From Streptomyces albofaciens JCM 4342 (GTDB lineage Bacteria > Actinomycetota > Actinomycetes > Streptomycetales > Streptomycetaceae), in the NCBI RefSeq assembly GCF_008634025.1, contig NZ_PDCM01000001.1:310001-374000 (forward strand): 64,000 bases of DNA, given 5' to 3'. Under the pieces are notes generated by a model. That model was not told the origin of the DNA. It did no database searches and saw only the letters and a program-made list of their open reading frames with translations. This document shows positions 1-64,000 of the stretch, piece by piece. A program made the position numbers and the translations under genes. Numbering within the stretch: the first letter of the stretch is position 1; each line of letters opens with the position of its first letter.

Positions 1-30
1 ACACTGCGGTCGGTCCCACAGCGAGAAGAG

Positions 31-46
31 CGTTTCACGTGAAACA
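31..46. other. parS: parS centromere-like site (ParB binding)
   Basis: The sequence CGTTTCACGTGAAACA holds the perfect 14-base palindrome GTTTCACGTGAAAC at 32-45. This is the actinobacterial parS consensus bound by the chromosome-partitioning protein ParB. It covers the GTG start codon of the following MFS gene. In studied Streptomyces, parS copies cluster around oriC, so this copy points to an origin-proximal location. I found no second copy in the window. Confidence 0.85.
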
Positions 47-1766
47 GCCACCCACGCTGGACGATCCGCCTCCGGGCGGAGTCCCCCCGGGCCCCCCGGA
101 GGCGATGCCTGCGGAGCCGTCGGCATGGGCGCCCATGCGCCGCCGGATGTTCCGGGCGCTGTGGACGGCCCAGCTTGCGGCCAACATGGGCACCTGGATG
201 CAGACGGTCGGCGCCCAATGGCTGATGGGCGACCTCGGCGGCGGACCGCTGGAGGTGGCCCTCGTCCAGACGGCCACCACGCTGCCGGTCTTCGCGCTGG
301 TGGTACCGGCCGGCGCGCTGGGTGACATCCTCGACCAGCGGCGGCTGCTCCTCGGCGGGCAGCTGCTGATGTTCCTCGGGGCGGCCGGGCTGGCCGCCGT
401 CACCGGCGCCGACCAGGTGACCCCGACCCTGCTGCTCCTGCTCACCGCCCTCATGGGTGTGGGCGAGGCGTTCTGCATCTCCTCCTTCCAGGCCATCCAG
501 CCCGAGCTGGTCAGCAAGGAGGAGATCCCCCAGGCGGCATTGCTGAACAGCGCCAACGGCAACGTCGCGCGTGCCGCCGGACCGGCCCTGGGCGGCCTGC
601 TCATCTCGGCCGCGGGCCCGGCGGCCACGTTCGGGATCAACGCGCTGTCCTTCCTGGGCGTCATGGTCGTGCTCTACGCCTGGCGACGGCCCGCCACCCA
701 CCGGCCGCTGGGCTCGGAGCACGTACGGGGCGCGATCCGCGCGGGAGCCCGGTATGTGCGCAGGGCGCCCGAGTTCGGTGCCGTACTCGGCCGCTCCGGG
801 CTTTTCATGCTGTTCGCGGGCGGGTTGTGGGCGCTGCTCCCGGCGGTCGCGCGCGGCCCGCTGGGCATGAGTGCCGGGGGATACGGGCTGCTGCTGGGCT
901 GTGTCGGCGTGGGCGCGGTGGCCGGCGCGCTCGCGCTGCCCGCCGTACGGCCCCGTACGACGACGAACGGCCTGGTCACCGTCGCCATGGTGCTGTACGC
1001 GGCGACCATGGCGGTGATCGGCCTGGTGAACTCATCGATCGTGGCCGCGCTCGCCCTGATCGTCTCGGGCCTGGCCTGGGTGGCCGTGCTGTCCACTCTC
1101 TCCGCCTCGGCGCAGATCCTGCTCCCCGTATGGGCACGCACCCGTGCGCTCGCCTACTACCAGCTGGTCTTCATGGGCGGGCAGGCGCTGGGCGGCGTGG
1201 GCTGGGGTCTGGTGGCCGACTGGTTCGGCGTGCAGAGCGCGTTCGTGATCGCGGGCATCGGGCTGGTGCTGGCGACCGTCGCGGGCATGCGGACGATGCC
1301 GCTGCCCGCCGGGCACATCGACATGGAGCACGTCCAGCACTGGCCCGAGCCGGAGAGCATGGAGACGCCGGGCCGGAACCTCGGGCCCGTGCTGGTCATC
1401 GTGGAATGGCAGGTGGACCGGGCCAACGCGGAGGCGTTCATCCAGGCCATGCGGCCGGTCGGGCAGGCGCGGCGGCGTACCGGCGCGACGATCTGGGGCC
1501 TGTACGAGGACATGGACGACCCGACGGTCTTCCTGGAGACCTTCACCGTCGTCTCCGAACGCGAGCACCTGCGCCAGCACCTGGAACGCGGCACCAAGAA
1601 GGACCAGGAGCTGGAACTGCGCGCCCGCGGCCTGACCCGGCCGGGCACCGCCCCTCGCGTACGCCACCTGATCTGGGCGTACGCGCTCGATCGCAGCGAT
1701 GAGCTGTCGGATCACGACGGGGGGATGACGGCGAACGACGGGGAACTGTCGGCCCACCGGCACTGA
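39..1766 (+). CDS. MFS exporter with C-terminal monooxygenase-like domain (MFS_3/EntS-like)
   Basis: A 575-residue transporter of the MFS_3 (transmembrane secretion effector, PF05977) type. Residues about 35-430 contain about twelve hydrophobic segments. Residues about 430-575 form a soluble ferredoxin-like tail (VIVEWQVDRANAEAFIQAM), which is usual in this family. It probably exports a small molecule by proton antiport; the substrate cannot be read from sequence. I chose GTG at 39, preceded by GAGAAGAG with 9-base spacing. ATG at 105 is in frame but its GGAGG lies only 2 bases away. The start codon lies inside the parS palindrome, so ParB occupancy could affect expression (inference). The TGA stop falls in the first unit of the following 43-bp repeat array. 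Confidence 0.85.
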   Translation: MKQPPTLDDPPPGGVPPGPPEAMPAEPSAWAPMRRRMFRALWTAQLAANMGTWMQTVGAQWLMGDLGGGPLEVALVQTATTLPVFALVVPAGALGDILDQRRLLLGGQLLMFLGAAGLAAVTGADQVTPTLLLLLTALMGVGEAFCISSFQAIQPELVSKEEIPQAALLNSANGNVARAAGPALGGLLISAAGPAATFGINALSFLGVMVVLYAWRRPATHRPLGSEHVRGAIRAGARYVRRAPEFGAVLGRSGLFMLFAGGLWALLPAVARGPLGMSAGGYGLLLGCVGVGAVAGALALPAVRPRTTTNGLVTVAMVLYAATMAVIGLVNSSIVAALALIVSGLAWVAVLSTLSASAQILLPVWARTRALAYYQLVFMGGQALGGVGWGLVADWFGVQSAFVIAGIGLVLATVAGMRTMPLPAGHIDMEHVQHWPEPESMETPGRNLGPVLVIVEWQVDRANAEAFIQAMRPVGQARRRTGATIWGLYEDMDDPTVFLETFTVVSEREHLRQHLERGTKKDQELELRARGLTRPGTAPRVRHLIWAYALDRSDELSDHDGGMTANDGELSAHRH

Positions 1767-2016
1767 AGGGGCGGGCAAGGCTGTCGGCCCGCCGCCACGA
1801 AGGGGCGGTACGGGCACGTAGGTCTGTCGGCCCGCCGACATGAAGGGGCGGTACAGGCCCGTAGGTCTGTCGGTCCGCCGGCATGAAGGGGCGGTACAGG
1901 CCCATAGGTCTGTCGGCCCGCCGACATGAAGGGGCGGGCAAGGCACGCAGGGCTGTCAGCCCATCGGCGCTGAAGGGCGGTACAGGCACACAGGACTGCC
2001 GCCCACCAGGGCCTGA
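1746..2016. repeat. 43-bp imperfect tandem repeat array (about 6-7 units)
   Basis: Units begin with CTGTCGGCCCGCCG at 1746, 1781, 1824, 1867, 1910, 1953 and 1996. The five central units are exactly 43 bp apart. The first is 35 bp and the last is degenerate. A typical unit continues through GAAGGGGCGGTACAGGCCC. The stop codon of the upstream MFS gene is in unit 1. Because 43 is not a multiple of three, the frame shifts each unit, so the open frames across the array are not coding. There are no unique spacers, so it is not a CRISPR array. The array fills the gap to the GntR gene apart from the last 80 bases. Confidence 0.85.
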
Positions 2017-2085
2017 CGGCCCCGTCCCCCCTCCCCGCCCGTCCCGAATACTGGACCACCCTGCCCGACGCATACGTGTTGTATC

Positions 2086-2091
2086 TATGCT
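2086..2091 (+). promoter_or_regulatory. -10 element of probable leaderless promoter for GntR gene
   Basis: TATGCT (TANNNT type) ends 6 bases before ATG 2098 and there is no Shine-Dalgarno sequence, as expected when transcription starts at the A of the start codon. An ATAC-N5-GTAT inverted repeat at 2072-2084 just upstream could be the autoregulatory operator. No good -35 is visible. Confidence 0.45.
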
Positions 2092-2097
2092 GTGCGC

Positions 2098-2787
2098 ATG
2101 CCATCAGCCGCCGCTCCGGTCACAGTCGTCCCGGAATCTCCCACCCCCGCGAAAACCCCGCCCGCCGCCGAGCGCGTCTACGCGTACGTCAAGCAAGCCG
2201 TACTGGAACGGCGCTACGAGGGCGGCATGCTGCTCACCGAAGGCGAGCTGGCCGAGGCCGTAGGCGTGTCCCGCACGCCCGTACGGGAAGCGCTGCTGCG
2301 CCTTGAGGTCGAGGGGCTGATGAAGCTCTACCCGAAGAAGGGCGCCATGGTCCTGCCGGTCTCCGCGCAGGAGATCGCGGACGTCGTGGAGACCCGCCTG
2401 CTGGTCGAGGAGCACGCGGCCCGCAAGGCCGTGCCGGCCCCGCCCGCGCTCATCACCGAGCTGGAGGAGCAGCTCGCGAAGATGGAGGAGCTGGCCGCCT
2501 CCGGCGACCTCGCCGCCGTCTCCGTCGCCGACCGCTGCTTCCACGCGGCGATCGTGCGCAGCGCGGGCAACCGGATCCTGGACCGGCTGTACGAGCAGCT
2601 GCGCGACCGGCAGCTGCGGATGGGCGTCGCCGTGATGCACGCCAATCCGGACCGGATCGCGAAGAACATCGCCGAGCACGGGGAGATCCTGCGGGCGCTG
2701 CGCGCCGGGGACGCGGACGCGGCCGTGGACGCCGTGCACCGCCACGTCAGCTGGGTGCGGAACCTGGCCCAGGGAGACGTCCGATGA
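2098..2787 (+). CDS. GntR-family regulator, FadR/FCD subfamily
   Basis: About 229 residues. An N-terminal winged helix-turn-helix (helix region VGVSRTPVREALLRLEVEG, roughly residues 55-75) is followed by an all-helical FCD ligand-binding domain (about 90-225) with acidic and His residues typical of metal/carboxylate sensing. It probably represses its own operon, with relief by a small organic acid (family knowledge; ligand unknown). GTG at 2092 is also possible, but ATG at 2098 fits the leaderless promoter. The TGA stop overlaps the ATG of the downstream MFS gene (ATGA), so the pair is translationally coupled and the regulator likely controls that transporter. Confidence 0.88.
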   Translation: MPSAAAPVTVVPESPTPAKTPPAAERVYAYVKQAVLERRYEGGMLLTEGELAEAVGVSRTPVREALLRLEVEGLMKLYPKKGAMVLPVSAQEIADVVETRLLVEEHAARKAVPAPPALITELEEQLAKMEELAASGDLAAVSVADRCFHAAIVRSAGNRILDRLYEQLRDRQLRMGVAVMHANPDRIAKNIAEHGEILRALRAGDADAAVDAVHRHVSWVRNLAQGDVR

Positions 2788-4103
2788 GCGGCTCCACCAC
2801 GAGTCAGGGCGCCCTCCTCCCCGGCGACCCGCCCGGCGGCCGCAAGGCCATGGCGGTCTGGGGCATCGGCGTCGCCGTCTACTTCGTGGCGATCACCTAC
2901 CGTACGAGCCTCGGCGTGGCCGGACTGGACGCGGCGGATCGTTTCCACATCAACGCTTCCGCCCTCTCCACCTTCTCCATCCTCCAACTGCTCGTCTACG
3001 CGGGCATGCAGATACCCGTCGGCCTGCTGGTCGACCGGCTCGGCACCAAGAAGGTGCTGATCCTGGGCGTGGTGCTGTACACCGTCGGCCAGTTCGGCTT
3101 CGCGCTGTCCGAGTCCTACGCCATGGCGCTGGGCTCGCGGGCGCTGCTCGGGTGCGGTGACGCGATGACGTTCATCAGCGTGCTGCGCCTGGGCGCGCGC
3201 TGGTTCCCGGCCCGGCGCGGCCCGCTGATAGCCCAGATCGCCGCCCTCATCGGGATGGCGGGCAACCTCGTCTCCACCCTGGTCCTCGCCCGGCTGCTGC
3301 ACACCTTCGGCTGGACCCCGACCTTCGCGGCCAGCGCGCTGGGCGGCATCGTCGTACTCGTCCTGGTGCTGGCCTTCCTCAAGGACCACCCCCAGGGTTA
3401 CGAGCCCGCCCCGGCGCCCGCCACACACACCGGCGCCGCGTTCGTCCGCCGCCAGATAGCCGACGCCTGGCGCGAGCCGGGCACCCGGCTGGGCATGTGG
3501 GTGCACTTCACCACCCAGTTCCCGGCGATGGTCTTCCTGCTGCTGTGGGGCCTGCCGTTCCTCGTCGAGGCCCAGGGCCTGACGCGCGGTGAGGCGGGCG
3601 AACTGCTCACCCTCGTCGTCCTGTCCAACATGGTCGTCGGCCTGGTCTACGGACAGGTCATCGCCCGCCACCACGCCGCCCGTACGCCGCTGGCGCTCGG
3701 CACCGTCGCCGTGACCGCCCTGCTGTGGGCGGCCACGCTGGCCTGGCCGGCCGACCACGCGCCCGTATGGCTGCTGATCGTGCTGTGCACGGTGCTCGGC
3801 GCCTGCGGTCCCGCTTCGATGATCGGCTTCGACTTCGCCCGCCCGGCCAACCCGCCGGAGCGCCAGGGCACCGCCTCCGGCATCGTCAACATGGGCGGCT
3901 TCACGGCCTCGATGACGACGCTGCTGGCGATCGGCGTCCTGCTGGACGCCACCGGCGACAACTACCGCGTCGCGTTCGTCTCGGTCTTCGTCCTCCAGGC
4001 GCTCGGCGTCACCCAGATCCTGCGGCTGCGCGGGCGGGCGCACCGGCGGGAGCGGGAACGCCTGGTGACGAGCCGGGTGGAGGCGGTGCACGTACCGGCG
4101 TAA
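2784..4103 (+). CDS. MFS transporter
   Basis: 439 residues with about twelve hydrophobic segments and the MFS loop 2-3 signature (GLLVDRLGTKKVLILG). It resembles anion or sugar-phosphate symporters of the MFS_1 family. The preceding GntR/FCD regulator suggests uptake of a carboxylate-type nutrient (inference). ATG at 2784 overlaps the regulator stop by 4 bases, so it depends on upstream translation. The C-terminal codons (VHVPA, stop TAA 4101-4103) lie inside the first unit of a 25-bp tandem array, so the repeats may have supplied the present C terminus. Confidence 0.87.
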   Translation: MSGSTTSQGALLPGDPPGGRKAMAVWGIGVAVYFVAITYRTSLGVAGLDAADRFHINASALSTFSILQLLVYAGMQIPVGLLVDRLGTKKVLILGVVLYTVGQFGFALSESYAMALGSRALLGCGDAMTFISVLRLGARWFPARRGPLIAQIAALIGMAGNLVSTLVLARLLHTFGWTPTFAASALGGIVVLVLVLAFLKDHPQGYEPAPAPATHTGAAFVRRQIADAWREPGTRLGMWVHFTTQFPAMVFLLLWGLPFLVEAQGLTRGEAGELLTLVVLSNMVVGLVYGQVIARHHAARTPLALGTVAVTALLWAATLAWPADHAPVWLLIVLCTVLGACGPASMIGFDFARPANPPERQGTASGIVNMGGFTASMTTLLAIGVLLDATGDNYRVAFVSVFVLQALGVTQILRLRGRAHRRERERLVTSRVEAVHVPA

Positions 4104-4256
4104 CAAGGCAGCGCGCGTACCGACGTAACAGGGCACCGCACCTACCGGCGTAACGCGACAGTGCACGTACCGGAGTAACAGGGCAGCGCGCATACCGGCA
4201 TAACAGAGCAGTGCACGTACCGGCGTAACAGGACAGCGCACATACCGGTGTGCCGG
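4086..4256. repeat. 25-bp tandem repeat array (6 full units plus a partial)
   Basis: Units start at 4086, 4111, 4136, 4161, 4186 and 4211, exactly 25 bp apart, with a partial unit from 4236. The core is GTACCGGCGTAACAGGGCA. Leaders GTGCAC and GCGCRC partly alternate (units 1, 4, 6 versus 2, 5, 7), suggesting growth by a 50-bp double unit. Every unit carries a TAA, and the first is the stop codon of the upstream MFS gene. The array ends 34 bp before the convergent gene's stop. No spacers and no coding potential. Confidence 0.9.
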
Positions 4257-4289
4257 GGCGGCCGGAGCCGGCAGCGCGCGGCGGCGGCC

Positions 4290-5114
4290 CTACGGCGTGA
4301 TCGCGAAGCGCTCCAGGATCGCCTCCGCCAGCGCCCGCTCGCCGTCGATCTTGACCTGGTCGGCGACGGCGGCGGGCCGCACCCGGCCGCAGGCCAGCCG
4401 GAAGAACGTCTCCCAGTCCATGGAGAGCGTCACGGCCGGGCCGAGCGGGACGCTCTCGTCGATCGAGCCGTTGCCCTGCGCGTCGATCCGGACCGTCCGC
4501 ATGAACTCCAGCGCGCCGCTCACATCGAAGACGACGGCCGAACCGGCGGGCGCGCCCGCGTGCTTGGCGACCACCTTCGGCAGCGCGAGCAGCAGCAGGT
4601 CGCGGGTGAGCTGCGCGCCGGGCGAGTCGAGATTGCCGGGCACGGTCAGCGCGTGGCGCAGGTCCTGTTCGTGGACCCATACGTCGAACGCCCGCTGCCG
4701 CAGGGCGTACGCCAGCGTGCGGTCCTCGCCGAGCGGGGTGCGCATCACCGTCTCGGGGTCACGGGTCTCGTTGCGCAGCGACCGCGCGCGACGGATGATC
4801 ATGTACTCCAGCTCGGCGGTCATCTCCGGGCCGGTGTGGTGCCGCCGGACGTCCACCTGGAGCTCCATCCGGCGGGCGAAATCCGTACGTACGTGATAGA
4901 GGTCGCGCGGCAGGGAGTGGATGGGCCGGGGGTCCCCGAGCATCTCGCTCTCCAGGCCGATGATGTGCGAGACGATGTCGCGCACGGACCACCCCGGAAG
5001 GTCCGTCGCCCGGTTCCACTCGCCTTCGACCAGTGGCTTGACCAGCTCGGATATCGCTTCGATGGAGTGCGTCCAGGCGTCGATTGAGGGCTGCAGGCTG
5101 GGATGGACGGTCAC
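4290..5114 (-). CDS. Mycothiol-dependent maleylpyruvate isomerase-family protein (DinB fold)
   Basis: 274 residues. The N-terminal DinB/MDMPI_N four-helix domain carries LPGWSVRDIVSHIIGLE with putative metal ligand His50, and a second ligand segment WVHEQDLRHAL (His148, Glu149, Asp151, His154). An SCP2-like C-terminal domain follows (about 180-270). Relatives are mycothiol-dependent isomerases or thiol transferases of actinobacteria; the exact substrate is unknown. The start is GTG at 5114 with GAGGGG 5 bases upstream. It is transcribed divergently from the nitrilase-family gene. TAACTT around 5145-5155 on the minus strand may be its -10. Confidence 0.85.
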   Translation of the reverse strand: MTVHPSLQPSIDAWTHSIEAISELVKPLVEGEWNRATDLPGWSVRDIVSHIIGLESEMLGDPRPIHSLPRDLYHVRTDFARRMELQVDVRRHHTGPEMTAELEYMIIRRARSLRNETRDPETVMRTPLGEDRTLAYALRQRAFDVWVHEQDLRHALTVPGNLDSPGAQLTRDLLLLALPKVVAKHAGAPAGSAVVFDVSGALEFMRTVRIDAQGNGSIDESVPLGPAVTLSMDWETFFRLACGRVRPAAVADQVKIDGERALAEAILERFAITP

Positions 5115-5257
5115 GGAACCCCTCGGACGGTCGTACGCGGGCTGCTGTCTGTGCAGTTAAGTTACGCTGCGCACGGGCACCCCGGCAGTGCTTTCGGGTG
5201 ACCATCGTAGGTCGATTTTTGACGGCGAACCGGCTCGAATGCTTAGGCGGTGGTACT

Positions 5258-6046
5258 GTGCGCGCTTCACTGATCCAGCTTCACGTGGACACGGCGGAAC
5301 CGGTCAACGCACGTCGCGAGCGGGCCGGTTCGCTGGTCCGCGAGCGCGCGACCAGCGATCTCGTTGTCCTCCCCGAGCTGTGGCCGGTCGGCGCCTTCGC
5401 GTTCGAGACGTTCGCCGACCAGGCGGAACCGCTCGAAGGCCCCACGTACCAGGCGATGTCCGAAGCCGCCCGGGACGCTGCCGTCTGGCTGCACGCCGGC
5501 TCCTTCGTGGAGCACTCCCCCGACGGCACCCTCTACAACACCTCCCTCGTCTTCTCCCCCGACGGACGGCTCGCCGCTTCCTACCGGAAGATCCACCGCT
5601 TCGGCTTCGACAAGGGCGAAGCGGTCCTGATGGGCGCCGGCGACAAGCCCGTCACCGTCCCGCTCCCCGACACCACCCTCGGCCTGGCCACCTGCTACGA
5701 CCTGCGCTTCCCCGAACTCTTCCGCCAGTTGGTGGACGCCGGCGCACAGACCCTCGTCATCCCCGCCGGCTGGCCCGCCCGCCGCCGCGCCCACTGGTCG
5801 CTGCTGGCCCGCGCCCGCGCGGTGGAGAACCAGAGCTACGTACTGGCCTGCGGCACCGCGGGCACGAACGGCGGCGTCGAGCAGGCCGGCCACAGCGTCG
5901 CCGTGGACCCGTGGGGCGAGGTGCTGGCGGAGGCCGGCCCGTACGAGGAAGTGCTGACCGTGGAGCTGGATCCGGCCAAGGTGAGCAAGACCCGCGCCGA
6001 CTTCCCGGCGCTGCGCGACCGGGTACTGGGCCTGGCGACTCCGTGA
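5258..6046 (+). CDS. Carbon-nitrogen hydrolase (nitrilase superfamily, omega-amidase-like)
   Basis: 262 residues with the full nitrilase-superfamily triad: Glu40 (VVLPELWPVG), Lys111 (YRKIHRFGF) and Cys146 (GLATCYDLRFPELF). It is expected to be a cytosolic omega-amidase or ureidopropionase-like amide hydrolase; the substrate is not fixed by sequence. The open frame continues upstream to 5084, but homology starts at VRASLIQL. GTG 5258 has AGGCGG 7 bases upstream. TTGACG at about 5218 with TTAGGC near 5243 is a weak promoter candidate. The neighbouring MDMPI gene is divergent. Confidence 0.9.
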   Translation: MRASLIQLHVDTAEPVNARRERAGSLVRERATSDLVVLPELWPVGAFAFETFADQAEPLEGPTYQAMSEAARDAAVWLHAGSFVEHSPDGTLYNTSLVFSPDGRLAASYRKIHRFGFDKGEAVLMGAGDKPVTVPLPDTTLGLATCYDLRFPELFRQLVDAGAQTLVIPAGWPARRRAHWSLLARARAVENQSYVLACGTAGTNGGVEQAGHSVAVDPWGEVLAEAGPYEEVLTVELDPAKVSKTRADFPALRDRVLGLATP

Positions 6047-6097
6047 CCGTGCGGGTCCGGGCGTGGCGCCCCCTTAACCGTATGCCGGCGCCGGGCC

Positions 6098-6592
6098 TCA
6101 GCCCTCCCCCCGCTCCCGCTCCGCCAGCCGGATCACACCCACCGCGACGGCGATGAGCAGCGGGGGATCGGCGTCCTCCCGCACCACCTGCACCGCGTAG
6201 GCGTCCCGTACGGACAGCCAGCGGCGCGAGATGTCGGCCAGCAGTTCGCCGTCGTACTCGACGGCGAACTCGCGGTCCAGGATCTTGCCGCTGACATCCA
6301 GCTCGGTGCCGTCCACCAGTTCCACGCGGTAGTGGTTGCGCAGCAGCGACAGCCGCTTGCGCCGGATGGTGGCCAGCGGCCGGTCGTCCCGCTCGATGGT
6401 CATGGTGTCGCGCAGGGCGAGCCACTTCTTGCGGATGGTCACCAGGACGCGCCGCTGGGCGTCCTTCAGCTCGAAGGTCTCGCGCAGCCGCAGCGCCTTC
6501 CCGTCGACGAGATAAACGTGCCGCCCGTGTTCATCATCGATCCAGTAATCGTCACCGATGCCGAAGATCCGGTCATGAATGAGAAACCTCAT
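6098..6592 (-). CDS. LURP-one-related (LOR) family protein
   Basis: About 164 residues with a tubby-like beta-barrel fold: MRFLIHDRIFGIGDDYWID at the N terminus, then alternating strands such as VYLVDGKALRLRETFEL and TIRKKWLALRDTMTIE, with no catalytic signature. Bacterial LOR proteins have no agreed biochemical role; phospholipid-scramblase-like or membrane association is conjecture. The start at 6592 is chosen because family members begin at this motif. ATG at 6601 (GGTGG 8 bases upstream) would add three residues. The frame extends to 6661 without family support. It converges on the nitrilase-family gene across about 50 bp. Confidence 0.8.
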   Translation of the reverse strand: MRFLIHDRIFGIGDDYWIDDEHGRHVYLVDGKALRLRETFELKDAQRRVLVTIRKKWLALRDTMTIERDDRPLATIRRKRLSLLRNHYRVELVDGTELDVSGKILDREFAVEYDGELLADISRRWLSVRDAYAVQVVREDADPPLLIAVAVGVIRLAERERGEG

Positions 6593-6820
6593 GCCGGACA
6601 TGTTCCCGGCCACCACCCGCCAGCGGCCCACACCACACCGCACCACTCCCCACCGGTCCACACCCCTCCCCTCCTCGCTCTCCTCCTCCCTCCCCTCCCC
6701 TCCCCGCCCCTCCCCGACCCGCCATCACAGGACCCGGCGGCCCGTACAGCCAGGTGACCTTCCGCTCCCCCCTCGCGGGTCCTTCACCACCCCGCGCCGC
6801 CCCGCGCGGACCATGGCCCC

Positions 6821-7009
6821 ATGGCAGAAGCGGTCACCACACGTCGGTTCACTCCCGAGGCGGGCTGTTCCCGCTGCACCACCCTCGACATGGCCCGCCG
6901 CCACGCGAAGGCCATCCACGACCGCAGCGCCGAGACGGACGCCCGCGTGCTGATCAGACAGCACATGCACAGGGATCACGGGACGGTACTGGAGGTGGGG
7001 TGGACGTGA
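6821..7009 (+). CDS. Small CxxC protein (62 aa), paralogue of the 11792 gene
   Basis: A 62-residue unrecognised protein with one CxxC pair (Cys16, Cys19) and a basic, His-containing C-terminal helix (DARVLIRQHMHRDHG). The same layout recurs at 11792-11962: CxxC, about 25 residues, then D-S-A-x-T-D-A-x-V-L-x-R-Q-H-x-R-R/D-x-H. This conservation between two loci is the main evidence that it is coding. Two Cys and two His could hold a zinc ion (inference). ATG at 6821 has no clear Shine-Dalgarno. It stands alone between the LOR gene and the thioredoxin/NHL gene. Confidence 0.65.
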   Translation: MAEAVTTRRFTPEAGCSRCTTLDMARRHAKAIHDRSAETDARVLIRQHMHRDHGTVLEVGWT

Positions 7010-7077
7010 GGGCGGCCCGGGGCCGTGTGTCGTACACCCGTGACCGCGTGTTCATGCCCAAGTGGCACCCTTGAACC

Positions 7078-8928
7078 ATGAACGACGCCGCCCCCGCTTC
7101 GAACACCCCGCGCCGCGCCCGTGTCCGCGCCCCCGAGCTGATCGGCAAGGGCGGCTGGCTGAACACCGGCGGTAAGGAATACACCCTCGCCGACTTCCGA
7201 GGTCGCATTTTGATCTTGGATTTTTGGACCTTCTGCTGCGTGAACTGCCTCCACGTCCTCGACGAGCTGCGGGAGCTGGAGGAGCGGCACCGGGACACCG
7301 TGGTGATCATCGGGGTGCACTCGCCGAAGTTCGTGCACGAGGCCGAGCATCAGGCCGTCGTGGACGCCGTCGAGCGGTACGAGGTCGAGCACCCGGTGCT
7401 GGACGACCCCGAGCTGGCCACCTGGAAGCAGTACGCGGTGCGGGCCTGGCCGACGCTCGTCGTCATCGACCCCGAGGGCTACGTCGTCGCCCAGCACGCC
7501 GGTGAGGGGCACGCCCACGCCATCGAGACGCTGGTGGCGGAGCTGGAGGCGGAGCACGAGGCGAAGGGGACGCTGCGGCGCGGCGACGGGCCGTACGTAC
7601 CGCCGGAGCCGGTCGCCACCGACCTGCGCTTCCCGGGCAAGGCGCTGCGCCTGCCCGGCGGCACCTTCCTGGTCTCCGACACCACCCGCCACCAGCTCGT
7701 GGAGCTGGCCGCGGACGGCGAGACCGTACTGCGCCGGATCGGCAGCGGCGAGCGCGGCTTCGGCCCGGACTCCTTCAGCGAGCCGCAGGGCCTGGCGCTG
7801 CTGCCGGACGGCAAGGTGGCTGTCGCCGACACCGTCAACCACGCGATCCGTACGTTCGACCCGGAGACCGGCGAGATCGCGACGGTGGCCGGGACCGGCA
7901 AGCAGTGGTGGCAGGGTTCGGCGACCTCCGGCCCCGCCCTCGACGTCGATCTGTCCTCGCCGTGGGACGTGGCCTGGTGGCAGGACCGGCTGTGGATCGC
8001 GATGGCGGGCGTACACCAGCTGTGGACGTACGACCCGGCCACCGGGACCGTCGGGGCGGCCGCCGGTACGACCAACGAGGGCCTGGTGGACGGGCCGGCC
8101 GCGGAGGCGTGGTTCGCGCAGCCGTCCGGCCTGGCGGCGGCCGGTGACCGGCTGTGGATCGCGGACTCCGAGACCAGCGCGGTCCGCTGGCTGGACACGG
8201 ACCTCGTCGTGCACACCGCGGTCGGCACCGGCCTGTTCGACTTCGGCCACCGCGACGGCGCGGCATCCCAGGCGCTCCTCCAGCACCCGCTGGGCGTCAC
8301 CGCGCTGCCCGACGGCTCGGTGGCCGTCTCCGACACGTACAACCACGCGCTGCGCCGCTACGACCCCGCGACCGGCGAGGTCAGCACGCTCGCGACGGAC
8401 CTGCGCGAACCGTCCGACGCGGTACTCGTGGGCGGCGAGGGCTCCGGTGACCCGGAGATCGTCGTGGTCGAGTCGGCGCGGCACCGGCTGACCCGCCTGC
8501 GGCTGCCCGAGGAGGCCGTACGGGTCGAGTCCGTCGCCCACCGCACGCAGCGCGCGGCGACCGAGGTCGGCCCCGGCAAACTCCGCCTCGACGTCATCTT
8601 CCAGGCCCCGGCCGGCCAGAAACTGGACCTCCGGTACGGCCCGTCCACCCGCCTCCTGGTCAGCTCCACGCCCCCGGAACTCCTGGCCTCCGGCGACGGC
8701 GCGGACACCGACCTCGCCCGCGACCTGGTCCTGGCGGACGGCGTGACGGAGGGCGTGCTGCACGTCTCCGCGATGGCGGCGTCCTGCGACGACGACCCGG
8801 CGATCGAGTACCCGGCCTGCCATGTGCACCAGCAGGACTGGGGCGTCCCGGTGCGGGTCGTCGAGGGCGGGACGGAGCGGCTGGCGCTGGTGCTGGCGGG
8901 GATGGACGAGGGCGCGGCCCAGCAGTAG
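7078..8928 (+). CDS. Thioredoxin-like/NHL-repeat protein (NHLRC2-like)
   Basis: 616 residues. Residues about 20-165 form a thioredoxin/TlpA-like domain with the active-site stretch FWTFCCVNC (Cys54 and Cys57 as CxxC, plus Cys53). Residues about 175-480 form an NHL beta-propeller (DTTRHQLVEL, DTVNHAIRTF, DTYNHALRRY mark blades). A C-terminal beta-rich domain follows. The architecture matches NHLRC2-like proteins, for which a redox role is assumed but no substrate is established. There is no signal peptide, so it should be cytosolic. ATG at 7078 follows GGCACCCTTGAACC without a Shine-Dalgarno, so it may be leaderless. Confidence 0.88.
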   Translation: MNDAAPASNTPRRARVRAPELIGKGGWLNTGGKEYTLADFRGRILILDFWTFCCVNCLHVLDELRELEERHRDTVVIIGVHSPKFVHEAEHQAVVDAVERYEVEHPVLDDPELATWKQYAVRAWPTLVVIDPEGYVVAQHAGEGHAHAIETLVAELEAEHEAKGTLRRGDGPYVPPEPVATDLRFPGKALRLPGGTFLVSDTTRHQLVELAADGETVLRRIGSGERGFGPDSFSEPQGLALLPDGKVAVADTVNHAIRTFDPETGEIATVAGTGKQWWQGSATSGPALDVDLSSPWDVAWWQDRLWIAMAGVHQLWTYDPATGTVGAAAGTTNEGLVDGPAAEAWFAQPSGLAAAGDRLWIADSETSAVRWLDTDLVVHTAVGTGLFDFGHRDGAASQALLQHPLGVTALPDGSVAVSDTYNHALRRYDPATGEVSTLATDLREPSDAVLVGGEGSGDPEIVVVESARHRLTRLRLPEEAVRVESVAHRTQRAATEVGPGKLRLDVIFQAPAGQKLDLRYGPSTRLLVSSTPPELLASGDGADTDLARDLVLADGVTEGVLHVSAMAASCDDDPAIEYPACHVHQQDWGVPVRVVEGGTERLALVLAGMDEGAAQQ

Positions 8929-8939
8929 CCGGTCAGGGA

Positions 8940-8965
8940 CGGGCGGCCCTCGCCCGGGCCGCCCG
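8940..8965. terminator. Bidirectional hairpin between convergent genes
   Basis: CGGGCGGCCC, a 6-base loop, then GGGCCGCCCG: a perfect 10-bp GC stem midway between the NHL gene stop (8928) and the convergent lipoprotein stop (8981). No T-tract, which is common for Streptomyces terminators. Confidence 0.6.
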
Positions 8966-8980
8966 CCGTCCGCCCCACCG

Positions 8981-9661
8981 CTACCCCTTCGGCTTCGTAT
9001 AGCTCTCCGCCCGGTTCAGCGTGCTCTGCCAGTACGTGACCTGGGAGGCGCCCACCGCCACCGGCGCGTTACGGAAGTCGACGCGCTGCGGCGGCCCCTT
9101 CGGGCTGCCGTTCACATCACTGCCACTGAACTCGACCGTCGCGTACGTCTTCTTGCCGCTGCCCTTTTCGGCGGCGGTGCCGGTCGGAATGCTCGCCCAG
9201 ATGGTCCCCTTGGGCCGTACGGTCTCCACGTCCCCGCCCATGACATTGCTGTCCTTGAGCAGCGGCAGCGGGTCCTTCGCCCCGTTGAAGCGGACCAGCG
9301 GGTGGTTGTAGACCAGGCAGGAGCGGGTGCTGCTGGTATTCACGGCCTTGATCACCACATGATCGTTGGGCGCGTGCGAATAAATCTCGAACCGGAACAT
9401 CCCGGGCCCGCACGCCCGCGCACCGCCTGACCCGGCCGCCGCACCGGCACCCGCACCGGCCGCCGCCCCACCGCCGATGATCTTTTTCTTCTTGCTCTTG
9501 GACGAGGACTTCGACGACTTCGACGACGACTTCGACGACGATTTCTTCGAGCTCTTGCTGCTCTTCGAATTCCCGGAACAGCCGGTCAGAGCGACCGACC
9601 CGGCCATCGCGACGGCGAGCGCCGCGTACGCGGCGGGGCGGCGGGAGCGGCGTGCGGTCAT
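8981..9661 (-). CDS. DUF4232 lipoprotein with Ser/Lys-rich linker
   Basis: 226 residues. A type II signal peptide ends in the lipobox VALTGC (Cys28). Residues about 30-60 are a low-complexity Ser/Lys spacer (many SKSS units), then an Ala/Gly stretch, then a DUF4232 beta-sandwich (about 85-226: FRFEIYSHAPNDHVVIKAVN and VTYWQSTLNRAE). It should be anchored on the outer face of the membrane; the family has no known activity. The Ser/Lys spacer could run through or bind the anionic cell wall (inference). Start ATG at 9661. It converges with the NHL gene across an evident terminator. Confidence 0.85.
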   Translation of the reverse strand: MTARRSRRPAAYAALAVAMAGSVALTGCSGNSKSSKSSKKSSSKSSSKSSKSSSKSKKKKIIGGGAAAGAGAGAAAGSGGARACGPGMFRFEIYSHAPNDHVVIKAVNTSSTRSCLVYNHPLVRFNGAKDPLPLLKDSNVMGGDVETVRPKGTIWASIPTGTAAEKGSGKKTYATVEFSGSDVNGSPKGPPQRVDFRNAPVAVGASQVTYWQSTLNRAESYTKPKG

Positions 9662-10013
9662 GGGTCCCCCAGGGGTGTCACTGCGAATAGTGGTATGAGT
9701 GCGGCGGTGGTGCGTGTGACGGTGTCATGGCAACGACACCATAGCGAGTGGCCGGTGATACGCCAGAGCCGTCGGGGGCGCCTCGTCGTCAGTGACCGGC
9801 CTTGTCGCTTTTCTTCGTATTGAGGGTCGGTCCGCGAAGGGTGAGCCGATTGCATTGATCACGTACGGCGGAATGTCGCATTTCCGGGCAGGATATGCGT
9901 CGGTGCGTCGGTGCGTTTCGCATTCCGGGGCTTCTGCTCGTCGTTGGAGTGTCAGCGGCGGGCCCTACCATCGGAGTAAGCCGCCGAGCCTGATCGAACC
10001 CACCGAGGTGATC
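9662..10013. other. Non-coding interval between divergent lipoprotein and XRE genes
   Basis: About 350 bp with no credible gene. It contains a perfect inverted repeat, GGTGTC-N8-GACACC at 9721-9740, on the lipoprotein side. On the XRE side there are GGAATGTCGCATTTCC near 9870-9887 and a related CGCATTCCGG near 9920-9930, possible operator elements for the adjacent XRE regulator (inference). The XRE promoter is annotated separately. Confidence 0.5.
9944..9971 (+). promoter_or_regulatory. Promoter candidate for XRE regulator gene
   Basis: TTGGAG (9944-9949), a 16-base spacer, then TACCAT (9966-9971). Predicted transcription start is near 9978, about 36 bases before GTG 10014. This is close to the vegetative HrdB-type consensus. 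Confidence 0.4.
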
Positions 10014-11216
10014 GTGAGCAACTGGGCCGATTTCACGACTGGTAAGCGCATCAAGCACCTGCGGGGTTCCGACCTGACGCAGCAGGGGCTCGCCGAGGCC
10101 GCGGGCGTGTCCCTCGCCCTGGTGCAGAAGGCCGAGCAGGACCGTGGCGAGCTGTCCGTGGGTTCGCTGCTCAGGATCGCCGGTGCGCTGAACACGGACG
10201 TATCCGTGGTCTTGGGCCAACAGGCACCGCGCCGGGGCGCGAGCCGGGACACCAGGGCCGCGCTGCGGAGGCTTTCCGACGCGGTGCACGAGAGTGCCCT
10301 CGGGGACTGGGACGGTGCGGGGGAGCCGAGCACGCTCGGCGAGCTGTCAGCCGCCCACAAGCGCGTGGAGGTCACGTACTGGCGCGGCGACTACGGTGAG
10401 TTGAGCGAGCTCATCGCCAAGGTGCTGCTCGAAGGAAGCGTCCGGTACGGGCAGGCGACGGGGTACGAGCGCGAACGACTGGGGTCGGTCCTCGCCGGCA
10501 CGTACCAGTTCGCGTCGTCGGCCGCGATCCTGCTCGGCCAGCGCGATCTCGCCCTGAGCGCACTCACCTCCGCGCGCCGCCTGGCCGAAGACTCCGGTGA
10601 TGTCGTGCTGGCCGCGCTCCTGGAGTCGACGTTGTCATGGATCCACCTGCGTAGCGCGAAGGTTTCCCGGGCGGTGGCCGTCGCCGAGCGTGCCGCGCTG
10701 CGGATCGAGCCGTCGTTCAGCAAGGCGTCCGGCCCGCAACTGCTCGCATACGGACGGCTGATGATCTCCGCGGCGGTCGCCGCCTCGCGACGCGGCGATT
10801 CCGTATCCGCGGATGACTACCTGTCGCAGGCGCACGCGGCAGCGGCGAGGCTCGGTCGGGACGTGGCGCTGTACGGCACCCACTTCGGCCCCACCGCGGC
10901 GAACACCGAAGCCGTGGGAATCGCCGTGGCGCTCGGAAACTACGGAAAGGCGCTTGGCCTGGCATCCCGCACGGAACTGCCACCTTCCATGCCCAAACTC
11001 GCGCGCAACCGCTACAAGCTCGACGTTGCCCTCGCCCAGTGCGGGACCGGCCTCCACGACCAGGCAGGCAACACGCTGGTCGAAGTCGGGCTCGACGCTC
11101 CGGAATGGGTCAGGCACCAGGCGTTGCCCGCCGTCATCGGGAAGCGGCTCGCGAACGTCTCGACGGCACGTGTCCGACGGATCGGTGAGGTGATCGGAGT
11201 GCCCTTGATCGCATGA
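10014..11216 (+). CDS. XRE-family transcriptional regulator with TPR-like C-terminal domain
   Basis: 400 residues. Helix-turn-helix at about 12-62 (LTQQGLAEAAGVSLALVQKAEQ is spread over residues 21-42), followed by about 330 residues of helical repeats (QRDLALSALTSARRLAEDS, KVSRAVAVAERAALRIE) resembling TPR sensor domains of Streptomyces XRE regulators. I chose GTG at 10014 because CCGAGG ends 5 bases upstream; the open frame continues to 9792 without support. It probably binds DNA as a dimer with the helical domain sensing a ligand or protein (family knowledge). The next three small genes, 93 bp downstream with their own promoter, are its most likely targets (inference). Confidence 0.85.
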   Translation: MSNWADFTTGKRIKHLRGSDLTQQGLAEAAGVSLALVQKAEQDRGELSVGSLLRIAGALNTDVSVVLGQQAPRRGASRDTRAALRRLSDAVHESALGDWDGAGEPSTLGELSAAHKRVEVTYWRGDYGELSELIAKVLLEGSVRYGQATGYERERLGSVLAGTYQFASSAAILLGQRDLALSALTSARRLAEDSGDVVLAALLESTLSWIHLRSAKVSRAVAVAERAALRIEPSFSKASGPQLLAYGRLMISAAVAASRRGDSVSADDYLSQAHAAAARLGRDVALYGTHFGPTAANTEAVGIAVALGNYGKALGLASRTELPPSMPKLARNRYKLDVALAQCGTGLHDQAGNTLVEVGLDAPEWVRHQALPAVIGKRLANVSTARVRRIGEVIGVPLIA

Positions 11217-11274
11217 GTCCCACGGAGCGTACGAGCCGGGACCGGTGGCCGCCGTCGGTCCTACGCCTCATCAC

Positions 11275-11303
11275 TTCACCGTGCGCGAGTGTGTGGGCAC
11301 GCT
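11275..11303 (+). promoter_or_regulatory. Leaderless promoter of small-protein operon
   Basis: TTCACC (11275-11280), a 17-base spacer and CACGCT (11298-11303), followed 6 bases later by ATG 11310. The arrangement predicts an mRNA starting at or beside the start codon. The -10 matches TACGCT elements at the same distance before two other genes here. Confidence 0.45.
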
Positions 11304-11309
11304 TGGTGC

Positions 11310-11795
11310 ATGGTCAGCGTCGAGAGCGGACAGAGGCAAGGACAGACCGCGCACCGTCGAAGCGGGCACACCCTGAGATGCCGTCAGGCACTCGCGGACG
11401 CGGCAGCGGGCATGTCACCGGGCGGGACCGCCGTACCCACCGACCCCGCGAGAATCGCCCGCTTCCGCTGCGTGATCTACCTGTGCGGCGCACCCGACAC
11501 CGACCTCGGCACAGCCCGCAAGGAATGCACCGAGTACGCCGGTGGATTCGGGTGGGAGATCACCGACGTGATCGAGGAGTACATGGGGTTGCTGCCCCCT
11601 GAAGGACGCGACGGGCTGCGGCGAGCAGTCGAGTGCGTGCAGCTCGGCGAAGCCGGTGCCGTGCTCACCGCATGGCGCTCGATGATCTCGCCATTGCCTC
11701 AGGAGTACGACGCCATCGCGCGTGAGGTCGAAAAGGCCGGCGGTTTCCTGCACATCAGGGATTCGGGGCGCAAGCAGGAGGAGCGGAAGCCGTGA
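11310..11795 (+). CDS. Resolvase-fold-like small protein of unknown function
   Basis: 161 residues; start placed at ATG 11310 by the leaderless promoter (11289 and 11412 are alternatives). From about residue 45 the sequence (ARFRCVIYLCGAPDTDLGTA, then ECTEYAGGFGWEITDVIEEY and GLRRAVECVQLGEAGAVLTA) has the strand-helix rhythm of the serine-recombinase N-terminal domain. The catalytic Ser near the first strand is not evident and there is no DNA-binding tail. It is therefore more likely a non-catalytic relative than a working recombinase (inference). Its TGA overlaps the GTG of the next gene by 2 bases (GTGA). Confidence 0.7.
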   Translation: MVSVESGQRQGQTAHRRSGHTLRCRQALADAAAGMSPGGTAVPTDPARIARFRCVIYLCGAPDTDLGTARKECTEYAGGFGWEITDVIEEYMGLLPPEGRDGLRRAVECVQLGEAGAVLTAWRSMISPLPQEYDAIAREVEKAGGFLHIRDSGRKQEERKP

Positions 11796-11962
11796 CCGTA
11801 CCGCAGGAAGACATGAGCCGCCCGCCTGCACCCGCGCCCGGCTGTGAGACATGCACAGCACTAGCCGCGCAGCGCGCAGAGGCCCGAGCCCGGTTCGACG
11901 CCAGCGCACAGACCGATGCCAACGTCCTCATGCGCCAGCACCAGCGGCGGGAGCATTCCTGA
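11792..11962 (+). CDS. Small CxxC protein (56 aa), paralogue of the 6821 gene
   Basis: A 56-residue protein reading from GTG 11792. Cys18 and Cys21 form CxxC, followed by an Ala/Arg-rich helix and the tail DANVLMRQHQRREHS. It matches the 62-residue product at 6821-7009 over the CxxC and the D-A-x-V-L-x-R-Q-H segment, and both end in a basic His-containing stretch. The start overlaps the previous stop (GTGA) and the stop overlaps the next ATG (TGATG), so translation is coupled on both sides. Function unknown; zinc binding is conceivable. Confidence 0.65.
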   Translation: MTVPQEDMSRPPAPAPGCETCTALAAQRAEARARFDASAQTDANVLMRQHQRREHS

Positions 11963-12237
11963 TGCCTCGTCGGACGTTCCGGTACGTGCCTTTCACGATC
12001 ACGCAGGACCGGACGGCGGAGCCGGAGTACGAGGCCCGGTGCGTGTCGGGGGACGAAACCGAATGCGGCGCGGTCTCCGGTACGTACCACGCGCCGGGTC
12101 CGGTCGAGGAGTGGCAGCGCAAGCACACACAGGAGACCGGGCACCGGCGCTATCGCCGGAATTTCGGGGATTACGCGGTGCTTCAGCCTCCGCCGGGTTT
12201 TGCCGAGTGGGCGTGGACGACTGCTGGGTCGCCGTGA
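11962..12237 (+). CDS. Small DUF7848-like protein (91 aa)
   Basis: 91 residues from ATG 11962, overlapping the upstream stop by one base. It starts MPRRTFRYVPFTI, has Cys27 and Cys35 (CVSGDETEC), then WQRKHTQETGHRRYRR. This layout (short strand, Cys pair, W-x-x-x-H-x-x-x-T-x-H-x-x-Y-R) resembles the DUF7848 small proteins often encoded near XRE regulators in Streptomyces; the assignment is by pattern only. The Cys pair and two His suggest a small zinc-binding fold (inference). It is the last gene of the coupled trio. Confidence 0.7.
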   Translation: MPRRTFRYVPFTITQDRTAEPEYEARCVSGDETECGAVSGTYHAPGPVEEWQRKHTQETGHRRYRRNFGDYAVLQPPPGFAEWAWTTAGSP

Positions 12238-12264
12238 TCACTTGCCGGTACGGGCTCGCGCCCG

Positions 12265-12495
12265 TCAGTCCTCGTAATGCATCCGATGCGTCTCCTCCAC
12301 CACCGGGGCCGCCGGGCTCGGTGGCTGCATGCGGCGGCGTTTGAAGATGCTGACGTAAGCCGCTATGCCGATGATGCCTACGGCCATCAGGATCAGGCCG
12401 ACGAGGTGCACGTTGACCCCGGCCATGTGCCAGTCCACCGCGAAGGTCAGGATGCCCCCGATCGCGAGTAGACCGATGCACCATCCGATGCCCAT
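12265..12495 (-). CDS. Small two-helix membrane protein (DUF6458-like)
   Basis: 76 residues with two hydrophobic segments (about 2-20, GIGWCIGLLAIGGILTFAV, and 27-49, VHLVGLILMAVGIIGIAAYV), then a basic stop (FKRRR) and a short acidic tail. The pattern fits the DUF6458 actinobacterial membrane proteins, whose role is unknown. ATG at 12495. Convergent with the small-protein operon, 27 bp away. Confidence 0.75.
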   Translation of the reverse strand: MGIGWCIGLLAIGGILTFAVDWHMAGVNVHLVGLILMAVGIIGIAAYVSIFKRRRMQPPSPAAPVVEETHRMHYED

Positions 12496-12511
12496 GGTTT
12501 CCGCCTCCGTA

Positions 12512-12573
12512 CGCGATTGGATGTTCCGGGCCGGTCGTTGCCCGGGTACCCGGCGCCCCGAGTACCAATCGCG
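12512..12573. repeat. 9-bp inverted repeat pair
   Basis: CGCGATTGG at 12512-12520 and its exact complement CCAATCGCG at 12565-12573, 44 bases apart, just upstream of the small membrane-protein gene. It could be a looping operator, or the foot of a long hairpin ending the upstream lipoprotein transcript. Confidence 0.4.
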
Positions 12574-12592
12574 CGGCGCGGCGGGCCCGTTG

Positions 12593-13333
12593 TCAGGGGG
12601 CGAGGGCGGGGTTCAGGTCGCGTTGCCAGTGCGAGACGCGTGCGGTGTCGTCCAGGTGGACGCCCTGCGGGAGCCGGACGCGGGCCTGGGGGCCGGGGAG
12701 GGTGTGGCCGTCGCGGTCGGTGAAGGCGATCGACAGGGAGCGGGTTGCACGGCCGGTGGCGGACGGGGTGAGGGTGGCGTACGCGGTGCCGCCCGGAGTG
12801 AGGGTGAGTGAGGAGCGGTGGGCGCGCTTGGCGTGCGGGGCGAGGGCCGCGTCCGCGTCGTCGGGCCGCAAGTGGGGGAAGCCGTGCAGGTCACAGGGGG
12901 TACCGGAGGTGTTGGTGACCTGGAGGAGGATGCGGCCGGGCGGTTGGGGGAGCGGCTTGGCGGCGAGCGTCACCTTGGCCGGGTCGCAGGAGGCGTGTCC
13001 GCCGGTGACGGCCTGGCTGGTGTGGGAGCCGGTCATGTCCGGGCCCAGGGGTTCGTCCGCGCCGCCGGAATCCTTGCCGAAGGGGTGGAACGGCCTGCCG
13101 TCGCTCGTCTTGAGCGCCTCCTGACCGCCGCACGCGGTGAGCAGGCCGAGGGCGGCCACCGCCGTGAGCCCGGCGGCAGCGGTCCGCAGCGTGCGGGTAC
13201 GGGTGCGGGTACGGATGTCGGCGAGCGTACGGGTACGGGTGCCGGCGAGCGTACGGGTACGGGCGCGCCCGCCGCCGTTGCGGCTGCGGTCGCGGCGTGC
13301 GGTGGCTGCCTCCGTAACGGTGCGGCGCGGCAT
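12593..13333 (-). CDS. DUF4232 lipoprotein with Arg/Thr-repeat n-region
   Basis: 246 residues. Start ATG at 13333 with GGGAG 5 bases upstream. The lipobox LGLLTAC places the lipidated Cys at 68, after an unusually long, basic 50-residue n-region made of RTRTL repeats. The matching DNA at about 13190-13265 consists of repeated GTACGGGTACGG. A DUF4232 beta-sandwich (about 110-246) follows, ending VSHWQRDLNPALAP, similar to the other lipoprotein here (VTYWQSTLNRAE). It is probably surface-anchored; function unknown. The long n-region may be a repeat expansion. Confidence 0.8.
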   Translation of the reverse strand: MPRRTVTEAATARRDRSRNGGGRARTRTLAGTRTRTLADIRTRTRTRTLRTAAAGLTAVAALGLLTACGGQEALKTSDGRPFHPFGKDSGGADEPLGPDMTGSHTSQAVTGGHASCDPAKVTLAAKPLPQPPGRILLQVTNTSGTPCDLHGFPHLRPDDADAALAPHAKRAHRSSLTLTPGGTAYATLTPSATGRATRSLSIAFTDRDGHTLPGPQARVRLPQGVHLDDTARVSHWQRDLNPALAP

Positions 13334-13681
13334 GGGGTCTCCCGGGGTCGCTGCTGGTGCTGCATGCTGCGATGCCACCTTGACCTGCCGGGCTGCCGCT
13401 TGACTAACGCTTCCCTAACGGAACCGGCACGGAGTGGCAGCGGCGGTGCGGACCACCGCGCCGACCACGGCAGCCCGTATCCGGCCGGGGGGATCGGTAC
13501 CGGCCGGGGTGGACGGTTTCGCGGCGAAATGCGGCCTGTCGCGTACTACCGCACGGGTTCAGGCGGCTTTCATCCTGCGGTGGGGTGCCCGGGGCGTCGA
13601 CCATCGGCCGAGCGGCGCACGCGTATGCCCGCGTACGTAGGGGTCCGGGACCCGAACCCCGGTGCGCCGCTCGGCCCGCCT
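13334..13681. other. Non-coding interval with 11-bp-spaced direct repeat
   Basis: About 350 bp between the lipoprotein start and the SARP gene stop. At 13403-13420 ACTAACG and CCTAACG are exactly 11 bp apart (minus strand CGTTAGG, CGTTAGT). Heptamers at one helical turn are the hallmark of SARP and PhoP sites, and the element lies about 70 bp upstream of the lipoprotein start. No other structure is seen. Confidence 0.35.
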
Positions 13682-15679
13682 TCAGCTTCCGCCGCTCCCG
13701 CCGCTCCCTCCGCCCGGCCCCTCGTCCCGGGCGAACAGCTGCGTCAGCGTGCTGATGGTGTAGACGTCGGTGGCCTCCTCGTCGACCAGGTGCATTTCGG
13801 CGAGGCGGTCCAGGCCGTCCTGGATGTCCTCCGGGGCGGAGCCGGCCAGGGACGCGGCGACGGAGGCGTTCAGGTGGCCGTCGGCGTTGGCCGCGAGGGC
13901 CCTGAGCAGCCGTGCGTCGTCCGCCGAGAGGCGGGCCACGGACATCCGAAGGGCCGCCGCGACGCCGGTGTCCTCGGCGGACAGCAGGGCCAGCCGACGC
14001 CGTTCGTCGCGCAGCGCGGCGGCCAGGCGGGCCAGCCGCCAGCGCGGGCGGGCCGTCAGCTGGGCGGCTGCGGCGCGCAGGGCCAGCGGCAGCCCGTCGC
14101 ACAGCTCGACCAGTTCGCGCGCGGCGTCCGGGTCGTCGGCGACCCGTTCCGCGCCGAGCATCGCGCCGAGCAGCGCCGTGCCTTCCGCCGCGCCGAGCGC
14201 CTGGAGGGGCACCGGCCGGGCGACGTCGGTGGCGACCAGGCCGTCCAGGCGGCTGCGGCTGGTCACGACCGTGGCGCAGTGTTCGCCGCCGGGCAGCAGC
14301 GGGCGTACCTGCGCGGAACTCTGCGCGTTGTCGAGGACGACCAGCAGCCGCCGCCCGGCCACCAGCGACCGGAAGAGCGCGGACGCGGACTGGGCGGAGG
14401 TGGGGACGCGGTCGGGCGGCGTGCCGAGCGCCAGCAGGAAGTCCCGCAGGATCTCGGCCGGTTCGGCGGGCGCGCCTTCGTTGAAGCCGCGCAGGTCCGC
14501 GAAGAGCTGCCCGTCGGGGAAGGCCTCGGCGTGCCCGTGGGCCCACTGCACGGCGCACGCGGTCTTGCCGACACCGGCCGGGCCGGTGACGACGGCGAGC
14601 GGGCTCTCACCCGGTACGGCGGACCGCACCACGGCGCTCAGCGCGGTGAGCTGCTGCTCCCGCCCGAGGAAGCGGGCGGGTGGGCGGGGGAGCAGACGCG
14701 GGGCGGAGGGGCTGGCGGAGGGAGTGTCCATGGCGGCGGGGCCGCCTGCCGCCTGCGCGGGCACGCGGGGGTCCGACTGGGTGGGTACGCGAGGGTCTGC
14801 CTGGGCATGTGCCCGGGGGTCCGCCAGGGCGGGTGCCCGAGGGGCAGCCTGCGCGGGTACGCGGGGGTCCGCCTGGGCGGCGTTGCCGGCCGTACGGGCC
14901 TGGGCCCGCCCGCCGCCGGACTTGCCGCCGCCCTCGGCACCCTCGGCCCGCAGGATCTCCTCGTACGCCCTCTTGAGCCGCGCCCCCGGCCCGACGCCCA
15001 GTTCCTCGTCGAGGAGCCGCCGCGTCCGGTGGTACCACTCCATCGCGTCGGACTGCCGCCCCGTACGGAACAGCGCCTGCATCAGGTCGGCGACCATCCC
15101 CTCCCGCAGCGGGTTGTTGACCGCCGCGGTGTAGAGGACCGCCGCGGCCTGTTCGTGTTCGCCCAGCGCGCTGTGGGCACGCGCCAGGGCCTCGGTAGCG
15201 GTGAGCCGCTGTTCCTCCAGCGCGTGCGCGGCGGCGGCGAACGGCGGGCTGGTGACGGTGCCGGTGAGTGCCGGGCCGCGCCACAGGCCGAGGGCCTCGC
15301 GGAGCAGCGGCACCGCGTCGCCGGGAGCCGCCTCCGGGCGGGCGAGCGCGACCAGTTCGCCGAAGCGGTGGGCGTCGATCAGCTCCTCCGGCAGGCGCAG
15401 CAGGTACGCCGAGCCGTGGGTGGCCAGTTCGATGCCGTACGCCTCGGCGCCGCCCCCGGCCAGCGTCGCGCGCAGCCGCGAGACGTGGCCCTGCACGACC
15501 GTACGGGCGTGCTCGGGCGGTTCGTCCTCCCACAGGGAGTCGATCAACTGCTCCAGCGGGACGGTGGTGTTGGGCTGCAGGAGCAGCAGCGCCAGCACAC
15601 TGCGCCGCTTGGCGGGCCCGAGCGCCAGCTCACCGGAGCCGGTGGCGACGGATATCGGGCCCAGCAGGGAGAAGTCCAA
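13682..15679 (-). CDS. SARP/AfsR-type regulator: winged helix, BTAD, NB-ARC
   Basis: 665 residues. OmpR-type winged helix (about 15-95), bacterial transcriptional activation domain (about 100-245), a Pro/Ala/Gln linker of five 8-residue repeats (ADPRVPAQ type, 270-309), then an NB-ARC ATPase with Walker A GPAGVGKT (366-373), LLVVLDNAQSSAQVRPLLPG and the GLPLALR motif. It ends soon after the winged-helix part (FARDEGPGGGSGGSGGS) and lacks the TPR tail of AfsR. It likely binds heptameric direct repeats and recruits RNA polymerase in an ATP-dependent way (family knowledge). The start is TTG 15679, one base after the M18 stop (TGAGTTG), so expression should depend on M18 translation. Confidence 0.85.
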   Translation of the reverse strand: MDFSLLGPISVATGSGELALGPAKRRSVLALLLLQPNTTVPLEQLIDSLWEDEPPEHARTVVQGHVSRLRATLAGGGAEAYGIELATHGSAYLLRLPEELIDAHRFGELVALARPEAAPGDAVPLLREALGLWRGPALTGTVTSPPFAAAAHALEEQRLTATEALARAHSALGEHEQAAAVLYTAAVNNPLREGMVADLMQALFRTGRQSDAMEWYHRTRRLLDEELGVGPGARLKRAYEEILRAEGAEGGGKSGGGRAQARTAGNAAQADPRVPAQAAPRAPALADPRAHAQADPRVPTQSDPRVPAQAAGGPAAMDTPSASPSAPRLLPRPPARFLGREQQLTALSAVVRSAVPGESPLAVVTGPAGVGKTACAVQWAHGHAEAFPDGQLFADLRGFNEGAPAEPAEILRDFLLALGTPPDRVPTSAQSASALFRSLVAGRRLLVVLDNAQSSAQVRPLLPGGEHCATVVTSRSRLDGLVATDVARPVPLQALGAAEGTALLGAMLGAERVADDPDAARELVELCDGLPLALRAAAAQLTARPRWRLARLAAALRDERRRLALLSAEDTGVAAALRMSVARLSADDARLLRALAANADGHLNASVAASLAGSAPEDIQDGLDRLAEMHLVDEEATDVYTISTLTQLFARDEGPGGGSGGSGGS
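14753..14872 (-). repeat. 24-bp in-frame repeats in SARP linker
   Basis: Five consecutive 24-bp units encode the octapeptides ADPRVPAQ, AAPRAPAL, ADPRAHAQ, ADPRVPTQ and SDPRVPAQ. They lie between the BTAD and NB-ARC domains, so copy-number change would alter only linker length. Confidence 0.8.
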
Positions 15680-15680
15680 C

Positions 15681-16976
15681 TCAGTTCTCCAGGAAGGCCG
15701 TCAGGGCGCCGGCCAGCATGTGCGGGTCTTCGCTGCCGCACAGCTCGCGGGCCGAGTGCATGGACAGGATGGCCACACCGATGTCGACGGTGGCGATGCC
15801 GTGCCGCGCGGCGGTGATCGGGCCGATGGTGGTGCCGCAGGGCATGGCGTTGTTCGACACGAAGGACTGCCACGGGACGCCGGCCCGCTCGCAGGCGTCG
15901 GCGAAGACGGCGCGGCCGGTGCCGTCGGTGGCGTAGCGCTGGTTGACGTTGACCTTGAGGATCGGGCCGCCGTTGGGCAGCGGGTGGTGGCCCGGGTCGT
16001 GCCGTTCGGTGTAGTTGGGGTGCAGCGCGTGGCCGGTGTCGGAGGACAGGCAGACCGTGCCGGCGAAGGCGCGGGCGCGGTCCTCGTAGGTGCCGCCGCG
16101 TGCGAAGACCGAACGTTCCAGCACCGTGCCGAGCAGCGGGCCGTCGGCGCCGGTGTCGGACTGGCTGCCGTTCTCCTCGTGGTCGAAGGCGGCGAGCACG
16201 GGGATGTACGGGGGTTCCTCGGCGGCGGTGGCGACCGTCGCCAGCGCGACCGTACCGGCGTGTACGGACAGCAGGTTGTCCATCCGCGGGCCGGCCACCA
16301 GCTCGCGGTCGCGGCCCAGGTAGGCGGGCGGTTCGATGCTGTGCAGCATCAGGTCCCAGCCGCGTATGCCGCCGGCGGCCGCGCCGATCTCCTCCTCGAC
16401 GAAGGCGATCAGGTCGCCCTCGCGCACCTCGCCCAGGCCCCAGATCGGCGTCATGTGACGCTGCTTGTCGAGCTTGAGGCCGTCGGCGTTGACCGAGCGG
16501 TCCAGGTGGACGGCGAGCTGGGGGACGCGCATCAGCGCGCGGTCCACGTTGACCAGCCGGGTGCTGCCGTCGCGCAGCGTGACCCGGCCGCTGAGGCCGA
16601 GGTCGCGGTCGAGCCAGGTGTTGAGCAGGGTGCCGCCGTAGACCTCGACGGCGACCTGCCGCCAGCCGCGGTGGCCGGTGTCCGGGATCGGCTTGACGCG
16701 CAGGTTGGGCGAGTCGGTGTGGGCGCCGACGATGCGGTACGGGGTGGCGGCGGTGGCGCCCTCCGGGACGTACCAGGCGATGATCGCCCCGCCGCGCAGC
16801 ACGTACTTGCCGCCGCTCTCCCCGTCCCAGGCGTCGGTCTCGGCGACCTGCCGGAAACCCGCTTTCTCCAGCCGCTCGGCCGCGTTGGCCACCGCGTGGT
16901 ACGGCGAGGGCGAGGCGGCGAGGAAGGACATCAGGTCGTCGGTGTGGCCGCGGTCGAAGCGGGGGCAATGGCTCAT
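15681..16976 (-). CDS. M18-family aminopeptidase
   Basis: 431 residues, the usual M18 length. Zinc ligands are visible: GAHTDSP (His86), GPRMDNL (Asp233), FDHEENGSQS (Glu267, Glu268), SSDTGHALHPNY (Asp) and ILSMHSARELCGSED (His). These define a binuclear-zinc cytosolic aminopeptidase that trims acidic or neutral N-terminal residues from peptides. The frame is open to 17261, but homology begins at MSHCPRFDRG, so ATG 16976 is chosen; no strong Shine-Dalgarno is seen. The stop is one base from the TTG of the SARP gene, so the enzyme and the regulator share a transcript, an unusual pairing. Confidence 0.92.
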   Translation of the reverse strand: MSHCPRFDRGHTDDLMSFLAASPSPYHAVANAAERLEKAGFRQVAETDAWDGESGGKYVLRGGAIIAWYVPEGATAATPYRIVGAHTDSPNLRVKPIPDTGHRGWRQVAVEVYGGTLLNTWLDRDLGLSGRVTLRDGSTRLVNVDRALMRVPQLAVHLDRSVNADGLKLDKQRHMTPIWGLGEVREGDLIAFVEEEIGAAAGGIRGWDLMLHSIEPPAYLGRDRELVAGPRMDNLLSVHAGTVALATVATAAEEPPYIPVLAAFDHEENGSQSDTGADGPLLGTVLERSVFARGGTYEDRARAFAGTVCLSSDTGHALHPNYTERHDPGHHPLPNGGPILKVNVNQRYATDGTGRAVFADACERAGVPWQSFVSNNAMPCGTTIGPITAARHGIATVDIGVAILSMHSARELCGSEDPHMLAGALTAFLEN

Positions 16977-17308
16977 GGTTTCAGCATAAGGACTGCCGGG
17001 TGCCCTTCCCTGGTATACGAATCCGCATGCATCACGGTATGGGAACCTCGCTGCCCTTTGGGGCAGGCGGAGGGCCCCGGAATGTGGTCCGGGCACGGGA
17101 TCACGGCTCAGCCCTGTACGGCTCAGCCCGTACGGCTCCGCCCCGTACGGCTCGCTCCGCACGACGCTGCCCTCGTACGAACCCACCCCGTACGAACCCA
17201 CTCCCGTACGCCCCGTCCCCCACGACGATGCCCGCCTCCCCGGGGGATGGGAGGCGGGCAACGCCAGTCTTGCGCGCTTGTCTGAGAACGCTGTGAGAGC
17301 GTCCCGGT
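16977..17308. other. Non-coding interval upstream of M18 aminopeptidase gene
   Basis: About 330 bp. Short direct repeats CCCGTACGGCTC and CCGTACGAACCCA occur at 17110-17215. No credible gene. It must contain the M18 promoter, but no clear -35/-10 pair stands out. Confidence 0.4.
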
Positions 17309-17330
17309 CACCGTCCGTTTCCGGACGGTG
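17309..17330 (-). terminator. Hairpin after acyl-CoA dehydrogenase gene
   Basis: CACCGTCCG, loop TTTC, CGGACGGTG: a perfect 9-bp stem 53 bp past the acyl-CoA dehydrogenase stop. It would end that leftward transcript before the M18 gene. Confidence 0.6.
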
Positions 17331-17382
17331 CTTAAGCCGTCATTAGAACGCCCTCAGTGCGTCCCACGTCCCTCGGGACCCC

Positions 17383-19209
17383 TCAGAACGCGGCCTCGTC
17401 CAGCTCCATCAGCGACTGGTCGACGGTCTCGGCCAGGCCACGCTGCACGGACACGCCCGGCAGCACGTTGTGCGCGAAGAACTTCGCCGCCGCGATCTTG
17501 CCCTCGTAGAACGGCTTGTCCTTGGCGGAGGCGCCGGCCAGCTTCTCGCTCGCGACCGCCGCGCCCTTCAGGAGCAGGTAGCCGACGACCACGTCGCCCG
17601 AGGCCATCAGCAGGCGGGTGGTGTTCAGGCCCACCTTGTAGATGGACTTCACGTCCTTCTCGGTGGCCGCGAGGTCGGTCAGCATGGCGCCGACGATGGC
17701 CTCCAGGTCGGCGGCGGCCTTGGCCAGTTCGCCGCGGGCGGCCTCCAGCTCCGCGCCGCCGACGGCCTCCGCGAGGAACTTCTTGATCTCCTCGGAGAGG
17801 GCGGTCAGGGCCTGGCCCTGGTCGCGGACGATCTTCCGGAAGAAGAAGTCCTGGCCCTGGATGGCGGTGGTGCCCTCGTAGAGGGTGTCGATCTTGGCGT
17901 CGCGGATGTACTGCTCGATCGGGTACTCCTGGAGGTACCCGGAGCCGCCGAAGGTCTGGAGCGACTGGGCCAGCTGCTCGTAGGACTTCTCCGAGCCGTA
18001 GCCCTTGACGATCGGCAGCAGCAGGTCGTTCAGGCGGGTCGCGGCGGAGGCGTCCTCGCCCGCGGCCTCCTTGGCGATGATCTCGTCCTGGACGGCCGCG
18101 GTGTAGAGCACCAGGGCGCGCATGCCCTCGGCGTACGCCTTCTGCGTCATCAGCGCGCGGCGCACGTCGGGGTGGTGGGTGATGGTGACGCGCGGCGCGG
18201 TCTTGTCCGTGAAGGCGGCCAGGTCCGGGCCCTGCACGCGCTCCTTGGCGTACTCCAGGGCGTTGAGGTAGCCGGTGGAGAGGGTGGCGATGGCCTTCGT
18301 GCCGACCATCATCCGCGCGAACTCGATGATCTTGAACATCTGGCGGATGCCGTCGTGCTTCTCGCCCAGCAGCCAGCCCTTGGCCGGGTGGTTGGCGCCG
18401 AAGGTCATCTCGCAGGTGTTGGAGGCCTTCAGGCCCATCTTGTGCTCGACGTTGGTGGCGTAGACGCCGTTGCGCTCGCCCAGCTCGCCGGTCTCCCAGT
18501 CGAAGTCGTACTTCGGCACGATGAACAGCGACAGGCCCTTGGTGCCGGGACCGGCACCCTCGGGGCGGGCGAGCACGAAGTGCACGATGTTCTCGGACAT
18601 GTCGTGCTCACCGGAGGTGATGAAGCGCTTGACGCCCTCGATGTGCCAGCTGCCGTCCTCCTGCCGGACGGCCTTGGTGCGGCCCGCGCCGACGTCCGAG
18701 CCCGCGTCCGGCTCGGTCAGCACCATGGTGGAGCCCCACTGCTTGTCCACCATCAGCTGCGCGATCTTGCGCTGCTCCTCGGTGCCCTCGTCGTGCAGCA
18801 CACCCGCGAAGGCCGGGCCGGAGGCGTACATCCAGATGGCCGGGTTGGCGCCCAGGATGGTCTCGGCGAAGGCCCACAGCAGGGAGCGCGGCGCGGTGGT
18901 GCCGCCGATCTCCTCCGGGATGCCCAGGCGCCACCACTCGGCGTCCATGTACGCCTGGTAACTCTTCTTGAAGGTGTCGGGGACCGGCGCGGTGTTGGTG
19001 TCCGGGTCGAAGACCGGCGGGTTGCGGTCGGTGTCGGCGAAGGAGTCCGCCAGCTCGTTCTCGGAGAGCCGGGCGATCTCGCTCAGCACGCTCTTGGCGG
19101 TGTCCACGTCCATCTCCGCGAACGGTCCGGTGCCGTACACGCTGTCGCGGCCGAGGACCTCGAAGAGGTTGAACTCGATGTCGCGGAGATTCGACTTGTA
19201 GTGGCCCAT
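17383..19209 (-). CDS. Acyl-CoA dehydrogenase (FadE-type)
   Basis: 608 residues, the longer ACAD form with an extra N-terminal segment and a C-terminal extension. Visible signatures are [14 protein letters not shown] (FAD/substrate contact), [20 protein letters not shown] and LYEGTTAIQ, whose Glu is the expected catalytic base. It catalyses the FAD-dependent alpha,beta-dehydrogenation of acyl-CoA in beta-oxidation, passing electrons to ETF. Chain-length preference cannot be read. ATG at 19209 has GGAG 8 bases upstream. It is a single-gene unit closed by a hairpin at 17309-17330. Confidence 0.93.
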
Positions 19210-19383
19210 GGGTACGGCTCCGTAAGGTTCGGGAGGAGACCCAGCGCTTGGAAGCGAGGGACCTCAAACGCAATACCAGCAAGTAGCTCCGATGATGCTA
19301 CCCGTCGGTAATAAGAAGCAACCCCTGACCGCCCATCTGTGACGAGCGTCCCCCGGGCCGCCTCCGCGCTCCTGCCGTCCTAC

Positions 19384-19481
19384 GGCATGCTCATGACCCC
19401 ACAGTCCTCACGACAGGCTCATGACCCTGCAAGGCCTTGCGGCATGCTCATGCCCCCTTCGGAACCCCGCAGCATGCTCAC
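19384..19481. repeat. Irregular 28-30 bp repeats around GCATGCTCATG
   Basis: GGCATGCTCATG at 19384 and 19441, with degenerate copies CAGGCTCATG near 19414 and AGCATGCTCACG at 19471. The shared GCTCA cores are 28-30 bp apart. Just past the 3' end of the 19478 membrane-protein gene; no coding signal. Confidence 0.5.
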
Positions 19482-19936
19482 GGCCGGTCCGACCACTTCC
19501 CCGACCTGTCGCTGGTGGTCACCCGGCACACGGCGGGCTTGCCCGGACCCGGCGACTTCCCCGAGGCGACCTGGCGCTCGCCGTCGAGCAGGATCCGGCA
19601 GGAGGCGGTGCCGTTGCCGGCCGGTGTGACCTCCAGCAGCGCTTCCTCCCCGCCGTCCACGACGACCGTCTTTCGCCACGGCAGTCGCGTCTCACCGGCT
19701 TCCGTCTCGCGCCGCTCGCCGCCCGGGTCCGGGCCGGAGTCGTGCAGGTAGCGCATCTTGGCCGCGTGCGGCGGCCCGCCCGTGGACGTGGCCTCGTACG
19801 TCAGGGACCAGGCGGCCCCCGCGTCCCGGAGCTGGACGGCGCCGTACAGCATCAGTCCGCAGGCGGTCAGGGCGGAGACGGTCAGCAGCACGCCGCCGCG
19901 GGTGATGCGCGGTTTTCGGCGGTCACGGTCGGTCAT
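19478..19936 (-). CDS. Single-pass membrane protein of unknown function
   Basis: 152 residues from ATG 19936 (GAGG 9 bases upstream). A short basic N terminus precedes one hydrophobic helix (about 15-36, GVLLTVSALTACGLMLYGAV) and an extracytoplasmic domain with two Cys (ASCRILLDG and AVCRVTTS). The layout, one anchor plus a small beta-rich exported domain, resembles MmpS-like and DUF4307-like proteins but no family is certain. It is divergent from the SseB-like gene. The frame is open to 20020 but then overlaps that gene's start. Confidence 0.7.
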   Translation of the reverse strand: MTDRDRRKPRITRGGVLLTVSALTACGLMLYGAVQLRDAGAAWSLTYEATSTGGPPHAAKMRYLHDSGPDPGGERRETEAGETRLPWRKTVVVDGGEEALLEVTPAGNGTASCRILLDGERQVASGKSPGPGKPAVCRVTTSDRSGKWSDRP

Positions 19937-20005
19937 CGGTGGCGGCCTCGGCTGGTGGGGGACGGTCTCGTTGGCCGTTCCAACGTAGTGGGCGTGCGGA
20001 CTCAG

Positions 20006-20011
20006 TACGCT
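20006..20011 (+). promoter_or_regulatory. -10 element, leaderless promoter of SseB-like gene
   Basis: TACGCT ends 7 bases before ATG 20019 with no Shine-Dalgarno sequence. It matches the TATGCT at 2086 and the minus-strand TACGCT at 30434 in spacing. Confidence 0.4.
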
Positions 20012-20018
20012 GTGCGGC

Positions 20019-20489
20019 ATGTACGGCTACGACCAGAACGCGGGCGCCGGGCAGCAGCAGTACGGTGCGCCCCCGCCGCAGCACCCGGCCCCCGGCGGCT
20101 ACGGCGAGCAGCCGCTGTACCCCGAGCCGTCCCCGCCGTCCCTCGCCGACGCGGTGCGTGCCTTCACCACCGGGTCGATGTCCGCGGAGGACTTCCAGGG
20201 CATCTTCTCCACGTCCAAGGTCTACTGCCCGCGCGGCGACAACCCCGGCTTCCTGGCGCTGCACAACACCCAGCAGCCGGTCATCCCGATGTTCACCTCG
20301 CTCAAGGAACTGCGCCGGTACGCGGGCAAGGAGTCCAAGTACTTCGTCATCACCGGCGCCGAGGTCCTCGACCTGCTCCCCACCGGCTACGGCTTCGTCC
20401 TGGACATGGAGGGCGACCACCGGATGGTCTTCGACGCCAAGTCGGTGGAGCAGATGGTCGACTTCGCGATGCGGCGAATGTACGGCTGA
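20019..20489 (+). CDS. SseB-family protein
   Basis: 156 residues. A Gly/Gln/Pro-rich N terminus (about 1-40) is followed by an SseB-like domain (about 42-155) with VIPMFTSLKELRRYAG and GFVLDMEGDHRMVFDAKSVEQ. Members of this domain family are widespread in actinobacteria and often act as small adaptor or chaperone-like proteins; no activity is established here. The likely leaderless start is ATG 20019. A strong intrinsic terminator follows at 20531-20562, so it is a single-gene unit. Confidence 0.8.
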   Translation: MYGYDQNAGAGQQQYGAPPPQHPAPGGYGEQPLYPEPSPPSLADAVRAFTTGSMSAEDFQGIFSTSKVYCPRGDNPGFLALHNTQQPVIPMFTSLKELRRYAGKESKYFVITGAEVLDLLPTGYGFVLDMEGDHRMVFDAKSVEQMVDFAMRRMYG

Positions 20490-20530
20490 GGCTTCGCGCG
20501 GCCGCGTACGTACGGCTGAGGCCCGTTTCG

Positions 20531-20562
20531 AGCGGTGGCACCGGAGGGTGCCGCCGCTTTTT
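20531..20562 (+). terminator. Intrinsic terminator after SseB-like gene
   Basis: AGCGGTGGCACC, loop GGAG, GGTGCCGCCGCT then TTTT: a 12-bp stem with one G-T pair and a T-tract. It is one of the clearest classical terminators in the window. Confidence 0.8.
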
Positions 20563-20628
20563 GCGTTTTCGCGCTGCCGGAACGATTGCTTCCCGCCGGG
20601 GCCCGGCGGGGAATGCCGGCCGCCTTGC

Positions 20629-20656
20629 TAGTTGTTCAGCCTTCAACTAAATTGAA
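20629..20656. promoter_or_regulatory. Overlapping inverted repeats upstream of pirin gene (MarR-like operator)
   Basis: TAGTTG-N9-CAACTA (20629-20649) overlaps TTCAA-N5-TTGAA (20642-20656), an AT-rich island 25 bp before the pirin start. TTGAA/TTCAA half sites separated by 5 bases are typical of MarR-family operators. No MarR gene is adjacent, so the regulator would act in trans. Confidence 0.45.
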
Positions 20657-20680
20657 CGGCGAACGACCGAGGAGGCCGTC

Positions 20681-21637
20681 ATGCCCGCAGTGACCGTAGA
20701 GAATCCGCTGACCCTGCCGCGTGTCGCGGCGCCCGCCGGGGCCCGGCCGCGCGGCGTGCTCGCCGTGGCCACCGCGCCCAGCGGCTTCGAGGGGGAGGGC
20801 TTTCCGGTACGCCGTGCCTTCGCCGGCATCGACTACAAGTACCTGGACCCGTTCATCATGATGGACCAGATGGGCGAGGTGGAGTACGCGCCGGGCGAGC
20901 CCAAGGGCACCCCGTGGCACCCGCACCGCGGCTTCGAGACCGTCACGTACCTGATCGACGGCAGCTTCATCCACCGCGACTCGCACGGCGGCGGTGGCGT
21001 GATCAACGACGGCGACACCCAGTGGATGACGGCGGGCTCCGGCCTGCTGCACATCGAGGCGCCGCCGGAGGAACTGGTGATGACCGGCGGGCTCTTCCAC
21101 GGCCTCCAGCTGTGGGTGAACCTCCCCAAGAAGGACAAGATGATGGCGCCGCGCTACCAGGACATCGGCGGCGGCCAGGTCAAGCTGCTGACGTCGGCGG
21201 ACGGCGGCGCGCTGCTGCGGCTGATCGCCGGTGACATCGACGGTCACCAGGGACCCGGCATCACCCACACACCGATCACGATGATGCATGTCTCGGTCAA
21301 CCCGGGTGCCGAAGTGACCATCCCGTGGCGCTCGGACTTCAACGCGCTGGCGTACGGGCTGGCCGGGCGCGGCACCGCCGGGCCGGTCGGACGGCCGTTC
21401 CGCATGGGCCAGTCCGTGGTGTTCGGCCCCGGCGGCGACTCGCTCACCCTCCGGGCGGACGCCACGCAGGAGTCCCGCAGCCCCAACCTGGAGGTCGTCC
21501 TCCTGGGCGGTCAGCCGATCCGCGAGCCGATGATGCACTACGGCCCGTTCGTGATGAACACCCACGCCGAACTGGCCCAGGCCTTCGAGGACTTCCAGGC
21601 GGGGCGGCTGGGGACGGTGCCGGCCGAGGGGCACTGA
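20681..21637 (+). CDS. Pirin-family protein
   Basis: 318 residues with the bicupin pirin fold. The N-terminal cupin carries the metal site HPHRGFETVTYLIDG and GLLHIEAPPEELV. Cytosolic iron-binding pirins act as redox sensors or quercetinase-like dioxygenases, and in Streptomyces modulate beta-oxidation and oxidative balance (family knowledge). GAGGAGG lies 5 bases before ATG 20681. An AT-rich double inverted repeat directly upstream suggests control by a MarR-type repressor. A 12-bp hairpin follows. Confidence 0.92.
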   Translation: MPAVTVENPLTLPRVAAPAGARPRGVLAVATAPSGFEGEGFPVRRAFAGIDYKYLDPFIMMDQMGEVEYAPGEPKGTPWHPHRGFETVTYLIDGSFIHRDSHGGGGVINDGDTQWMTAGSGLLHIEAPPEELVMTGGLFHGLQLWVNLPKKDKMMAPRYQDIGGGQVKLLTSADGGALLRLIAGDIDGHQGPGITHTPITMMHVSVNPGAEVTIPWRSDFNALAYGLAGRGTAGPVGRPFRMGQSVVFGPGGDSLTLRADATQESRSPNLEVVLLGGQPIREPMMHYGPFVMNTHAELAQAFEDFQAGRLGTVPAEGH

Positions 21638-21662
21638 GGACGAGGACGCGCGGCCCGGTACC

Positions 21663-21690
21663 CCGCGGGGAGCGCATCCGCTCCCCGCGG
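21663..21690 (+). terminator. Hairpin after pirin gene
   Basis: CCGCGGGGAGCG, loop CATC, CGCTCCCCGCGG: a perfect 12-bp stem between the pirin stop and the next start, with no T-tract. Confidence 0.6.
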
Positions 21691-21731
21691 AATGCCGTCA
21701 CGTACGGGCGGCCCCGTGATCCACTGGCAGG

Positions 21732-22868
21732 GTGCGAAACGATCTGAGATCCCCGGACCGTCAGCCGCTCCTCCCGGTCGCCGCCCGCCGTGCCGCGGCC
21801 TGGTGCGGTGTGGGCCTGCTCGTCGCCGCTGTGGTGGCCGTCGGCGTCTGGCTGTGTGTGCTGCTGAGCGCCGCCGTCACCCCTGTGCTGCTGGCGCTGC
21901 TCGGCAGTGCGCTGCTCGGGCCGGTCTACCGGCGGCTGGTGGCGATGAAACTCAACCGGTCGCTGGCCGCCGGGCTGACCTGCGCGCTGCTGGTCGTGGT
22001 GGTCGGCGGCGCCGGCTACATCGTCGTCAGCGCGCTGATCGACACCGGCGACCAGATCCTCGCCTCGCTCAAGGACGCCGCCAAGGAGGTGTCCCGGCAC
22101 TTCGGCGCCGCGGGCACGTCACTGGACGACATCGTCTCGAACGCCAAGCCGTTCATAGGGAAGTTCGGCGGCACCGCGGCCAGCGGTCTGCTGGAGGGCG
22201 TCGGCGTCGTCGCGGCCACGCTCGCCGCCTCCGTGCTCGCCCTGTTCCTCACCTTCTTCTTCCTGCGCGACGCCGACAAGGCCGTCCGCGCGCTGCACGA
22301 CTGGGCGCCCGGCGACTCGGGGCCGGGCCTGGAGCAGATGGCCCGCCGCGGCTTCCAGGCCATCGAGGGCTTCATGCGCGGTACGACGCTGATCGCGCTG
22401 ATCGACGCCGTCGGCATCACCATCGGCCTGCTGATCCTCCAGGTGCCCGGCGCGGTCGGCCTGGGCGCGCTGGTCTTCGTCGGCGCCTACATCCCGTATC
22501 TGGGCTCGTTCCTGTCCGGCTCGGTGGCCGTGCTGGTCGCGTTCGCCGACGACCGCGGCCCGGCCATCGCGCTGTGGACGCTGGGCATCGTCCTGGTGGT
22601 GTTCTTCCTGGAGGGCCACATCCTCCAGCCGATCGTGCAGAGCCGTACGGTCCAGATGCACCCGGCGATCGTGATGCTCGCGATCACCGCGGGCGCCAGC
22701 GTCGCCGGGGTGATGGGCATGCTGCTGTCCGTACCGCTGACCGCGGCGGCCTTCGGCGTGCTCTCGGAGCTGCGCCGGCACTACGCCGCGGGCTCGGGCA
22801 GCGAGTCGTCGGAGAAGGCGTCCAGGTCCGGCAGCGACGGCTCGGCGCCGGCCGCCGCGTCCTCGTAG
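21732..22868 (+). CDS. AI-2E-family transporter (PerM/UPF0118)
   Basis: 378 residues. Two to three hydrophobic helices at about 18-70, a soluble loop (about 100-160), then a cluster of membrane helices to about 360. Family landmarks are ALFLTFFFLRDADK and VGAYIPYLGSFLSG. These are PerM-like exporters or permeases; AI-2 export is proven only for some members. The start GTG 21732 has only a weak GGCAGG. The last 88 bp overlap the 3' end of the convergent SpoIIE-type gene, which encodes the Ser-rich tails of both proteins. Confidence 0.85.
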   Translation: MRNDLRSPDRQPLLPVAARRAAAWCGVGLLVAAVVAVGVWLCVLLSAAVTPVLLALLGSALLGPVYRRLVAMKLNRSLAAGLTCALLVVVVGGAGYIVVSALIDTGDQILASLKDAAKEVSRHFGAAGTSLDDIVSNAKPFIGKFGGTAASGLLEGVGVVAATLAASVLALFLTFFFLRDADKAVRALHDWAPGDSGPGLEQMARRGFQAIEGFMRGTTLIALIDAVGITIGLLILQVPGAVGLGALVFVGAYIPYLGSFLSGSVAVLVAFADDRGPAIALWTLGIVLVVFFLEGHILQPIVQSRTVQMHPAIVMLAITAGASVAGVMGMLLSVPLTAAAFGVLSELRRHYAAGSGSESSEKASRSGSDGSAPAAASS

Positions 22869-25012
22869 AGCTCGAACCACGTCGACTTGCCGTCGCCGCG
22901 CGGGTCCACGCCCCACGCGCCGGCCAGCAGCTCCATCAGCATCAGGCCGCGCCCCGAGGACGCCAGCTCGCCCGGGGTGCGGCGGTGCGGCAGCTCGTCG
23001 CTGCCGTCCGCCACGTCGACCCGGATACGGCGGTGGCCCCGCGCCCCGGTGATCTCCGCGACCAGCAGCGCGTCGCCGTCCGTGTGCATCAGCACGTTGG
23101 TGACCATCTCGGAGACCATCAGGACGGCGGAGTCCACCTGGTCCTCGTCGGTCCAGTCGTGCAGCACGTCGCGCACCTGGTTGCGCGCCTCCGCTATGCG
23201 CTCGGGCTCGGCCTGCCGCACGGTGAGCACCGTACGGCGTACGGGCTGGTGCGCCGCCGCGCCGCCGCTGCCCACCCCGCAGCTGCCGCCCTCGCGGCAC
23301 AGCAGCAGCATCGCTATGTCGTCCTCGCGCCGGTCCACGAACGGGCCGGTGGTGTGGTACGAGGACGGGCCGTGCACGGCCTGTACGAGGGCGTCGGCCA
23401 GCCGCTCCAGGCCCGCCGCGTCCTCCAGGGCCGGGGCCACCACCGTCTCCGTGGGCTCCCCGTTCGCGTCCTCGGCCCCGTACGTCTCGATCACGTGCCG
23501 CAGCCGCGCCCAGCCCGACTCCAGGTCGTGCCCGCCGGTCTCGATCAGCCCGTCCGTACAGACCAGCATCGTCTCGCCGGGCTCCAGGACCAGCCGGGTG
23601 GTGGGGTAGTCGGTGTCCGGCACGATGCCCAGCGGCAGGCCGCCCGCGGTGGGCCGGACGAGCACGGTGCCGTCGGCCATCCGGATGGTCGGGTCGGGAT
23701 GCCCGGCCCGCGCGATGTCCAGCAGGCCGGTGGCCGGGTCCACCTCGATGTAGAGGCAGGTGGCGAAGCGCGGGTCCTCGCCGCCGAACTCGGTGTCGTT
23801 GATCCCGGACAGGAAGCGGGAGGCGCGGGAGAGCACCGCGTCCGGGTGGTGGCCCTCGGAGGCGTAGGCGCGCAGGGCGATGCGAAGCTGTCCCATCAGG
23901 CCCGCGGCCCGTACGTCATGGCCCTGTACGTCGCCGATGACCAGCGCGATCCGGCCGGACGGCAGCGTGATCATGTCGTACCAGTCGCCGCCGACCTCCA
24001 GCCCGCCGCCGGTGGGCACGTACCGCGCCGCCACCGTCATGCCCGGGATGTCCGGCTGCACGGTCGGCATCATGCTGCGCTGGAGGCCGTCGGTCAGCTC
24101 GCGCCGCGACTCCTGGTCGCCGGCCCGGGCCAGCGCCTGGGCGAGCATCCGGGCGACGGTGGTGAGCACCGCGCGCTCGTCGGGCGTGAAGGCGACCGGG
24201 GTGCCGAAGCCGGCCATCCAGGCGCCGATCGTGCGGCCCGCGCTGACCAGCGGCAGAAAGGCCCAGGACGTGCGGTTGAAGGGCTCGGCCAGCGGCCAGG
24301 TGGCGGGGAAGCGGCGGCGGTAGGCCTCGGGGGTGGGCAGATAGATGGCGCGGCCGGTCCGCACCACCTCGGCGGCCGGGTACTCGGTGTCCAGCGGCAT
24401 GTCGACGAAAGGCTCGATGTCGCCCTGCTGGTGCCCGTGGTGGCCGATGACGGAGATCCGGTCGCCCTCGATGCCGAAGACCGCCAGGCCGTCCGGGCTG
24501 AAGCCGGGCATGGACAGGCCGGCGGCGACCCGCAGCACCTCGGCGGTGGAGTGCGCCTCGGCCAGCGCGCGGCCCGCGTCCAGGAGGAACGCCTCGCGGG
24601 AGCGGCGCCAGTCGCCGGTGACCGGGGCGTGCGGGGAGGCGGTGCCGGGCTGGGTCTCGGGGATCTCCTGGACGGTGCCGACCAGCTCGTAGTCCGTGTG
24701 GTCGGTCTCGCTGCGCAGGAAGGCGCGGGAGCGGCTGCGCACGACGCGCAGCACCCGGCCCTCACTGTCCATCACGCGCAGCCGGGCCTCGGCGATGGTG
24801 CTCTCGGTGACGGCGAGGTTGACGATGCCGGTGATCTCGGCGAAGTCGGCCGGGTGGAGGTGGGAGCGCACCGCCGCCTCGGACAGTTCGACGGGCTCCG
24901 CGGGCAGCCCGAGCAGCCGGGCGGTCTCGGCGTCGAGGGTCACCTGTCCCGAGACGTTGTCCCAGCGCCACAGGCCGGTCGCGGTGGCGGCCAGGAGGTC
25001 CTTGGTGCGCAT
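22781..25012 (-). CDS. SpoIIE/PP2C phosphatase with PAS, GAF and HATPase domains
   Basis: 743 residues: PAS (about 10-115), GAF (about 155-310), PP2C/SpoIIE phosphatase (about 325-560, metal motifs GGDWYDMI, IGDVQGHDVRAAGLM and LVCTDGLIETGG), then an RsbW-type histidine-kinase-like ATPase (about 590-720, VSEMVTNVLMHTDGD and SGRGLMLMELLA). Such proteins sense a signal through PAS/GAF, dephosphorylate an anti-sigma antagonist, and may also phosphorylate it through the ATPase, linking stress or development to sigma factors. No sigma or anti-sigma gene is nearby. ATG 25012 has a weak ribosome site. It overlaps the AI-2E gene tail-to-tail by 88 bp. Confidence 0.9.
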   Translation of the reverse strand: MRTKDLLAATATGLWRWDNVSGQVTLDAETARLLGLPAEPVELSEAAVRSHLHPADFAEITGIVNLAVTESTIAEARLRVMDSEGRVLRVVRSRSRAFLRSETDHTDYELVGTVQEIPETQPGTASPHAPVTGDWRRSREAFLLDAGRALAEAHSTAEVLRVAAGLSMPGFSPDGLAVFGIEGDRISVIGHHGHQQGDIEPFVDMPLDTEYPAAEVVRTGRAIYLPTPEAYRRRFPATWPLAEPFNRTSWAFLPLVSAGRTIGAWMAGFGTPVAFTPDERAVLTTVARMLAQALARAGDQESRRELTDGLQRSMMPTVQPDIPGMTVAARYVPTGGGLEVGGDWYDMITLPSGRIALVIGDVQGHDVRAAGLMGQLRIALRAYASEGHHPDAVLSRASRFLSGINDTEFGGEDPRFATCLYIEVDPATGLLDIARAGHPDPTIRMADGTVLVRPTAGGLPLGIVPDTDYPTTRLVLEPGETMLVCTDGLIETGGHDLESGWARLRHVIETYGAEDANGEPTETVVAPALEDAAGLERLADALVQAVHGPSSYHTTGPFVDRREDDIAMLLLCREGGSCGVGSGGAAAHQPVRRTVLTVRQAEPERIAEARNQVRDVLHDWTDEDQVDSAVLMVSEMVTNVLMHTDGDALLVAEITGARGHRRIRVDVADGSDELPHRRTPGELASSGRGLMLMELLAGAWGVDPRGDGKSTWFELYEDAAAGAEPSLPDLDAFSDDSLPEPAA

Positions 25013-25093
25013 TGCATCACTTTAGGTGGGTTTGACGGGAGCCGACCAGCGCGGCGGATACCGCGGCGGACACCCCTATCTTCGCATGGCCCC

Positions 25094-25113
25094 ATTGACG
25101 CGTATATGTCAAT
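25094..25113. promoter_or_regulatory. Inverted repeat ATTGAC-N8-GTCAAT between spoIIE-like gene and aspS
   Basis: Perfect 6-bp arms with an AT-rich centre in the divergent promoter region. TAACCT at about 25133 is a possible aspS -10. The repeat could be a regulator site or part of the opposing promoters. Confidence 0.4.
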
Positions 25114-25186
25114 CGGCGGCCCGTGCCGACCGGTAACCTGGAGCAGTTAACTCTCACACTCCAACTTGCGACGACTTGGATGAGCG

Positions 25187-26950
25187 ATGCATCGGTACCG
25201 GTCCCATAACTGTGGCGAGCTCCGAGCCGCGGACGTCGACACCGACGTCCGCCTCAGCGGCTGGCTGCACAACCGACGTGACCTGGGCGGCATCCTCTTC
25301 ATCGATCTGCGCGACCACTACGGTCTGGTCCAGCTCGTCGCCCGCCCCGGTACCCCCGCCAACGAGGCGCTGTCGTCCCTGACCAAGGAGACCGTCGTCC
25401 GTATCGACGGCAAGGTCAGCGCGCGCGGCGCGGACAACGTCAACCCCGACCTGCCCACCGGCGAGATCGAGGTCGAGGTCACCGAGGTCGAGGTGCTCGG
25501 CGCCGCCGAGCAGATCCCCTTCACGATCAACACCGAGGACGGCGTCAACGAGGAGAAGCGCCTCGAATACCGCTTCCTCGACCTGCGCCGCGAGCGCATG
25601 CACCGCAACCTGATGCTGCGCACCGCCGTCATCTCCGCCATCCGGCACAAGATGACCGCGCTCGGCTTCAACGAGATGGCGACGCCGATCCTGTCCGCGA
25701 CCTCCCCCGAGGGCGCCCGCGACTTCCTCGTCCCGTCCCGCCTGCACGCCGGCAAGTTCTACGCGCTGCCGCAGGCCCCCCAGCAGTTCAAGCAGCTGCT
25801 GATGATCGCGGGCTTCGACCGCTACTTCCAGATCGCGCCCTGCTTCCGCGACGAGGACGCCCGCGCGGACCGCTCGCCGGGCGAGTTCTACCAGCTCGAC
25901 GTCGAGATGAGCTTCGTCGAGCAGGAGGACGTCTTCGGCCCGATCGAGCAGCTGATGACCGAGCTGTTCACCGAGTTCGGCGGCGGCCGCACGGTCACCT
26001 CGCCGTTCCCGCGCATCCCGTTCCGCGAGGCGATGCTCAAGTACGGCTCCGACAAGCCGGACCTGCGCGCCGAGCTGGAGCTGGTCGACGTCTCGTCGGT
26101 CTTCGCCGGCTCCGGTTTCAAGGCGTTCGCCGACAAGCACGTCCGCGCCCTGGCCGTACCGGACACCGCCGACCAGCCGCGCAAGTTCTTCGACCAGATG
26201 GGTGACTTCGCCGTCCAGCAGGGCGCGAAGGGCCTGGCCTGGGTCCGCGTCGGCGAGGAGAACGCCCTCACCGGCCCGATCGCCAAGTTCCTCACCGAGA
26301 ACGACGTGAAGGCGCTGGTCGAGGCCCTGGACCTGAAGCCCGGCTCGGCCGTCTTCTTCGGCGCCGGCGAGTTCGACGAGGTCTCCAAGATCATGGGCGC
26401 GGTCCGCGTCGAGGCGGCCAAGCGCACCGGCCACTTCGTCGAGGACGAGTTCCGCTTCTGCTGGATCGTCGACTTCCCGATGTTCGAGAAGGACGAGGAC
26501 ACCGGCAAGATCGAGTTCTCCCACAACCCGTTCTCCATGCCGCAGGGCGGCCTGGAGGCGCTGGAGACCAAGGACCCGCTGGACATCCTCGCCTGGCAGT
26601 ACGACATCGTCTGCAACGGCGTCGAGCTGTCCTCCGGCGCCATCCGCAACCACGAGCCCGAGGTCATGTACAAGGCCTTCGAGATCGCCGGTTACTCGAA
26701 GGAGACCGTCGAGGCCGAGTTCGGCGGCATGCTCCGCGCCTTCAAGTTCGGCGCCCCGCCGCACGGCGGCATCGCCCCCGGCGTCGACCGCATCGTCATG
26801 CTCCTCGCCGACGAGCCCAACATCCGCGAGACCATCGCCTTCCCGCTCAACGGCAACGCGCAGGACCTGCTGATGGGCGCGCCGACCGAGGTCGACGAGT
26901 CGCGGCTGAAGGAGCTGCACCTGTCGATCCGGAAGCCCCAGGTGAAGTAG
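25187..26950 (+). CDS. aspS: Aspartate-tRNA ligase
   Basis: 587 residues, the full bacterial AspRS layout: N-terminal OB-fold anticodon domain (about 15-105), class II catalytic core with motif 2 ([19 protein letters not shown]) and motif 3 ([12 protein letters not shown]), and a GAD insertion domain (about 290-410). It charges tRNA-Asp with aspartate. Actinobacteria vary in whether AspRS also charges tRNA-Asn; the sequence alone does not decide this. The start ATG 25187 has GGATGAG upstream. A 14-bp-stem terminator follows at 26966-27000. Confidence 0.97.
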
Positions 26951-26965
26951 TTCGTTCGTACGTGT

Positions 26966-27000
26966 GAAGGGCCCGCGATCCTATGATCGCGGGCCCTTTC
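26966..27000 (+). terminator. Intrinsic terminator of aspS
   Basis: AAGGGCCCGCGATC, loop CTAT, GATCGCGGGCCCTT then TC: a perfect 14-bp stem 16 bp past the aspS stop. Confidence 0.85.
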
Positions 27001-27099
27001 GCGTGCCACGCTCCGGGCATGGCGAAAACCGGAGTGGCTTCGGCGGCGGAGGGGGAGGGCGTACGGTGCAACGCACCATCGGTCCCGGAGGAGCCCGAC

Positions 27100-27702
27100 G
27101 TGGGCGTCCTCAAGGCGCACGCGAGTGTCCTCAGCCAGGAGCAGTTCGAAGAGCTGGCTCACCTTGGTCTGCGTGTGGAAGAGGCGCTGCGATTGGAACT
27201 GATCAACGGGAGGATCCGGGAGAAGCCCATACCGGACGGCGATCACGCGGAGATCATCGCGTGGTTGACGCGTCTGTGCACCCAGATCGATGCAGGGTGG
27301 TGGCTTCACGTGGGGCAGGGCCTGCGGGTCGAGAAGTACCGCAAGGGCAATGCCCGCCCCGACGGCTGCCTCGCATCGAGCGATGCCTTCGTCGGCCAGG
27401 GTGAGTGGGCGGATGCCGAGGGAGTGCTCATGGCCGTCGAGGTCACTTCCCGTGACTACGACACCAATCGCCGGGACCGCGAGGAGAAGCCCAAGGCGTA
27501 CGCCGAGGCCGGCATCCCCGTCTACCTGATCGTCGACCCCAACGACGCCACCTGGCATGTGCTCCAGCTCGACGGCCGCCACTACGTCGAGACCGCGAAG
27601 GGCATCTTCGGCCAGGAGATCCCCATGCCCGAACCCATGGGCTTCACGGTACGGACGGCGGGCTGGCACCCGTACGGCGGGACCGGCGGTACGTCCGCGT
27701 AG
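27100..27702 (+). CDS. Uma2-family (DUF820) PD-(D/E)XK nuclease-fold protein
   Basis: 200 residues. The Uma2/DUF820 restriction-endonuclease-like core is visible: ELINGRIREKPIPDGDHAEI (acidic residue and His), NARPDGCLASSD (Asp), LMAVEVTSRDYDTNRRDREE (E-x-T near K) and AGIPVYLIVDP. The family is expanded in cyanobacteria and actinobacteria; nuclease activity is predicted by fold but the role is unknown. GTG 27100 is chosen because GGAGGAG lies 6 bases upstream; the frame is open from 26983, but that would run through the aspS terminator. It converges with metG across a bidirectional terminator. Confidence 0.87.
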   Translation: MGVLKAHASVLSQEQFEELAHLGLRVEEALRLELINGRIREKPIPDGDHAEIIAWLTRLCTQIDAGWWLHVGQGLRVEKYRKGNARPDGCLASSDAFVGQGEWADAEGVLMAVEVTSRDYDTNRRDREEKPKAYAEAGIPVYLIVDPNDATWHVLQLDGRHYVETAKGIFGQEIPMPEPMGFTVRTAGWHPYGGTGGTSA

Positions 27703-27721
27703 GCGCCGCCCCGCATGCCGA

Positions 27722-27752
27722 GGGCCCAGAACCGGTCACCGGTTCCGGGCCC
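27722..27752. terminator. Bidirectional terminator between Uma2 gene and metG
   Basis: GGGCCC-A-GAACCGG, loop TCA, CCGGTTC-C-GGGCCC: a 14-position stem with one mismatch, centred in the 72-bp gap between convergent stops. Confidence 0.75.
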
Positions 27753-27774
27753 CCGCCCTACGTCATCGGCCGGT

Positions 27775-29484
27775 CTACTCCGCCGCCCCGAACCGCTCCC
27801 GGTACGCCTCCAGGTCGTCCTCCGTGATCTTCGCGAAGAGCACCGGCGGCACGGTGAACGCCGTGCCGGCCGGGACCGAGGCCAGTGCGCGGGCCTCGTC
27901 CGCCGTGACCCAGGCGGCCGTGTCGCCGTCCAGCGCGAACGCGCCGCGCATGGCCTTCGCGGCGCCCGGGATGAACGGCTCCGAGACGATCGCGTACAGG
28001 TGGATGAGGTTCATCGCGGTGCGCAGCGTCAGCGCCGCCGCTTCCTGGTCGGTCTTGATCTCCAGCCAGGGGGCCTTCTCCTCCAGGTAGGAGTTGCCCG
28101 CGCTCCACAGCGCGCGCAGGGCCGCGGCCGCCTTGCGGAACTGGAGGGCCTCCATGTGGCTCTCGTACTCCGCCAGCAGCTCGGCGATCTGCTCGCCCAG
28201 CTTCCGCTCGGCCTCACCGGCCGCCGCGCCCGCCGGCACCTCGTCGCCGAAGCGCTTGCGGGAGAAGGACAGCACCCGGTTGACGAAGTTGCCCAGCGTG
28301 TCCGCCAGGTCCTTGTTGACCGAGGAGGAGAACAGCTCCCAGGTGAAGGAGGTGTCGTCGGACTCCGGGGCGTTGGCCATCAGGAAGTAGCGCCAGTAGT
28401 CGGCGGGCAGCAGCTCCAGCGCCGCGTCGGTGAAGATGCCGCGCTGCTGCGAGGTGGAGAACTTGCCGCCGTAGTACGTCAGCCAGTTGAACGCCTTGAG
28501 GAAGTCGACCTTCTTCCAGGGCTCGCGGGTGCCGAGCTGGGTGGCCGGGAACATCACCGAGTGGAACGGGACGTTGTCCTTGGCCATGAACTCCGTGTAG
28601 CGCACGTCGTCGGCCTCGTACCACCACGACTTCCAGTCGCGGTTCGCCGGGTCGGCGTCCGCCCACTCCTTCGTCGAGCCGATGTACTCGATCGGCGCGT
28701 CGAACCACACGTAGAAGACCTTGCCCTCGGCGGCCAGCTCCGGCCACACGTCGCCCGGCACCGGCACGCCCCAGTCGAGGTCGCGGGTGATCGCGCGGTC
28801 GTGCAGGCCCTCGGTCAGCCACTTGCGGGCGATGGAGGAGGCCAGCGTCGGCCACTCGTCGCCCGCCTCGTCGATGAACTTCTCGACCTCGCCCTGGAGC
28901 TTGGACTGGAGCAGGAAGAGGTGCTTGGTCTCACGCACCTCCAGGTCACTGCTGCCGCTGATCGCCGAACGCGCGTCGATCAGGTCGGTCGGGTCCAGGA
29001 CGCGGGTGCAGTTCTCGCACTGGTCGCCGCGGGCCTTGTCGTAACCGCAGTGCGGGCACGTGCCCACGATGTAGCGGTCCGGCAGGAAGCGGTCGTCGGC
29101 GATCGAGAAGACCTGGCGGATGGCCCGCTCCTCGATGAAGCCGTTCTCGTGCAGCTTGCGCGCGAAGTGCTGGGTCAGCTCCACGTTCTGCTGCGAGGAG
29201 CTGCGCCCGAAGTGGTCGAACCGCAGGTGGAAGCCGTCGTAGACCGCCTTCTGCGCGTCGTGCTGCTCGGCGCAGAACGCGTCGACCGACTGGCCGGCGT
29301 CCTTCGCGGCCAGCTCGGCGGGGGTGCCGTGCTCGTCCGTGGCACAGATGTAGAGCACCTCGTGCCCGCGCTGGCGCATATAGCGCGCGTACACGTCGGC
29401 CGGGAGCATGGACCCCACCATGTTGCCCAGGTGCTTGATCCCGTTGATGTACGGAAGGGCGCTGGTGATGAGGTGTCGAGCCAT
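27775..29484 (-). CDS. metG: Methionine-tRNA ligase
   Basis: 569 residues, class I. The HIGH motif appears as HLGN (residues 18-21) after [10 protein letters not shown], and the KMSKS-equivalent as KFSTSQ. A zinc knuckle is present: CPHCGYDK, later [10 protein letters not shown]. The C-terminal anticodon-binding helical bundle covers about 390-560. It charges initiator and elongator tRNA-Met. No C-terminal EMAP-like domain is present, as in other short bacterial forms. ATG 29484 has GGGAG about 9 bases upstream. Confidence 0.97.
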
Positions 29485-29656
29485 TGCCGGCTGCTCCCAA
29501 GTCGCTACGGTGAGTGAGGTTTTGTTCTACGGAACGTCAATATCGTACTGGACCGGTGTCCGGCCGCCGCGCCCGGTTTTCCGCGTCCCGTACGTCCCTT
29601 GATCGTTCCGGGCCGGCGGTCAGGGCTCACGGGGCGTTCAGGGCTTTACGGGGCCG

Positions 29657-30427
29657 TTAGGGCTTACGGGCCACGACCAGCCCCCAGGCGGGGCTGCCGT
29701 CGGGGCGCCGGGCGGCACCCTGTACCGGCACCACTTCCACGCCGAACCCGGCCGCGCGCAGGTCGGCGCGTACGGCCCCCAGCGACGAAGTCCGGTAGTA
29801 CATGACGAACGGCGGACGCCACAGCGCGTTCCGCACGCGCATCACCGCGTCGAAACCGAGCAGCGTCCAGTAGAGCGCGGAGCGCGGGGGCGGCGGCGCG
29901 GCGATCGGGAAGGCGAAGATCCCGCCGGGACGCAGGGCCCGGTGGACACCGGCGAAGACGGCGGCACGCTCGGCGGGCAGGAAGTGGCCGAGGGCGCCGA
30001 AGGTGACGGCGAGGTCGAAGGCGGTGGTGAAGGGGAGGGTGCGGGCGTCGGCGCGGATGTATGTGACGGTGGGGGTGCCGCTGTGCCCGTACGCCACGGC
30101 AGGGCCGCTCGTACGGCCGTACTCCGCCTCCTGGGCCTCCGCGAGCATCCCCGCGCTGAAGTCGACGCCGACGACCCGCTCCCGGCACAGGGACCGCAGT
30201 ACGCCGATGCCCGCGCCCGTGCCGCAGCAGACGTCGAGCCCCGCCCCGAACCGTCCCTCGGACGGGCCGAGACCACACAGCGCCTCGGCCGTCGCGTCGA
30301 GGATCCGGCCGGGGGTGCGGAACGGTGTGTGATCGAACTTCGGGGCCAGCAAGTCGTAGCCGCGCTCCACGGAGGAGAGGGCCTGCGCGGTCAGCTCGCG
30401 GAGCGTGGGGCCCTGGGGAGAGAACAC
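29657..30427 (-). CDS. Class I SAM-dependent methyltransferase
   Basis: 256 residues. The Rossmann motif I is LDVCCGTGAGIGVL, followed by VVGVDFSAGML (motif II acidic residue) and FDLAVTFGALGHFLPAE (motif IV). This is a Methyltransf_25/11-type small-molecule methyltransferase with no substrate clue. The frame is open to 30538, but a leaderless start at GTG 30427 is favoured: TACGCT lies 6 bases upstream and homology starts near FSPQGPTLRELTAQ. It lies 62 bp after the stop of the DHA2 efflux gene on the same strand but probably has its own promoter inside that gap. Confidence 0.85.
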   Translation of the reverse strand: MFSPQGPTLRELTAQALSSVERGYDLLAPKFDHTPFRTPGRILDATAEALCGLGPSEGRFGAGLDVCCGTGAGIGVLRSLCRERVVGVDFSAGMLAEAQEAEYGRTSGPAVAYGHSGTPTVTYIRADARTLPFTTAFDLAVTFGALGHFLPAERAAVFAGVHRALRPGGIFAFPIAAPPPPRSALYWTLLGFDAVMRVRNALWRPPFVMYYRTSSLGAVRADLRAAGFGVEVVPVQGAARRPDGSPAWGLVVARKP

Positions 30428-30433
30428 GGGGTC

Positions 30434-30439
30434 AGCGTA
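30434..30439 (-). promoter_or_regulatory. -10 element, leaderless promoter of methyltransferase gene
   Basis: On the minus strand TACGCT is followed by GACCCC and then the GTG start at 30427. Spacing and sequence equal those at 2086 and 20006. Confidence 0.4.
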
Positions 30440-30488
30440 CTGAGCCGTCGGTGCTGCCGCAGCGGTACGCGGAGCGCGTCCCGTGTAC

Positions 30489-32021
30489 CTACGGGACCTC
30501 GGCGCCTTCCCCCTCCCCATGCTTGGGCGCCTTCCCATTCACCAGTACGCCCGCGACGACCGCCGCCAGCAGCATGATCCCCGCGCCCCACCCGATGGCC
30601 ACCGTGAACCCGTGCACGACGCCGTCCTTCACGACCCCGTCCCGCGCGGCGGGCGTCAGGCGCCCGCCCGCTTCCCGTGCCGCGCGCGCCAGATGACTCC
30701 CGATGTACGTCGCACTCGCCGACGTGGCGATCGTGTTCAGCAGCGCCGTACCGATGGAACCGCCCACCTGCTGAGCCGTATTGACGGTCGCCGACGTGAC
30801 GCCCGAATCCTGCGGCGCCACCCCGGCCGTGGCCGTCGCCATCACCGGCATGAAGATCAGGCCCATTCCCAGCCCGACCAGAATCTCCGACGGGAGCACA
30901 TGCGATACGTACGCGGGCTCGGCCGTCAGCGTCGTCAGCCAGGCGAGCCCGGCCGCCGCCAGTACGGCACCCGGCACCATCAGCACCCGTGGCGGGATGT
31001 GGTGCAGCAGCCGCGCGGATATCTGCGTCGATCCGACGATGATCGCCGCCGTGATCGGCAGAAACGCCATGCCGGTCTTCACCGGCGAATACCCCAGTAC
31101 CACCTGGAGGTAGTACGTCATGAACAAGAACATCCCGAACATGGCGACGACCGCCAGCGCCATGGTCAGAAACGCACCCGCGCGATTCCGGTTCCGCACG
31201 ATGTGCAGCGGCAACAACGGGTGCCGGGCCCGGCTCTGCCACCATCCGAAGACGACCAGCAGCGCGGCCCCGCCCACCAGCATCCCCAGCACCAGCCCGT
31301 CGTTCCACCCCCGCGGCTGCGCCTCGCTGCACCCGTAAACAATGGCGACCAGCCCACCACAGCCGAGGAGCACGCCCGGTACGTCCAGTCTGGCCGCCCC
31401 GCCATGCCCGCGCCGATCGTGCAGAAACACCGAAGCGCCGGCTATCGCTATGAGGGCGATCGGCACGTTCACGTACAGACACCAGCGCCAGTCCAGATAC
31501 TCGGTCAGCAGCCCGCCCGCTATCAGCCCGATGGCCGACCCGCCACCCGCGATGGCACCGTAAATCCCGAACGCCTTCCCCCGTTCCTTCCCGTCCGTGA
31601 ACGTCGTCGTCAGCAACGACAGCGCGGCCGGCGCCAGCAACGCCCCGAAAGCCCCCTGCAATGCCCGCGCCCCGAACAGCATCCCCTGCCCGGTGGCCGC
31701 CCCACCCAGCGCCGAAGCGACCGCAAACCCCACCAGCCCGGTGACGAACGCCCGCTTCCGCCCCACCAGATCGGCAATCCGCCCACCCAGCAACAACAAC
31801 CCGCCGAACGCGAGCGTGTACGCGGTGATGACCCACTGCCGATTGGCATCCGACATGCCCAACTCCCGCTGCGCGGAAGGCAGGGCAATATTCACAATCG
31901 TCGCGTCCAGCACAACCATCAACTGCGCCAACGCAATGACAACGAGCCCCCACCACCGCCGAGGATCAGGCTCCCCCGCGGCCTCCACCCGCCCCTGCGT
32001 CCGACTCTGGCTCTGGCTCAT
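30489..32021 (-). CDS. DHA2-family MFS drug efflux transporter (14 TM)
   Basis: 510 residues with fourteen predicted helices. Typical DHA2 motifs are LDATIVNIALPSAQRELG (motif D1), GGRIADLVGRKRAF (motif A) and GGGSAIGLIAGGLLTEYLDWRW (motif C region). It is a proton-coupled exporter of hydrophobic or cationic drugs (EmrB/QacA-type); specificity is unknown. ATG 32021 has GGCAGG about 6 bases upstream. No TetR or MarR repressor gene is adjacent, unlike many DHA2 loci. Third-position usage is somewhat less GC-biased in the first third of the gene. Confidence 0.92.
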   Translation of the reverse strand: MSQSQSRTQGRVEAAGEPDPRRWWGLVVIALAQLMVVLDATIVNIALPSAQRELGMSDANRQWVITAYTLAFGGLLLLGGRIADLVGRKRAFVTGLVGFAVASALGGAATGQGMLFGARALQGAFGALLAPAALSLLTTTFTDGKERGKAFGIYGAIAGGGSAIGLIAGGLLTEYLDWRWCLYVNVPIALIAIAGASVFLHDRRGHGGAARLDVPGVLLGCGGLVAIVYGCSEAQPRGWNDGLVLGMLVGGAALLVVFGWWQSRARHPLLPLHIVRNRNRAGAFLTMALAVVAMFGMFLFMTYYLQVVLGYSPVKTGMAFLPITAAIIVGSTQISARLLHHIPPRVLMVPGAVLAAAGLAWLTTLTAEPAYVSHVLPSEILVGLGMGLIFMPVMATATAGVAPQDSGVTSATVNTAQQVGGSIGTALLNTIATSASATYIGSHLARAAREAGGRLTPAARDGVVKDGVVHGFTVAIGWGAGIMLLAAVVAGVLVNGKAPKHGEGEGAEVP

Positions 32022-32299
32022 GAGGACCTGCCTTCGCCGTGGTCAACGGTCAGCGGTCACCCGCCAAGGAGCGCCGCAGCCTCAATCCAGCGTAGGCGCC
32101 GCCCCGCGACCTCGCGCGTCGGCCGGCTGCGCTTCGCTTATTGCCCGATCGGCACCCTGATTCCTCTTGGCCTGGGTGGACTTCTCTTGCGCCAGGCGAC
32201 CATTGCTCGTTTCAGAACGATCGGCTAGCCAGTACCAGGTGTTTCATGATGCCGGGAACGTGTCGATAGCGGTTAGTTTGACGTGCTGGCGTGTATGGG

Positions 32300-32728
32300 C
32301 TAAAAAAAATCCCCCGCGTCGCTGATGTTTTGCACGATGCTCACCATGTCGGCATGGGCCGCCATGCAAAATGATTGGTCAGAGGCCTCTATGGCGGCGG
32401 CAGTCTCGCTGAACCTCCTGCCGCTGACTTGTTGTTCGGTGATCAGCCGTGTGGGGCAGATGAGCCAGTTTTTTCTTGAGGTGTCGAAAGTCCATTCGAT
32501 GTTCTTTGGGGGCGAGGTACAAATGGCGGCGATAATTTCCCTCTTTTTCTCTGTGCGTTCATGGTAGCGCCAGGCTGCATAGGGAACTTGAAGGTTCCCG
32601 CGTGAATCTCTTCCGCCTGAGACCTTGGACCATTCTAGAAGGCCCAGCGTTGAGACCCCCTGCAAGATTTCTTTCGATGTGATCACTGATCGACCGGAAG
32701 CGTGTTCATGTTCACCAGAGGGGGCCAT
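32300..32728 (-). CDS. Candidate immunity protein for the Rhs toxin
   Basis: 142 residues, family not recognised. The gene is visibly AT-richer than the window and ends in a run of eight T (GDFF, then TAG). GGAGG lies 5 bases before ATG 32728. Its first 17 bp overlap the 3' end of the toxin gene, which places it exactly where polymorphic-toxin immunity genes sit. The predicted product is soluble and cytosolic (no signal or TM segment), rich in Ser/Thr and charged residues. By position it should bind and block the C-terminal toxin domain of the Rhs protein (inference). Confidence 0.7.
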   Translation of the reverse strand: MAPSGEHEHASGRSVITSKEILQGVSTLGLLEWSKVSGGRDSRGNLQVPYAAWRYHERTEKKREIIAAICTSPPKNIEWTFDTSRKNWLICPTRLITEQQVSGRRFSETAAAIEASDQSFCMAAHADMVSIVQNISDAGDFF

Positions 32729-35700
32729 CGTAACCTCCGTCTTTCATGATTATTTTCTTTCCCGGGTTCGAGTGGCGCAATGCCCGCTTGAAGTCGCCCA
32801 GGGGGACGGGGTCGGTTCCAAGTTCCGGGTCGTACACGTACTTTCCGTCTGTGTATACGTCATGATAGATGAAGTTTTCGTGTCGAACTCCTTGGGTCCA
32901 GTTCTGTGGCACGGCGAACTCTTCCCTTGAAGGAGTCGTGAAGTTCACGATTTTCCCATGGCCTCCGGATCGTCGCAGAATGTACTCGGCAAGTTCGGAG
33001 CAATCGACGTTGCCACCCACAGGCGCAGACCTCATGGCCTCTATCGCTGGTTGGTGTGGCGGGTGATCCGGGTGCGGCGGTCGAAAGTCGTAGGTGCCTC
33101 GTCCTCCGCCCGTTGGGGTGCAAGGCATCAAGCCGAGCGGGTCGACCCAGGAACTCGGATTGTGCACGTACCCGACTGGGTCGGGGCCGGGCTCAAGCCC
33201 GAGGGGATCCTGGGACATGTAACGGCCAGAACCTGGGTCGTAGTAGCGATGAAAGTTGTAGTGAAGCAGGGATTCGGAGTCGAAGTACTGCCCCGGGAAG
33301 CGCAACGGCGTGTACGCCGTAGCGTCTGTATTCCAGGTGGTGGTACCCCAAAGGGTGGGGCGGGACCGCCACGCGACCTCTCCCGATTCGGATACCAACT
33401 CGGTCGGAGCGCCGACCAGGTCCGTAACGATGTTGAAGAAGCGCTCGTCAATAACCCGTTGAGAGGCAAAAGCCAGGTCGGTCGTAGTGAGTTTGCGCTC
33501 CGTTTGGGTCAGGGGGGTCAGGCCCTGGTGGTCCCAGGTGAGGGTTAGGGACTGGGGGGAGTCCGGAGTGGTGGTGGATTGTTCGGTGAGGGTGGGGCCG
33601 TCCCAGGTGAAGTGGGTGGATTCGACGGGGGTGGTGCCGTCGGGGGAGAGGCGGTGTTTGGCGGTGCGGCGGCCCAGGGGGTCGTAGGTGTAGCGCCATG
33701 TGGTGCCGTCGGGGGTGGTGACGGCGGTGAGGCGGTCTTCCGCGTTCCAGGTGTAGTGCCAGGTGTCCGGCTTGCGGGAGAGGCGGGTTTTCTGGCAGAG
33801 GGTTACGCGGCCCAGGGCGTCGTGTTCGTAGCGGATGGAGCCGGCGCGGGTGATGCGGGTGCCGGTGTAGGTGCGGGGGCCTTGGGCGGAAGCGCCGGCG
33901 TGTTCGGCGGGCCAGGTGGCGTGGGTCTGGTTGCCGGACTCGTCGTAGGCGTAGGTCTCCGACCAGTCGGCGGCGGTGACGGCTGTGACGCGGCCCGCGC
34001 GGTCGAGGTCGAAGGTGCGGTGGCCTCGGGCGGAGTCGTCGATGCCGGTGAGGTTGCCGTCGGGGCGATAGGTGTAGGTGCGGGAGAGGAGGGGGGCCGG
34101 GGGCTGGGGCGCCGTACCGGTGGTCGTGGCCCCCAGTGACTGGGCGGTCAGGCGGCCGGTGGGGTCCCAGGCCTGGGTGAGAGTGAGGGCGTCGGAGAGG
34201 TGGCGGGCGATTTCGCGGCCGGCGGCGTCGTGGTCGAAGGCGATCGGGTGGCCGGAGGCCGACATGTGGGTGCGGTTGCCGGCGGCGTCGTAGGTGTAGG
34301 TGGTGGTGGCGCCGGTGGGTGTGGTGCGGGACGTGCGGCGGCCGAGGACGTCGTAGGTGAGGGACAGCGTGCGGCCGTTGACGGTTTCGGTGAGCACGCG
34401 GCCGAGGGCGTCGCGGGTGTAGGTGACGGTCGCGTCGGGGTTGGTGGTGCGGAGGAGGCGACCGGCGGTGTCGTACTCGTAGGTGGTGACGAGGCCCGCG
34501 GCGTTCTTCTCGGCGAGCGCGCCGAGGGGGGTGTGGGTGTAGGTGGTGGTCTGGCCGAGTGCGTCCGTGCGGGTGGTCAGTTGGCCGGCGGCGTCGTGCG
34601 TGTAGGTGAGGACGCGGTCGTCGAAGTCGGTCTCGGAGGTCAGGCGGCCGGCGGAGTCGTAAGCATAGGTCCAGGTCAGGCCTTGTGGGTTGGTTACCTG
34701 GGTGAGGCGTAGTTCGGTGTCGTGGGTGAAGGTGTGGCGGGTGCCGTCCGGGTCGGTGCGGGCGGCGAGCAGGTCGAAGTGGGTGTATTCGAAGCGGGTG
34801 ACCTGACCGATGGCGTCGGTGTGGGAGGTGCGGTTGCCCTCGCCGTCGTACGTCCAGTGTTCGGCGGCCCCGGTCGGGTCGATGCGGGTGGCGAGCTGGC
34901 CTTCGACGGTCCAGACGAAGTGGGTGGTTTCGCCGAGGGGGTCGGTGATGGAGGTGATGCGGCCGAACGCGTCGCGCCGGTAGTGGGTGCGGGCGCCGAG
35001 CGGGTCGGTGGTGGAGAGCGGCAGGCCCGCTTCGTTGCAGTAGAGGCGGGTGGTGTTGCCGAGGGCGTCGGTGACGGAGGAGAGGTGGCCTCGGGTGTCG
35101 TACGCGTAGTGCGTGGTGGCGCCGGCGGGGTCGGTGGAAGAGGTGCGGTTGCCACCGAGGTCGTAGGTGTGGGTCCAGGTGGCACCGTCCGGGCCGGTCG
35201 TGGTCAGGGGCCGGCCACGGTCGTCGTACGTGGTCGTGGTGCGGCTGCCGTCGGGGAGGGTGATCTCCGTGGGGCGGCCTTCGTCGTCGTACGTGAAGAG
35301 GGTCGTGCGGCCGAGCGGATCGGTCACGGACAGCACGCGGTGCTTGGCGTCGCGGACCGTGCGGGTCGTGGCACCGGTCGGGTCGGTCGTGGCGACGATC
35401 TGGTGGCGGTCGTTGACGAGGTGGCGAGTGACCTGGTCGTGGGAGTTGTGGTGCAGGTTGGTGCGCAGGCCCGTGTCGGGGTCGGGGTCGCCCCAGGTGA
35501 AGTGCGCCCGTAGGTGTCCTTCGGTGCCGCTCTGCCAGATGCAGCGGTGCCGGTCGTCGTAGGCGTAGCTGTACGAGCTGTTGTTGGTGTCCGTCCAGGA
35601 GGTGATCCGGTCTGCGTCGTCGTAGGTGAAGCGGAGCGGTAGGCCGGTGGAGTTGGTGACCGTGGTGAGGTTGCCGGACTCGTCGTAGCCGTACCGGCGG

Positions 35701-37505
35701 ATGAGCTGGTCGCCGCCGTCGGGGGCCGCTCCCGCCAGGTGGAGGGCGGTGATGCGGCCCGCTTCGGTGGTGAGGAGGAGGCGGTAGCCCGCGCTGTGGG
35801 TGATGGCGGTGGGCGTGCCGGTTTCGTCGTAGTCGAAGGTGTGGCGGTTGCCGCGGCGGTCGGATATTTCGTCGAGTACGGCTGTGTCGTCGCTGTACGT
35901 GGTGAAGTACCAGCGCGTGCCGCCGGCCGGGTCGGTGAGGACGTAGTCGCCGTCCGGGGTGCGTTCGAGCGGGTGGCCCTCTCCCTCGACGGGCAGGGTG
36001 GGGACGCCGACGGCCGGGTGCGGGTAGGCGAGGAGGTCGCCCTCCTCGCCTATGAGGACCACGCCTTCGGCGTCGATCTCCAGGCGCTGGTCGACGGTGC
36101 TCATCCAGGTGGGCCCGAACCAGCGGCCCGTCCGGTAGGACGACTCGAACGTACGGGTGAAGGTGAGCGGGAAGCTGCCGGGCAGGGTGATGTCGGTCTG
36201 CGGCAGGATCATGCGGCCGGTGGCCATGTCGATCGGGTCGCTGCCGAAGGTCTTGCACCAGGCGCGGCGGGCGCGGTCGCGCAGGGTGCTCTTGCCGCCG
36301 TCCTTGAGGGCGGCGCGCGCGGTGTCCTTGGCGGCGCCTTTCGCGCCGGCCTTGAGGACCCCCTTGGCCAGGCCGCTTGTCCCCTTGGCCCCCACGAGGT
36401 TGACGATCAGTGAGCCGGCCGCGTCCGCCGGGTCGCTTCCCCAGCCCGTGCCCAGCAGGGCCTTGGGCAGCCGCTCGGGGTGCGCGACCGTGGTGCTGAG
36501 CCCCATGAGCGTCGTGGTCACGTTGGACGCGTACTGCCAGGGGTGGGTGATGTTGTACGGGTCGTACGGGTTGACCGTACGGACCAGCTTCACCGTTTCG
36601 GACGCGGCCCGGAGCGCGCCGCCTGCCAGGTGGGTCAGCTGGATGCCACCGGACACCACACCGTCCGACAGGTCGGAAAGGACCCGGTCGGTGAACCTGG
36701 GCTCCTTCGGAGCGTGGGCCAGCGCCTGGCTGATGGCGTGCTGGGCCCGCTCCGCGGCCTCGTCGCGCTGGTGGCGTGCGCTTTTGAGCAGTTCTTCGGC
36801 GGCCTTGCGCCCTTCGGCGCCGGGGTCGGTGAAGGCGCCCGGCTTCTGGGGCTTCTGGCCCGGATCGGAGTTGTTCTCCAGGGCGGAGTTGTACGCGTCC
36901 ACCTTGGCGTTGTACGAGTCGACCTGGGCCTTGTAGGCGTCAATGGCCTTCTTCGTGGCGTCCTGGGCGGCCTTGTACTTGTGGATGGCCGTCTCGGCCT
37001 TGCTCTGCGCCCAGGAAACCGTCTCTCCGTAGGCGTGCAGGGCCTTGCCGGCCGCCTCGCAGGCATCCGCCGCCTGCATCCACTGCTTCGGGTGGGCGTC
37101 GAACTTTTCGTGGAAGCTGTCCGCCGCCTTGCCCTCCCAGCCGCCCGAGTCCAGCTTGCGCAGGCCCTGGCCGACCCGTTCGAAGGCGGCGGAGAAGTCC
37201 TTGAGGTGCGAGGACGCTTCGTTGATTGCTCCGGCGTCGCCGTGGATCAGGTCCTTGGGGTTCTCGGACTCCCCCAGGTTGCGTTCGTCGACATGGGCTC
37301 CGAGGCTGTCGGCGAGCCCCTCGCCCGCGGACCGGACCTTGTCGGCCGCGCCGTCCGCGCCGAGCGTGTCCAGCGCGTCGGCGGTCTTGTCGGTGACGAA
37401 CTCGACGCCTTCGCCGAACTTCTCCGCGGCGCCGTCGATGATGTCGCCGCCCTTGTCGGCCAGCGAGTTGACGGTGTTCACCAGGCCGTCGAAAACGCCC
37501 CCCAT
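32712..37505 (-). CDS. Rhs polymorphic toxin: T7SS-signal, DUF6531, RHS repeats, papain-like toxin
   Basis: 1597 residues. The N terminus (1-260) has a helical T7SS-signal/WXG-like part (GGWEGKAADSFHEKFDAHPK near 120) and a long Lys/Ala coiled coil. DUF6531 follows (about 420-500, GSDPIDMATGRMILPQTDI), then about 40 YD/RHS repeats (about 560-1400) that should form the cocoon shell. The RHS core ends with RYYDPGSGRYMSQDPLGL and PLGLMPC. The last 135 residues differ in composition and contain VDCSELAEYIL (Cys1502), FIYHDVYTDG (His1548) and YVYDPELG (Asp1559), a likely papain-fold Cys-His-Asp triad (Tox-PL type). It is probably exported by a type VII-like route and acts on neighbours. The start overlaps the partner gene (TGATG). 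Confidence 0.87.
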   Translation of the reverse strand: MGGVFDGLVNTVNSLADKGGDIIDGAAEKFGEGVEFVTDKTADALDTLGADGAADKVRSAGEGLADSLGAHVDERNLGESENPKDLIHGDAGAINEASSHLKDFSAAFERVGQGLRKLDSGGWEGKAADSFHEKFDAHPKQWMQAADACEAAGKALHAYGETVSWAQSKAETAIHKYKAAQDATKKAIDAYKAQVDSYNAKVDAYNSALENNSDPGQKPQKPGAFTDPGAEGRKAAEELLKSARHQRDEAAERAQHAISQALAHAPKEPRFTDRVLSDLSDGVVSGGIQLTHLAGGALRAASETVKLVRTVNPYDPYNITHPWQYASNVTTTLMGLSTTVAHPERLPKALLGTGWGSDPADAAGSLIVNLVGAKGTSGLAKGVLKAGAKGAAKDTARAALKDGGKSTLRDRARRAWCKTFGSDPIDMATGRMILPQTDITLPGSFPLTFTRTFESSYRTGRWFGPTWMSTVDQRLEIDAEGVVLIGEEGDLLAYPHPAVGVPTLPVEGEGHPLERTPDGDYVLTDPAGGTRWYFTTYSDDTAVLDEISDRRGNRHTFDYDETGTPTAITHSAGYRLLLTTEAGRITALHLAGAAPDGGDQLIRRYGYDESGNLTTVTNSTGLPLRFTYDDADRITSWTDTNNSSYSYAYDDRHRCIWQSGTEGHLRAHFTWGDPDPDTGLRTNLHHNSHDQVTRHLVNDRHQIVATTDPTGATTRTVRDAKHRVLSVTDPLGRTTLFTYDDEGRPTEITLPDGSRTTTTYDDRGRPLTTTGPDGATWTHTYDLGGNRTSSTDPAGATTHYAYDTRGHLSSVTDALGNTTRLYCNEAGLPLSTTDPLGARTHYRRDAFGRITSITDPLGETTHFVWTVEGQLATRIDPTGAAEHWTYDGEGNRTSHTDAIGQVTRFEYTHFDLLAARTDPDGTRHTFTHDTELRLTQVTNPQGLTWTYAYDSAGRLTSETDFDDRVLTYTHDAAGQLTTRTDALGQTTTYTHTPLGALAEKNAAGLVTTYEYDTAGRLLRTTNPDATVTYTRDALGRVLTETVNGRTLSLTYDVLGRRTSRTTPTGATTTYTYDAAGNRTHMSASGHPIAFDHDAAGREIARHLSDALTLTQAWDPTGRLTAQSLGATTTGTAPQPPAPLLSRTYTYRPDGNLTGIDDSARGHRTFDLDRAGRVTAVTAADWSETYAYDESGNQTHATWPAEHAGASAQGPRTYTGTRITRAGSIRYEHDALGRVTLCQKTRLSRKPDTWHYTWNAEDRLTAVTTPDGTTWRYTYDPLGRRTAKHRLSPDGTTPVESTHFTWDGPTLTEQSTTTPDSPQSLTLTWDHQGLTPLTQTERKLTTTDLAFASQRVIDERFFNIVTDLVGAPTELVSESGEVAWRSRPTLWGTTTWNTDATAYTPLRFPGQYFDSESLLHYNFHRYYDPGSGRYMSQDPLGLEPGPDPVGYVHNPSSWVDPLGLMPCTPTGGGRGTYDFRPPHPDHPPHQPAIEAMRSAPVGGNVDCSELAEYILRRSGGHGKIVNFTTPSREEFAVPQNWTQGVRHENFIYHDVYTDGKYVYDPELGTDPVPLGDFKRALRHSNPGKKIIMKDGGYDGPLW

Positions 37506-38122
37506 CAGCCTTCACCCCCGGCGTCCTGTGCTTCCTGCGGCTTGCTCCTGCCGATGCCCGCCGCCCGGAAGGCCAGGTTGTGCTCGGCGTCACCGGCCCA
37601 GCGGGACGTGGACCAGTCCTCCTTCGTCTGCTCCCACGTCTGCCGCACCCGCTCCGCGGCAGCCTTCGAGTCGGCCGAGTTCGGGTTGTAGTCGGCGTCC
37701 CTCACCTGCGTGAGCGGGTTGTCGGAGAGAACCTGGCCCCAGGTCTTGTCCTTGAGCTCTTCGGCGGTCAGGGTCGGATTCCCCAGAGCCGCGTTGGACG
37801 CCACCTTCAGTTGGCCGGAAACGTATTGTTCCTGCTCGTGGTAAAGGCCGGCCGACAGGTCGAGGCGGCGGGCGAAGGAATTGGCTTCGTGCACCAGGGC
37901 CCGTACGCCCCAGGTCCAGCGCTCGCAGAAGGTCTCGAAAGTCGACGCCAGTTCGGCATGTCCGGCTTCCATTCCGGACAGTTGGATCTTCTCGAATCCG
38001 TGGCCGAGTTGTGCCTCGCTGTCGAAGCCCAGCTCCTTGAGTTCGGAGATGGTGTCGTTGATGCCTTTGCTGACCTGCTTGAGGGCGTCTTGGTCGAGCT
38101 TGTAGCCGTCGCCCGCGCTCAT
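37505..38122 (-). CDS. WXG/ESX-like helical partner of the Rhs toxin
   Basis: 205 residues, nearly all helical. ESX-like features are ERWTWGVRALVHEANSFA, two amphipathic helices (about 10-40 and 60-110) and a late W-x-x-S-R-W segment (EDWSTSRWAGDAEH). It is longer than the standard 100-residue WXG proteins and lacks a signal peptide. Encoded directly upstream of the toxin with a one-base overlap, it should act as a targeting partner or chaperone for type VII-like export (inference). The ATG at 38122 overlaps the stop of the SseB-like gene by 4 bases. Confidence 0.72.
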   Translation of the reverse strand: MSAGDGYKLDQDALKQVSKGINDTISELKELGFDSEAQLGHGFEKIQLSGMEAGHAELASTFETFCERWTWGVRALVHEANSFARRLDLSAGLYHEQEQYVSGQLKVASNAALGNPTLTAEELKDKTWGQVLSDNPLTQVRDADYNPNSADSKAAAERVRQTWEQTKEDWSTSRWAGDAEHNLAFRAAGIGRSKPQEAQDAGGEG

Positions 38123-38580
38123 ATCCGCTCACCGCCCGGCTGGGCGCCGGTGGCGGTGTCGCGCTGCGGTGCTGCGGCGCTCACCTCGGGAGCCTCGCCG
38201 TCCTCCTCGGTGCGGACGGCTACGGCGTCGGGCACGATGCCGGCGGCCGGCGGGAACAGCATGCCCTGCTCGCTGCCCGCGTCCAGGGCGACACCGGCCG
38301 GCCCCTCGATGGCCGGTATGACGACATCGAGCAGGCGGGCACCGAGGGCGGAGACGTACTGCCACTCGCTCTGCGGGGTGCTTCCTCTGGAGAGCGCGAA
38401 CCTGTTGAGGGCTTCCTCGTCCGTGAATGCGTACAGCCAGCGGATACCGCCCATTTCGGCGGACATGAGCCCATCGTTGTCGATGGGCACCAAGACGCTC
38501 GTACGGCGGAATTCCCCGACGAGTGCCGCCGGGTCGCCTTCGTACGCGTACATACTGGCAATTTCGTCGGTCAATGGCAT
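38119..38580 (-). CDS. SseB-like protein heading the Rhs toxin operon
   Basis: 153 residues. Residues about 10-110 (GDPAALVGEFRRTSVLVPID, then GIRWLYAFTDEEALNRF) match the SseB N-terminal-like domain, with an Ala/Pro-rich tail. The start is ATG 38580; an upstream frame to 38715 lacks homology. SseB-like genes often precede WXG-type and toxin genes in Streptomyces, where they may be adaptors; function is not established. It is the first of four overlapping genes, so the promoter should lie in 38581-38760. Confidence 0.75.
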   Translation of the reverse strand: MPLTDEIASMYAYEGDPAALVGEFRRTSVLVPIDNDGLMSAEMGGIRWLYAFTDEEALNRFALSRGSTPQSEWQYVSALGARLLDVVIPAIEGPAGVALDAGSEQGMLFPPAAGIVPDAVAVRTEEDGEAPEVSAAAPQRDTATGAQPGGERI

Positions 38581-38766
38581 AGCTGGCCCCCACCCCCGTG
38601 CGGTCAATGCCGTAACACTCTTACACATGGCACTGACAATGGGCCTGAGCCCCGGGAGAACCGTCTGACCCGGTGTTGTGATGAAGAATTCAACAACGGG
38701 GAACGTGCCGGACACGTCGTCGGCCGCGGCGGGCCGGGGCGGCCCGCCGCGGCCGGTGGGTGGAGC

Positions 38767-38838
38767 TGTGAGGTGCTGGAGAGGCGGGGAGGCGGGGAGT
38801 CGGGGAGGCGGGGAGGCGAGGGAGGTGAGGGAGGCCGG
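38767..38838. repeat. G-rich GGGGAGGC tandem tract
   Basis: About ten copies of GGGGAGGC/GGGAGGT-like 8-9 base units on the plus strand, just past the 3' end of the VWA gene. Many runs of three or four G could form a G-quadruplex on that strand (inference). Confidence 0.6.
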
Positions 38839-38841
38839 GAG

Positions 38842-40311
38842 TCAGTCGGGGAGGATGCCGGCTTTGCGGGCCTCGGTGAGCCAGGTGGGGAACTCGGTCA
38901 TGAGCTGCTGGTAGAGGTCCGCGTCGGCGACGGCGCGGGGGTCGCGGCCGGCGTGGAAGAAGCCCGCGTTGTCGATGACGCGCTTCTCCGGGACGGCCAG
39001 TTCGTCCAGCTTGCGGAGGAAGTCGAAGCCCTTGGCGTCCGGGTCGCCGAAGCCGACGAACTGCCAGAAGATGGGCAGCTTCGCGGCCTCGCAGAGGGCC
39101 TTCTCGGCGGCCGGCTTCGAGGTGGGGGCTCCGTCGGTCTGGAAGATGACGAAGGCCGGGTCGGTGGCGCCGGACTTCTCGTAGTGCTCGATGACGGCGT
39201 TGATGGCCCAGTGGTAGTTCGTGCGGCCCATGTGACCGAGGCCCGCGTGCAACTCCTCGATGCGGCCCTCGTAGTTGGCCAGATCCAGTTCGGCGGTGCC
39301 GTCGACGTCGGTGGAGAAGAAGACCACCGGCACGGTGCCGTCGTCGTCGAGGTTGGCGGACAGGCCGAGGGCCTGTTCGGCGAGGTGCTGGACCGTGCCG
39401 TCCTTGTAGTAGTTGCGCATCGAGCCGGAGCGGTCGAGTACGAGGTAGACGGCCGCGCGCTGAGTGGCCAGCCCCTGCTTTTCGAGGGAGACCCGGGCCG
39501 CCTTGTAGAGGCTGACGAGGCCGGGGGCCTGGGACTCGACCTTGGTGAGGGAGATGGCGGTCGCGGGGGCTTCAGGCACGGGTTCCGGTCGGGGGGCGGA
39601 TTCCGGCTGAGAGGAGGCGTCCGGCTGGGGCGTGGCTTCGGGCTGAAGCGTGTTCTCGGGCTGGGGCGTGGCTTCCGGCTTCGGCTCGGTCTTGGCCGCG
39701 GCATCCGGCTCCGCCTTGGTGACGGGGGCCGGCTCCGCCTTTGTGACCGGCGTCGGCTCCGCCTCGGGTTCCCGGGTTGGCTCCGCCTTGGCCGCGGCCT
39801 CAGGTTTGGCCGTGGCCTTCGGCTCCGCCTCGACTACGGGCTCCGGCTTGGTCACGGCCTCCGGCTTGGTCACGGCCTCCGGCTCCACCTTGCCCGCGGC
39901 CTCCACCTTGCCCGCGGCCTCCGGCTTGCCCGCAACCTCCGGCTCCGCCTCGACCACGGCCTCGACCTTGCCCGCGTCCCCAGCCTCGGCATCCGGCTCC
40001 GCCTTCCCCGGCGTCTTCGGGTTGTCGAACGCCTGGGAGACGAGGTCGGACGCCGAGTCCTCGGGGGCGGGGGCGGCGTCCGGGGTGGTGGCCTGGGTGG
40101 GGAGGGAGGGGGATGGGGTGTCGGTGGGGGCGGTGCGGGCGGTGGGGACGGCGGGGTCACGGGGGGCGGCGGGCTCCGGGGTGGCCTCTTCGCGGGCCTC
40201 CGGGATCGTGGCCGCTTCCGGCGTCCGCGTGCCGCTCGCCGCCTCGTTCGATTCCTCGCGGGCCGCCTTGGAGCGACCGAAAGCGTTGCGCAGCAGACTC
40301 CGAATGCCCAT
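38842..40311 (-). CDS. TerF-like VWA protein with Lys-Pro-Glu-Ala repeats
   Basis: 489 residues. Residues about 20-245 are low-complexity: acidic Pro/Ala/Glu/Lys repeats (KPEA, KVEA, TKAEP units), likely disordered. Residues about 260-489 form a von Willebrand A domain with MIDAS motif DRSGSM, MGRTNYHW (Thr) and FQTDGAPT (Asp), typical of the TerF/TerY C-terminal type. Relatives belong to tellurite-resistance/stress loci, but no other ter gene is seen here. It should bind Mg or Ca and work in protein assembly; no partner is evident. ATG 40311 has GAGAGG 8 bases upstream. Confidence 0.85.
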   Translation of the reverse strand: MGIRSLLRNAFGRSKAAREESNEAASGTRTPEAATIPEAREEATPEPAAPRDPAVPTARTAPTDTPSPSLPTQATTPDAAPAPEDSASDLVSQAFDNPKTPGKAEPDAEAGDAGKVEAVVEAEPEVAGKPEAAGKVEAAGKVEPEAVTKPEAVTKPEPVVEAEPKATAKPEAAAKAEPTREPEAEPTPVTKAEPAPVTKAEPDAAAKTEPKPEATPQPENTLQPEATPQPDASSQPESAPRPEPVPEAPATAISLTKVESQAPGLVSLYKAARVSLEKQGLATQRAAVYLVLDRSGSMRNYYKDGTVQHLAEQALGLSANLDDDGTVPVVFFSTDVDGTAELDLANYEGRIEELHAGLGHMGRTNYHWAINAVIEHYEKSGATDPAFVIFQTDGAPTSKPAAEKALCEAAKLPIFWQFVGFGDPDAKGFDFLRKLDELAVPEKRVIDNAGFFHAGRDPRAVADADLYQQLMTEFPTWLTEARKAGILPD

Positions 40312-40874
40312 CGGCGAACCTCTCTAGCGTGTGTACGGTGCGGCGAATGTCCGAGAAGCGCGGACATGTCCCTGACCAGGCCGGACACGTAAGGGTAGCC
40401 GCCTGGCCCGGTCCCATCGTGGGACCCCGCGCGTCTCGCGGCACGCCCCGTTCGGGTGTTTTGCGGTGCGGAGTGGTGTGGGGGCGGGGTGTTTGTCGGG
40501 TGGGGGTGTGATGGGGGTGCGGTGGGTGGGGTGGGTGCGTGGTCGTGGGGGCGTGTGGGGGAGAGCGTATGTGCGCCGGTTGGATGTGCGAAGCGGGGAA
40601 CGGAAATTGGGACGCCGATGTCCGGGCGTCCGCCCTGTTCGGATCCGTTCGGTGCCTGTGGGCCCGGCCTTCCCCGTCCCGTTCGCGTCCGTTCGGCGCC
40701 CGTGGGCCCGGTCTTTCCCGCCCTGTTCGCGTCCGCTCGGCGCCCATGGCCCCTCCGCCCCCTCCGCCCCGTTCGCCCTCCGTCCGGTGACCATAGCCCC
40801 GGCCGCCCGTTGACCCTGGCGGCGGTTCGGGAGGGGCAGGCAACCCTCGTACGGGTGACGGGAGATGTGGGCGA
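40312..40874. other. Non-coding, repeat-rich interval
   Basis: About 560 bp without a credible gene, between divergent VWA and hydrolase genes. It contains a G/T-rich strand-biased stretch (about 40450-40570) and the 44-bp tandem array annotated separately. Frames on both strands are repeat shadows. Confidence 0.5.
40634..40766. repeat. 44-bp tandem repeat (about three units)
   Basis: Units from 40634, 40678 and 40722 share CGTCCGTTCGGCGCCCGTGG and continue GGCCCGGYCTTYCCC. The third unit is degenerate after GCCCATGGCCCC. Period and GC composition resemble the 43-bp array at 1746, but I see no sequence identity. Confidence 0.7.
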
Positions 40875-42146
40875 ATGGGGCTGACCAGTCAGTCGCTCGA
40901 AGTCGTGGTGGCCATGCTGGCGGTGGCCTGTGTGGGCCTCACGGTGTGGCAGTGGCCGCGGCTGTCCGGACGCGGGGTGCTGCCCGTGCTGGGCAGGCTC
41001 GGGTCCGTCCTCGTCACGCAGGTGGCGGTGCTGTGTTCGCTCGCGCTCGCCGTGAACTCCAGCTTCGCGTTCTACAGCAGCTGGGACGAGCTGCTGGGCA
41101 ACACCGACGAGGCTCCGGTGGCGGTCGGCAAGGGCGGTGGCGGTCCGCGGTACGCCGATGCCGGCAGTCTGCGGGGCGGTCTGGTCCAGCCGGCCGGGCC
41201 GCAGGGCTTGGACCGGGTGAGCGGGCTGCCGAAGGGGGCACCGGACAAGGTCGGCAAGGTGGAGTCCGTACGGATCGTGGGGCGCCGCACCCGCGTCATC
41301 AACCCGGCCTTCGTCTACCTGCCGCCGCAGTACTTCCAGCACCAGTACCGCCGCCAGCGCTTCCCCGTCTCCGTCGTCATCAGCGGCTACCCGGGCGGCA
41401 TCATGAACCTCGCCCAGCACCTCCGCATCCCGCAGACCGCGGGTGAGCTGATCGAGGGGGGCCGGATGCAGCCGACCGTCCTGGTGATGGTCCGGCCCAC
41501 GATCGCGCCGCCGCGCGACACCGAGTGCGTGGACGTGCCGGGCGGGCCGCAGGCCGAGTCGTTCTTCACGCGCGATCTGCCGGAGGCCGTCAAGGCGGCG
41601 TACCGGGTGGGGCACGACCCCAGCGCGTGGGGCGCGTTCGGCTATTCGTCCGGCGGTACGTGTTCGCTGCTGCTGGCCCTGCGCAACCCCGGCGTCTACA
41701 CCTCGGCCGTATCGCTGTCCGGTGATTACGCGGTGAAGGACGACCTGACGACCGGGAGCCTGTTCGGCAGCGGGGCCGCGGCCGCGCAGCGCGAGCGCGA
41801 GCACGATCTGCTGTGGCGGCTGCGGAACCGGCCCGTGCCGCAGATCTCCGCGCTGGTGGCCAGCAGCCGTCTGGGTGAGCCGAACTACCGCGACACCCTG
41901 CGGTTCATCCAGGCCGCGAGGCCCCCGATGACGATCGACTCGATCATCCTGCCGCGCGGCAGCCACCAGTTCTCGACGTGGCGGCGGGAGGTGGCGCCGG
42001 CACTGGAATGGCAGGGGCGGCAGCTGACGTTCCCGCAGGACGTGGAGTCGGCGCACGCACGGCCCAAGCGGCCGGGGGCGGGGGCGGTGCCGCCCCCGTC
42101 GGCCACGGCACCCGCGTCTCCCGGAGGGCCTTCGGGCACCGGGTAA
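40875..42146 (+). CDS. Membrane-anchored alpha/beta hydrolase (esterase D/antigen 85-like)
   Basis: 423 residues. Two N-terminal hydrophobic helices (about 8-26 and 44-66) anchor an extracytoplasmic alpha/beta-hydrolase domain (about 130-385). The nucleophile elbow is G-Y-S-S-G (Ser258), and the probable His is in LPRGSHQFSTWR. The fold resembles the putative esterase/antigen 85 family, so an acyl-ester hydrolase or acyltransferase at the cell surface is likely. The C-terminal 30 residues are Pro/Ala-rich. ATG 40875 with GGGAG about 10 bases upstream. Confidence 0.85.
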   Translation: MGLTSQSLEVVVAMLAVACVGLTVWQWPRLSGRGVLPVLGRLGSVLVTQVAVLCSLALAVNSSFAFYSSWDELLGNTDEAPVAVGKGGGGPRYADAGSLRGGLVQPAGPQGLDRVSGLPKGAPDKVGKVESVRIVGRRTRVINPAFVYLPPQYFQHQYRRQRFPVSVVISGYPGGIMNLAQHLRIPQTAGELIEGGRMQPTVLVMVRPTIAPPRDTECVDVPGGPQAESFFTRDLPEAVKAAYRVGHDPSAWGAFGYSSGGTCSLLLALRNPGVYTSAVSLSGDYAVKDDLTTGSLFGSGAAAAQREREHDLLWRLRNRPVPQISALVASSRLGEPNYRDTLRFIQAARPPMTIDSIILPRGSHQFSTWRREVAPALEWQGRQLTFPQDVESAHARPKRPGAGAVPPPSATAPASPGGPSGTG

Positions 42147-42234
42147 GGCCGTCGGCTGGAGAAGATGCCCCGAACCCCACCCGTCCGGCCCACCCGGCGC
42201 GACACCCGCCCCTCCACCGCGGTGAACTTCTACC

Positions 42235-42465
42235 GTGACCGCCACTCCGGAAATCGTGACCACTGCTCCGGATCTCCTGACCACCGCTCCGGAAACCGTG
42301 ACCACTGCTCCGGATCTCCTGACCGCCGCTCCGGAAACCGTGACCACCGCTCCGGGTCTCGTGACCGCCACTCCGGATCTCCTGACCACCGCTCCGGAAA
42401 CCGTGGCCGCCCCTCCGGCCACCATGACCGCCGCTCCGGCTACCGCGACCGCCCCTCCGGACGAC
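42235..42465 (+). repeat. 21-bp tandem repeats encoding eleven heptapeptides
   Basis: Eleven consecutive 21-bp units, such as GTGACCACTGCTCCGGATCTC-like and CTGACCACCGCTCCGGAAACC-like versions, encode heptads V/L-T-T-A-P-D/E-L/T. The units are in frame with the permease gene that follows. Confidence 0.85.
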
Positions 42466-43116
42466 TGCCTGGCCCGCAACGACTGGATCTGCGGCGACTA
42501 CCTCGCCACCCGCCGCCACATCCTCCTCGACGCCGTCCTCCAGCACCTGCACCTCACCGTGGTCTCCGTGCTGCTCGGTCTGGTGATCGCGCTGCCGCTG
42601 GCACTGGTCGCGCGCCGGTGGCGGTGGGCCGTGGGGCCCGTACTGGGCCTGACCACCGTGCTCTACACCATCCCGTCGCTGGCGATGTTCTCGCTGCTGC
42701 TGCCGCTGTACGGGCTGTCCGCCACGCTCGTGATCGTGGGCCTTGCGCTGTACTCGCTCACCCTCCTCGTACGGAACATCCTCGCGGGCCTGGCGGGCGT
42801 ACCGGAGGAGGCGAAGGAAGCCGCCCGCGGCATGGGGTACGGGCCGCTGCGGCAGCTGCTGGCCGTCGAACTGCCGCTGGCGGTGCCCGCCGCGATGGCC
42901 GGGCTGCGCATCGCCACCGTCTCGGCCGTCGCGCTGACCACGATCGGCGCGATCGTCGGCCACGGCGGGCTGGGCAACCTGATCTACGCGGGCATGAACG
43001 CGTACTTCAAGGCACAGGTGCTGACGGCGTCCGTCCTGTGCGTCGTCATCGCCGTCGCCTTCGATCTGCTGCTGCTCGGCTTGGAGCGGCTGCTGACGCC
43101 GTGGCGGCGCGCATGA
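42235..43116 (+). CDS. Osmoprotectant ABC permease with heptapeptide-repeat N terminus
   Basis: 293 residues. Residues 78-293 are a normal OpuCB/ProW-type permease starting at CLARNDWICGDYLATRRH, with about six helices and the EAA loop (EEAKEAARGMGYGPLRQLLAVE). It would pass glycine betaine, choline or a similar solute. Residues 1-77 are eleven heptads (VTTAPDL, LTTAPET type) not expected in this family. Either GTG 42235 is the true start (a weak GGTGAAC lies upstream) and the protein has a Thr/Pro-rich cytoplasmic extension, or the true start is nearer residue 75. The stop overlaps the next permease (ATGA). Confidence 0.85.
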   Translation: MTATPEIVTTAPDLLTTAPETVTTAPDLLTAAPETVTTAPGLVTATPDLLTTAPETVAAPPATMTAAPATATAPPDDCLARNDWICGDYLATRRHILLDAVLQHLHLTVVSVLLGLVIALPLALVARRWRWAVGPVLGLTTVLYTIPSLAMFSLLLPLYGLSATLVIVGLALYSLTLLVRNILAGLAGVPEEAKEAARGMGYGPLRQLLAVELPLAVPAAMAGLRIATVSAVALTTIGAIVGHGGLGNLIYAGMNAYFKAQVLTASVLCVVIAVAFDLLLLGLERLLTPWRRA

Positions 43117-43787
43117 GCACCCTCGGCGAGGTGTGGACCTGGCTCGGTACGGGCGCGAACTGGGCCGGTGAGAACGGCGTGTGGCACCGGCTCGTGGAAC
43201 ACGTGTCGCTGACCGTCGGCTGTCTGTCCGCCTCGTGCCTGATCGCGCTGCCCGTCGCCGTCACCCTCGGGCACCTCGGCCGCGGCGGCGCGCTGGCCGT
43301 CAACCTCGCGAACGTCGGCCGCGCCGTACCCACCTTCGCGGTGCTGGTGCTCCTCCTGCTCACGCCGCTCGGGCGGCACGGGGACTGGCCGACGTTCATC
43401 GCGCTGGTGCTGTTCGCGCTGCCGCCGCTGCTGACCAACGCGTACGTCGGCATGCGGGGGGTGGACCGGAACGTGGTGGAGGCGGCGCGCGGGATGGGCA
43501 TGTCCGGCAGGCAGCTGGTGTGGCGGGTCGAGGTGCCGTTGGCGCTGCCGTTGATGCTGACGGGCGTACGGATCGCGGCGGTGCAGCTGGTCGCGACGGC
43601 GACGCTGGCCGCGCTGGTCGGCGGGGGCGGGCTCGGCCGGATCATCACCGCGGGGTTCAACCTGGCGAGCACGCCGCAGGTGGTCGCGGGGGCGGTGATC
43701 GTGGCGGTGTTCGCGCTCTTGCTGGAGGCGGTGTTCGAGGTGGCGCAGCGGCTGGGTCCGGCGTGGGTGCGAGGACGGGCACGGTGA
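43113..43787 (+). CDS. Osmoprotectant ABC permease, second subunit (OpuCD-like)
   Basis: 224 residues, about six membrane helices. The EAA-loop is VEAARGMGMSGRQLVWRVE and the helix end GGGGLGRIITAGFNLAST is typical of OpuCD/ProW partners. It forms the heterodimeric channel with the preceding permease. ATG 43113 overlaps the previous stop by 4 bases and the stop overlaps the GTG of the binding-protein gene (GTGA), so the three genes form a coupled operon. Confidence 0.92.
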   Translation: MSTLGEVWTWLGTGANWAGENGVWHRLVEHVSLTVGCLSASCLIALPVAVTLGHLGRGGALAVNLANVGRAVPTFAVLVLLLLTPLGRHGDWPTFIALVLFALPPLLTNAYVGMRGVDRNVVEAARGMGMSGRQLVWRVEVPLALPLMLTGVRIAAVQLVATATLAALVGGGGLGRIITAGFNLASTPQVVAGAVIVAVFALLLEAVFEVAQRLGPAWVRGRAR

Positions 43788-44764
43788 GCGGGCGGGGTGG
43801 TGCCTCGGCGGCGACGCTCCGGCGCGCGCGCCGGAGCGCTCACCTCATGGCGCTGGTGGCGCTGGCCCTCACCGGCTGCGCCACCGGCCCCTCCCTGGAG
43901 AACCGCGGCCAGGTCACCGCGGCGCCCGGTGACAGCCGCCACCTCTCCATCGGCTCGGCAGGCTTCACCGAGAGCGAGCTGCTGGCCCAGATGTACGCGG
44001 TGCTGCTCCGCAAGGCCGGTTACGAGGCCGACATCCTGACCGTCGGGAACCGGGAGCTGTACGAACCGTCCCTGGAGAGCGGTCAGATCGACGTCGTACC
44101 GGAGTACGCGGCGACCTTCGCCGACTGGCTGAACGCCAAGACCAAGGGGGCGGACGCCGACCCGGTCGCGTCACCGGATCTCGACACGACCATGCGGGTG
44201 CTGCGGAGCCTGGCCACGCCGCGCGGACTCACGGTGCTGCCGCCGGGCCGGGCCGTCGACCAGAACGCGTTCGCCGTGGCCGCCTCGTACGCGAAGGAGC
44301 ACCGCCTGAAGACGCTCAGCGACCTCGGGCGCGCGAAGCTTCCGGTACGGCTGGCGGCGGGTGACGAGTGCGTCCAGCGGCCGTTCTGCGCGCCGGGCCT
44401 GAAGCGTACGTACGGGATCGACATCACGGCCGTCGACCCGAAGGGCGTCGGCACCACGCCCGCCAAGCAGGCCGTACAGAACGGGCAGGACCAGATGGTG
44501 CTCACGACCAGCACGGACGCGACGGTGGAGCAGTTCGGGCTGGTCTTCCTGGAGGACGACAAGAAGCTCCAGAACGCGGACTACCTCGTCCCGGTGGTCA
44601 ACCGGGCCCGCGCGGGCAGTGCGCGGGTCGCCGGCGCGCTGGGCAAGCTCAACTCCGTACTGACGACGGAGGACCTGACCGATCTCAACCGGCGGGTGGA
44701 CAGCTGGCGGCGGCTGCCGGAGGACGTGGCGCGGGACTATCTGCGGAAGAAGGGGCTGCTGTAG
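43784..44764 (+). CDS. Glycine betaine/choline-binding lipoprotein
   Basis: 326 residues. The signal peptide ends in ALALTGC (Cys32), giving a membrane-tethered receptor. The OpuAC domain (about 50-325) starts LSIGSAGFTESELLAQMYA, a characteristic first strand of OpuCC/ProX receptors, with QIDVVPEYAATFADW for ligand contact. It delivers a quaternary-amine osmoprotectant to the two permeases. It is coupled to the permease gene by GTGA and converges with the ATPase gene 53 bp away. Confidence 0.93.
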   Translation: MSGRGGASAATLRRARRSAHLMALVALALTGCATGPSLENRGQVTAAPGDSRHLSIGSAGFTESELLAQMYAVLLRKAGYEADILTVGNRELYEPSLESGQIDVVPEYAATFADWLNAKTKGADADPVASPDLDTTMRVLRSLATPRGLTVLPPGRAVDQNAFAVAASYAKEHRLKTLSDLGRAKLPVRLAAGDECVQRPFCAPGLKRTYGIDITAVDPKGVGTTPAKQAVQNGQDQMVLTTSTDATVEQFGLVFLEDDKKLQNADYLVPVVNRARAGSARVAGALGKLNSVLTTEDLTDLNRRVDSWRRLPEDVARDYLRKKGLL

Positions 44765-44817
44765 TCCCGGGGCGAATGCCCTTACCCGCGCGCCCGGCCC
44801 GGTCCGGCCCGCCCACC

Positions 44818-45975
44818 TCACTCCGTGGGCACCGAGTCCACCTCCGTCTCCTCGCGCGGCAGCCCCTGCTCGTCCGCCCCGATCGTGCGCCGCAGGGCCT
44901 CGTGCAGCTTGGCCGGGGTCAGGACGCCCAGGAAACGGGTGCCGTCCACCACCGCGATCCAGCCCGCGTCGTACTTGAGCATCTCGCTGAAGGCGTCCTT
45001 CAGGGAGCCGCTCACCGGTACCCAGGCCTCCATCCGGCGCGCATGCGCCGAAACGTTCCCCCGCGCACCGGACATCTCCTCCGTGCCCACCCAGCCGTGC
45101 AGCCCGCCCTCCTCGTCCAGGACGACGGCCCAGCGCGCGCCCTCCGCGCGCAGCCGGTCCGCAGCCCGGGCGGCCGGTTCGCCGAGGCGGGCGAACGGCG
45201 GGTGTTCCAGGTCGCCGGGGTCGATGCCGGTGACCACGAGCTGCTTCAGCGCCCGGTCGCTGCCGACGAACTCGGCGACGTACGGGGAGGCGGGCGCGCC
45301 CAGCACGCTCGCCGGCGTGTCGTACTGCTCGATCCGGCCCTGTCCGTAGACCGCGATCCGGTCGCCCAGCCGGACCGCCTCCTCGATGTCGTGGGTGACC
45401 AGCAGCACCGTCTTGTGCAGCGTCGCCTGGAGCCGCAGGAACTCCTTCTGGAGCCGGTCGCGGACGACCGGGTCCACCGCGCCGAACGGCTCGTCCATCA
45501 GCAGGACGGGCGGATCGGCGGCCAGCGCGCGGGCCACGCCGACGCGCTGCCGCTCGCCGCCGGACAGCTGTTCCGGATAGCGCGGCCCGTGCACGGCGGG
45601 GTCCAGGCCGACCAGCTCCAGGAGTTCGGCGGCGCGGTTCCTGGACTGCTTGCGCGGCCGGCCGAGCAGGTGGAGCACGGTGGCGGTGTTGTCGAGGACG
45701 GTGCGGTGCGGGAAGAGGCCGGTCTGCTGGATGACGTAGCCGATGCGGCGGCGCAGGCGTACGGGGTCGGTCGTCGCGATGTCCCGGTCCTCGACGAAGA
45801 TCCGTCCGCTGGTCGGGTCGATGAGCCGGTTGACCATCTTCATGGTCGTCGTCTTGCCGCAGCCGGACGGACCGACCAGCGTCACCAGCTCGCCCTCGGC
45901 CACCTCGAAGGAGAGGTCGTCCACGGCGGTGGTGCCGTCCGGGTAGCGCTTGGTGACGGACTCGAACCGGATCAT
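44818..45975 (-). CDS. Osmoprotectant ABC ATPase with CBS domains
   Basis: 385 residues from ATG 45975 (an upstream ATG at 45999 is unlikely). Walker A GPSGCGKTT (35-43), signature LSGGERQRVGVARAL, Walker B LLMDEPFGAVDP and the H-loop LLVTHDIEEA are intact. Two CBS domains (about 265-370) follow, as in OpuA/OpuC ATPases that sense ionic strength. It should energise the permeases encoded just to the left but lies on the opposite strand, so its promoter is separate. No clear ribosome site is seen. Confidence 0.93.
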   Translation of the reverse strand: MIRFESVTKRYPDGTTAVDDLSFEVAEGELVTLVGPSGCGKTTTMKMVNRLIDPTSGRIFVEDRDIATTDPVRLRRRIGYVIQQTGLFPHRTVLDNTATVLHLLGRPRKQSRNRAAELLELVGLDPAVHGPRYPEQLSGGERQRVGVARALAADPPVLLMDEPFGAVDPVVRDRLQKEFLRLQATLHKTVLLVTHDIEEAVRLGDRIAVYGQGRIEQYDTPASVLGAPASPYVAEFVGSDRALKQLVVTGIDPGDLEHPPFARLGEPAARAADRLRAEGARWAVVLDEEGGLHGWVGTEEMSGARGNVSAHARRMEAWVPVSGSLKDAFSEMLKYDAGWIAVVDGTRFLGVLTPAKLHEALRRTIGADEQGLPREETEVDSVPTE

Positions 45976-46048
45976 TGGACCATTGAAGCCCGCGGCCACG
46001 GGACGGTCGCTTTATGCGGGCAAACGGGCTCTCCCCAGGGGGCGGCCC

Positions 46049-46984
46049 TTATTCCGCCAAGTCCTCCAGCCGCTCCCGCGCGGCCCGTACCGACCGCCCG
46101 CGCCACGACAGCCCCGACCACGGATCGGAAGCGGAAAGGCGGTCCGGAATGGTGGCCACCGTCCACCGCCGGGCCGTCAGGTCCGGGTCGTCCAGTTCCT
46201 CGCGGGTGATCGGGGTGGCCACCGGCGCGCCCGGCTTGGCCCGTACGGAATAGGGCGCCACCGCCGTCTGCGCGTACGCGTTGCGCTGCACGTCCAGGTA
46301 GACGCGGCCCTTGCGCTCGGCCTTGCGCTGTTCGGTGGTGAGCCGGTCCGGGTGGCGCCGGGCGAGGAGTCCGGCGGCGAGGTGCGCGAAGTCGCGTACG
46401 GAATCGAAGTCGGAGCCCCCGTCCAGCGGCGCGATGACGTGCAGGCCGCGCGAGCCGGTCGTCATCAGGCGGGCGGGCAGCTTCAGCTCGTCCCACAGCT
46501 CGCAGACGCGGTGGGCGGCCCACCGGACGTCCTCGAAGTCCGCGCCCTCCGCCGGGTCGAGGTCGAAGATCAGCAGGTCGGGGTGGTCGGGTCGGTGTTC
46601 GCGGGAGAGCCAGCGGTGGACCGTGACGCTGGCCTGGTCGGCGAGGTAGACGAGGGTCGCCGGGTCGTCGCACACGACGTGGGTGACCGTGCCGCCTTCC
46701 TTGGACTGCTCCGAACGCCGTACCCATTCGGGGAAGTAGTCGGGCGCGTTCTTCTGCATCAGGGGCCTGCCGCCGATGCCGTCGGGGTACCGCTCCATCA
46801 TCAGCGGACGGTCACGCAGCTGGGGGACCGCGCGCCGGGCGACCGCCTTGTAGTGGTCGGCCAGGTCGCCCTTGGTGATCCCGTCGTCCGGGAAGAGGAC
46901 CTTGCCGGGCCGGCTGACCGTGACCGTGCGCCGCCCCGCCTTGATGGTGCGGGTGTCGTCCGCGCCGCCGCTCTTGCCGCTCAT
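46049..46984 (-). CDS. LigD-type polymerase/primase domain protein
   Basis: 311 residues, the stand-alone archaeo-eukaryotic primase-like polymerase of LigD. Catalytic acids are in LLIFDLDP (Asp141, Asp143), and TTGSRGLHVIAPLDGG follows as the nucleotide-binding loop. It is expected to act in non-homologous end joining with Ku and an ATP-dependent ligase, adding ribonucleotides or gap filling. Neither a ku nor a ligase gene is in the window. ATG 46984 is chosen by homology (the frame is open to 47197). No Shine-Dalgarno is present, so leaderless initiation is possible. Confidence 0.9.
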   Translation of the reverse strand: MSGKSGGADDTRTIKAGRRTVTVSRPGKVLFPDDGITKGDLADHYKAVARRAVPQLRDRPLMMERYPDGIGGRPLMQKNAPDYFPEWVRRSEQSKEGGTVTHVVCDDPATLVYLADQASVTVHRWLSREHRPDHPDLLIFDLDPAEGADFEDVRWAAHRVCELWDELKLPARLMTTGSRGLHVIAPLDGGSDFDSVRDFAHLAAGLLARRHPDRLTTEQRKAERKGRVYLDVQRNAYAQTAVAPYSVRAKPGAPVATPITREELDDPDLTARRWTVATIPDRLSASDPWSGLSWRGRSVRAARERLEDLAE

Positions 46985-47398
46985 ATCGGGGACGGGTAAC
47001 CGGAGGGGGCGCGCGGCAAACGCGGGGCGGCGCGGGGGGCGGGTGGCATCCGCGCGGCCTTCGTGCGGCCCCGGTGCGGCATCCATGCGGCATCCATGCG
47101 GCATCCATGCGGCATTCGTGCGATGTAGGCCGTACGGGGGCGCGGCGCGGACCGTACGCGGCTCCGGCGGGGGCCGTACGAGTTGCTTCCGGCGCACCGG
47201 CCTTGTCCTGCCCGATACGCCCGCTTCGCGTGCTTACGATCCTGAGGGCTGTCGTCTCCCGGCGTCGTTTCACCCGAAGGCGGGCCACGACAGGCGTCAC
47301 GTTGACGGCGGCCCTTGCCCTGCCATCGGCCGGGAGGGTGGCTCGCACGGGCGGACACGGGCGGACCAGGGCGGACACGGGCGGAAGGGAACGCGACG
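46985..47398. other. Non-coding interval with 11-bp tandem repeats
   Basis: About 410 bp between divergent genes. At 47075-47118 TGCGGCATCCA is repeated four times (last copy TGCGGCATTCG). Near 47347-47390 GGGCGGACACGG-type direct repeats precede the oxidoreductase start. No credible gene. Confidence 0.5.
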
Positions 47399-48340
47399 AT
47401 GAAAGCCGTAGCAGTCAGCGCATTCGGCGAACAGCCTCGGCTCATGGAGCTGCCGGAGCCACAGCCCGGCCCCGGCGAGGTCCTGGTGCGGATGTCCGCC
47501 GCCGGGGTCAACCCGGTCGACTGGAAGATCGCCGACGGCCTCCTCAAGGACACCGCGCAGCACTCCTTCCCGCTCGTCCTGGGCTCGGACGGTGCGGGCG
47601 AGGTGGTCGCCGTCGGCACCGGCGTGCGCCGCCTGGCGGTGGGGGACGCGGTGTTCGGGCAGTTCCAGCGGCCGGAGCGGGGCGGCGGCTCGTACGCGCA
47701 GTACGCGGTGGCCGACGAGCGGGCGGTGGCGGGCGCGGCGCGCGCCGTCACGTACGCGACCTCCGCCGCCGTGCCCACCGCCGGCACGACCGCCTACAAC
47801 CTGGTGGAGGAGACCCGGATCGGCGAGGGCAAGCGCGTCCTGATCGTCGGCGGGACCGGCGGCGTCGGCATCTTCGCCACCCAGCTCGCGGCCGGCCGGG
47901 GCGCGGAGGTGATCGCCACCGCCCGGGACGGCCTGGCCGACCTGCTGACCGGTCTGGGCGCGGCGGAGACGGTGGACCACACGGTGGGCCCGGTGGCCGA
48001 CCAGGTGCTGGCGGCCCATCCGGACGGCGTGGACGTGCTGCTCGACCTGGTCGGCGGCCCGGCCGCGTTCGGTGAGATGACCCGGACCGTACGGGACGGC
48101 GGGACGGCCGTCTCCACCGTCGGGGCCGCCGACGCGGACGTGCTGACCGACCACAACCTGCGCGGCTTCAACTTCCACAACCGGCCCTCGCCGCAGCTGC
48201 TGGAGATCCTGGCCGGGCAGCTGGACGCGGGACGGCTGACGGTGGTCATCAGCGACGAGGTCGCCCTGGAGGACGCGCCCGAGGCCCTGGAGGCCAGCCG
48301 TACGGGGCATACGCAGGGGAAGACGGTCATCGGCTTCTGA
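47399..48340 (+). CDS. NADP-dependent zinc-free alcohol dehydrogenase/quinone oxidoreductase
   Basis: 313 residues, medium-chain dehydrogenase/reductase superfamily. A GroES-like N-terminal domain (MSAAGVNPVDWKIADGLLK) is followed by a Rossmann domain with VLIVGGTGGVGIFATQLAAG. The structural zinc Cys cluster is absent, which fits the quinone oxidoreductase (QOR/zeta-crystallin) group that reduces quinones or enals with NADPH. ATG 47399 has GGAAGGGAA upstream; the frame is open from 47315. Confidence 0.9.
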   Translation: MKAVAVSAFGEQPRLMELPEPQPGPGEVLVRMSAAGVNPVDWKIADGLLKDTAQHSFPLVLGSDGAGEVVAVGTGVRRLAVGDAVFGQFQRPERGGGSYAQYAVADERAVAGAARAVTYATSAAVPTAGTTAYNLVEETRIGEGKRVLIVGGTGGVGIFATQLAAGRGAEVIATARDGLADLLTGLGAAETVDHTVGPVADQVLAAHPDGVDVLLDLVGGPAAFGEMTRTVRDGGTAVSTVGAADADVLTDHNLRGFNFHNRPSPQLLEILAGQLDAGRLTVVISDEVALEDAPEALEASRTGHTQGKTVIGF

Positions 48341-48376
48341 CGGACGGCGCCGGGCCTCTCCCCGGCTCGGCATCCC

Positions 48377-49531
48377 TCAGTGATCGTGCGGCCCCGGCCG
48401 GTGGACCGGCCCGTGGGTGTCCTCGCAGTGCGGGGGGACGAGCGCCGCGTCGTCCGGCCCGGCCGCTATGTGCAGCACCTCGCCGGGCAGCGGCTGCTCG
48501 CCCACGTGGTCGACCTGGAGGGTGGCGTGGGTGATGCCGTACTTCCGGCTCAGCAGGTCGTGCAGATTGCGGCGTACGGCGTGGCAGTCGCCGCCCGGCG
48601 CCACCAGGATGTGCGCGGACAGGGCCGGCTCGCCGGACGTGATCTCCCAGATGTGCAGGTCGTGGACCTCCACCACCTGGTCCGCCTCGACGAGGTGATC
48701 GCCCAGCGCGTCCGGGTCCACACCGTTCGGCGCGGCCTCCATGAAGATCCGGCCCGACTCGCGTACGAGGCCGGTGCCCGCCCGCAGCATCAGCGCGACC
48801 ACGACCAGCGAGGCGATGGCATCGGCCCGCGCGAAGCCGGTGACCAGCACCACCGCGCCGGCGACGGCGGTGGCGATGAAGCCGAACAGGTCGGTCAGGA
48901 TGTGCTGGTAGGCGCCTTCGACGTTCAGGCTGCTGCGGTTGGCCTTGGAGATGCACCAGGCGGCCACCACGTTGACGACGATCCCGGCGAGCGCGGTGAT
49001 CACGACCAGTCCGCCGGTGACCTCGGGCGGCTCCACGAGGCGGGCGACGGCCTCGTAACCGAGCCAGAGGGACAGCACGAGCAGGGTGATGCCGTTGGCC
49101 TGCGCGGACAGGATCTCGGCGCGCTTGAGCCCGTACGTGTAGCCGCCGCGCGCGGGCCGGGCGGCCAGCCGCATCGCGACCAGGGCCAGCACGATCGAGG
49201 CCGCGTCGGTGAGCATGTGGGCCGCGTCGGAGATCAGCGCCAGGGAGCGCGCCAGAAAGCCGATCACCACCTCCACGGCCATGAACGCGGCGATCAGCAC
49301 CAGCGCGGCCCGCAGCCAGCGGCGGTCGGCGTCGGGGGAGAGGGCGTGGGAGTGGCCGCCGGGCCCGTGGGAGTGGCCTTTGTGGTCGTGGCCGTGCGAA
49401 TGGTCGTGGCCGTGCGAGTCGTCGTGGCCGTGCGAGTGGTCCCGGCCGTCCGTATGGGCGGGGGCCGGGCCGTGTGCGGTGGGCGGCGGGTGTCCGGAGG
49501 TGGTGGCGTCGGCGTGGGCGTGCTCGGTCAT
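48377..49531 (-). CDS. Cation diffusion facilitator (Zn/Co/Cd exporter)
   Basis: 384 residues from ATG 49531 (GAAGGAG 8 bases upstream). A His-rich cytoplasmic N terminus (repeated HSHGHD units, about 28-60) precedes six helices. Metal site A residues are visible in ALISDAAHMLTDAAS (helix 2, D-A-A-H-M-L-T-D) and HILTDLFGFIATA (helix 5, H-x-x-x-D). The C-terminal ferredoxin-like domain (about 260-350) carries VHDLHIWEITSGEPALSAHI. It is a proton-coupled exporter of zinc or a related divalent ion. No metal-responsive operator was recognised upstream. Confidence 0.93.
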   Translation of the reverse strand: MTEHAHADATTSGHPPPTAHGPAPAHTDGRDHSHGHDDSHGHDHSHGHDHKGHSHGPGGHSHALSPDADRRWLRAALVLIAAFMAVEVVIGFLARSLALISDAAHMLTDAASIVLALVAMRLAARPARGGYTYGLKRAEILSAQANGITLLVLSLWLGYEAVARLVEPPEVTGGLVVITALAGIVVNVVAAWCISKANRSSLNVEGAYQHILTDLFGFIATAVAGAVVLVTGFARADAIASLVVVALMLRAGTGLVRESGRIFMEAAPNGVDPDALGDHLVEADQVVEVHDLHIWEITSGEPALSAHILVAPGGDCHAVRRNLHDLLSRKYGITHATLQVDHVGEQPLPGEVLHIAAGPDDAALVPPHCEDTHGPVHRPGPHDH

Positions 49532-49739
49532 GGGCGCGCTCCTTCCCTGGGGCGTCCGAAAGGACGTGCGCAAGGAAGCAAACCGCACTTCGCCGCTAGA
49601 TCCAAAGGCTGCACCGGTGACCGTTGTCATTACCGTCGGACGGCGCATTGTTGCTGGTCAGGGAGGCGTTCCAACAGATGGGCGGCGGCCGCGGATCGCG
49701 CGGCCGCCGCCCTTCGAACGATTACTGGCCCATGCGCGG

Positions 49740-49922
49740 CTACGTCGGTATGCAGATGCGCGCGGAGGTGCTTTCAGCGGGTATGGCGGTGGCCATCGTG
49801 CTGTGGGAAGCGTGCTGGGGCTTCGCCATCGCGGGCGAAACCGTAGCCGTGCTCAGTGCCAAGGCGGCGACGGCACCGAAGAGTGCCAAGGTGACGATGC
49901 GCCGGGCGAGAAAGATGCTCAC
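49740..49922 (-). CDS. Small secreted peptide downstream of AfsR-like regulator
   Basis: 60 residues from GTG 49922. A clear Sec signal peptide (basic ARR, hydrophobic IVTLALFGAVAALALSTATV, cleavage after SPAMA) leaves a mature peptide of about 27 residues starting KPQHASHS and ending SARICIPT, with one Cys. Codons are strongly GC-biased at position 3. It lies 108 bp after the stop of the large AfsR-like gene on the same strand, in the position afsS takes after afsR, but is not AfsS-like. It could be a signal for the regulator or just a small secreted protein (inference). The ribosome site is weak. Confidence 0.55.
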   Translation of the reverse strand: MSIFLARRIVTLALFGAVAALALSTATVSPAMAKPQHASHSTMATAIPAESTSARICIPT

Positions 49923-50030
49923 GTTCTGTGATCCCAGTGAACTCGTGTGATCGGCAAACGCAGCGATCTGAACACGCCCGGAAGCGGGATGGCAATAGTC
50001 CTTCTGTAACGGTGATCTAGCCCTGAAGTG

Positions 50031-53000
50031 CTAGGAAGTGTGCTGCCTCCCGCCGCCATCCTCGCCGAGCCGCCGCGCAATACGATCAGCCGCACACTTG
50101 TCCAAACCGACGAACAATTCGAACGCCTGTCGCCAAAGCGTCCGAGCCTCCTCCCGGTGCCCCTCGGACAGCCGGACGCCCGCCAGGACGTCGCTCGCCC
50201 GGGCCTCCTCCTCCGGGAACTGGATGCGGCGGGCCAGGGCGATGGCCGCGCACAGGCTCTCCGTGGCGGCGGCCGGCCGCCCCTGGGCGGCCTCCGCGCT
50301 GCCGAGGCAGCGCAGCGCACGCGCTTCCTCCTGGGCGGCGCCGATGCTGCGCGCGAGCGCCAGGGCCTGCCGGTGGTGCGTGGCGGCCTCGGCGAACCGG
50401 CCGAGGCTGTGGTGGGCGGTGCCCAGGCCGATCAGGGCATTGCCCTCATTTTTTCGGTCCCCGAGCCGTCGGAAAGTGAACAGACACTCCCGGTACATGT
50501 CCATCCCGGACAGAATTTCGCCGCGATCGGCCGAGGCGGAGAGCAGGGCGGCCAGGTTGGCCTGGACCGTGGCCAGGTCGGAGAGGCTGCCGACGGATTC
50601 GGTGAGGGCGAGGGATTCCTCGTATTTCCGGCGGGCCAGCTCGATGGAGCCGACCTGTACGTGCAGATCGCCCAGGTTATTGATGCACTTGGCCGCGTTC
50701 CGGGTGTCTCCGGCACGCTGAAAGGTGTCGATGGCCTTGGTGAAGAATTCCAGAGCCTCCTGATGCCGGCCCAGATGCAGCAGTGAAATCGCGAAGTTGT
50801 TTTCGCAGCGGGCCTGCGCCCAGGTGTTTCCCGAACGCATATGCACCGCCAGCGCTTGCCGGTACAGTGCGAGCGCCTCGTGATTCTGGCCGTGGTTCCA
50901 GCGGATGATTCCCAGCTTTCGCAGCGCGTCCGCTTCCGCGTCCGGGTCGTCCGTACGACGGGCGAGTTCCAGTGCGCGGCGGCCCGCGGTTTCCGCCTCG
51001 GGATAGTGGCCGGTGTTCGTGCGGGTCGCGCTGAGGTCGAGCAGGGCCAGGCACAGCGCGCGCGGCTCGCGCGCTTGCTCCCAGTGCTCGACGGCGTGCC
51101 GCTGCATACGGTCGGTGTCCACCCAGTGGCATTCGGAATCCAGGAATTCCGCCAGTACGTGGCTCATGACCGCGGCTTGGGCGGGAGCCCCGTGCGTACG
51201 TGCGTACCGTTCCACGGTGAGGAGGTTCGAGCGCTCCGTGATGAGCCAGTTCTTCGCCTCGTCCGCGTTCCGGAGCGGGACCGCGGGAGGCGTGCTGCCG
51301 GTGGCGAGGTGGCGGTCCGCGAGCCGGGAACGCCTCGGATACAGAAGGACATCGGCGGCGTCGGCGGAAGCCAGGTAGAAATCGATCAGGCGGCGCACGG
51401 CCAGGTCGCGGGTCTCTTCGTCGTCCTCGGAGTGGGCCAGGGCCCGTGCGTATTCGCCGAGCAGATCGTGGAAGCGGTACCGGTCGGGGGCGGGTTCCTG
51501 CAACAAGTGGCAGTGCAGCAGGCTTTCGAGCAGTCGCTCGGTCTGTTCCCGCGGCAGCCCGACCAGCGCGGCTGCCGCGTGCGGGCCGAACTCGGCGCCC
51601 AGGTGGAGGGACAGGCGGCGGAACACCGACCGCTGGGTACCGGTCAGGGTCTGGTACGACATCTCGAAGGCGCGGGCCACCTCCGAATACCCGTCATGGA
51701 GTTCCGCGAGACGGCCCGGGCCCCGGGTGAGCCGCTCGCGGAGATGGGCGAGGGACCAGGCGGGGCGGGCGTTGAAGCGATTGGCGGCGATTTCGATCGC
51801 CAGGGGCAGATGACCGCACAGATCCACGATCCGGGAAATGCCGGTCGCGTCCTGCGTCCGGTCATGTCCGGCGAAAGCGCGGAACAGCGCCACGGAATCC
51901 TCCGGCGGCAGCACGTCGAGGGCGAGCGACTGGGCACCGGGCAGGCCGGCCAGATGGCGGCGGCTGGTGATGATGATGAGCGAGGGGGACGGTCCGGGAA
52001 GCAGCGGACGCACCTGGTCGGTGTGCGCGGCATCGTCCAGGATGATGACCGCCCTCTTGTGCGCCAGCAGAGTGCGCCACAGTGCCGTGCGTTCATCGAG
52101 TTCCGAAGGGATGGTGCCTGCCGGGACGCCCAGAAGGCGCAGGAGGGACGCCAGTGCGCTTGCCGCGTTCAGCGGCTCCTGAATGCGGGCGTGCGCCCGG
52201 AGGTCGATGTAGAGCTGTCCGTCGGGGAAGTGCCGCCCCAGGGTGCTCGCCGCATTCACGGCCAATGCCGTCTTGCCCACCCCGGCCATGCCGGAAATGG
52301 CTTCCAGCGCCACGATGGACGGAGCGGAATCACCGTCCTTCCTGCGGACCGCGCCGGTGACGATGGCACGCAGCCGCCGCATTTCCGTATGGCGGCCGAC
52401 GAGGGAGGTCTGCCGAGGCAGATTGTGCGGTGTGAGCACAGTCCTGAACCCGTCGGGGGCGCGTCCTGAATTCCTGGGGAGTACGTCGCGTGGCGGGGTG
52501 CGCCGGAGAATGTGCTGGTGGATGCGCGTCAGCTCTTCACCCGGGTCGGAGCCCAGCTCCTGGCGCAGGCGGCGGCGTGCTTCCTGATAGGCCCGTAAGG
52601 CGTCGGCGGGCCGGCCGCATCCGTAGGACGCCAGCATGAAGTACCCCACGAGCGTTTCGTCTTCCGGGTACTGATCGACCAGGGAGGAGAGAGCGTCGGC
52701 GGCCTCGCCGAAACGGCCCAGGCGCAGTTGCACGGCCACCCGTGAAGTGGTCGCTTTGAGGCGCTGTTCGGTCAGAGTCGTGCGCATGCGCTCGGACCAC
52801 ATTCCCGGCAAGCCTGCCAGGGGATCTCCCTGCCACAAATCGTCCGCCGCGTCGAGCAGTTGGACGGCACCCGCGTCGTCGCCGCCGTCCGACAGCGACC
52901 TGGCGCGGGCGACGAGGCCCTGGAAGCGGTGCCAGTCGACGGACTCGGGCAGGACGTCGAGGGCGTAGGTGTGGGCGTGACGGGTGATCGCCGGAGCGCC

Positions 53001-53249
53001 CGGCCGCGCGGCTCCCGCGGCGGCCGTGCGCAGGGACCTGCGCAGGCGTGAGACGTAGGTGTGGACCGACTCCCGGGCCTTGCACGGCGGTGAGCCGTCC
53101 CAGAGGCGGTCGACCAGGGTTTCCAGGGCCACCGGCCGGCCCGCCGACAGGGCCAGCGAGGCCAGCAGGCAGCGTTCCTTGTCGGAGCCGAGACGGAGCC
53201 GGTGCGTGCCCGCACCAAGGCAAATGGGGCCGAGGACGAAAATTTCCAT
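50031..53249 (-). CDS. AfsR-like regulator: winged helix, BTAD, NB-ARC, TPR
   Basis: 1072 residues. OmpR-like DNA-binding domain (about 1-95, HTYVSRLRRSLR), BTAD (about 100-250), NB-ARC (about 285-560, Walker A GMAGVGKT at 320-327, VIILDDAAHTDQVRPLLPG, GHLPLAIEIAAN), then about ten TPR units (about 690-1060, ALALYRQALAVHMRSG, KCINNLGDLHVQVGSIELAR). The layout equals AfsR (993 residues in S. coelicolor) but is longer. It should activate promoters with heptameric repeats after ATP binding and TPR-mediated input (family knowledge). ATG 53249 has GGGAGG 5 bases upstream. It is divergent from another NB-ARC/TPR gene. Confidence 0.9.
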   Translation of the reverse strand: MEIFVLGPICLGAGTHRLRLGSDKERCLLASLALSAGRPVALETLVDRLWDGSPPCKARESVHTYVSRLRRSLRTAAAGAARPGAPAITRHAHTYALDVLPESVDWHRFQGLVARARSLSDGGDDAGAVQLLDAADDLWQGDPLAGLPGMWSERMRTTLTEQRLKATTSRVAVQLRLGRFGEAADALSSLVDQYPEDETLVGYFMLASYGCGRPADALRAYQEARRRLRQELGSDPGEELTRIHQHILRRTPPRDVLPRNSGRAPDGFRTVLTPHNLPRQTSLVGRHTEMRRLRAIVTGAVRRKDGDSAPSIVALEAISGMAGVGKTALAVNAASTLGRHFPDGQLYIDLRAHARIQEPLNAASALASLLRLLGVPAGTIPSELDERTALWRTLLAHKRAVIILDDAAHTDQVRPLLPGPSPSLIIITSRRHLAGLPGAQSLALDVLPPEDSVALFRAFAGHDRTQDATGISRIVDLCGHLPLAIEIAANRFNARPAWSLAHLRERLTRGPGRLAELHDGYSEVARAFEMSYQTLTGTQRSVFRRLSLHLGAEFGPHAAAALVGLPREQTERLLESLLHCHLLQEPAPDRYRFHDLLGEYARALAHSEDDEETRDLAVRRLIDFYLASADAADVLLYPRRSRLADRHLATGSTPPAVPLRNADEAKNWLITERSNLLTVERYARTHGAPAQAAVMSHVLAEFLDSECHWVDTDRMQRHAVEHWEQAREPRALCLALLDLSATRTNTGHYPEAETAGRRALELARRTDDPDAEADALRKLGIIRWNHGQNHEALALYRQALAVHMRSGNTWAQARCENNFAISLLHLGRHQEALEFFTKAIDTFQRAGDTRNAAKCINNLGDLHVQVGSIELARRKYEESLALTESVGSLSDLATVQANLAALLSASADRGEILSGMDMYRECLFTFRRLGDRKNEGNALIGLGTAHHSLGRFAEAATHHRQALALARSIGAAQEEARALRCLGSAEAAQGRPAAATESLCAAIALARRIQFPEEEARASDVLAGVRLSEGHREEARTLWRQAFELFVGLDKCAADRIARRLGEDGGGRQHTS

Positions 53250-53314
53250 CAGCGCCTCCCTCGTCGGCGCACACACCGGTTTTGTGAGCATGACACCGAG
53301 GGGTTCAAGAGACC

Positions 53315-53324
53315 AGTGCGCACT
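53315..53324. promoter_or_regulatory. 10-bp palindrome between divergent NB-ARC genes
   Basis: AGTGCGCACT is a perfect palindrome centred in the 182-bp divergent promoter region, 66 bp from one start and 108 bp from the other. Possible operator; no known factor assigned. Confidence 0.25.
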
Positions 53325-53431
53325 ACTGCGGGGTGGCCGGTTCGGGGCCCGTGCGCGGGCCGCCAGGTCTCCCGCCGTCCTTCCATGGGTAGAGCTGAAG
53401 TGATCCAAGACGTATCGGACGGGGGTGGCGG

Positions 53432-55630
53432 ATGCGCCGGGATGTGAACGCGATCGGTGGTTCGGCGCGGATTTACGGAACAAGTATTCAGGCGGGAGAT
53501 GTCGCGGGCGGTATTCACGTGCATTCGGAGATCGCGCCACGGCCTCCGGTGCCACGTCAGCTGCTGTCCGTCACCCGGCATTTCACCGACCGGGAACGTG
53601 ATCTGTCGGCGCTGGACGATCTCTACGAAGGGTGTGCGGAGCCGGCCGGCCCGCTGATCGTGGTCAGCGGCCCCGCCGGAGTCGGCAAGACCACCCTGGT
53701 GTCCCGGTGGCTCCGGGGAATGGCGGGCAGATTTCCCGACGGCCAGCTGTACGCCGACCTCCGCGGCCACTCGGCGGCCGGACCGGCCGCTCCGGGAGAG
53801 GTGCTGGGCCAGTTCCTGCGCGCCATGGGCGTCGTGCAGGTGCCGCTCGGCCTGGAGGAGCGCGCCGCGCTCTGGCGCTCCGTCACCGATGGGCTGCGCG
53901 TGTCGGTCATGCTCGACAATGTCTTCTCCGCGGCCCAGGCCAGGTCTCTGCGGCCCGGTGGCCGGCCCGGCCTGGTCGTCGTGACCAGCAGGTACCGGCT
54001 GACCGGGTTACGGGCCGACGGAGCGCTCTACCACGAACTCGGCCTGCTGGAGCAGTCGGCCGCCGTGGAGATCATCTCTCTGGGGATCGGCGCCGAGCGC
54101 GTACGGCGCGAGACCACCGCCGTGCACCAAGTCGCCTCGCTGTGCGCGGGGTTGCCCCTGGCGGTGTGCCTGGCCTCCGCGCGGCTCGCCTCCCGTCCCC
54201 GTCAGCCCACGCGCGCCCTGGTGGACGCGCTCACCCAGGACCGGAGCCGGCTGGCGGCGCTGGCCGTGGAGGGGGAATCCTCGGTGTACCACGCTCTCGA
54301 CGAGTCGTATGCGGTACTGGCGTCCGACGCGGCGCACCTCTACCGCAGCCTCGCGCTGCTGCCGGCCCGGGTGCTGGATTCCCGTATCGCGGCGGCCGCC
54401 CTCGCGGTGTCCCTGGAGGAGGCCGAGCGGCTGCTGGGTGTGCTGGTGGAGGCGAACTTACTGGAGGACACGGGCCCGGACGCCTATCGCTTCCACGACC
54501 TGGTCCGCCTGCACGCCGAGGAACGCGGACGGGCGGAGGAGCATCCGGACGTGCGCGAAGAAACGCTTCGCCGCGTGGGTGACTGGCACCTGGCCACCGC
54601 CTCGGAAGCCCAGAAGCTGCTTTCCCCCATCCAGGCCACCTTCGACCGCGTCTACGCCCACTACCCGGATGTGGCGCCCCCCTTCACGGACGAGGGCGGT
54701 GCGCTGCACTGGCTGGAGAGCCACCGGTTCGACCTGATGGCGACGGTGCGTACCGCGTACGAGAGGCAATGGGACGGTCTGGCCTGGCAGCTCGTGGACG
54801 CCATGTGGCCGCTGTTCCACCGGCTGCGCCATTACGAACTCTGGACCGAGGCGCACGCCATCGGCCGACGCGCGGCCGCGCGGGCCGAAGACCGTACGGC
54901 GGAACGCCAGATGCTCAATTCCGGGGCCATCGGGCTCAACGCCGCCGGGCGCCCGGAAGAGGCCGTCGAATGGTTCGAGGAGTCGTTGCGCGCGGCCCGC
55001 GAGGCCGGTGACATCCGTGACGAAGGACAGGCCCTGCACGGCATCGGGTCCGCTCACCGGGAGGCGGGGCGCTTCCGGCAGGCCGCCCGCCGCCTTTCCG
55101 AAGCCATCGCGGTCTGGAACGCCGCGGGATACGGCAGGGGCGTGGCGCTGTCCCGCACCGTACTGGGAGAAATGGCCCTGGAAACCGCGGAAAAGGAAAG
55201 CGGCGGCGGAGCGGAGTCGGCCGAGCGGGCAGAAGAGCACTTCGCGGCGGCGCATGAAGCGCTGACCGCCCTGGACGATCCCTACGACGCCGCCCGGGCA
55301 CGCGCTTTCCTGGGGCGCGTCTGCTCCCTCAGGGGCAGGTACGACACGGCGGTGACGCATCTCGGCGAGGCGCTGGAATTCTTCGAGTCCGCGGGGGCCA
55401 CCCATTGGCAGGCGCGGACCTGGGAAATGCTGGGGAAGTGCGCGCACGAGCACTCCCTGACGGACGTGGCCCGGGACCGTTACGAGCGTTCCCGGGGCCT
55501 GTACGCGCTGCACAGCCCGTCGGACGCGCAGCGCGTCGGGGACCTGCTGGCCGCCCTGACCGGTCCGGGAGAACCGGAGCGGCCAACAGACCCCCGGGAC
55601 GAGCGGCCTACCCGTCCCGAAGAACGGTGA
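53432..55630 (+). CDS. NLR-like NB-ARC/TPR protein without DNA-binding domain
   Basis: 732 residues. An N-terminal Gly-rich stretch at 8-32 (IGGSARIYGTSIQAGDVAGG, then IHVH) precedes NB-ARC (about 50-330, Walker A GPAGVGKT at 80-87, VSVMLDNVFSAAQARSLRPG, LCAGLPLAVCLASARLASRP). TPRs follow at about 480-700. There is no winged helix or BTAD, so it is not a SARP; it is a STAND ATPase like bacterial NLR-type sensors. The Gly/Gln/His stretch resembles amyloid-signalling motifs found before NB-ARC in actinobacteria (inference). The start ATG 53432 has GGGGGTGG nearby. Its last 23 bp overlap the convergent Cys-rich gene. Confidence 0.85.
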   Translation: MRRDVNAIGGSARIYGTSIQAGDVAGGIHVHSEIAPRPPVPRQLLSVTRHFTDRERDLSALDDLYEGCAEPAGPLIVVSGPAGVGKTTLVSRWLRGMAGRFPDGQLYADLRGHSAAGPAAPGEVLGQFLRAMGVVQVPLGLEERAALWRSVTDGLRVSVMLDNVFSAAQARSLRPGGRPGLVVVTSRYRLTGLRADGALYHELGLLEQSAAVEIISLGIGAERVRRETTAVHQVASLCAGLPLAVCLASARLASRPRQPTRALVDALTQDRSRLAALAVEGESSVYHALDESYAVLASDAAHLYRSLALLPARVLDSRIAAAALAVSLEEAERLLGVLVEANLLEDTGPDAYRFHDLVRLHAEERGRAEEHPDVREETLRRVGDWHLATASEAQKLLSPIQATFDRVYAHYPDVAPPFTDEGGALHWLESHRFDLMATVRTAYERQWDGLAWQLVDAMWPLFHRLRHYELWTEAHAIGRRAAARAEDRTAERQMLNSGAIGLNAAGRPEEAVEWFEESLRAAREAGDIRDEGQALHGIGSAHREAGRFRQAARRLSEAIAVWNAAGYGRGVALSRTVLGEMALETAEKESGGGAESAERAEEHFAAAHEALTALDDPYDAARARAFLGRVCSLRGRYDTAVTHLGEALEFFESAGATHWQARTWEMLGKCAHEHSLTDVARDRYERSRGLYALHSPSDAQRVGDLLAALTGPGEPERPTDPRDERPTRPEER

Positions 55631-56264
55631 GGGAGCGGAGTTCGTCCAAGGTGTGCCCGGCCACCAGCAGCGCGTGCAGGCACGACGCGGTCCGGGACCA
55701 GCTCACAGGCCCGGCCGTACCCGCGCTCCGGCCGGCGAGGCGCAGCAGACGCCGGGCACCGCTCCGGTCGGCGACCGCACAGTCACCGTCCACGGTCGGC
55801 AGGGCGACGAGCCGGCAGCCGATGTGCCGTTCCAGCGTCCGGTCCAGCCGGCGCCACGCGTACTCGTGACGCAGCGGCCGGCTGTGGCACAGCACATCCG
55901 CACAGTCGAGCCAGTGTTTTCCGGAACACCTGTCGGCATCCACGGCGACGTGTTCGTCTGTGCTGAGGGGGCATCGGTACGCTGCCCGGCTTCCGGCAAT
56001 TCCAGCGCGGGACCCCACGGATTCCCCGGCAAGGCCATATGCGGGTTTTCCGGCAGGCCCGTATGCGGTTTCCCCGTCACCTACGGATCTTCCGGCATCG
56101 ACGCACACGGACCGAACCCCGGCGGCGGTCACGGCAATGAGCCCGGAAACCGGCACCGAACCGGCACCGGTGGTGCCGATGTCCGGTCCGGACATCACGC
56201 GTACGGAACGGTGCCACAGCCACCGCGGGGCCGGGCGGGCCGAACGGTCCGGTACGGCGGTCAT
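55608..56264 (-). CDS. Cys-rich protein of unknown function
   Basis: 218 residues from ATG 56264, which overlaps the upstream stop by 4 bases (ATGA). The first half is Gly/Ala-rich with YGPAGKPAYGLAGE-type repeats. The second half has clustered Cys and His (CPLSTDEH, CSGKHWLDCADVLCHSRPLRH, HIGC, DGDCAVAD, TASCLHALL). No family is recognised. The Cys/His cluster could be a metal site. Tight coupling to the glycerophosphotransferase-like gene suggests they act together (inference). The 3' end overlaps the NLR-like gene tail-to-tail. Confidence 0.65.
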   Translation of the reverse strand: MTAVPDRSARPAPRWLWHRSVRVMSGPDIGTTGAGSVPVSGLIAVTAAGVRSVCVDAGRSVGDGETAYGPAGKPAYGLAGESVGSRAGIAGSRAAYRCPLSTDEHVAVDADRCSGKHWLDCADVLCHSRPLRHEYAWRRLDRTLERHIGCRLVALPTVDGDCAVADRSGARRLLRLAGRSAGTAGPVSWSRTASCLHALLVAGHTLDELRSLTVLRDG

Positions 56265-57517
56265 GCCGTCGCCTCGGTGCCGGTGTCCGCGTCCGCCGCG
56301 GGGGCGGACCAGAAATCCAGCGGTGGAGGAAGCGGCAGCGGCCGGGTGCCGGCCGGGTGTGCGGGCTGGCCCAGGCCCAGTACGCGGTACATCAATGCCC
56401 GCATGTTCCGCGAGAACCGCCCTGGTTCCGAGGTGATGCGGGCCGCGATGGCCGCGTATTCCACGTGCTGGTGTTCCCGGTATTCGGCGGCCGCGTATTC
56501 CAGCTGGCTGGTGAGGGAATGGCCCGGGGAGAGCGCCGGGGCCGTCCGGGCGAGGGTCGCCGCGGGCGACGCGGGATTGATCTCCGCTTCCGGTGACACG
56601 GCGAGCAGGATCGGGGCCCGGGTCAGCGTGCCGTACAGCGTCACCGACCCGTGGTCCCCGATGATCCGGTCGGCGGCCAGCAGCACGGAGCGCCAGTCCG
56701 CCTCGGGCGGTACGACGGCGATGCCGTACTCCCGGCACCGCGCCAGCCAGGCCCGTACCTGCCATGCGCCGTGGCCGGACCAGACGTTGGGGTGGAGCAG
56801 GATGGCCACCCGCCGGTTCGCGCCGGCCAGTTCGCCGATGAGCCGCGGCAGCAGCGCTTCGATCGACCCGAAGGACGACCGCGTGCCCCAGGTGGAGACG
56901 ACGGCGATGAGCTGCTGCCCCTTCCGGATCCCGAGCGCGCGGCGGTAGGCGGCGCGGCGGGGAAGGCTGGCCACGATCCGGTCGTGCACCGGGTCCCCGA
57001 CGACGGAGGCCACCGGCAGGGCTTCCGGGCACAGCTGTGCCAGTCCGTGCAGGTCGTCCCGGTGCGGCAGGACCACGGCGGCCGGCAGGCACCGGCCGTC
57101 CGGGACGATGTCCGCGCGCCCGAGCCCGGCCACGCGCGTCTCGGGACCTTCGGTGACCCGCTTGAGGTAGTTGGCCCCGTGCGGCAGCGTGATCAGCGGC
57201 GCGCTGATCTCGCCCAGCCCCCTGGGCCCCGCCGCCAGCGCGAGGTCGAATTCCATCCGGGCCGCTTTCTCCCACGGCAGCACCGCGCTGCCGAGCCGGT
57301 GGAGAAGCTGGGCCACGCCGTCCCCGAACGGGTGCGGCGGAGCGGTGAACAGGACCTGCACGCGCAGGTCGGACTCCAGGAGCGAGAACACTTCCTGGAG
57401 GCGCTTGATGTACGTCACCGTGTGGGCGACGACCAGGACCCGCTTACGGCCGGTCAGCGTCAGCCATTCGCGTAACGGCTGTGGTGAGCTTTTGTCGAGC
57501 ACGCTCCATGCCCCCAT
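56261..57517 (-). CDS. CDP-glycerol glycerophosphotransferase-like protein
   Basis: 418 residues from ATG 57517 (GGGGGG 6 bases upstream; the frame is open to 57751). It begins RKRVLVVAHTVTYIKRLQEV, has a GT-B-like centre (QQLIAVVSTWGTRSSFGSIE, RVAILLHPNVWSGHG) and the family-like acceptor motif RIIGDHGSVTLYGTLTRAPIL. This resembles CDP-glycerol:polyglycerophosphate transferases (TagB/TagF), but no other teichoic-acid gene is nearby, so the role is uncertain. It is the first gene of a coupled pair with the Cys-rich protein. Confidence 0.7.
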   Translation of the reverse strand: MGAWSVLDKSSPQPLREWLTLTGRKRVLVVAHTVTYIKRLQEVFSLLESDLRVQVLFTAPPHPFGDGVAQLLHRLGSAVLPWEKAARMEFDLALAAGPRGLGEISAPLITLPHGANYLKRVTEGPETRVAGLGRADIVPDGRCLPAAVVLPHRDDLHGLAQLCPEALPVASVVGDPVHDRIVASLPRRAAYRRALGIRKGQQLIAVVSTWGTRSSFGSIEALLPRLIGELAGANRRVAILLHPNVWSGHGAWQVRAWLARCREYGIAVVPPEADWRSVLLAADRIIGDHGSVTLYGTLTRAPILLAVSPEAEINPASPAATLARTAPALSPGHSLTSQLEYAAAEYREHQHVEYAAIAARITSEPGRFSRNMRALMYRVLGLGQPAHPAGTRPLPLPPPLDFWSAPAADADTGTEATA

Positions 57518-57782
57518 GACATCCCCCCTGTCCGATCGAACCGGCGCGTCCCATGCGGACGCCCCGGCCGGTTGCGGGGAGGTGGTGCCCGGGGGCCTGG
57601 ACGGAAAGCTGTACCGGCCCTTGAGAAAACCTTGCGTACGAGGTCGGACGGGATGCCGTCGCTCCGTGTGGCGGCTGGTGGGGTGCGGTGCCCGGGGCAG
57701 CGTGGACCTACGGGTGCGCGTACGCCGGGCAGCCGTCCACCGGGTCCTCACCCCGCCGGACCGTCACCGGCCCGGGGCGTCG

Positions 57783-58016
57783 TCATCGGTCCCGGCCCGT
57801 GCGCCGCAGCGCGGCCGCCAGCCGCCGGGCCACCTCGGGTGCGCAGCGGCCCAGTTCGACCAGGGGCCGTGGCGCGTCGGCCGCCAGCGACGGGCCGTCC
57901 AGGCCCAGGGACGGGAGGGTGATGCCCACTCCGGCCAGCGCGTCCCGTAGTTCGTCCCGTGCGGCTTCCGCGTCCGTGACCGTCTCGTCCGCCGTCACGC
58001 GTTCGACTGTGTCCAT
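57783..58016 (-). CDS. Small conserved-looking protein (77 aa)
   Basis: 77 residues from ATG 58016. An acidic N-terminal helix (TVTDAEAARDELRDALAGVG) is followed by ITLPSLGLDGPSL and PLVELGRCAPEVARRLAAAL, ending in a basic tail. There is one Cys and no signal or TM segment. I recall similar short proteins in other Streptomyces but cannot name a family. It is the only gene between the regulator island and the cobalamin genes. Confidence 0.6.
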   Translation of the reverse strand: MDTVERVTADETVTDAEAARDELRDALAGVGITLPSLGLDGPSLAADAPRPLVELGRCAPEVARRLAAALRRTGRDR

Positions 58017-58352
58017 GTTCCCAGCGCCTTCCCTCGGTGCCCGTGTCGCGCTTCACCGAAGAGCATCGCTCGGTGAAACCACGATTACTAGGAGTAGCCA
58101 ATTATGCGGCCACGAAACGAATTCGGGAGAGCTTGTGGCGATACCCGCGCAACCGGGTGTACGGGACCGCCCGCGAAGCCGCCGTGGACCGCCTCTTACC
58201 CTTGAAACGCCCCGTCCGGATGGTCCGTGCCGGGTTGACGGCCGCGTCCGCCGGACCGGTCGTGCTTCCCGTACCACCGTGCGGTGCCGCCGCCCCGCGG
58301 CCCGTCCGCCCCCTCCGACTCCCGTACGACCGAAGCCCCGAGGTAACCGGCA
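58017..58352. other. Non-coding interval upstream of cobalamin genes
   Basis: About 335 bp. The stretch 58065-58140 is unusually AT-rich for this genome (GATTACTAGGAGTAGCCAAT) and probably carries the divergent promoters. I looked for the cobalamin riboswitch B12 box (GCCACTG) and its conserved flanks and did not find them. Confidence 0.45.
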
Positions 58353-59687
58353 GTGAGCCCCGCCCCGCCCGCAGCGCCCGCGCCGCACACCCCAGACCCG
58401 GCTCCTGCCGCCTCCCGAGTCACCGTCGTCGGCATCGGCGCCGACGGCTGGGACGGCCTGCCCGCGGCCTCCCGGGAAGCGCTGCGCGGCGCCGGGACGC
58501 TCATCGGGGGCGCGCGGCAGCTCGCGCTGCTGCCCGCCGAGTGCACGGGCGAGCGCGTCCCGTGGCCGTCGCCGCTGCGGCCCGCCGTACCGGGCCTGCT
58601 CGCCGCGCACGCCGGGCGCGAAGTGTGCGTCCTGGCCAGCGGCGATCCGATGTTCTACGGCATCGGGCGGACGCTGGCCGAGGTGCTCGGCGAGACGGGC
58701 GCCGCGCCGCCCCGCGTGCTGCCGCACCCGTCCTCCGTCTCGTACGCGTGCGCCCGCCTCGGCTGGCCGGTCGAGGACACGGAGGTCGTCACCCTCGTGG
58801 GCCGCCCCCTCGCGGGCCTGACGGCCGCCCTGCACGACGGCCGCCGCCTGCTCGTCCTCTCCGCCGGCGCCGGGACGCCCGCGGAGGTCGCCGGGCTGCT
58901 GCGGGAGCGCGGCTTCGGGCCGACCCGGATGCGCGTACTGGAACAGCTCGGCGGCCCGCGCGAGCGCCAGTACGAGAGCACGGCGGAGGACTGGCCGCCC
59001 ACCGCCGCCGACCGCACCGACCCGCTCAACGTCATCGCCCTGGACTGCGTCCGCGCCCCGGACGCCCTGCGCCTCGCCGCCGCCCCCGGCCTGCCGGACG
59101 ACGCGTACGAGCACGACGGACAGCTGACCAAGCGCCACATCCGCGCCGCCACGCTCGCCGCGCTGGCCCCCGCGCCCGGCGAACTGCTGTGGGACGTCGG
59201 CGGCGGCTCCGGCTCCATCGGCATCGAGTGGATGCGCACCCACCGCACCTGCCGAGCCGTCGCCGTCGAGCGGGACGCCGTACGGGCCGGACGCATCTCC
59301 CGGAACGCGGCCGCGCTCGGCGTACCGGCCCTGCGCGTGGTCACCGGCCCCGCGCCCGGAGCGCTCGCCGGCCTCCCGACGCCCGACGCCGTGTTCATCG
59401 GCGGCGGCCTGACCGCGCCCGGCCTCCTGGAGGCGTGCTGGGCGGCGCTGCCGCCCGGCGGCCGGCTGGTCGCCAACACGGTCACGCTGGAGTCCGAGGC
59501 GCTGCTCGCCGACTGGTACCGGCGGCACGGCGGCGACCTCGTACGGCTCGCGGTGGCGCACGCCGTACCGGTGGGCGGCTTCACCGGGTGGCGGCAGGCG
59601 ATGCCGGTGACGCAGTGGTCGGTGACGAGAACCGACGCCCCCTCCGGCCCTCCCCCCACCCCCTCAGCCCCAGGAGACGCACAGTGA
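58353..59687 (+). CDS. cobL: Precorrin-6Y C5,15-methyltransferase (CbiE-CbiT fusion)
   Basis: 444 residues. The CbiE half (about 22-220) starts VTVVGIGADGWDGLP and includes LASGDPMFYGIGRTLAE. The CbiT half (about 235-430) has the SAM motif WDVGGGSGSIGIEWM. The fused enzyme methylates C5 and C15 of the corrin ring and decarboxylates the acetate side chain at C12. The start GTG 58353 has GAGG 9 bases upstream. The stop overlaps the cobM start (GTGA). It is the first gene of the plus-strand corrin operon. Confidence 0.93.
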   Translation: MSPAPPAAPAPHTPDPAPAASRVTVVGIGADGWDGLPAASREALRGAGTLIGGARQLALLPAECTGERVPWPSPLRPAVPGLLAAHAGREVCVLASGDPMFYGIGRTLAEVLGETGAAPPRVLPHPSSVSYACARLGWPVEDTEVVTLVGRPLAGLTAALHDGRRLLVLSAGAGTPAEVAGLLRERGFGPTRMRVLEQLGGPRERQYESTAEDWPPTAADRTDPLNVIALDCVRAPDALRLAAAPGLPDDAYEHDGQLTKRHIRAATLAALAPAPGELLWDVGGGSGSIGIEWMRTHRTCRAVAVERDAVRAGRISRNAAALGVPALRVVTGPAPGALAGLPTPDAVFIGGGLTAPGLLEACWAALPPGGRLVANTVTLESEALLADWYRRHGGDLVRLAVAHAVPVGGFTGWRQAMPVTQWSVTRTDAPSGPPPTPSAPGDAQ

Positions 59688-60463
59688 CCGTCCACTTCAT
59701 CGGCGCCGGACCGGGCGCCGCCGACCTGATCACGCTGCGCGGCGCCCGTACGCTGGCCCGCTGCGAGGTGTGCCTGTACGCCGGCAGCCTGGTACCGCGC
59801 GAACTGCTCGACGAGTGCCCGCCCGGCGCGCGCCTGGTCGACACCGCGAACCTGGACCTCGACCGGATCACCGCGGAGCTGGTGCGCGCCCACGAGGAGG
59901 GCAAGGACGTGGCCCGGCTGCACTCCGGCGACCCGTCCGTCTTCAGCGCCGTGGCCGAGCAGATGCGCCGCCTGGACGCGGCGGGCGTGCCGTACGAGGT
60001 CGTCCCCGGCGTCCCGGCGTTCGCCGCCGCGGCGGCCGCCCTCAAGCGCGAGCTGACCGTCCCCACCGTCGGCCAGACCGTCGTCCTCACCCGTATCGCC
60101 CAGCAGGCCACCCCCATGCCGGAGGGCGAGGACCTGGCCACGCTCGGCCGCAGCCGCGCCCTCCTGGTCCTGCACCTCGCGGCCCGCTACGTGGACCGGG
60201 TCGTCGCCGAACTCCTCCCGCACTACGGCGCCGACTGCCCCGCCGCGGTCGTCGCGATGGCCTCCCGCCCCGACGAACTGGTGCTGCGCGGCACCCTGTC
60301 CGACATCGCGGACCAGGTGAAGGCGGCGGGCGTGGTCCGTACGGCGGTCATCATGGTCGGCCGCACGCTGGGCGCCTCGCAGTTCCGGGACAGCCACCTG
60401 TACTCGACGGAGCGGGAGCGGGGGTGTGCGGCGGGAACCGGCGGGGCCGGACAGGCCGGATAA
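59684..60463 (+). CDS. cobM: Precorrin-4 C11-methyltransferase
   Basis: 259 residues, tetrapyrrole methylase fold. MTVHFIGAGPGAADLITLRG forms the N-terminal GxGxG-like loop, then ARLHSGDPSVFSAVAEQM (SAM/substrate loop) and VVPGVPAFAAAAAALKREL. CobM/CbiF adds the C11 methyl in corrin synthesis. GTG 59684 overlaps the cobL stop, so the two are coupled. The last 20 residues are Gly/Ala-rich and extend past the usual end. The open frame upstream belongs to a shadow of cobL. Confidence 0.93.
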   Translation: MTVHFIGAGPGAADLITLRGARTLARCEVCLYAGSLVPRELLDECPPGARLVDTANLDLDRITAELVRAHEEGKDVARLHSGDPSVFSAVAEQMRRLDAAGVPYEVVPGVPAFAAAAAALKRELTVPTVGQTVVLTRIAQQATPMPEGEDLATLGRSRALLVLHLAARYVDRVVAELLPHYGADCPAAVVAMASRPDELVLRGTLSDIADQVKAAGVVRTAVIMVGRTLGASQFRDSHLYSTERERGCAAGTGGAGQAG

Positions 60464-60503
60464 CGGGTTGATCGGGAGCGGCCGGGGCAGCAGGATCGGC
60501 CGG

Positions 60504-61151
60504 ATGAGCGACAGCGTGCGGCCAGGGGTGAGCGTGAGCGAGAGCGGCGTACGGCCCGTGGAGAGCGGGAGCGGGAACGGCGTGCGGCCCGTCGAGGCCC
60601 TGATCGTCGTGGACGTCCAGTCGGCGTTCTTCGAGGGCGAGGAGGCGGCGCCGCACGCGGCGGCCGTCCAGCAGCACATCGAGGACCTGGTCGGCCGCGC
60701 CCGGGCCGCCGGCGCCCTGATCGTCCACCTCCAGAACGACGGCGCGCCCGGCATGTCCGACGAAACGGGCACCAAGGGCTGGGAGCTGCACCTGCCGGTG
60801 ACCCCCGGCCCCCGAGAGGTCGTGATCCGCAAGACCGAGGACGACGGCTTCCACGACACCCCGCTCGGCGGCCTGCTCACCGAATCCGGAGTGCGGTCCC
60901 TCGTCGTCTGCGGCGTGATGTCCGAGATGTGTGTACTGGCGACCGCGCGCAGCGCCCTGGAGCGGAAGTACCGCGTCGTCCTGCCGCACGACGCGCACGG
61001 TACGTACGACGTGCCGCCCGCCCCCGGGGAGACCGAGGGCGTCCCGGCGGCGATGGCCTCGCGGGTGGCGGAATGGGCGCTGGGCGACGAGGTGGAGATC
61101 GTCGCGTATGCGAAGGACGTGCCGTTCGAGGGGGCGTCGGGCCCGGCCTAG
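60504..61151 (+). CDS. Isochorismatase-like cysteine hydrolase
   Basis: 215 residues from ATG 60504 (AGGA 8 bases upstream). The catalytic triad of the family is visible: Asp37 (LIVVDVQSAFF), Lys110 (VIRKTEDDGF) and Cys143 (VMSEMCVLAT). The N-terminal 30 residues are a Val/Ser/Gly repeat (SGVRPVESG-type, GNGVRPVEA). It probably hydrolyses a small amide or ester such as a nicotinamide-like compound; nothing ties it to cobalamin except its place in the operon. The stop shares a CTAG with the convergent cbiD stop. Confidence 0.88.
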   Translation: MSDSVRPGVSVSESGVRPVESGSGNGVRPVEALIVVDVQSAFFEGEEAAPHAAAVQQHIEDLVGRARAAGALIVHLQNDGAPGMSDETGTKGWELHLPVTPGPREVVIRKTEDDGFHDTPLGGLLTESGVRSLVVCGVMSEMCVLATARSALERKYRVVLPHDAHGTYDVPPAPGETEGVPAAMASRVAEWALGDEVEIVAYAKDVPFEGASGPA

Positions 61152-62362
61152 GAGGCGTCCCGGGGCCCGCGCGGCGCGGCCCGCCCCACCACGTTCCCCG
61201 CCCGGTCGATGCAGATCACGTCCACCGCGACCGGGGCGCCGCGCAGCACCGCCAGGGCCTCGTCGCGGGCGGTCGCGGCCACCAGGTCGCCGAGCGGCAC
61301 GCCGCGCGCCGCGCACAGCTGGAGGGCGGCCAGCCCCGTGTTGGCCGTCGCCACCTCGCCCGCCAGCGCCTCGTCCGCGCCGCCCTGCCGGGCCAGCTCC
61401 GCGAGGAACCCCTTGTCCACCTGCGAACGCGCCGAATGCAGATCGAGGTGGCCCGCCGCCAGCTTGGACAGCTTCGCGAAGCCGCCGCAGACCGTCAGCC
61501 GGGGTACCGGGTGCCGCCGTACGTACTTCAGCACCGCGCCCGCGAAGTCCCCCATGTCCAGCAGCGCGTCCTCGGGCAGACCGTGCTCGGCCACCACGAC
61601 CTTCTCCGAGGTCGAGCCGGTGCACCCGGCCACATGCGTACGGCCCGCCGCGCGCGCCACGTCCACGCCGCGCCGGATCGAGTCGATCCACGCCGAGCAC
61701 GAGTACGGCACGACGATCCCCGTCGTCCCCAGGATCGACAGCCCGCCCAGGATCCCCAGCCGGGGATTCCACGTACTGCGCGCGATCTCCTCACCGTGAT
61801 CGACCGACAGCTCGATCTCGACGTCCCCGCCGCCCCCGTAGCGCGCCGCGACCTCGGCGACATGCTCACGCATCATCTGCCGGGGTACGGGATTGACGGC
61901 CGGCTCGCCCACATCGAGCGGCAGCCCGGGACGGGTGACCGTACCCACCCCCGGCCCGGCCTTGAACACCACGCCACTCCCCGCCGGGAGCCGGCGCACG
62001 GTGGCGCGGATCAGCGCCCCGTGCGTGACATCGGGGTCATCCCCCGCGTCCTTCACGACCGCTGCCATGGCCACGGCGCGGTCCTCGGCCATCTCCTCCG
62101 CGGCCAACGCGAACGCGGGCGTCTGCCCCTTCGGCAGGGTGATCCGCACCGGATCGGGAAAGTCCCCCGTCAACAGGGCCGTGTACGCCGCCGTGGTCGC
62201 CGCGGTGGCACAGGCCCCGGTCGTCCAGCCGTGCCGCAGCCCGGTGTGCGCGAGCTGGGCGGTACGGCCGCCGGTGGCGCTGCCCGCACCGGCCGTGGGC
62301 TCCCCGGCGCGGCCTCCCGTACCGTTCGTGTCCGCACCCGTACCCGTACGCGCCTCACCCAT
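61148..62362 (-). CDS. cbiD: Cobalt-precorrin-5B C1-methyltransferase
   Basis: 404 residues from ATG 62362. LRHGWTTGACATAATTAAYTALL (split here as LRHGWTTGACATAA then TTAAYTALL) is the CbiD signature, followed by SRSTWNPRLGILGGLSILGT-like text and TGSTSEKVVVAEHGLPE. The N-terminal 45 residues are Gly/Thr/Ala low-complexity. It methylates C1 of cobalt-precorrin-5B. CbiD marks the cobalt-early route, together with cobL/cobM-type genes shared by both routes. The start is divergent from cobK by only 17 bp; the stop overlaps the isochorismatase-like gene by 4 bp. Confidence 0.93.
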   Translation of the reverse strand: MGEARTGTGADTNGTGGRAGEPTAGAGSATGGRTAQLAHTGLRHGWTTGACATAATTAAYTALLTGDFPDPVRITLPKGQTPAFALAAEEMAEDRAVAMAAVVKDAGDDPDVTHGALIRATVRRLPAGSGVVFKAGPGVGTVTRPGLPLDVGEPAVNPVPRQMMREHVAEVAARYGGGGDVEIELSVDHGEEIARSTWNPRLGILGGLSILGTTGIVVPYSCSAWIDSIRRGVDVARAAGRTHVAGCTGSTSEKVVVAEHGLPEDALLDMGDFAGAVLKYVRRHPVPRLTVCGGFAKLSKLAAGHLDLHSARSQVDKGFLAELARQGGADEALAGEVATANTGLAALQLCAARGVPLGDLVAATARDEALAVLRGAPVAVDVICIDRAGNVVGRAAPRGPRDAS

Positions 62363-62379
62363 GGAGAAACCCGCCCGCC

Positions 62380-63183
62380 ATGAGCGCCCCCGCCGGCTCC
62401 GCACGCCGCCCGCACGTCCTGATCCTCGGCGGCACGACCGAGGCCCGCGCCCTGGCCGCCGACCTGGCGGACCGGTTCCCCGCCGCGACCGGCCCGGCGG
62501 ACCGGCTCCCCGGCCTGCGCGTCACCACATCCCTGGCGGGCCGGGTGGCCGCGCCGCGGCTCCCGGCCGGCGAGGTCCGCATCGGCGGATTCGGAGGCCC
62601 GGACGGCCTCGCACACTGGCTGCGCGAGCACGCGGTGGACGCGCTCATCGACGCCACCCATCCCTTCGCCGGCACGATCAGTTTCAACGCGGCGCAGGCG
62701 GCCGCCACCGCCCATGTTCCCCTGCTCGCCCTCCGCAGGCCCGGCTGGGTCCCGGAGCCCGGCGACGACTGGCACCCGGTGGCGTCCCTGGCCGAGGCCG
62801 CGGAAGCCGTACGAGGACTCGGCCACCGCGTCTTCCTCACCACCGGCCGCATGGGCCTCGCCACCTTCGCCCACCTCACCGACCAGTGGTTCCTGGTCCG
62901 CTCGGTGGACGCCCCCGAGCCACCTTTCCCGCCGCGCATGGAGGTCCTCCTCGACCGGGGCCCCTTCACCCTCGAAGGCGAACGCGCGCTTCTCTCGGAC
63001 CACCGCATCGACGTCCTGGTGACCAAGGACAGCGGCGCCGCGGCCACGGCCCCGAAACTGACGGCGGCGCGAGAGGCGGGGGTACCGGTTGTGGTGGTGC
63101 GGCGGCCGGCGGTGCCGGAGGGGGTGCCGGTGGTGGAGACGGTGGGGGACGCGATCGCATGGCTCCGGATACGCCTCGGCTGA
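62380..63183 (+). CDS. cobK: Precorrin-6A/cobalt-precorrin-6A reductase
   Basis: 267 residues. The N-terminal Rossmann motif is HVLILGGTTEARALAADLA, then AVDALIDATHPFAGTISFNA and VFLTTGRMGLATFAHL, and the C-terminal half VTKDSGAAATAPKLTAARE, all CobK/CbiJ signatures. It reduces precorrin-6A with NADPH. ATG 62380 has GGAG 13 bases upstream, a long spacing. Its promoter must lie inside the divergent cbiD coding sequence or in the 17-bp gap. Confidence 0.93.
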   Translation: MSAPAGSARRPHVLILGGTTEARALAADLADRFPAATGPADRLPGLRVTTSLAGRVAAPRLPAGEVRIGGFGGPDGLAHWLREHAVDALIDATHPFAGTISFNAAQAAATAHVPLLALRRPGWVPEPGDDWHPVASLAEAAEAVRGLGHRVFLTTGRMGLATFAHLTDQWFLVRSVDAPEPPFPPRMEVLLDRGPFTLEGERALLSDHRIDVLVTKDSGAAATAPKLTAAREAGVPVVVVRRPAVPEGVPVVETVGDAIAWLRIRLG

Positions 63184-63364
63184 TCTGCTGCTTTCTTTGC
63201 GCCTTCCGGTCGCTTTTGACGGGACGCATACGGGCGAGCCGTTGTCCCCGGTGATCCGGTCGGCCGAGACTGTTGGGGCCATGCCACCCGAGCAGCGGCC
63301 CGACCCGGTCTGACCCTGCCTGGCCGCCGGGGTGGCCGCCATGCCTGTTCAGGGGGAACATCTC

Positions 63365-63940
63365 GTGCTCAAGAAGACCATCGCAGCGATCGCCGTGGCG
63401 TGCGGCGCCCTCCTCACCACCACCCTCGCCGCTCCGGCCGGAGCCGCCGAGGCGCCCGCCGACAATGGCGGCGCGTACCTGAACCGGCCCGTTCCGAAGG
63501 ACCCGGCGGAGGCCGCGAAGCTGGCCCGGGAGCGTGCCGAGGCCGTCCACCTCCGCACGCCCGCGAACAAGCTCTGCACCGGCACCTGGAAGCACGCCGT
63601 ATCCACCGTCACCTTCCAGCGCGCGCACGGCGGCACGCTGGCGTGGGGCTTCAAGCTGTCGCACACGTCCCGCGCGAACCTCGGATCACCGGTGGTCGTC
63701 TCCATGCCGTACGCGTACGTCAACGGCAAGTCGATCAATCCGCCGTACAGCCCGCACACTGCCGTGAACACCTACAACTTCCACGGGAGCATGAAGAAGT
63801 ACCAGTACACGGGTGGTGGGTCCGGCACCATCGCCACCGGTAACAAGGTGACGTTCTACTGGTTCCTGAAGGGCGCCAAGCCGAACACCGCGGCCGACCG
63901 CTACATCACCTGCAAGGTCCCCAAGCCCGGGAGCGCGTGA
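63365..63940 (+). CDS. Secreted protein of unknown function
   Basis: 191 residues from GTG 63365 (AGGGGGAA about 6 bases upstream). A Sec signal peptide (LKKTIAAIAVACGALLTTTL, cleavage after AGAAEA) leads to a mature domain of about 160 residues with two Cys (LCTGTWKH and YITCKVPK), likely disulfide-bonded, and Tyr/Asn/Gly-rich strands (INPPYSPHTAVNTYNFHGS). It looks like a small beta-rich exported protein; no family is certain. Confidence 0.75.
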   Translation: MLKKTIAAIAVACGALLTTTLAAPAGAAEAPADNGGAYLNRPVPKDPAEAAKLARERAEAVHLRTPANKLCTGTWKHAVSTVTFQRAHGGTLAWGFKLSHTSRANLGSPVVVSMPYAYVNGKSINPPYSPHTAVNTYNFHGSMKKYQYTGGGSGTIATGNKVTFYWFLKGAKPNTAADRYITCKVPKPGSA

Positions 63941-63947
63941 CCCCGCC

Positions 63948-64000
63948 ATGAGCCGTGAGCCCCGCCCCACCACCGTCCGCGTCCTCGACGGCCGCCACGA
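63948..64000 (+). CDS. Start of a CDS cut by the window end
   Basis: ATG 63948 opens a frame (MSREPRPTTVRVLDGRH) running to the window edge, 8 bases after the previous stop, suggesting an operon. Too short to identify. Confidence 0.35.
   Translation, partial: MSREPRPTTVRVLDGRH

Follow-up and report, generated by a model that had tools for sequence, protein, structure and literature searches.

A four-gene operon on the reverse strand of the window (the whole stretch of 64,000 nucleotides of Streptomyces albofaciens JCM 4342 that we analysed) probably encodes a T7SS-delivered Rhs toxin whose C-terminal tip is likely to be a protein-glutamine deamidase and which would be neutralised by an uncatalogued immunity family. 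Polymorphic toxins are themselves a known kind of system, and the new element is the tip-immunity pair: both families are unnamed in the versions of Pfam, NCBIfam, PADLOC and PHROGs and in the literature that we searched.

A check of the open reading frames agrees with the operon described in the initial annotation, both in gene coordinates (Table 1) and in the overlaps of 4 nt (ATGA), 1 nt (TGATG) and 17 nt between neighbours. The ORF of the SseB-like protein scores 31.3 bits with PF07179, whose cut-off is 21. The 205-aa ESX-like protein has no Pfam match; its WxWG is invariant in an 11-row alignment that includes the window's protein and in which most rows are partial, and 8 of the 11 rows have YxxxD/E 25 residues further on, a pattern that resembles T7SS signals. 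This protein is probably a secretion partner or chaperone of the Rhs toxin. The SseB-like and ESX-like genes lie upstream in 10/18 Streptomyces tip loci, and the remaining eight, as we read them, comprise four contig ends, two truncated or orphan cassettes and two different carriers. The 142-aa ORF starts inside the final codons of the Rhs gene, and GGAGG precedes its ATG by 5 nt, whereas no such GGAGG precedes an alternative GTG start (128 aa, predicted protein P0042); we take this ORF as coding because homologues occupy the same place in other loci.

Table 1. Coordinates of the operon and of the features within it (positions in the window).
Feature	Position	Strand	Basis or remark
SseB-like protein, operon gene 1	38119..38580	-	153 aa from ATG 38580, stop 38119; PF07179
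ESX-like protein, 205 aa	37505..38122	-	invariant WxWG
Rhs polymorphic toxin, 1597 aa	32712..37505	-	ORF and domain matches
PF21725, 'Putative T7SS secretion signal domain'	36699..37445 (residues 21-269)	-	Pfam, E=3.8e-93
DUF6531, start of RHS shell	36024..36239 (residues 423-494)	-	Pfam
End of RHS-associated core (...DPLGL)	33129..33353 (residues 1385-1459)	-	TIGR03696, E=4.5e-20
Toxic tip, predicted papain-like / glutamine-amidohydrolase-like fold	32715..33128 (residues 1460-1597)	-	structure model, fold searches
Cys1502 codon, predicted nucleophile, start of helix	33000..33002	-	alignment, model
His1548 codon, predicted catalytic	32862..32864	-	alignment
Asp1559 codon (YDP), predicted catalytic	32829..32831	-	alignment
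GGAGG, Shine-Dalgarno-like	32734..32738	-	within last tip codons, before immunity gene
Immunity candidate, 142 aa, uncatalogued family	32300..32728	-	ORF, homologues at same place

The Rhs carrier and its predicted T7SS route

The 1597-aa protein has both the N-terminal trafficking domain and the repeat shell of a polymorphic toxin (PF21725, DUF6531, 20 RHS repeat stretches and the RHS core), in agreement with its original description as an Rhs toxin with a T7SS-type N terminus. A WEG at residues 123-125 lies inside the PF21725 region, and the Pfam WXG100 family itself (PF06013) stays under its cut-off in this protein. All 14 RHS-repeat matches listed for the genome fall within it. ESX machinery is encoded in the genome, where two EccC genes exceed the cut-off, the first at a distance of 1.8 Mb on the operon's contig and the second on the other contig; in 14 control genomes EccC exceeded the cut-off in none and gave weaker matches in nine. 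The delivery route had been presented as undescribed, which is not supported, since PF21725 is catalogued as a T7SS signal domain and the route is therefore already predicted. Moreover, database proteins of the same kind carry the name 'putative T7SS-secreted protein', and the accessible portions of two papers already report links between Rhs proteins and T7SS (PMC11217815) and T7SS-linked toxins of Streptomyces and Amycolatopsis (PMC12691689).

Exchange, linkage and spread of the tip-immunity cassette

Using 322 aa of the shell end as query (E<=1e-60), we found this part of the carrier in 293/392 Streptomyces genomes. Among the 30 best shell-end matches, the window and a S. rimosus relative share the tip and are the only two with complete tip and immunity genes, whereas the other 28, at 64-83% identity in the shell end, bear different tips. 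Compared with four other-tip relatives, identity per 20 residues is 16-17 up to residue 1417, 9-13 over 1418-1457, 7-9 over 1458-1477 and 0-6 beyond; the S. rimosus relative keeps 17-20 identical residues across the junction. The C-terminal tip has thus been exchanged on a conserved carrier, the outcome for which the initial annotation had proposed a comparison of homologues. One locus among the best shell matches (L092) retains a weakly matching fragment of the tip (E=0.003) and, farther downstream, a partial immunity gene. Base composition changes along the same genes: GC at third codon positions (GC3) falls from 91% in the shell to 64% in the tip and 62% in the immunity gene, overall GC is 70% in the N-terminal part and shell, 58% in the tip and 53% in the immunity gene, and none of 310 blocks across the window is as low in GC as the immunity gene. 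The low GC3 of tip and immunity gene relative to the shell points to a foreign cassette.

To define the linkage of the two genes, we ran a 12-sequence tip alignment against genome contigs and obtained 30 loci (18 Streptomyces and 12 proteobacterial), all of which have an ORF of 125-226 aa directly downstream of the tip. A first immunity profile, made from 16 seeds (the window's sequence and 15 from Streptomyces; 15 of the 30 loci are seeds), finds 14 of the 15 non-seed ORFs and misses that of Morganella. A second profile, with 10 proteobacterial seeds (10 of the 30 loci) and E-values for 58 ORFs, finds the Morganella ORF at E=1.4e-20, one other non-seed proteobacterial ORF and all 18 Streptomyces ORFs, the weakest at E=0.007. 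By profile similarity, the 30 downstream ORFs are joined into one predicted immunity family. The annotation's proposal of a linked immunity gene from an uncatalogued family is therefore supported, there being no library match over the cut-off and two profiles that join 30/30 loci, and the counter-example it had named, a tip kept without the 142-residue gene, did not occur, as an immunity-family ORF follows the tip in every locus. Run against the 928 stop-to-stop segments of the window, each of the two cassette profiles (tip and immunity) matches nothing but its own gene at E<=1, and in Pfam, NCBIfam, PADLOC and PHROGs both the tip and the 142-aa protein stay below every cut-off.

The tip occurs in 16/392 Streptomyces genomes at E<=1e-3, 12 of them strong matches (E<=1.4e-26), and the immunity profile matches in 29/392. 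Thirty immunity loci were fetched, with a full tip upstream in 12, a tip remnant in five (one at only E=0.005) and no tip in 13; none of the 12 full tips is without the immunity gene. We read the 13 tip-less loci as orphan immunity genes, as expected for a protective gene. Distances between tips and between immunity proteins are strongly correlated, with the immunity protein diverging faster, a correlation that mere co-inheritance would also produce. Judging from these sequence relationships, tip and immunity gene appear to move jointly as a single replaceable cassette.

Related tips also sit on other carriers. A Serratia CdiA-type tip used as query against the full database gave 46 matches, including five Streptomyces T7SS-Rhs proteins (E 4e-10 to 4e-13), and 40 of the 41 non-Streptomyces matches bear the hemagglutinin-repeat family PF13332. 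Four proteobacterial carriers were scanned: two have hemagglutinin repeats and DUF637, one has hemagglutinin repeats and PT-VENN, and the fourth, a shorter ORF, has PT-VENN alone. In Morganella the tip is part of a small ORF that also matches Pyocin_S, and genes of VgrG type and DUF4123 lie in the same locus. Homologous tips thus occur, by sequence similarity, in Streptomyces T7SS-Rhs proteins, in proteobacterial CdiA-type hemagglutinins and in one VgrG locus. Although unnamed, the tip is common in proteobacterial databases, where a single cluster from Pseudomonas aeruginosa represents 709 member sequences.

One Streptomyces carrier (L034) is of the LamG-RHS type, and the tip region of locus L035 is similar to that of L034. 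Several proteobacterial tip copies are short orphan cassettes, and in a Gilliamella copy the catalytic Cys is replaced, yet the immunity ORF is open.

Fold and candidate activities of the tip

The initial annotation placed a papain-like site at Cys1502-His1548-Asp1559, and these residues are found at those positions and are conserved: all 29 rows of a tip alignment have the His and the Asp, 28 have the Cys, and the order of the residues is kept. The predicted fold (pLDDT 88) is papain-like, so that the prediction which could have spoken against such a site came out in its favour. The nearest solved structures are those of two glutamine amidohydrolases, protein glutaminase and NTAQ1, which fill Foldseek ranks 1-18 and VIA ranks 1-17. 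Their Foldseek probabilities are 0.91-1.00, compared with 0.28 for the next other fold, at E-values of only 1e-3 to 2e-2 and with moderate scores. The structure model therefore places the tip nearest to glutamine amidohydrolases, not to peptidases. At the level of sequence the tip has no match over a Pfam cut-off, including PF18626 and PF09764, the best being PF18626 at E=0.17.

In an unlikely alternative, the tip is a cysteine protease that cuts an essential target protein in the manner of Cpe1 of E. coli, with operon and immunity unchanged. The papain-like fold with Cys-His-Asp would suit such an enzyme, and the VIA list for the tip model contains 9l5u_B, a 'Papain-like cysteine protease toxin/immunity pair' that we take to be Cpe1-Cpi1. 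Papain-like protease toxins with immunity proteins are moreover known on T6SS and CDI carriers, according to the available text of PMC12136450. An acyltransferase of transglutaminase type, acting on target glutamines by cross-linking or polyamination, is improbable, as its structural scores lie below those of the amidohydrolases and the matched transglutaminase chains have 360-700 aa, compared with ~140 aa for the tip. A weapon directed at eukaryotic grazers or hosts instead of bacteria is hard to credit, because the immunity-family ORF in 30/30 loci and the 13/30 tip-less immunity loci are most easily explained by bacterial targets. Least credible is an auto-processing peptidase that is not a poison, a role proposed for some Tox-PL1 domains (Zhang et al. 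2012, PMC3482391, in the part available), since the tip forms the very end of the protein and varies from shell to shell, and is found elsewhere as the C-terminal part of CdiA-type proteins or as a small cassette.

We favour a toxic deamidase and propose that the operon acts as an antibacterial polymorphic-toxin system. Export of the Rhs protein would go through one of the cell's ESX (T7SS) machines, to which its N-terminal WXG-type domain and the ESX-like partner would direct it. Self-cleavage at the DPxGL core releases the tips of other Rhs proteins; here, the Rhs shell would enclose the tip and cleavage at this core would free it. In the target cell, the tip would be a small papain-fold enzyme that uses Cys1502-His1548-Asp1559 and most likely hydrolyses the glutamine side-chain amide of a target protein (deamidation), and binding of the 142-aa protein to the tip would protect the producer and its kin. 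More tentatively, the wider family may consist of so far undescribed protein-glutamine deamidases that act against bacteria, have an immunity family of their own and are common to T7SS Rhs, CdiA-type and VgrG/T6SS carriers; on the same reading, one deamidase family on three unrelated delivery systems would imply a target conserved from Actinobacteria to Enterobacterales. Deamidase toxins are known mainly against eukaryotic proteins, and a tip that deamidates glutamine would be their antibacterial counterpart, with a target expected to be conserved across phyla. With confident models of both proteins, a predicted enzyme of 140 aa, a candidate inhibitor of 142 aa and one predicted catalytic cysteine make up a directly testable pair.

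Comparison with known systems

Protein glutaminase (PDB 8z3i, 2ksv; PF18626) and NTAQ1 (PF09764), the nearest solved folds, have Cys-His-Asp triads and a small papain-like core, as predicted for the tip, whereas the tip is no member of their sequence families and is carried by a toxin that is accompanied by an immunity gene. The RHS/T7SS polymorphic toxins of Actinobacteria, as described in the accessible part of PMC3482391, have the same WXG/T7SS N terminus, RHS shell, variable tip and adjacent immunity gene; the window's tip and immunity families stay under the cut-off in all four libraries.

Tox-PL1 (PF15644, Gln_amidase) is likewise a papain-like toxin domain on WXG and RHS carriers of Actinobacteria, with the signature NC-H-DxQ (PMC3482391, same part) as opposed to DC-H-YDP in the tip; DxQ is visible in most PF15644 rows. 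We reject a Tox-PL1 identity of the tip: there is no Pfam match, hhalign against 17 PF15644 sequences gives 0.4% probability, and NC-H-DxQ is absent. The original Tox-PL assignment is not supported, as no Pfam cut-off is reached and the closest folds belong to glutamine amidohydrolases. Zhang et al. 2012 (PMC3482391), in the sections available, list Tox-PL1, PL2, PL3, C39, OTU and further papain-like toxins, several on WXG/RHS carriers, and by Pfam the tip matches none of them, Tox-PL2 and PL3 having been compared via Pfam alone.

Cpe1-Cpi1 also combines a papain-like toxin and its immunity protein across T6SS and CDI carriers (PMC12136450, in the text available), to which the tip family described here adds a predicted T7SS route. 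Finally, CdiA/CdiI systems have homologous tips on hemagglutinin-repeat proteins, and the proteobacterial loci have a homologous immunity ORF, whereas the carrier in the window is an Rhs protein with a T7SS signal in a Gram-positive host.

Immunity loci, cassettes and carriers

In the Gilliamella cassette (L045), the catalytic cysteine has been lost from the tip and the immunity ORF is open, and this ORF looks as if it had been retained for protection. No tip could be detected upstream of the immunity gene at 13 of the 30 Streptomyces immunity loci (listed in the table), some of these 13 being partial or carrying internal stops. At the loci L092 and L099 of G227, another genome of the genus, the Rhs gene ends in a different tip, and a copy of the immunity gene lies ~1.4 kb behind the end of its shell, following a weak tip remnant; remnant and immunity copy are possibly an older cassette that was pushed aside by a newer one. 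In two relatives (L021 and L025), the T7SS-signal part resides in one ORF and the shell with the tip in another, reflecting either interrupted carriers or errors of sequencing.

Neighbouring gene and other loci of the same genome

A gene for a vWA protein of the TerF type adjoins the operon on its upstream side. Elsewhere in the genome (G000), the 1708-aa frame of a third EccC-like gene, whose match is below the cut-off, lies 3-4 kb from a 3076-aa frame with a second PF21725 match; together they may form a distinct ESX locus that has a large substrate of its own. The Tox-PL1/Gln_amidase family (PF15644) is represented in G000 by two domains in each of two very large open frames (2174 and 2287 aa).

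Locations of the features described
Feature	Location	Strand	Remark
vWA protein, TerF type	38842-40311	- (as operon)	PF10138, E=2.5e-67
Third EccC-like gene and second PF21725 match	G000:C1:2538406-2544375		outside the window
PF15644 domains in two large frames	G000:C2:2998580-3000286 and G000:C1:1552216-1553925		outside the window
Gilliamella cassette	L045:7983-8733
Tip-less immunity loci	L107, L108, L109, L112, L114, L115, L117, L119, L120, L121, L125, L126, L127
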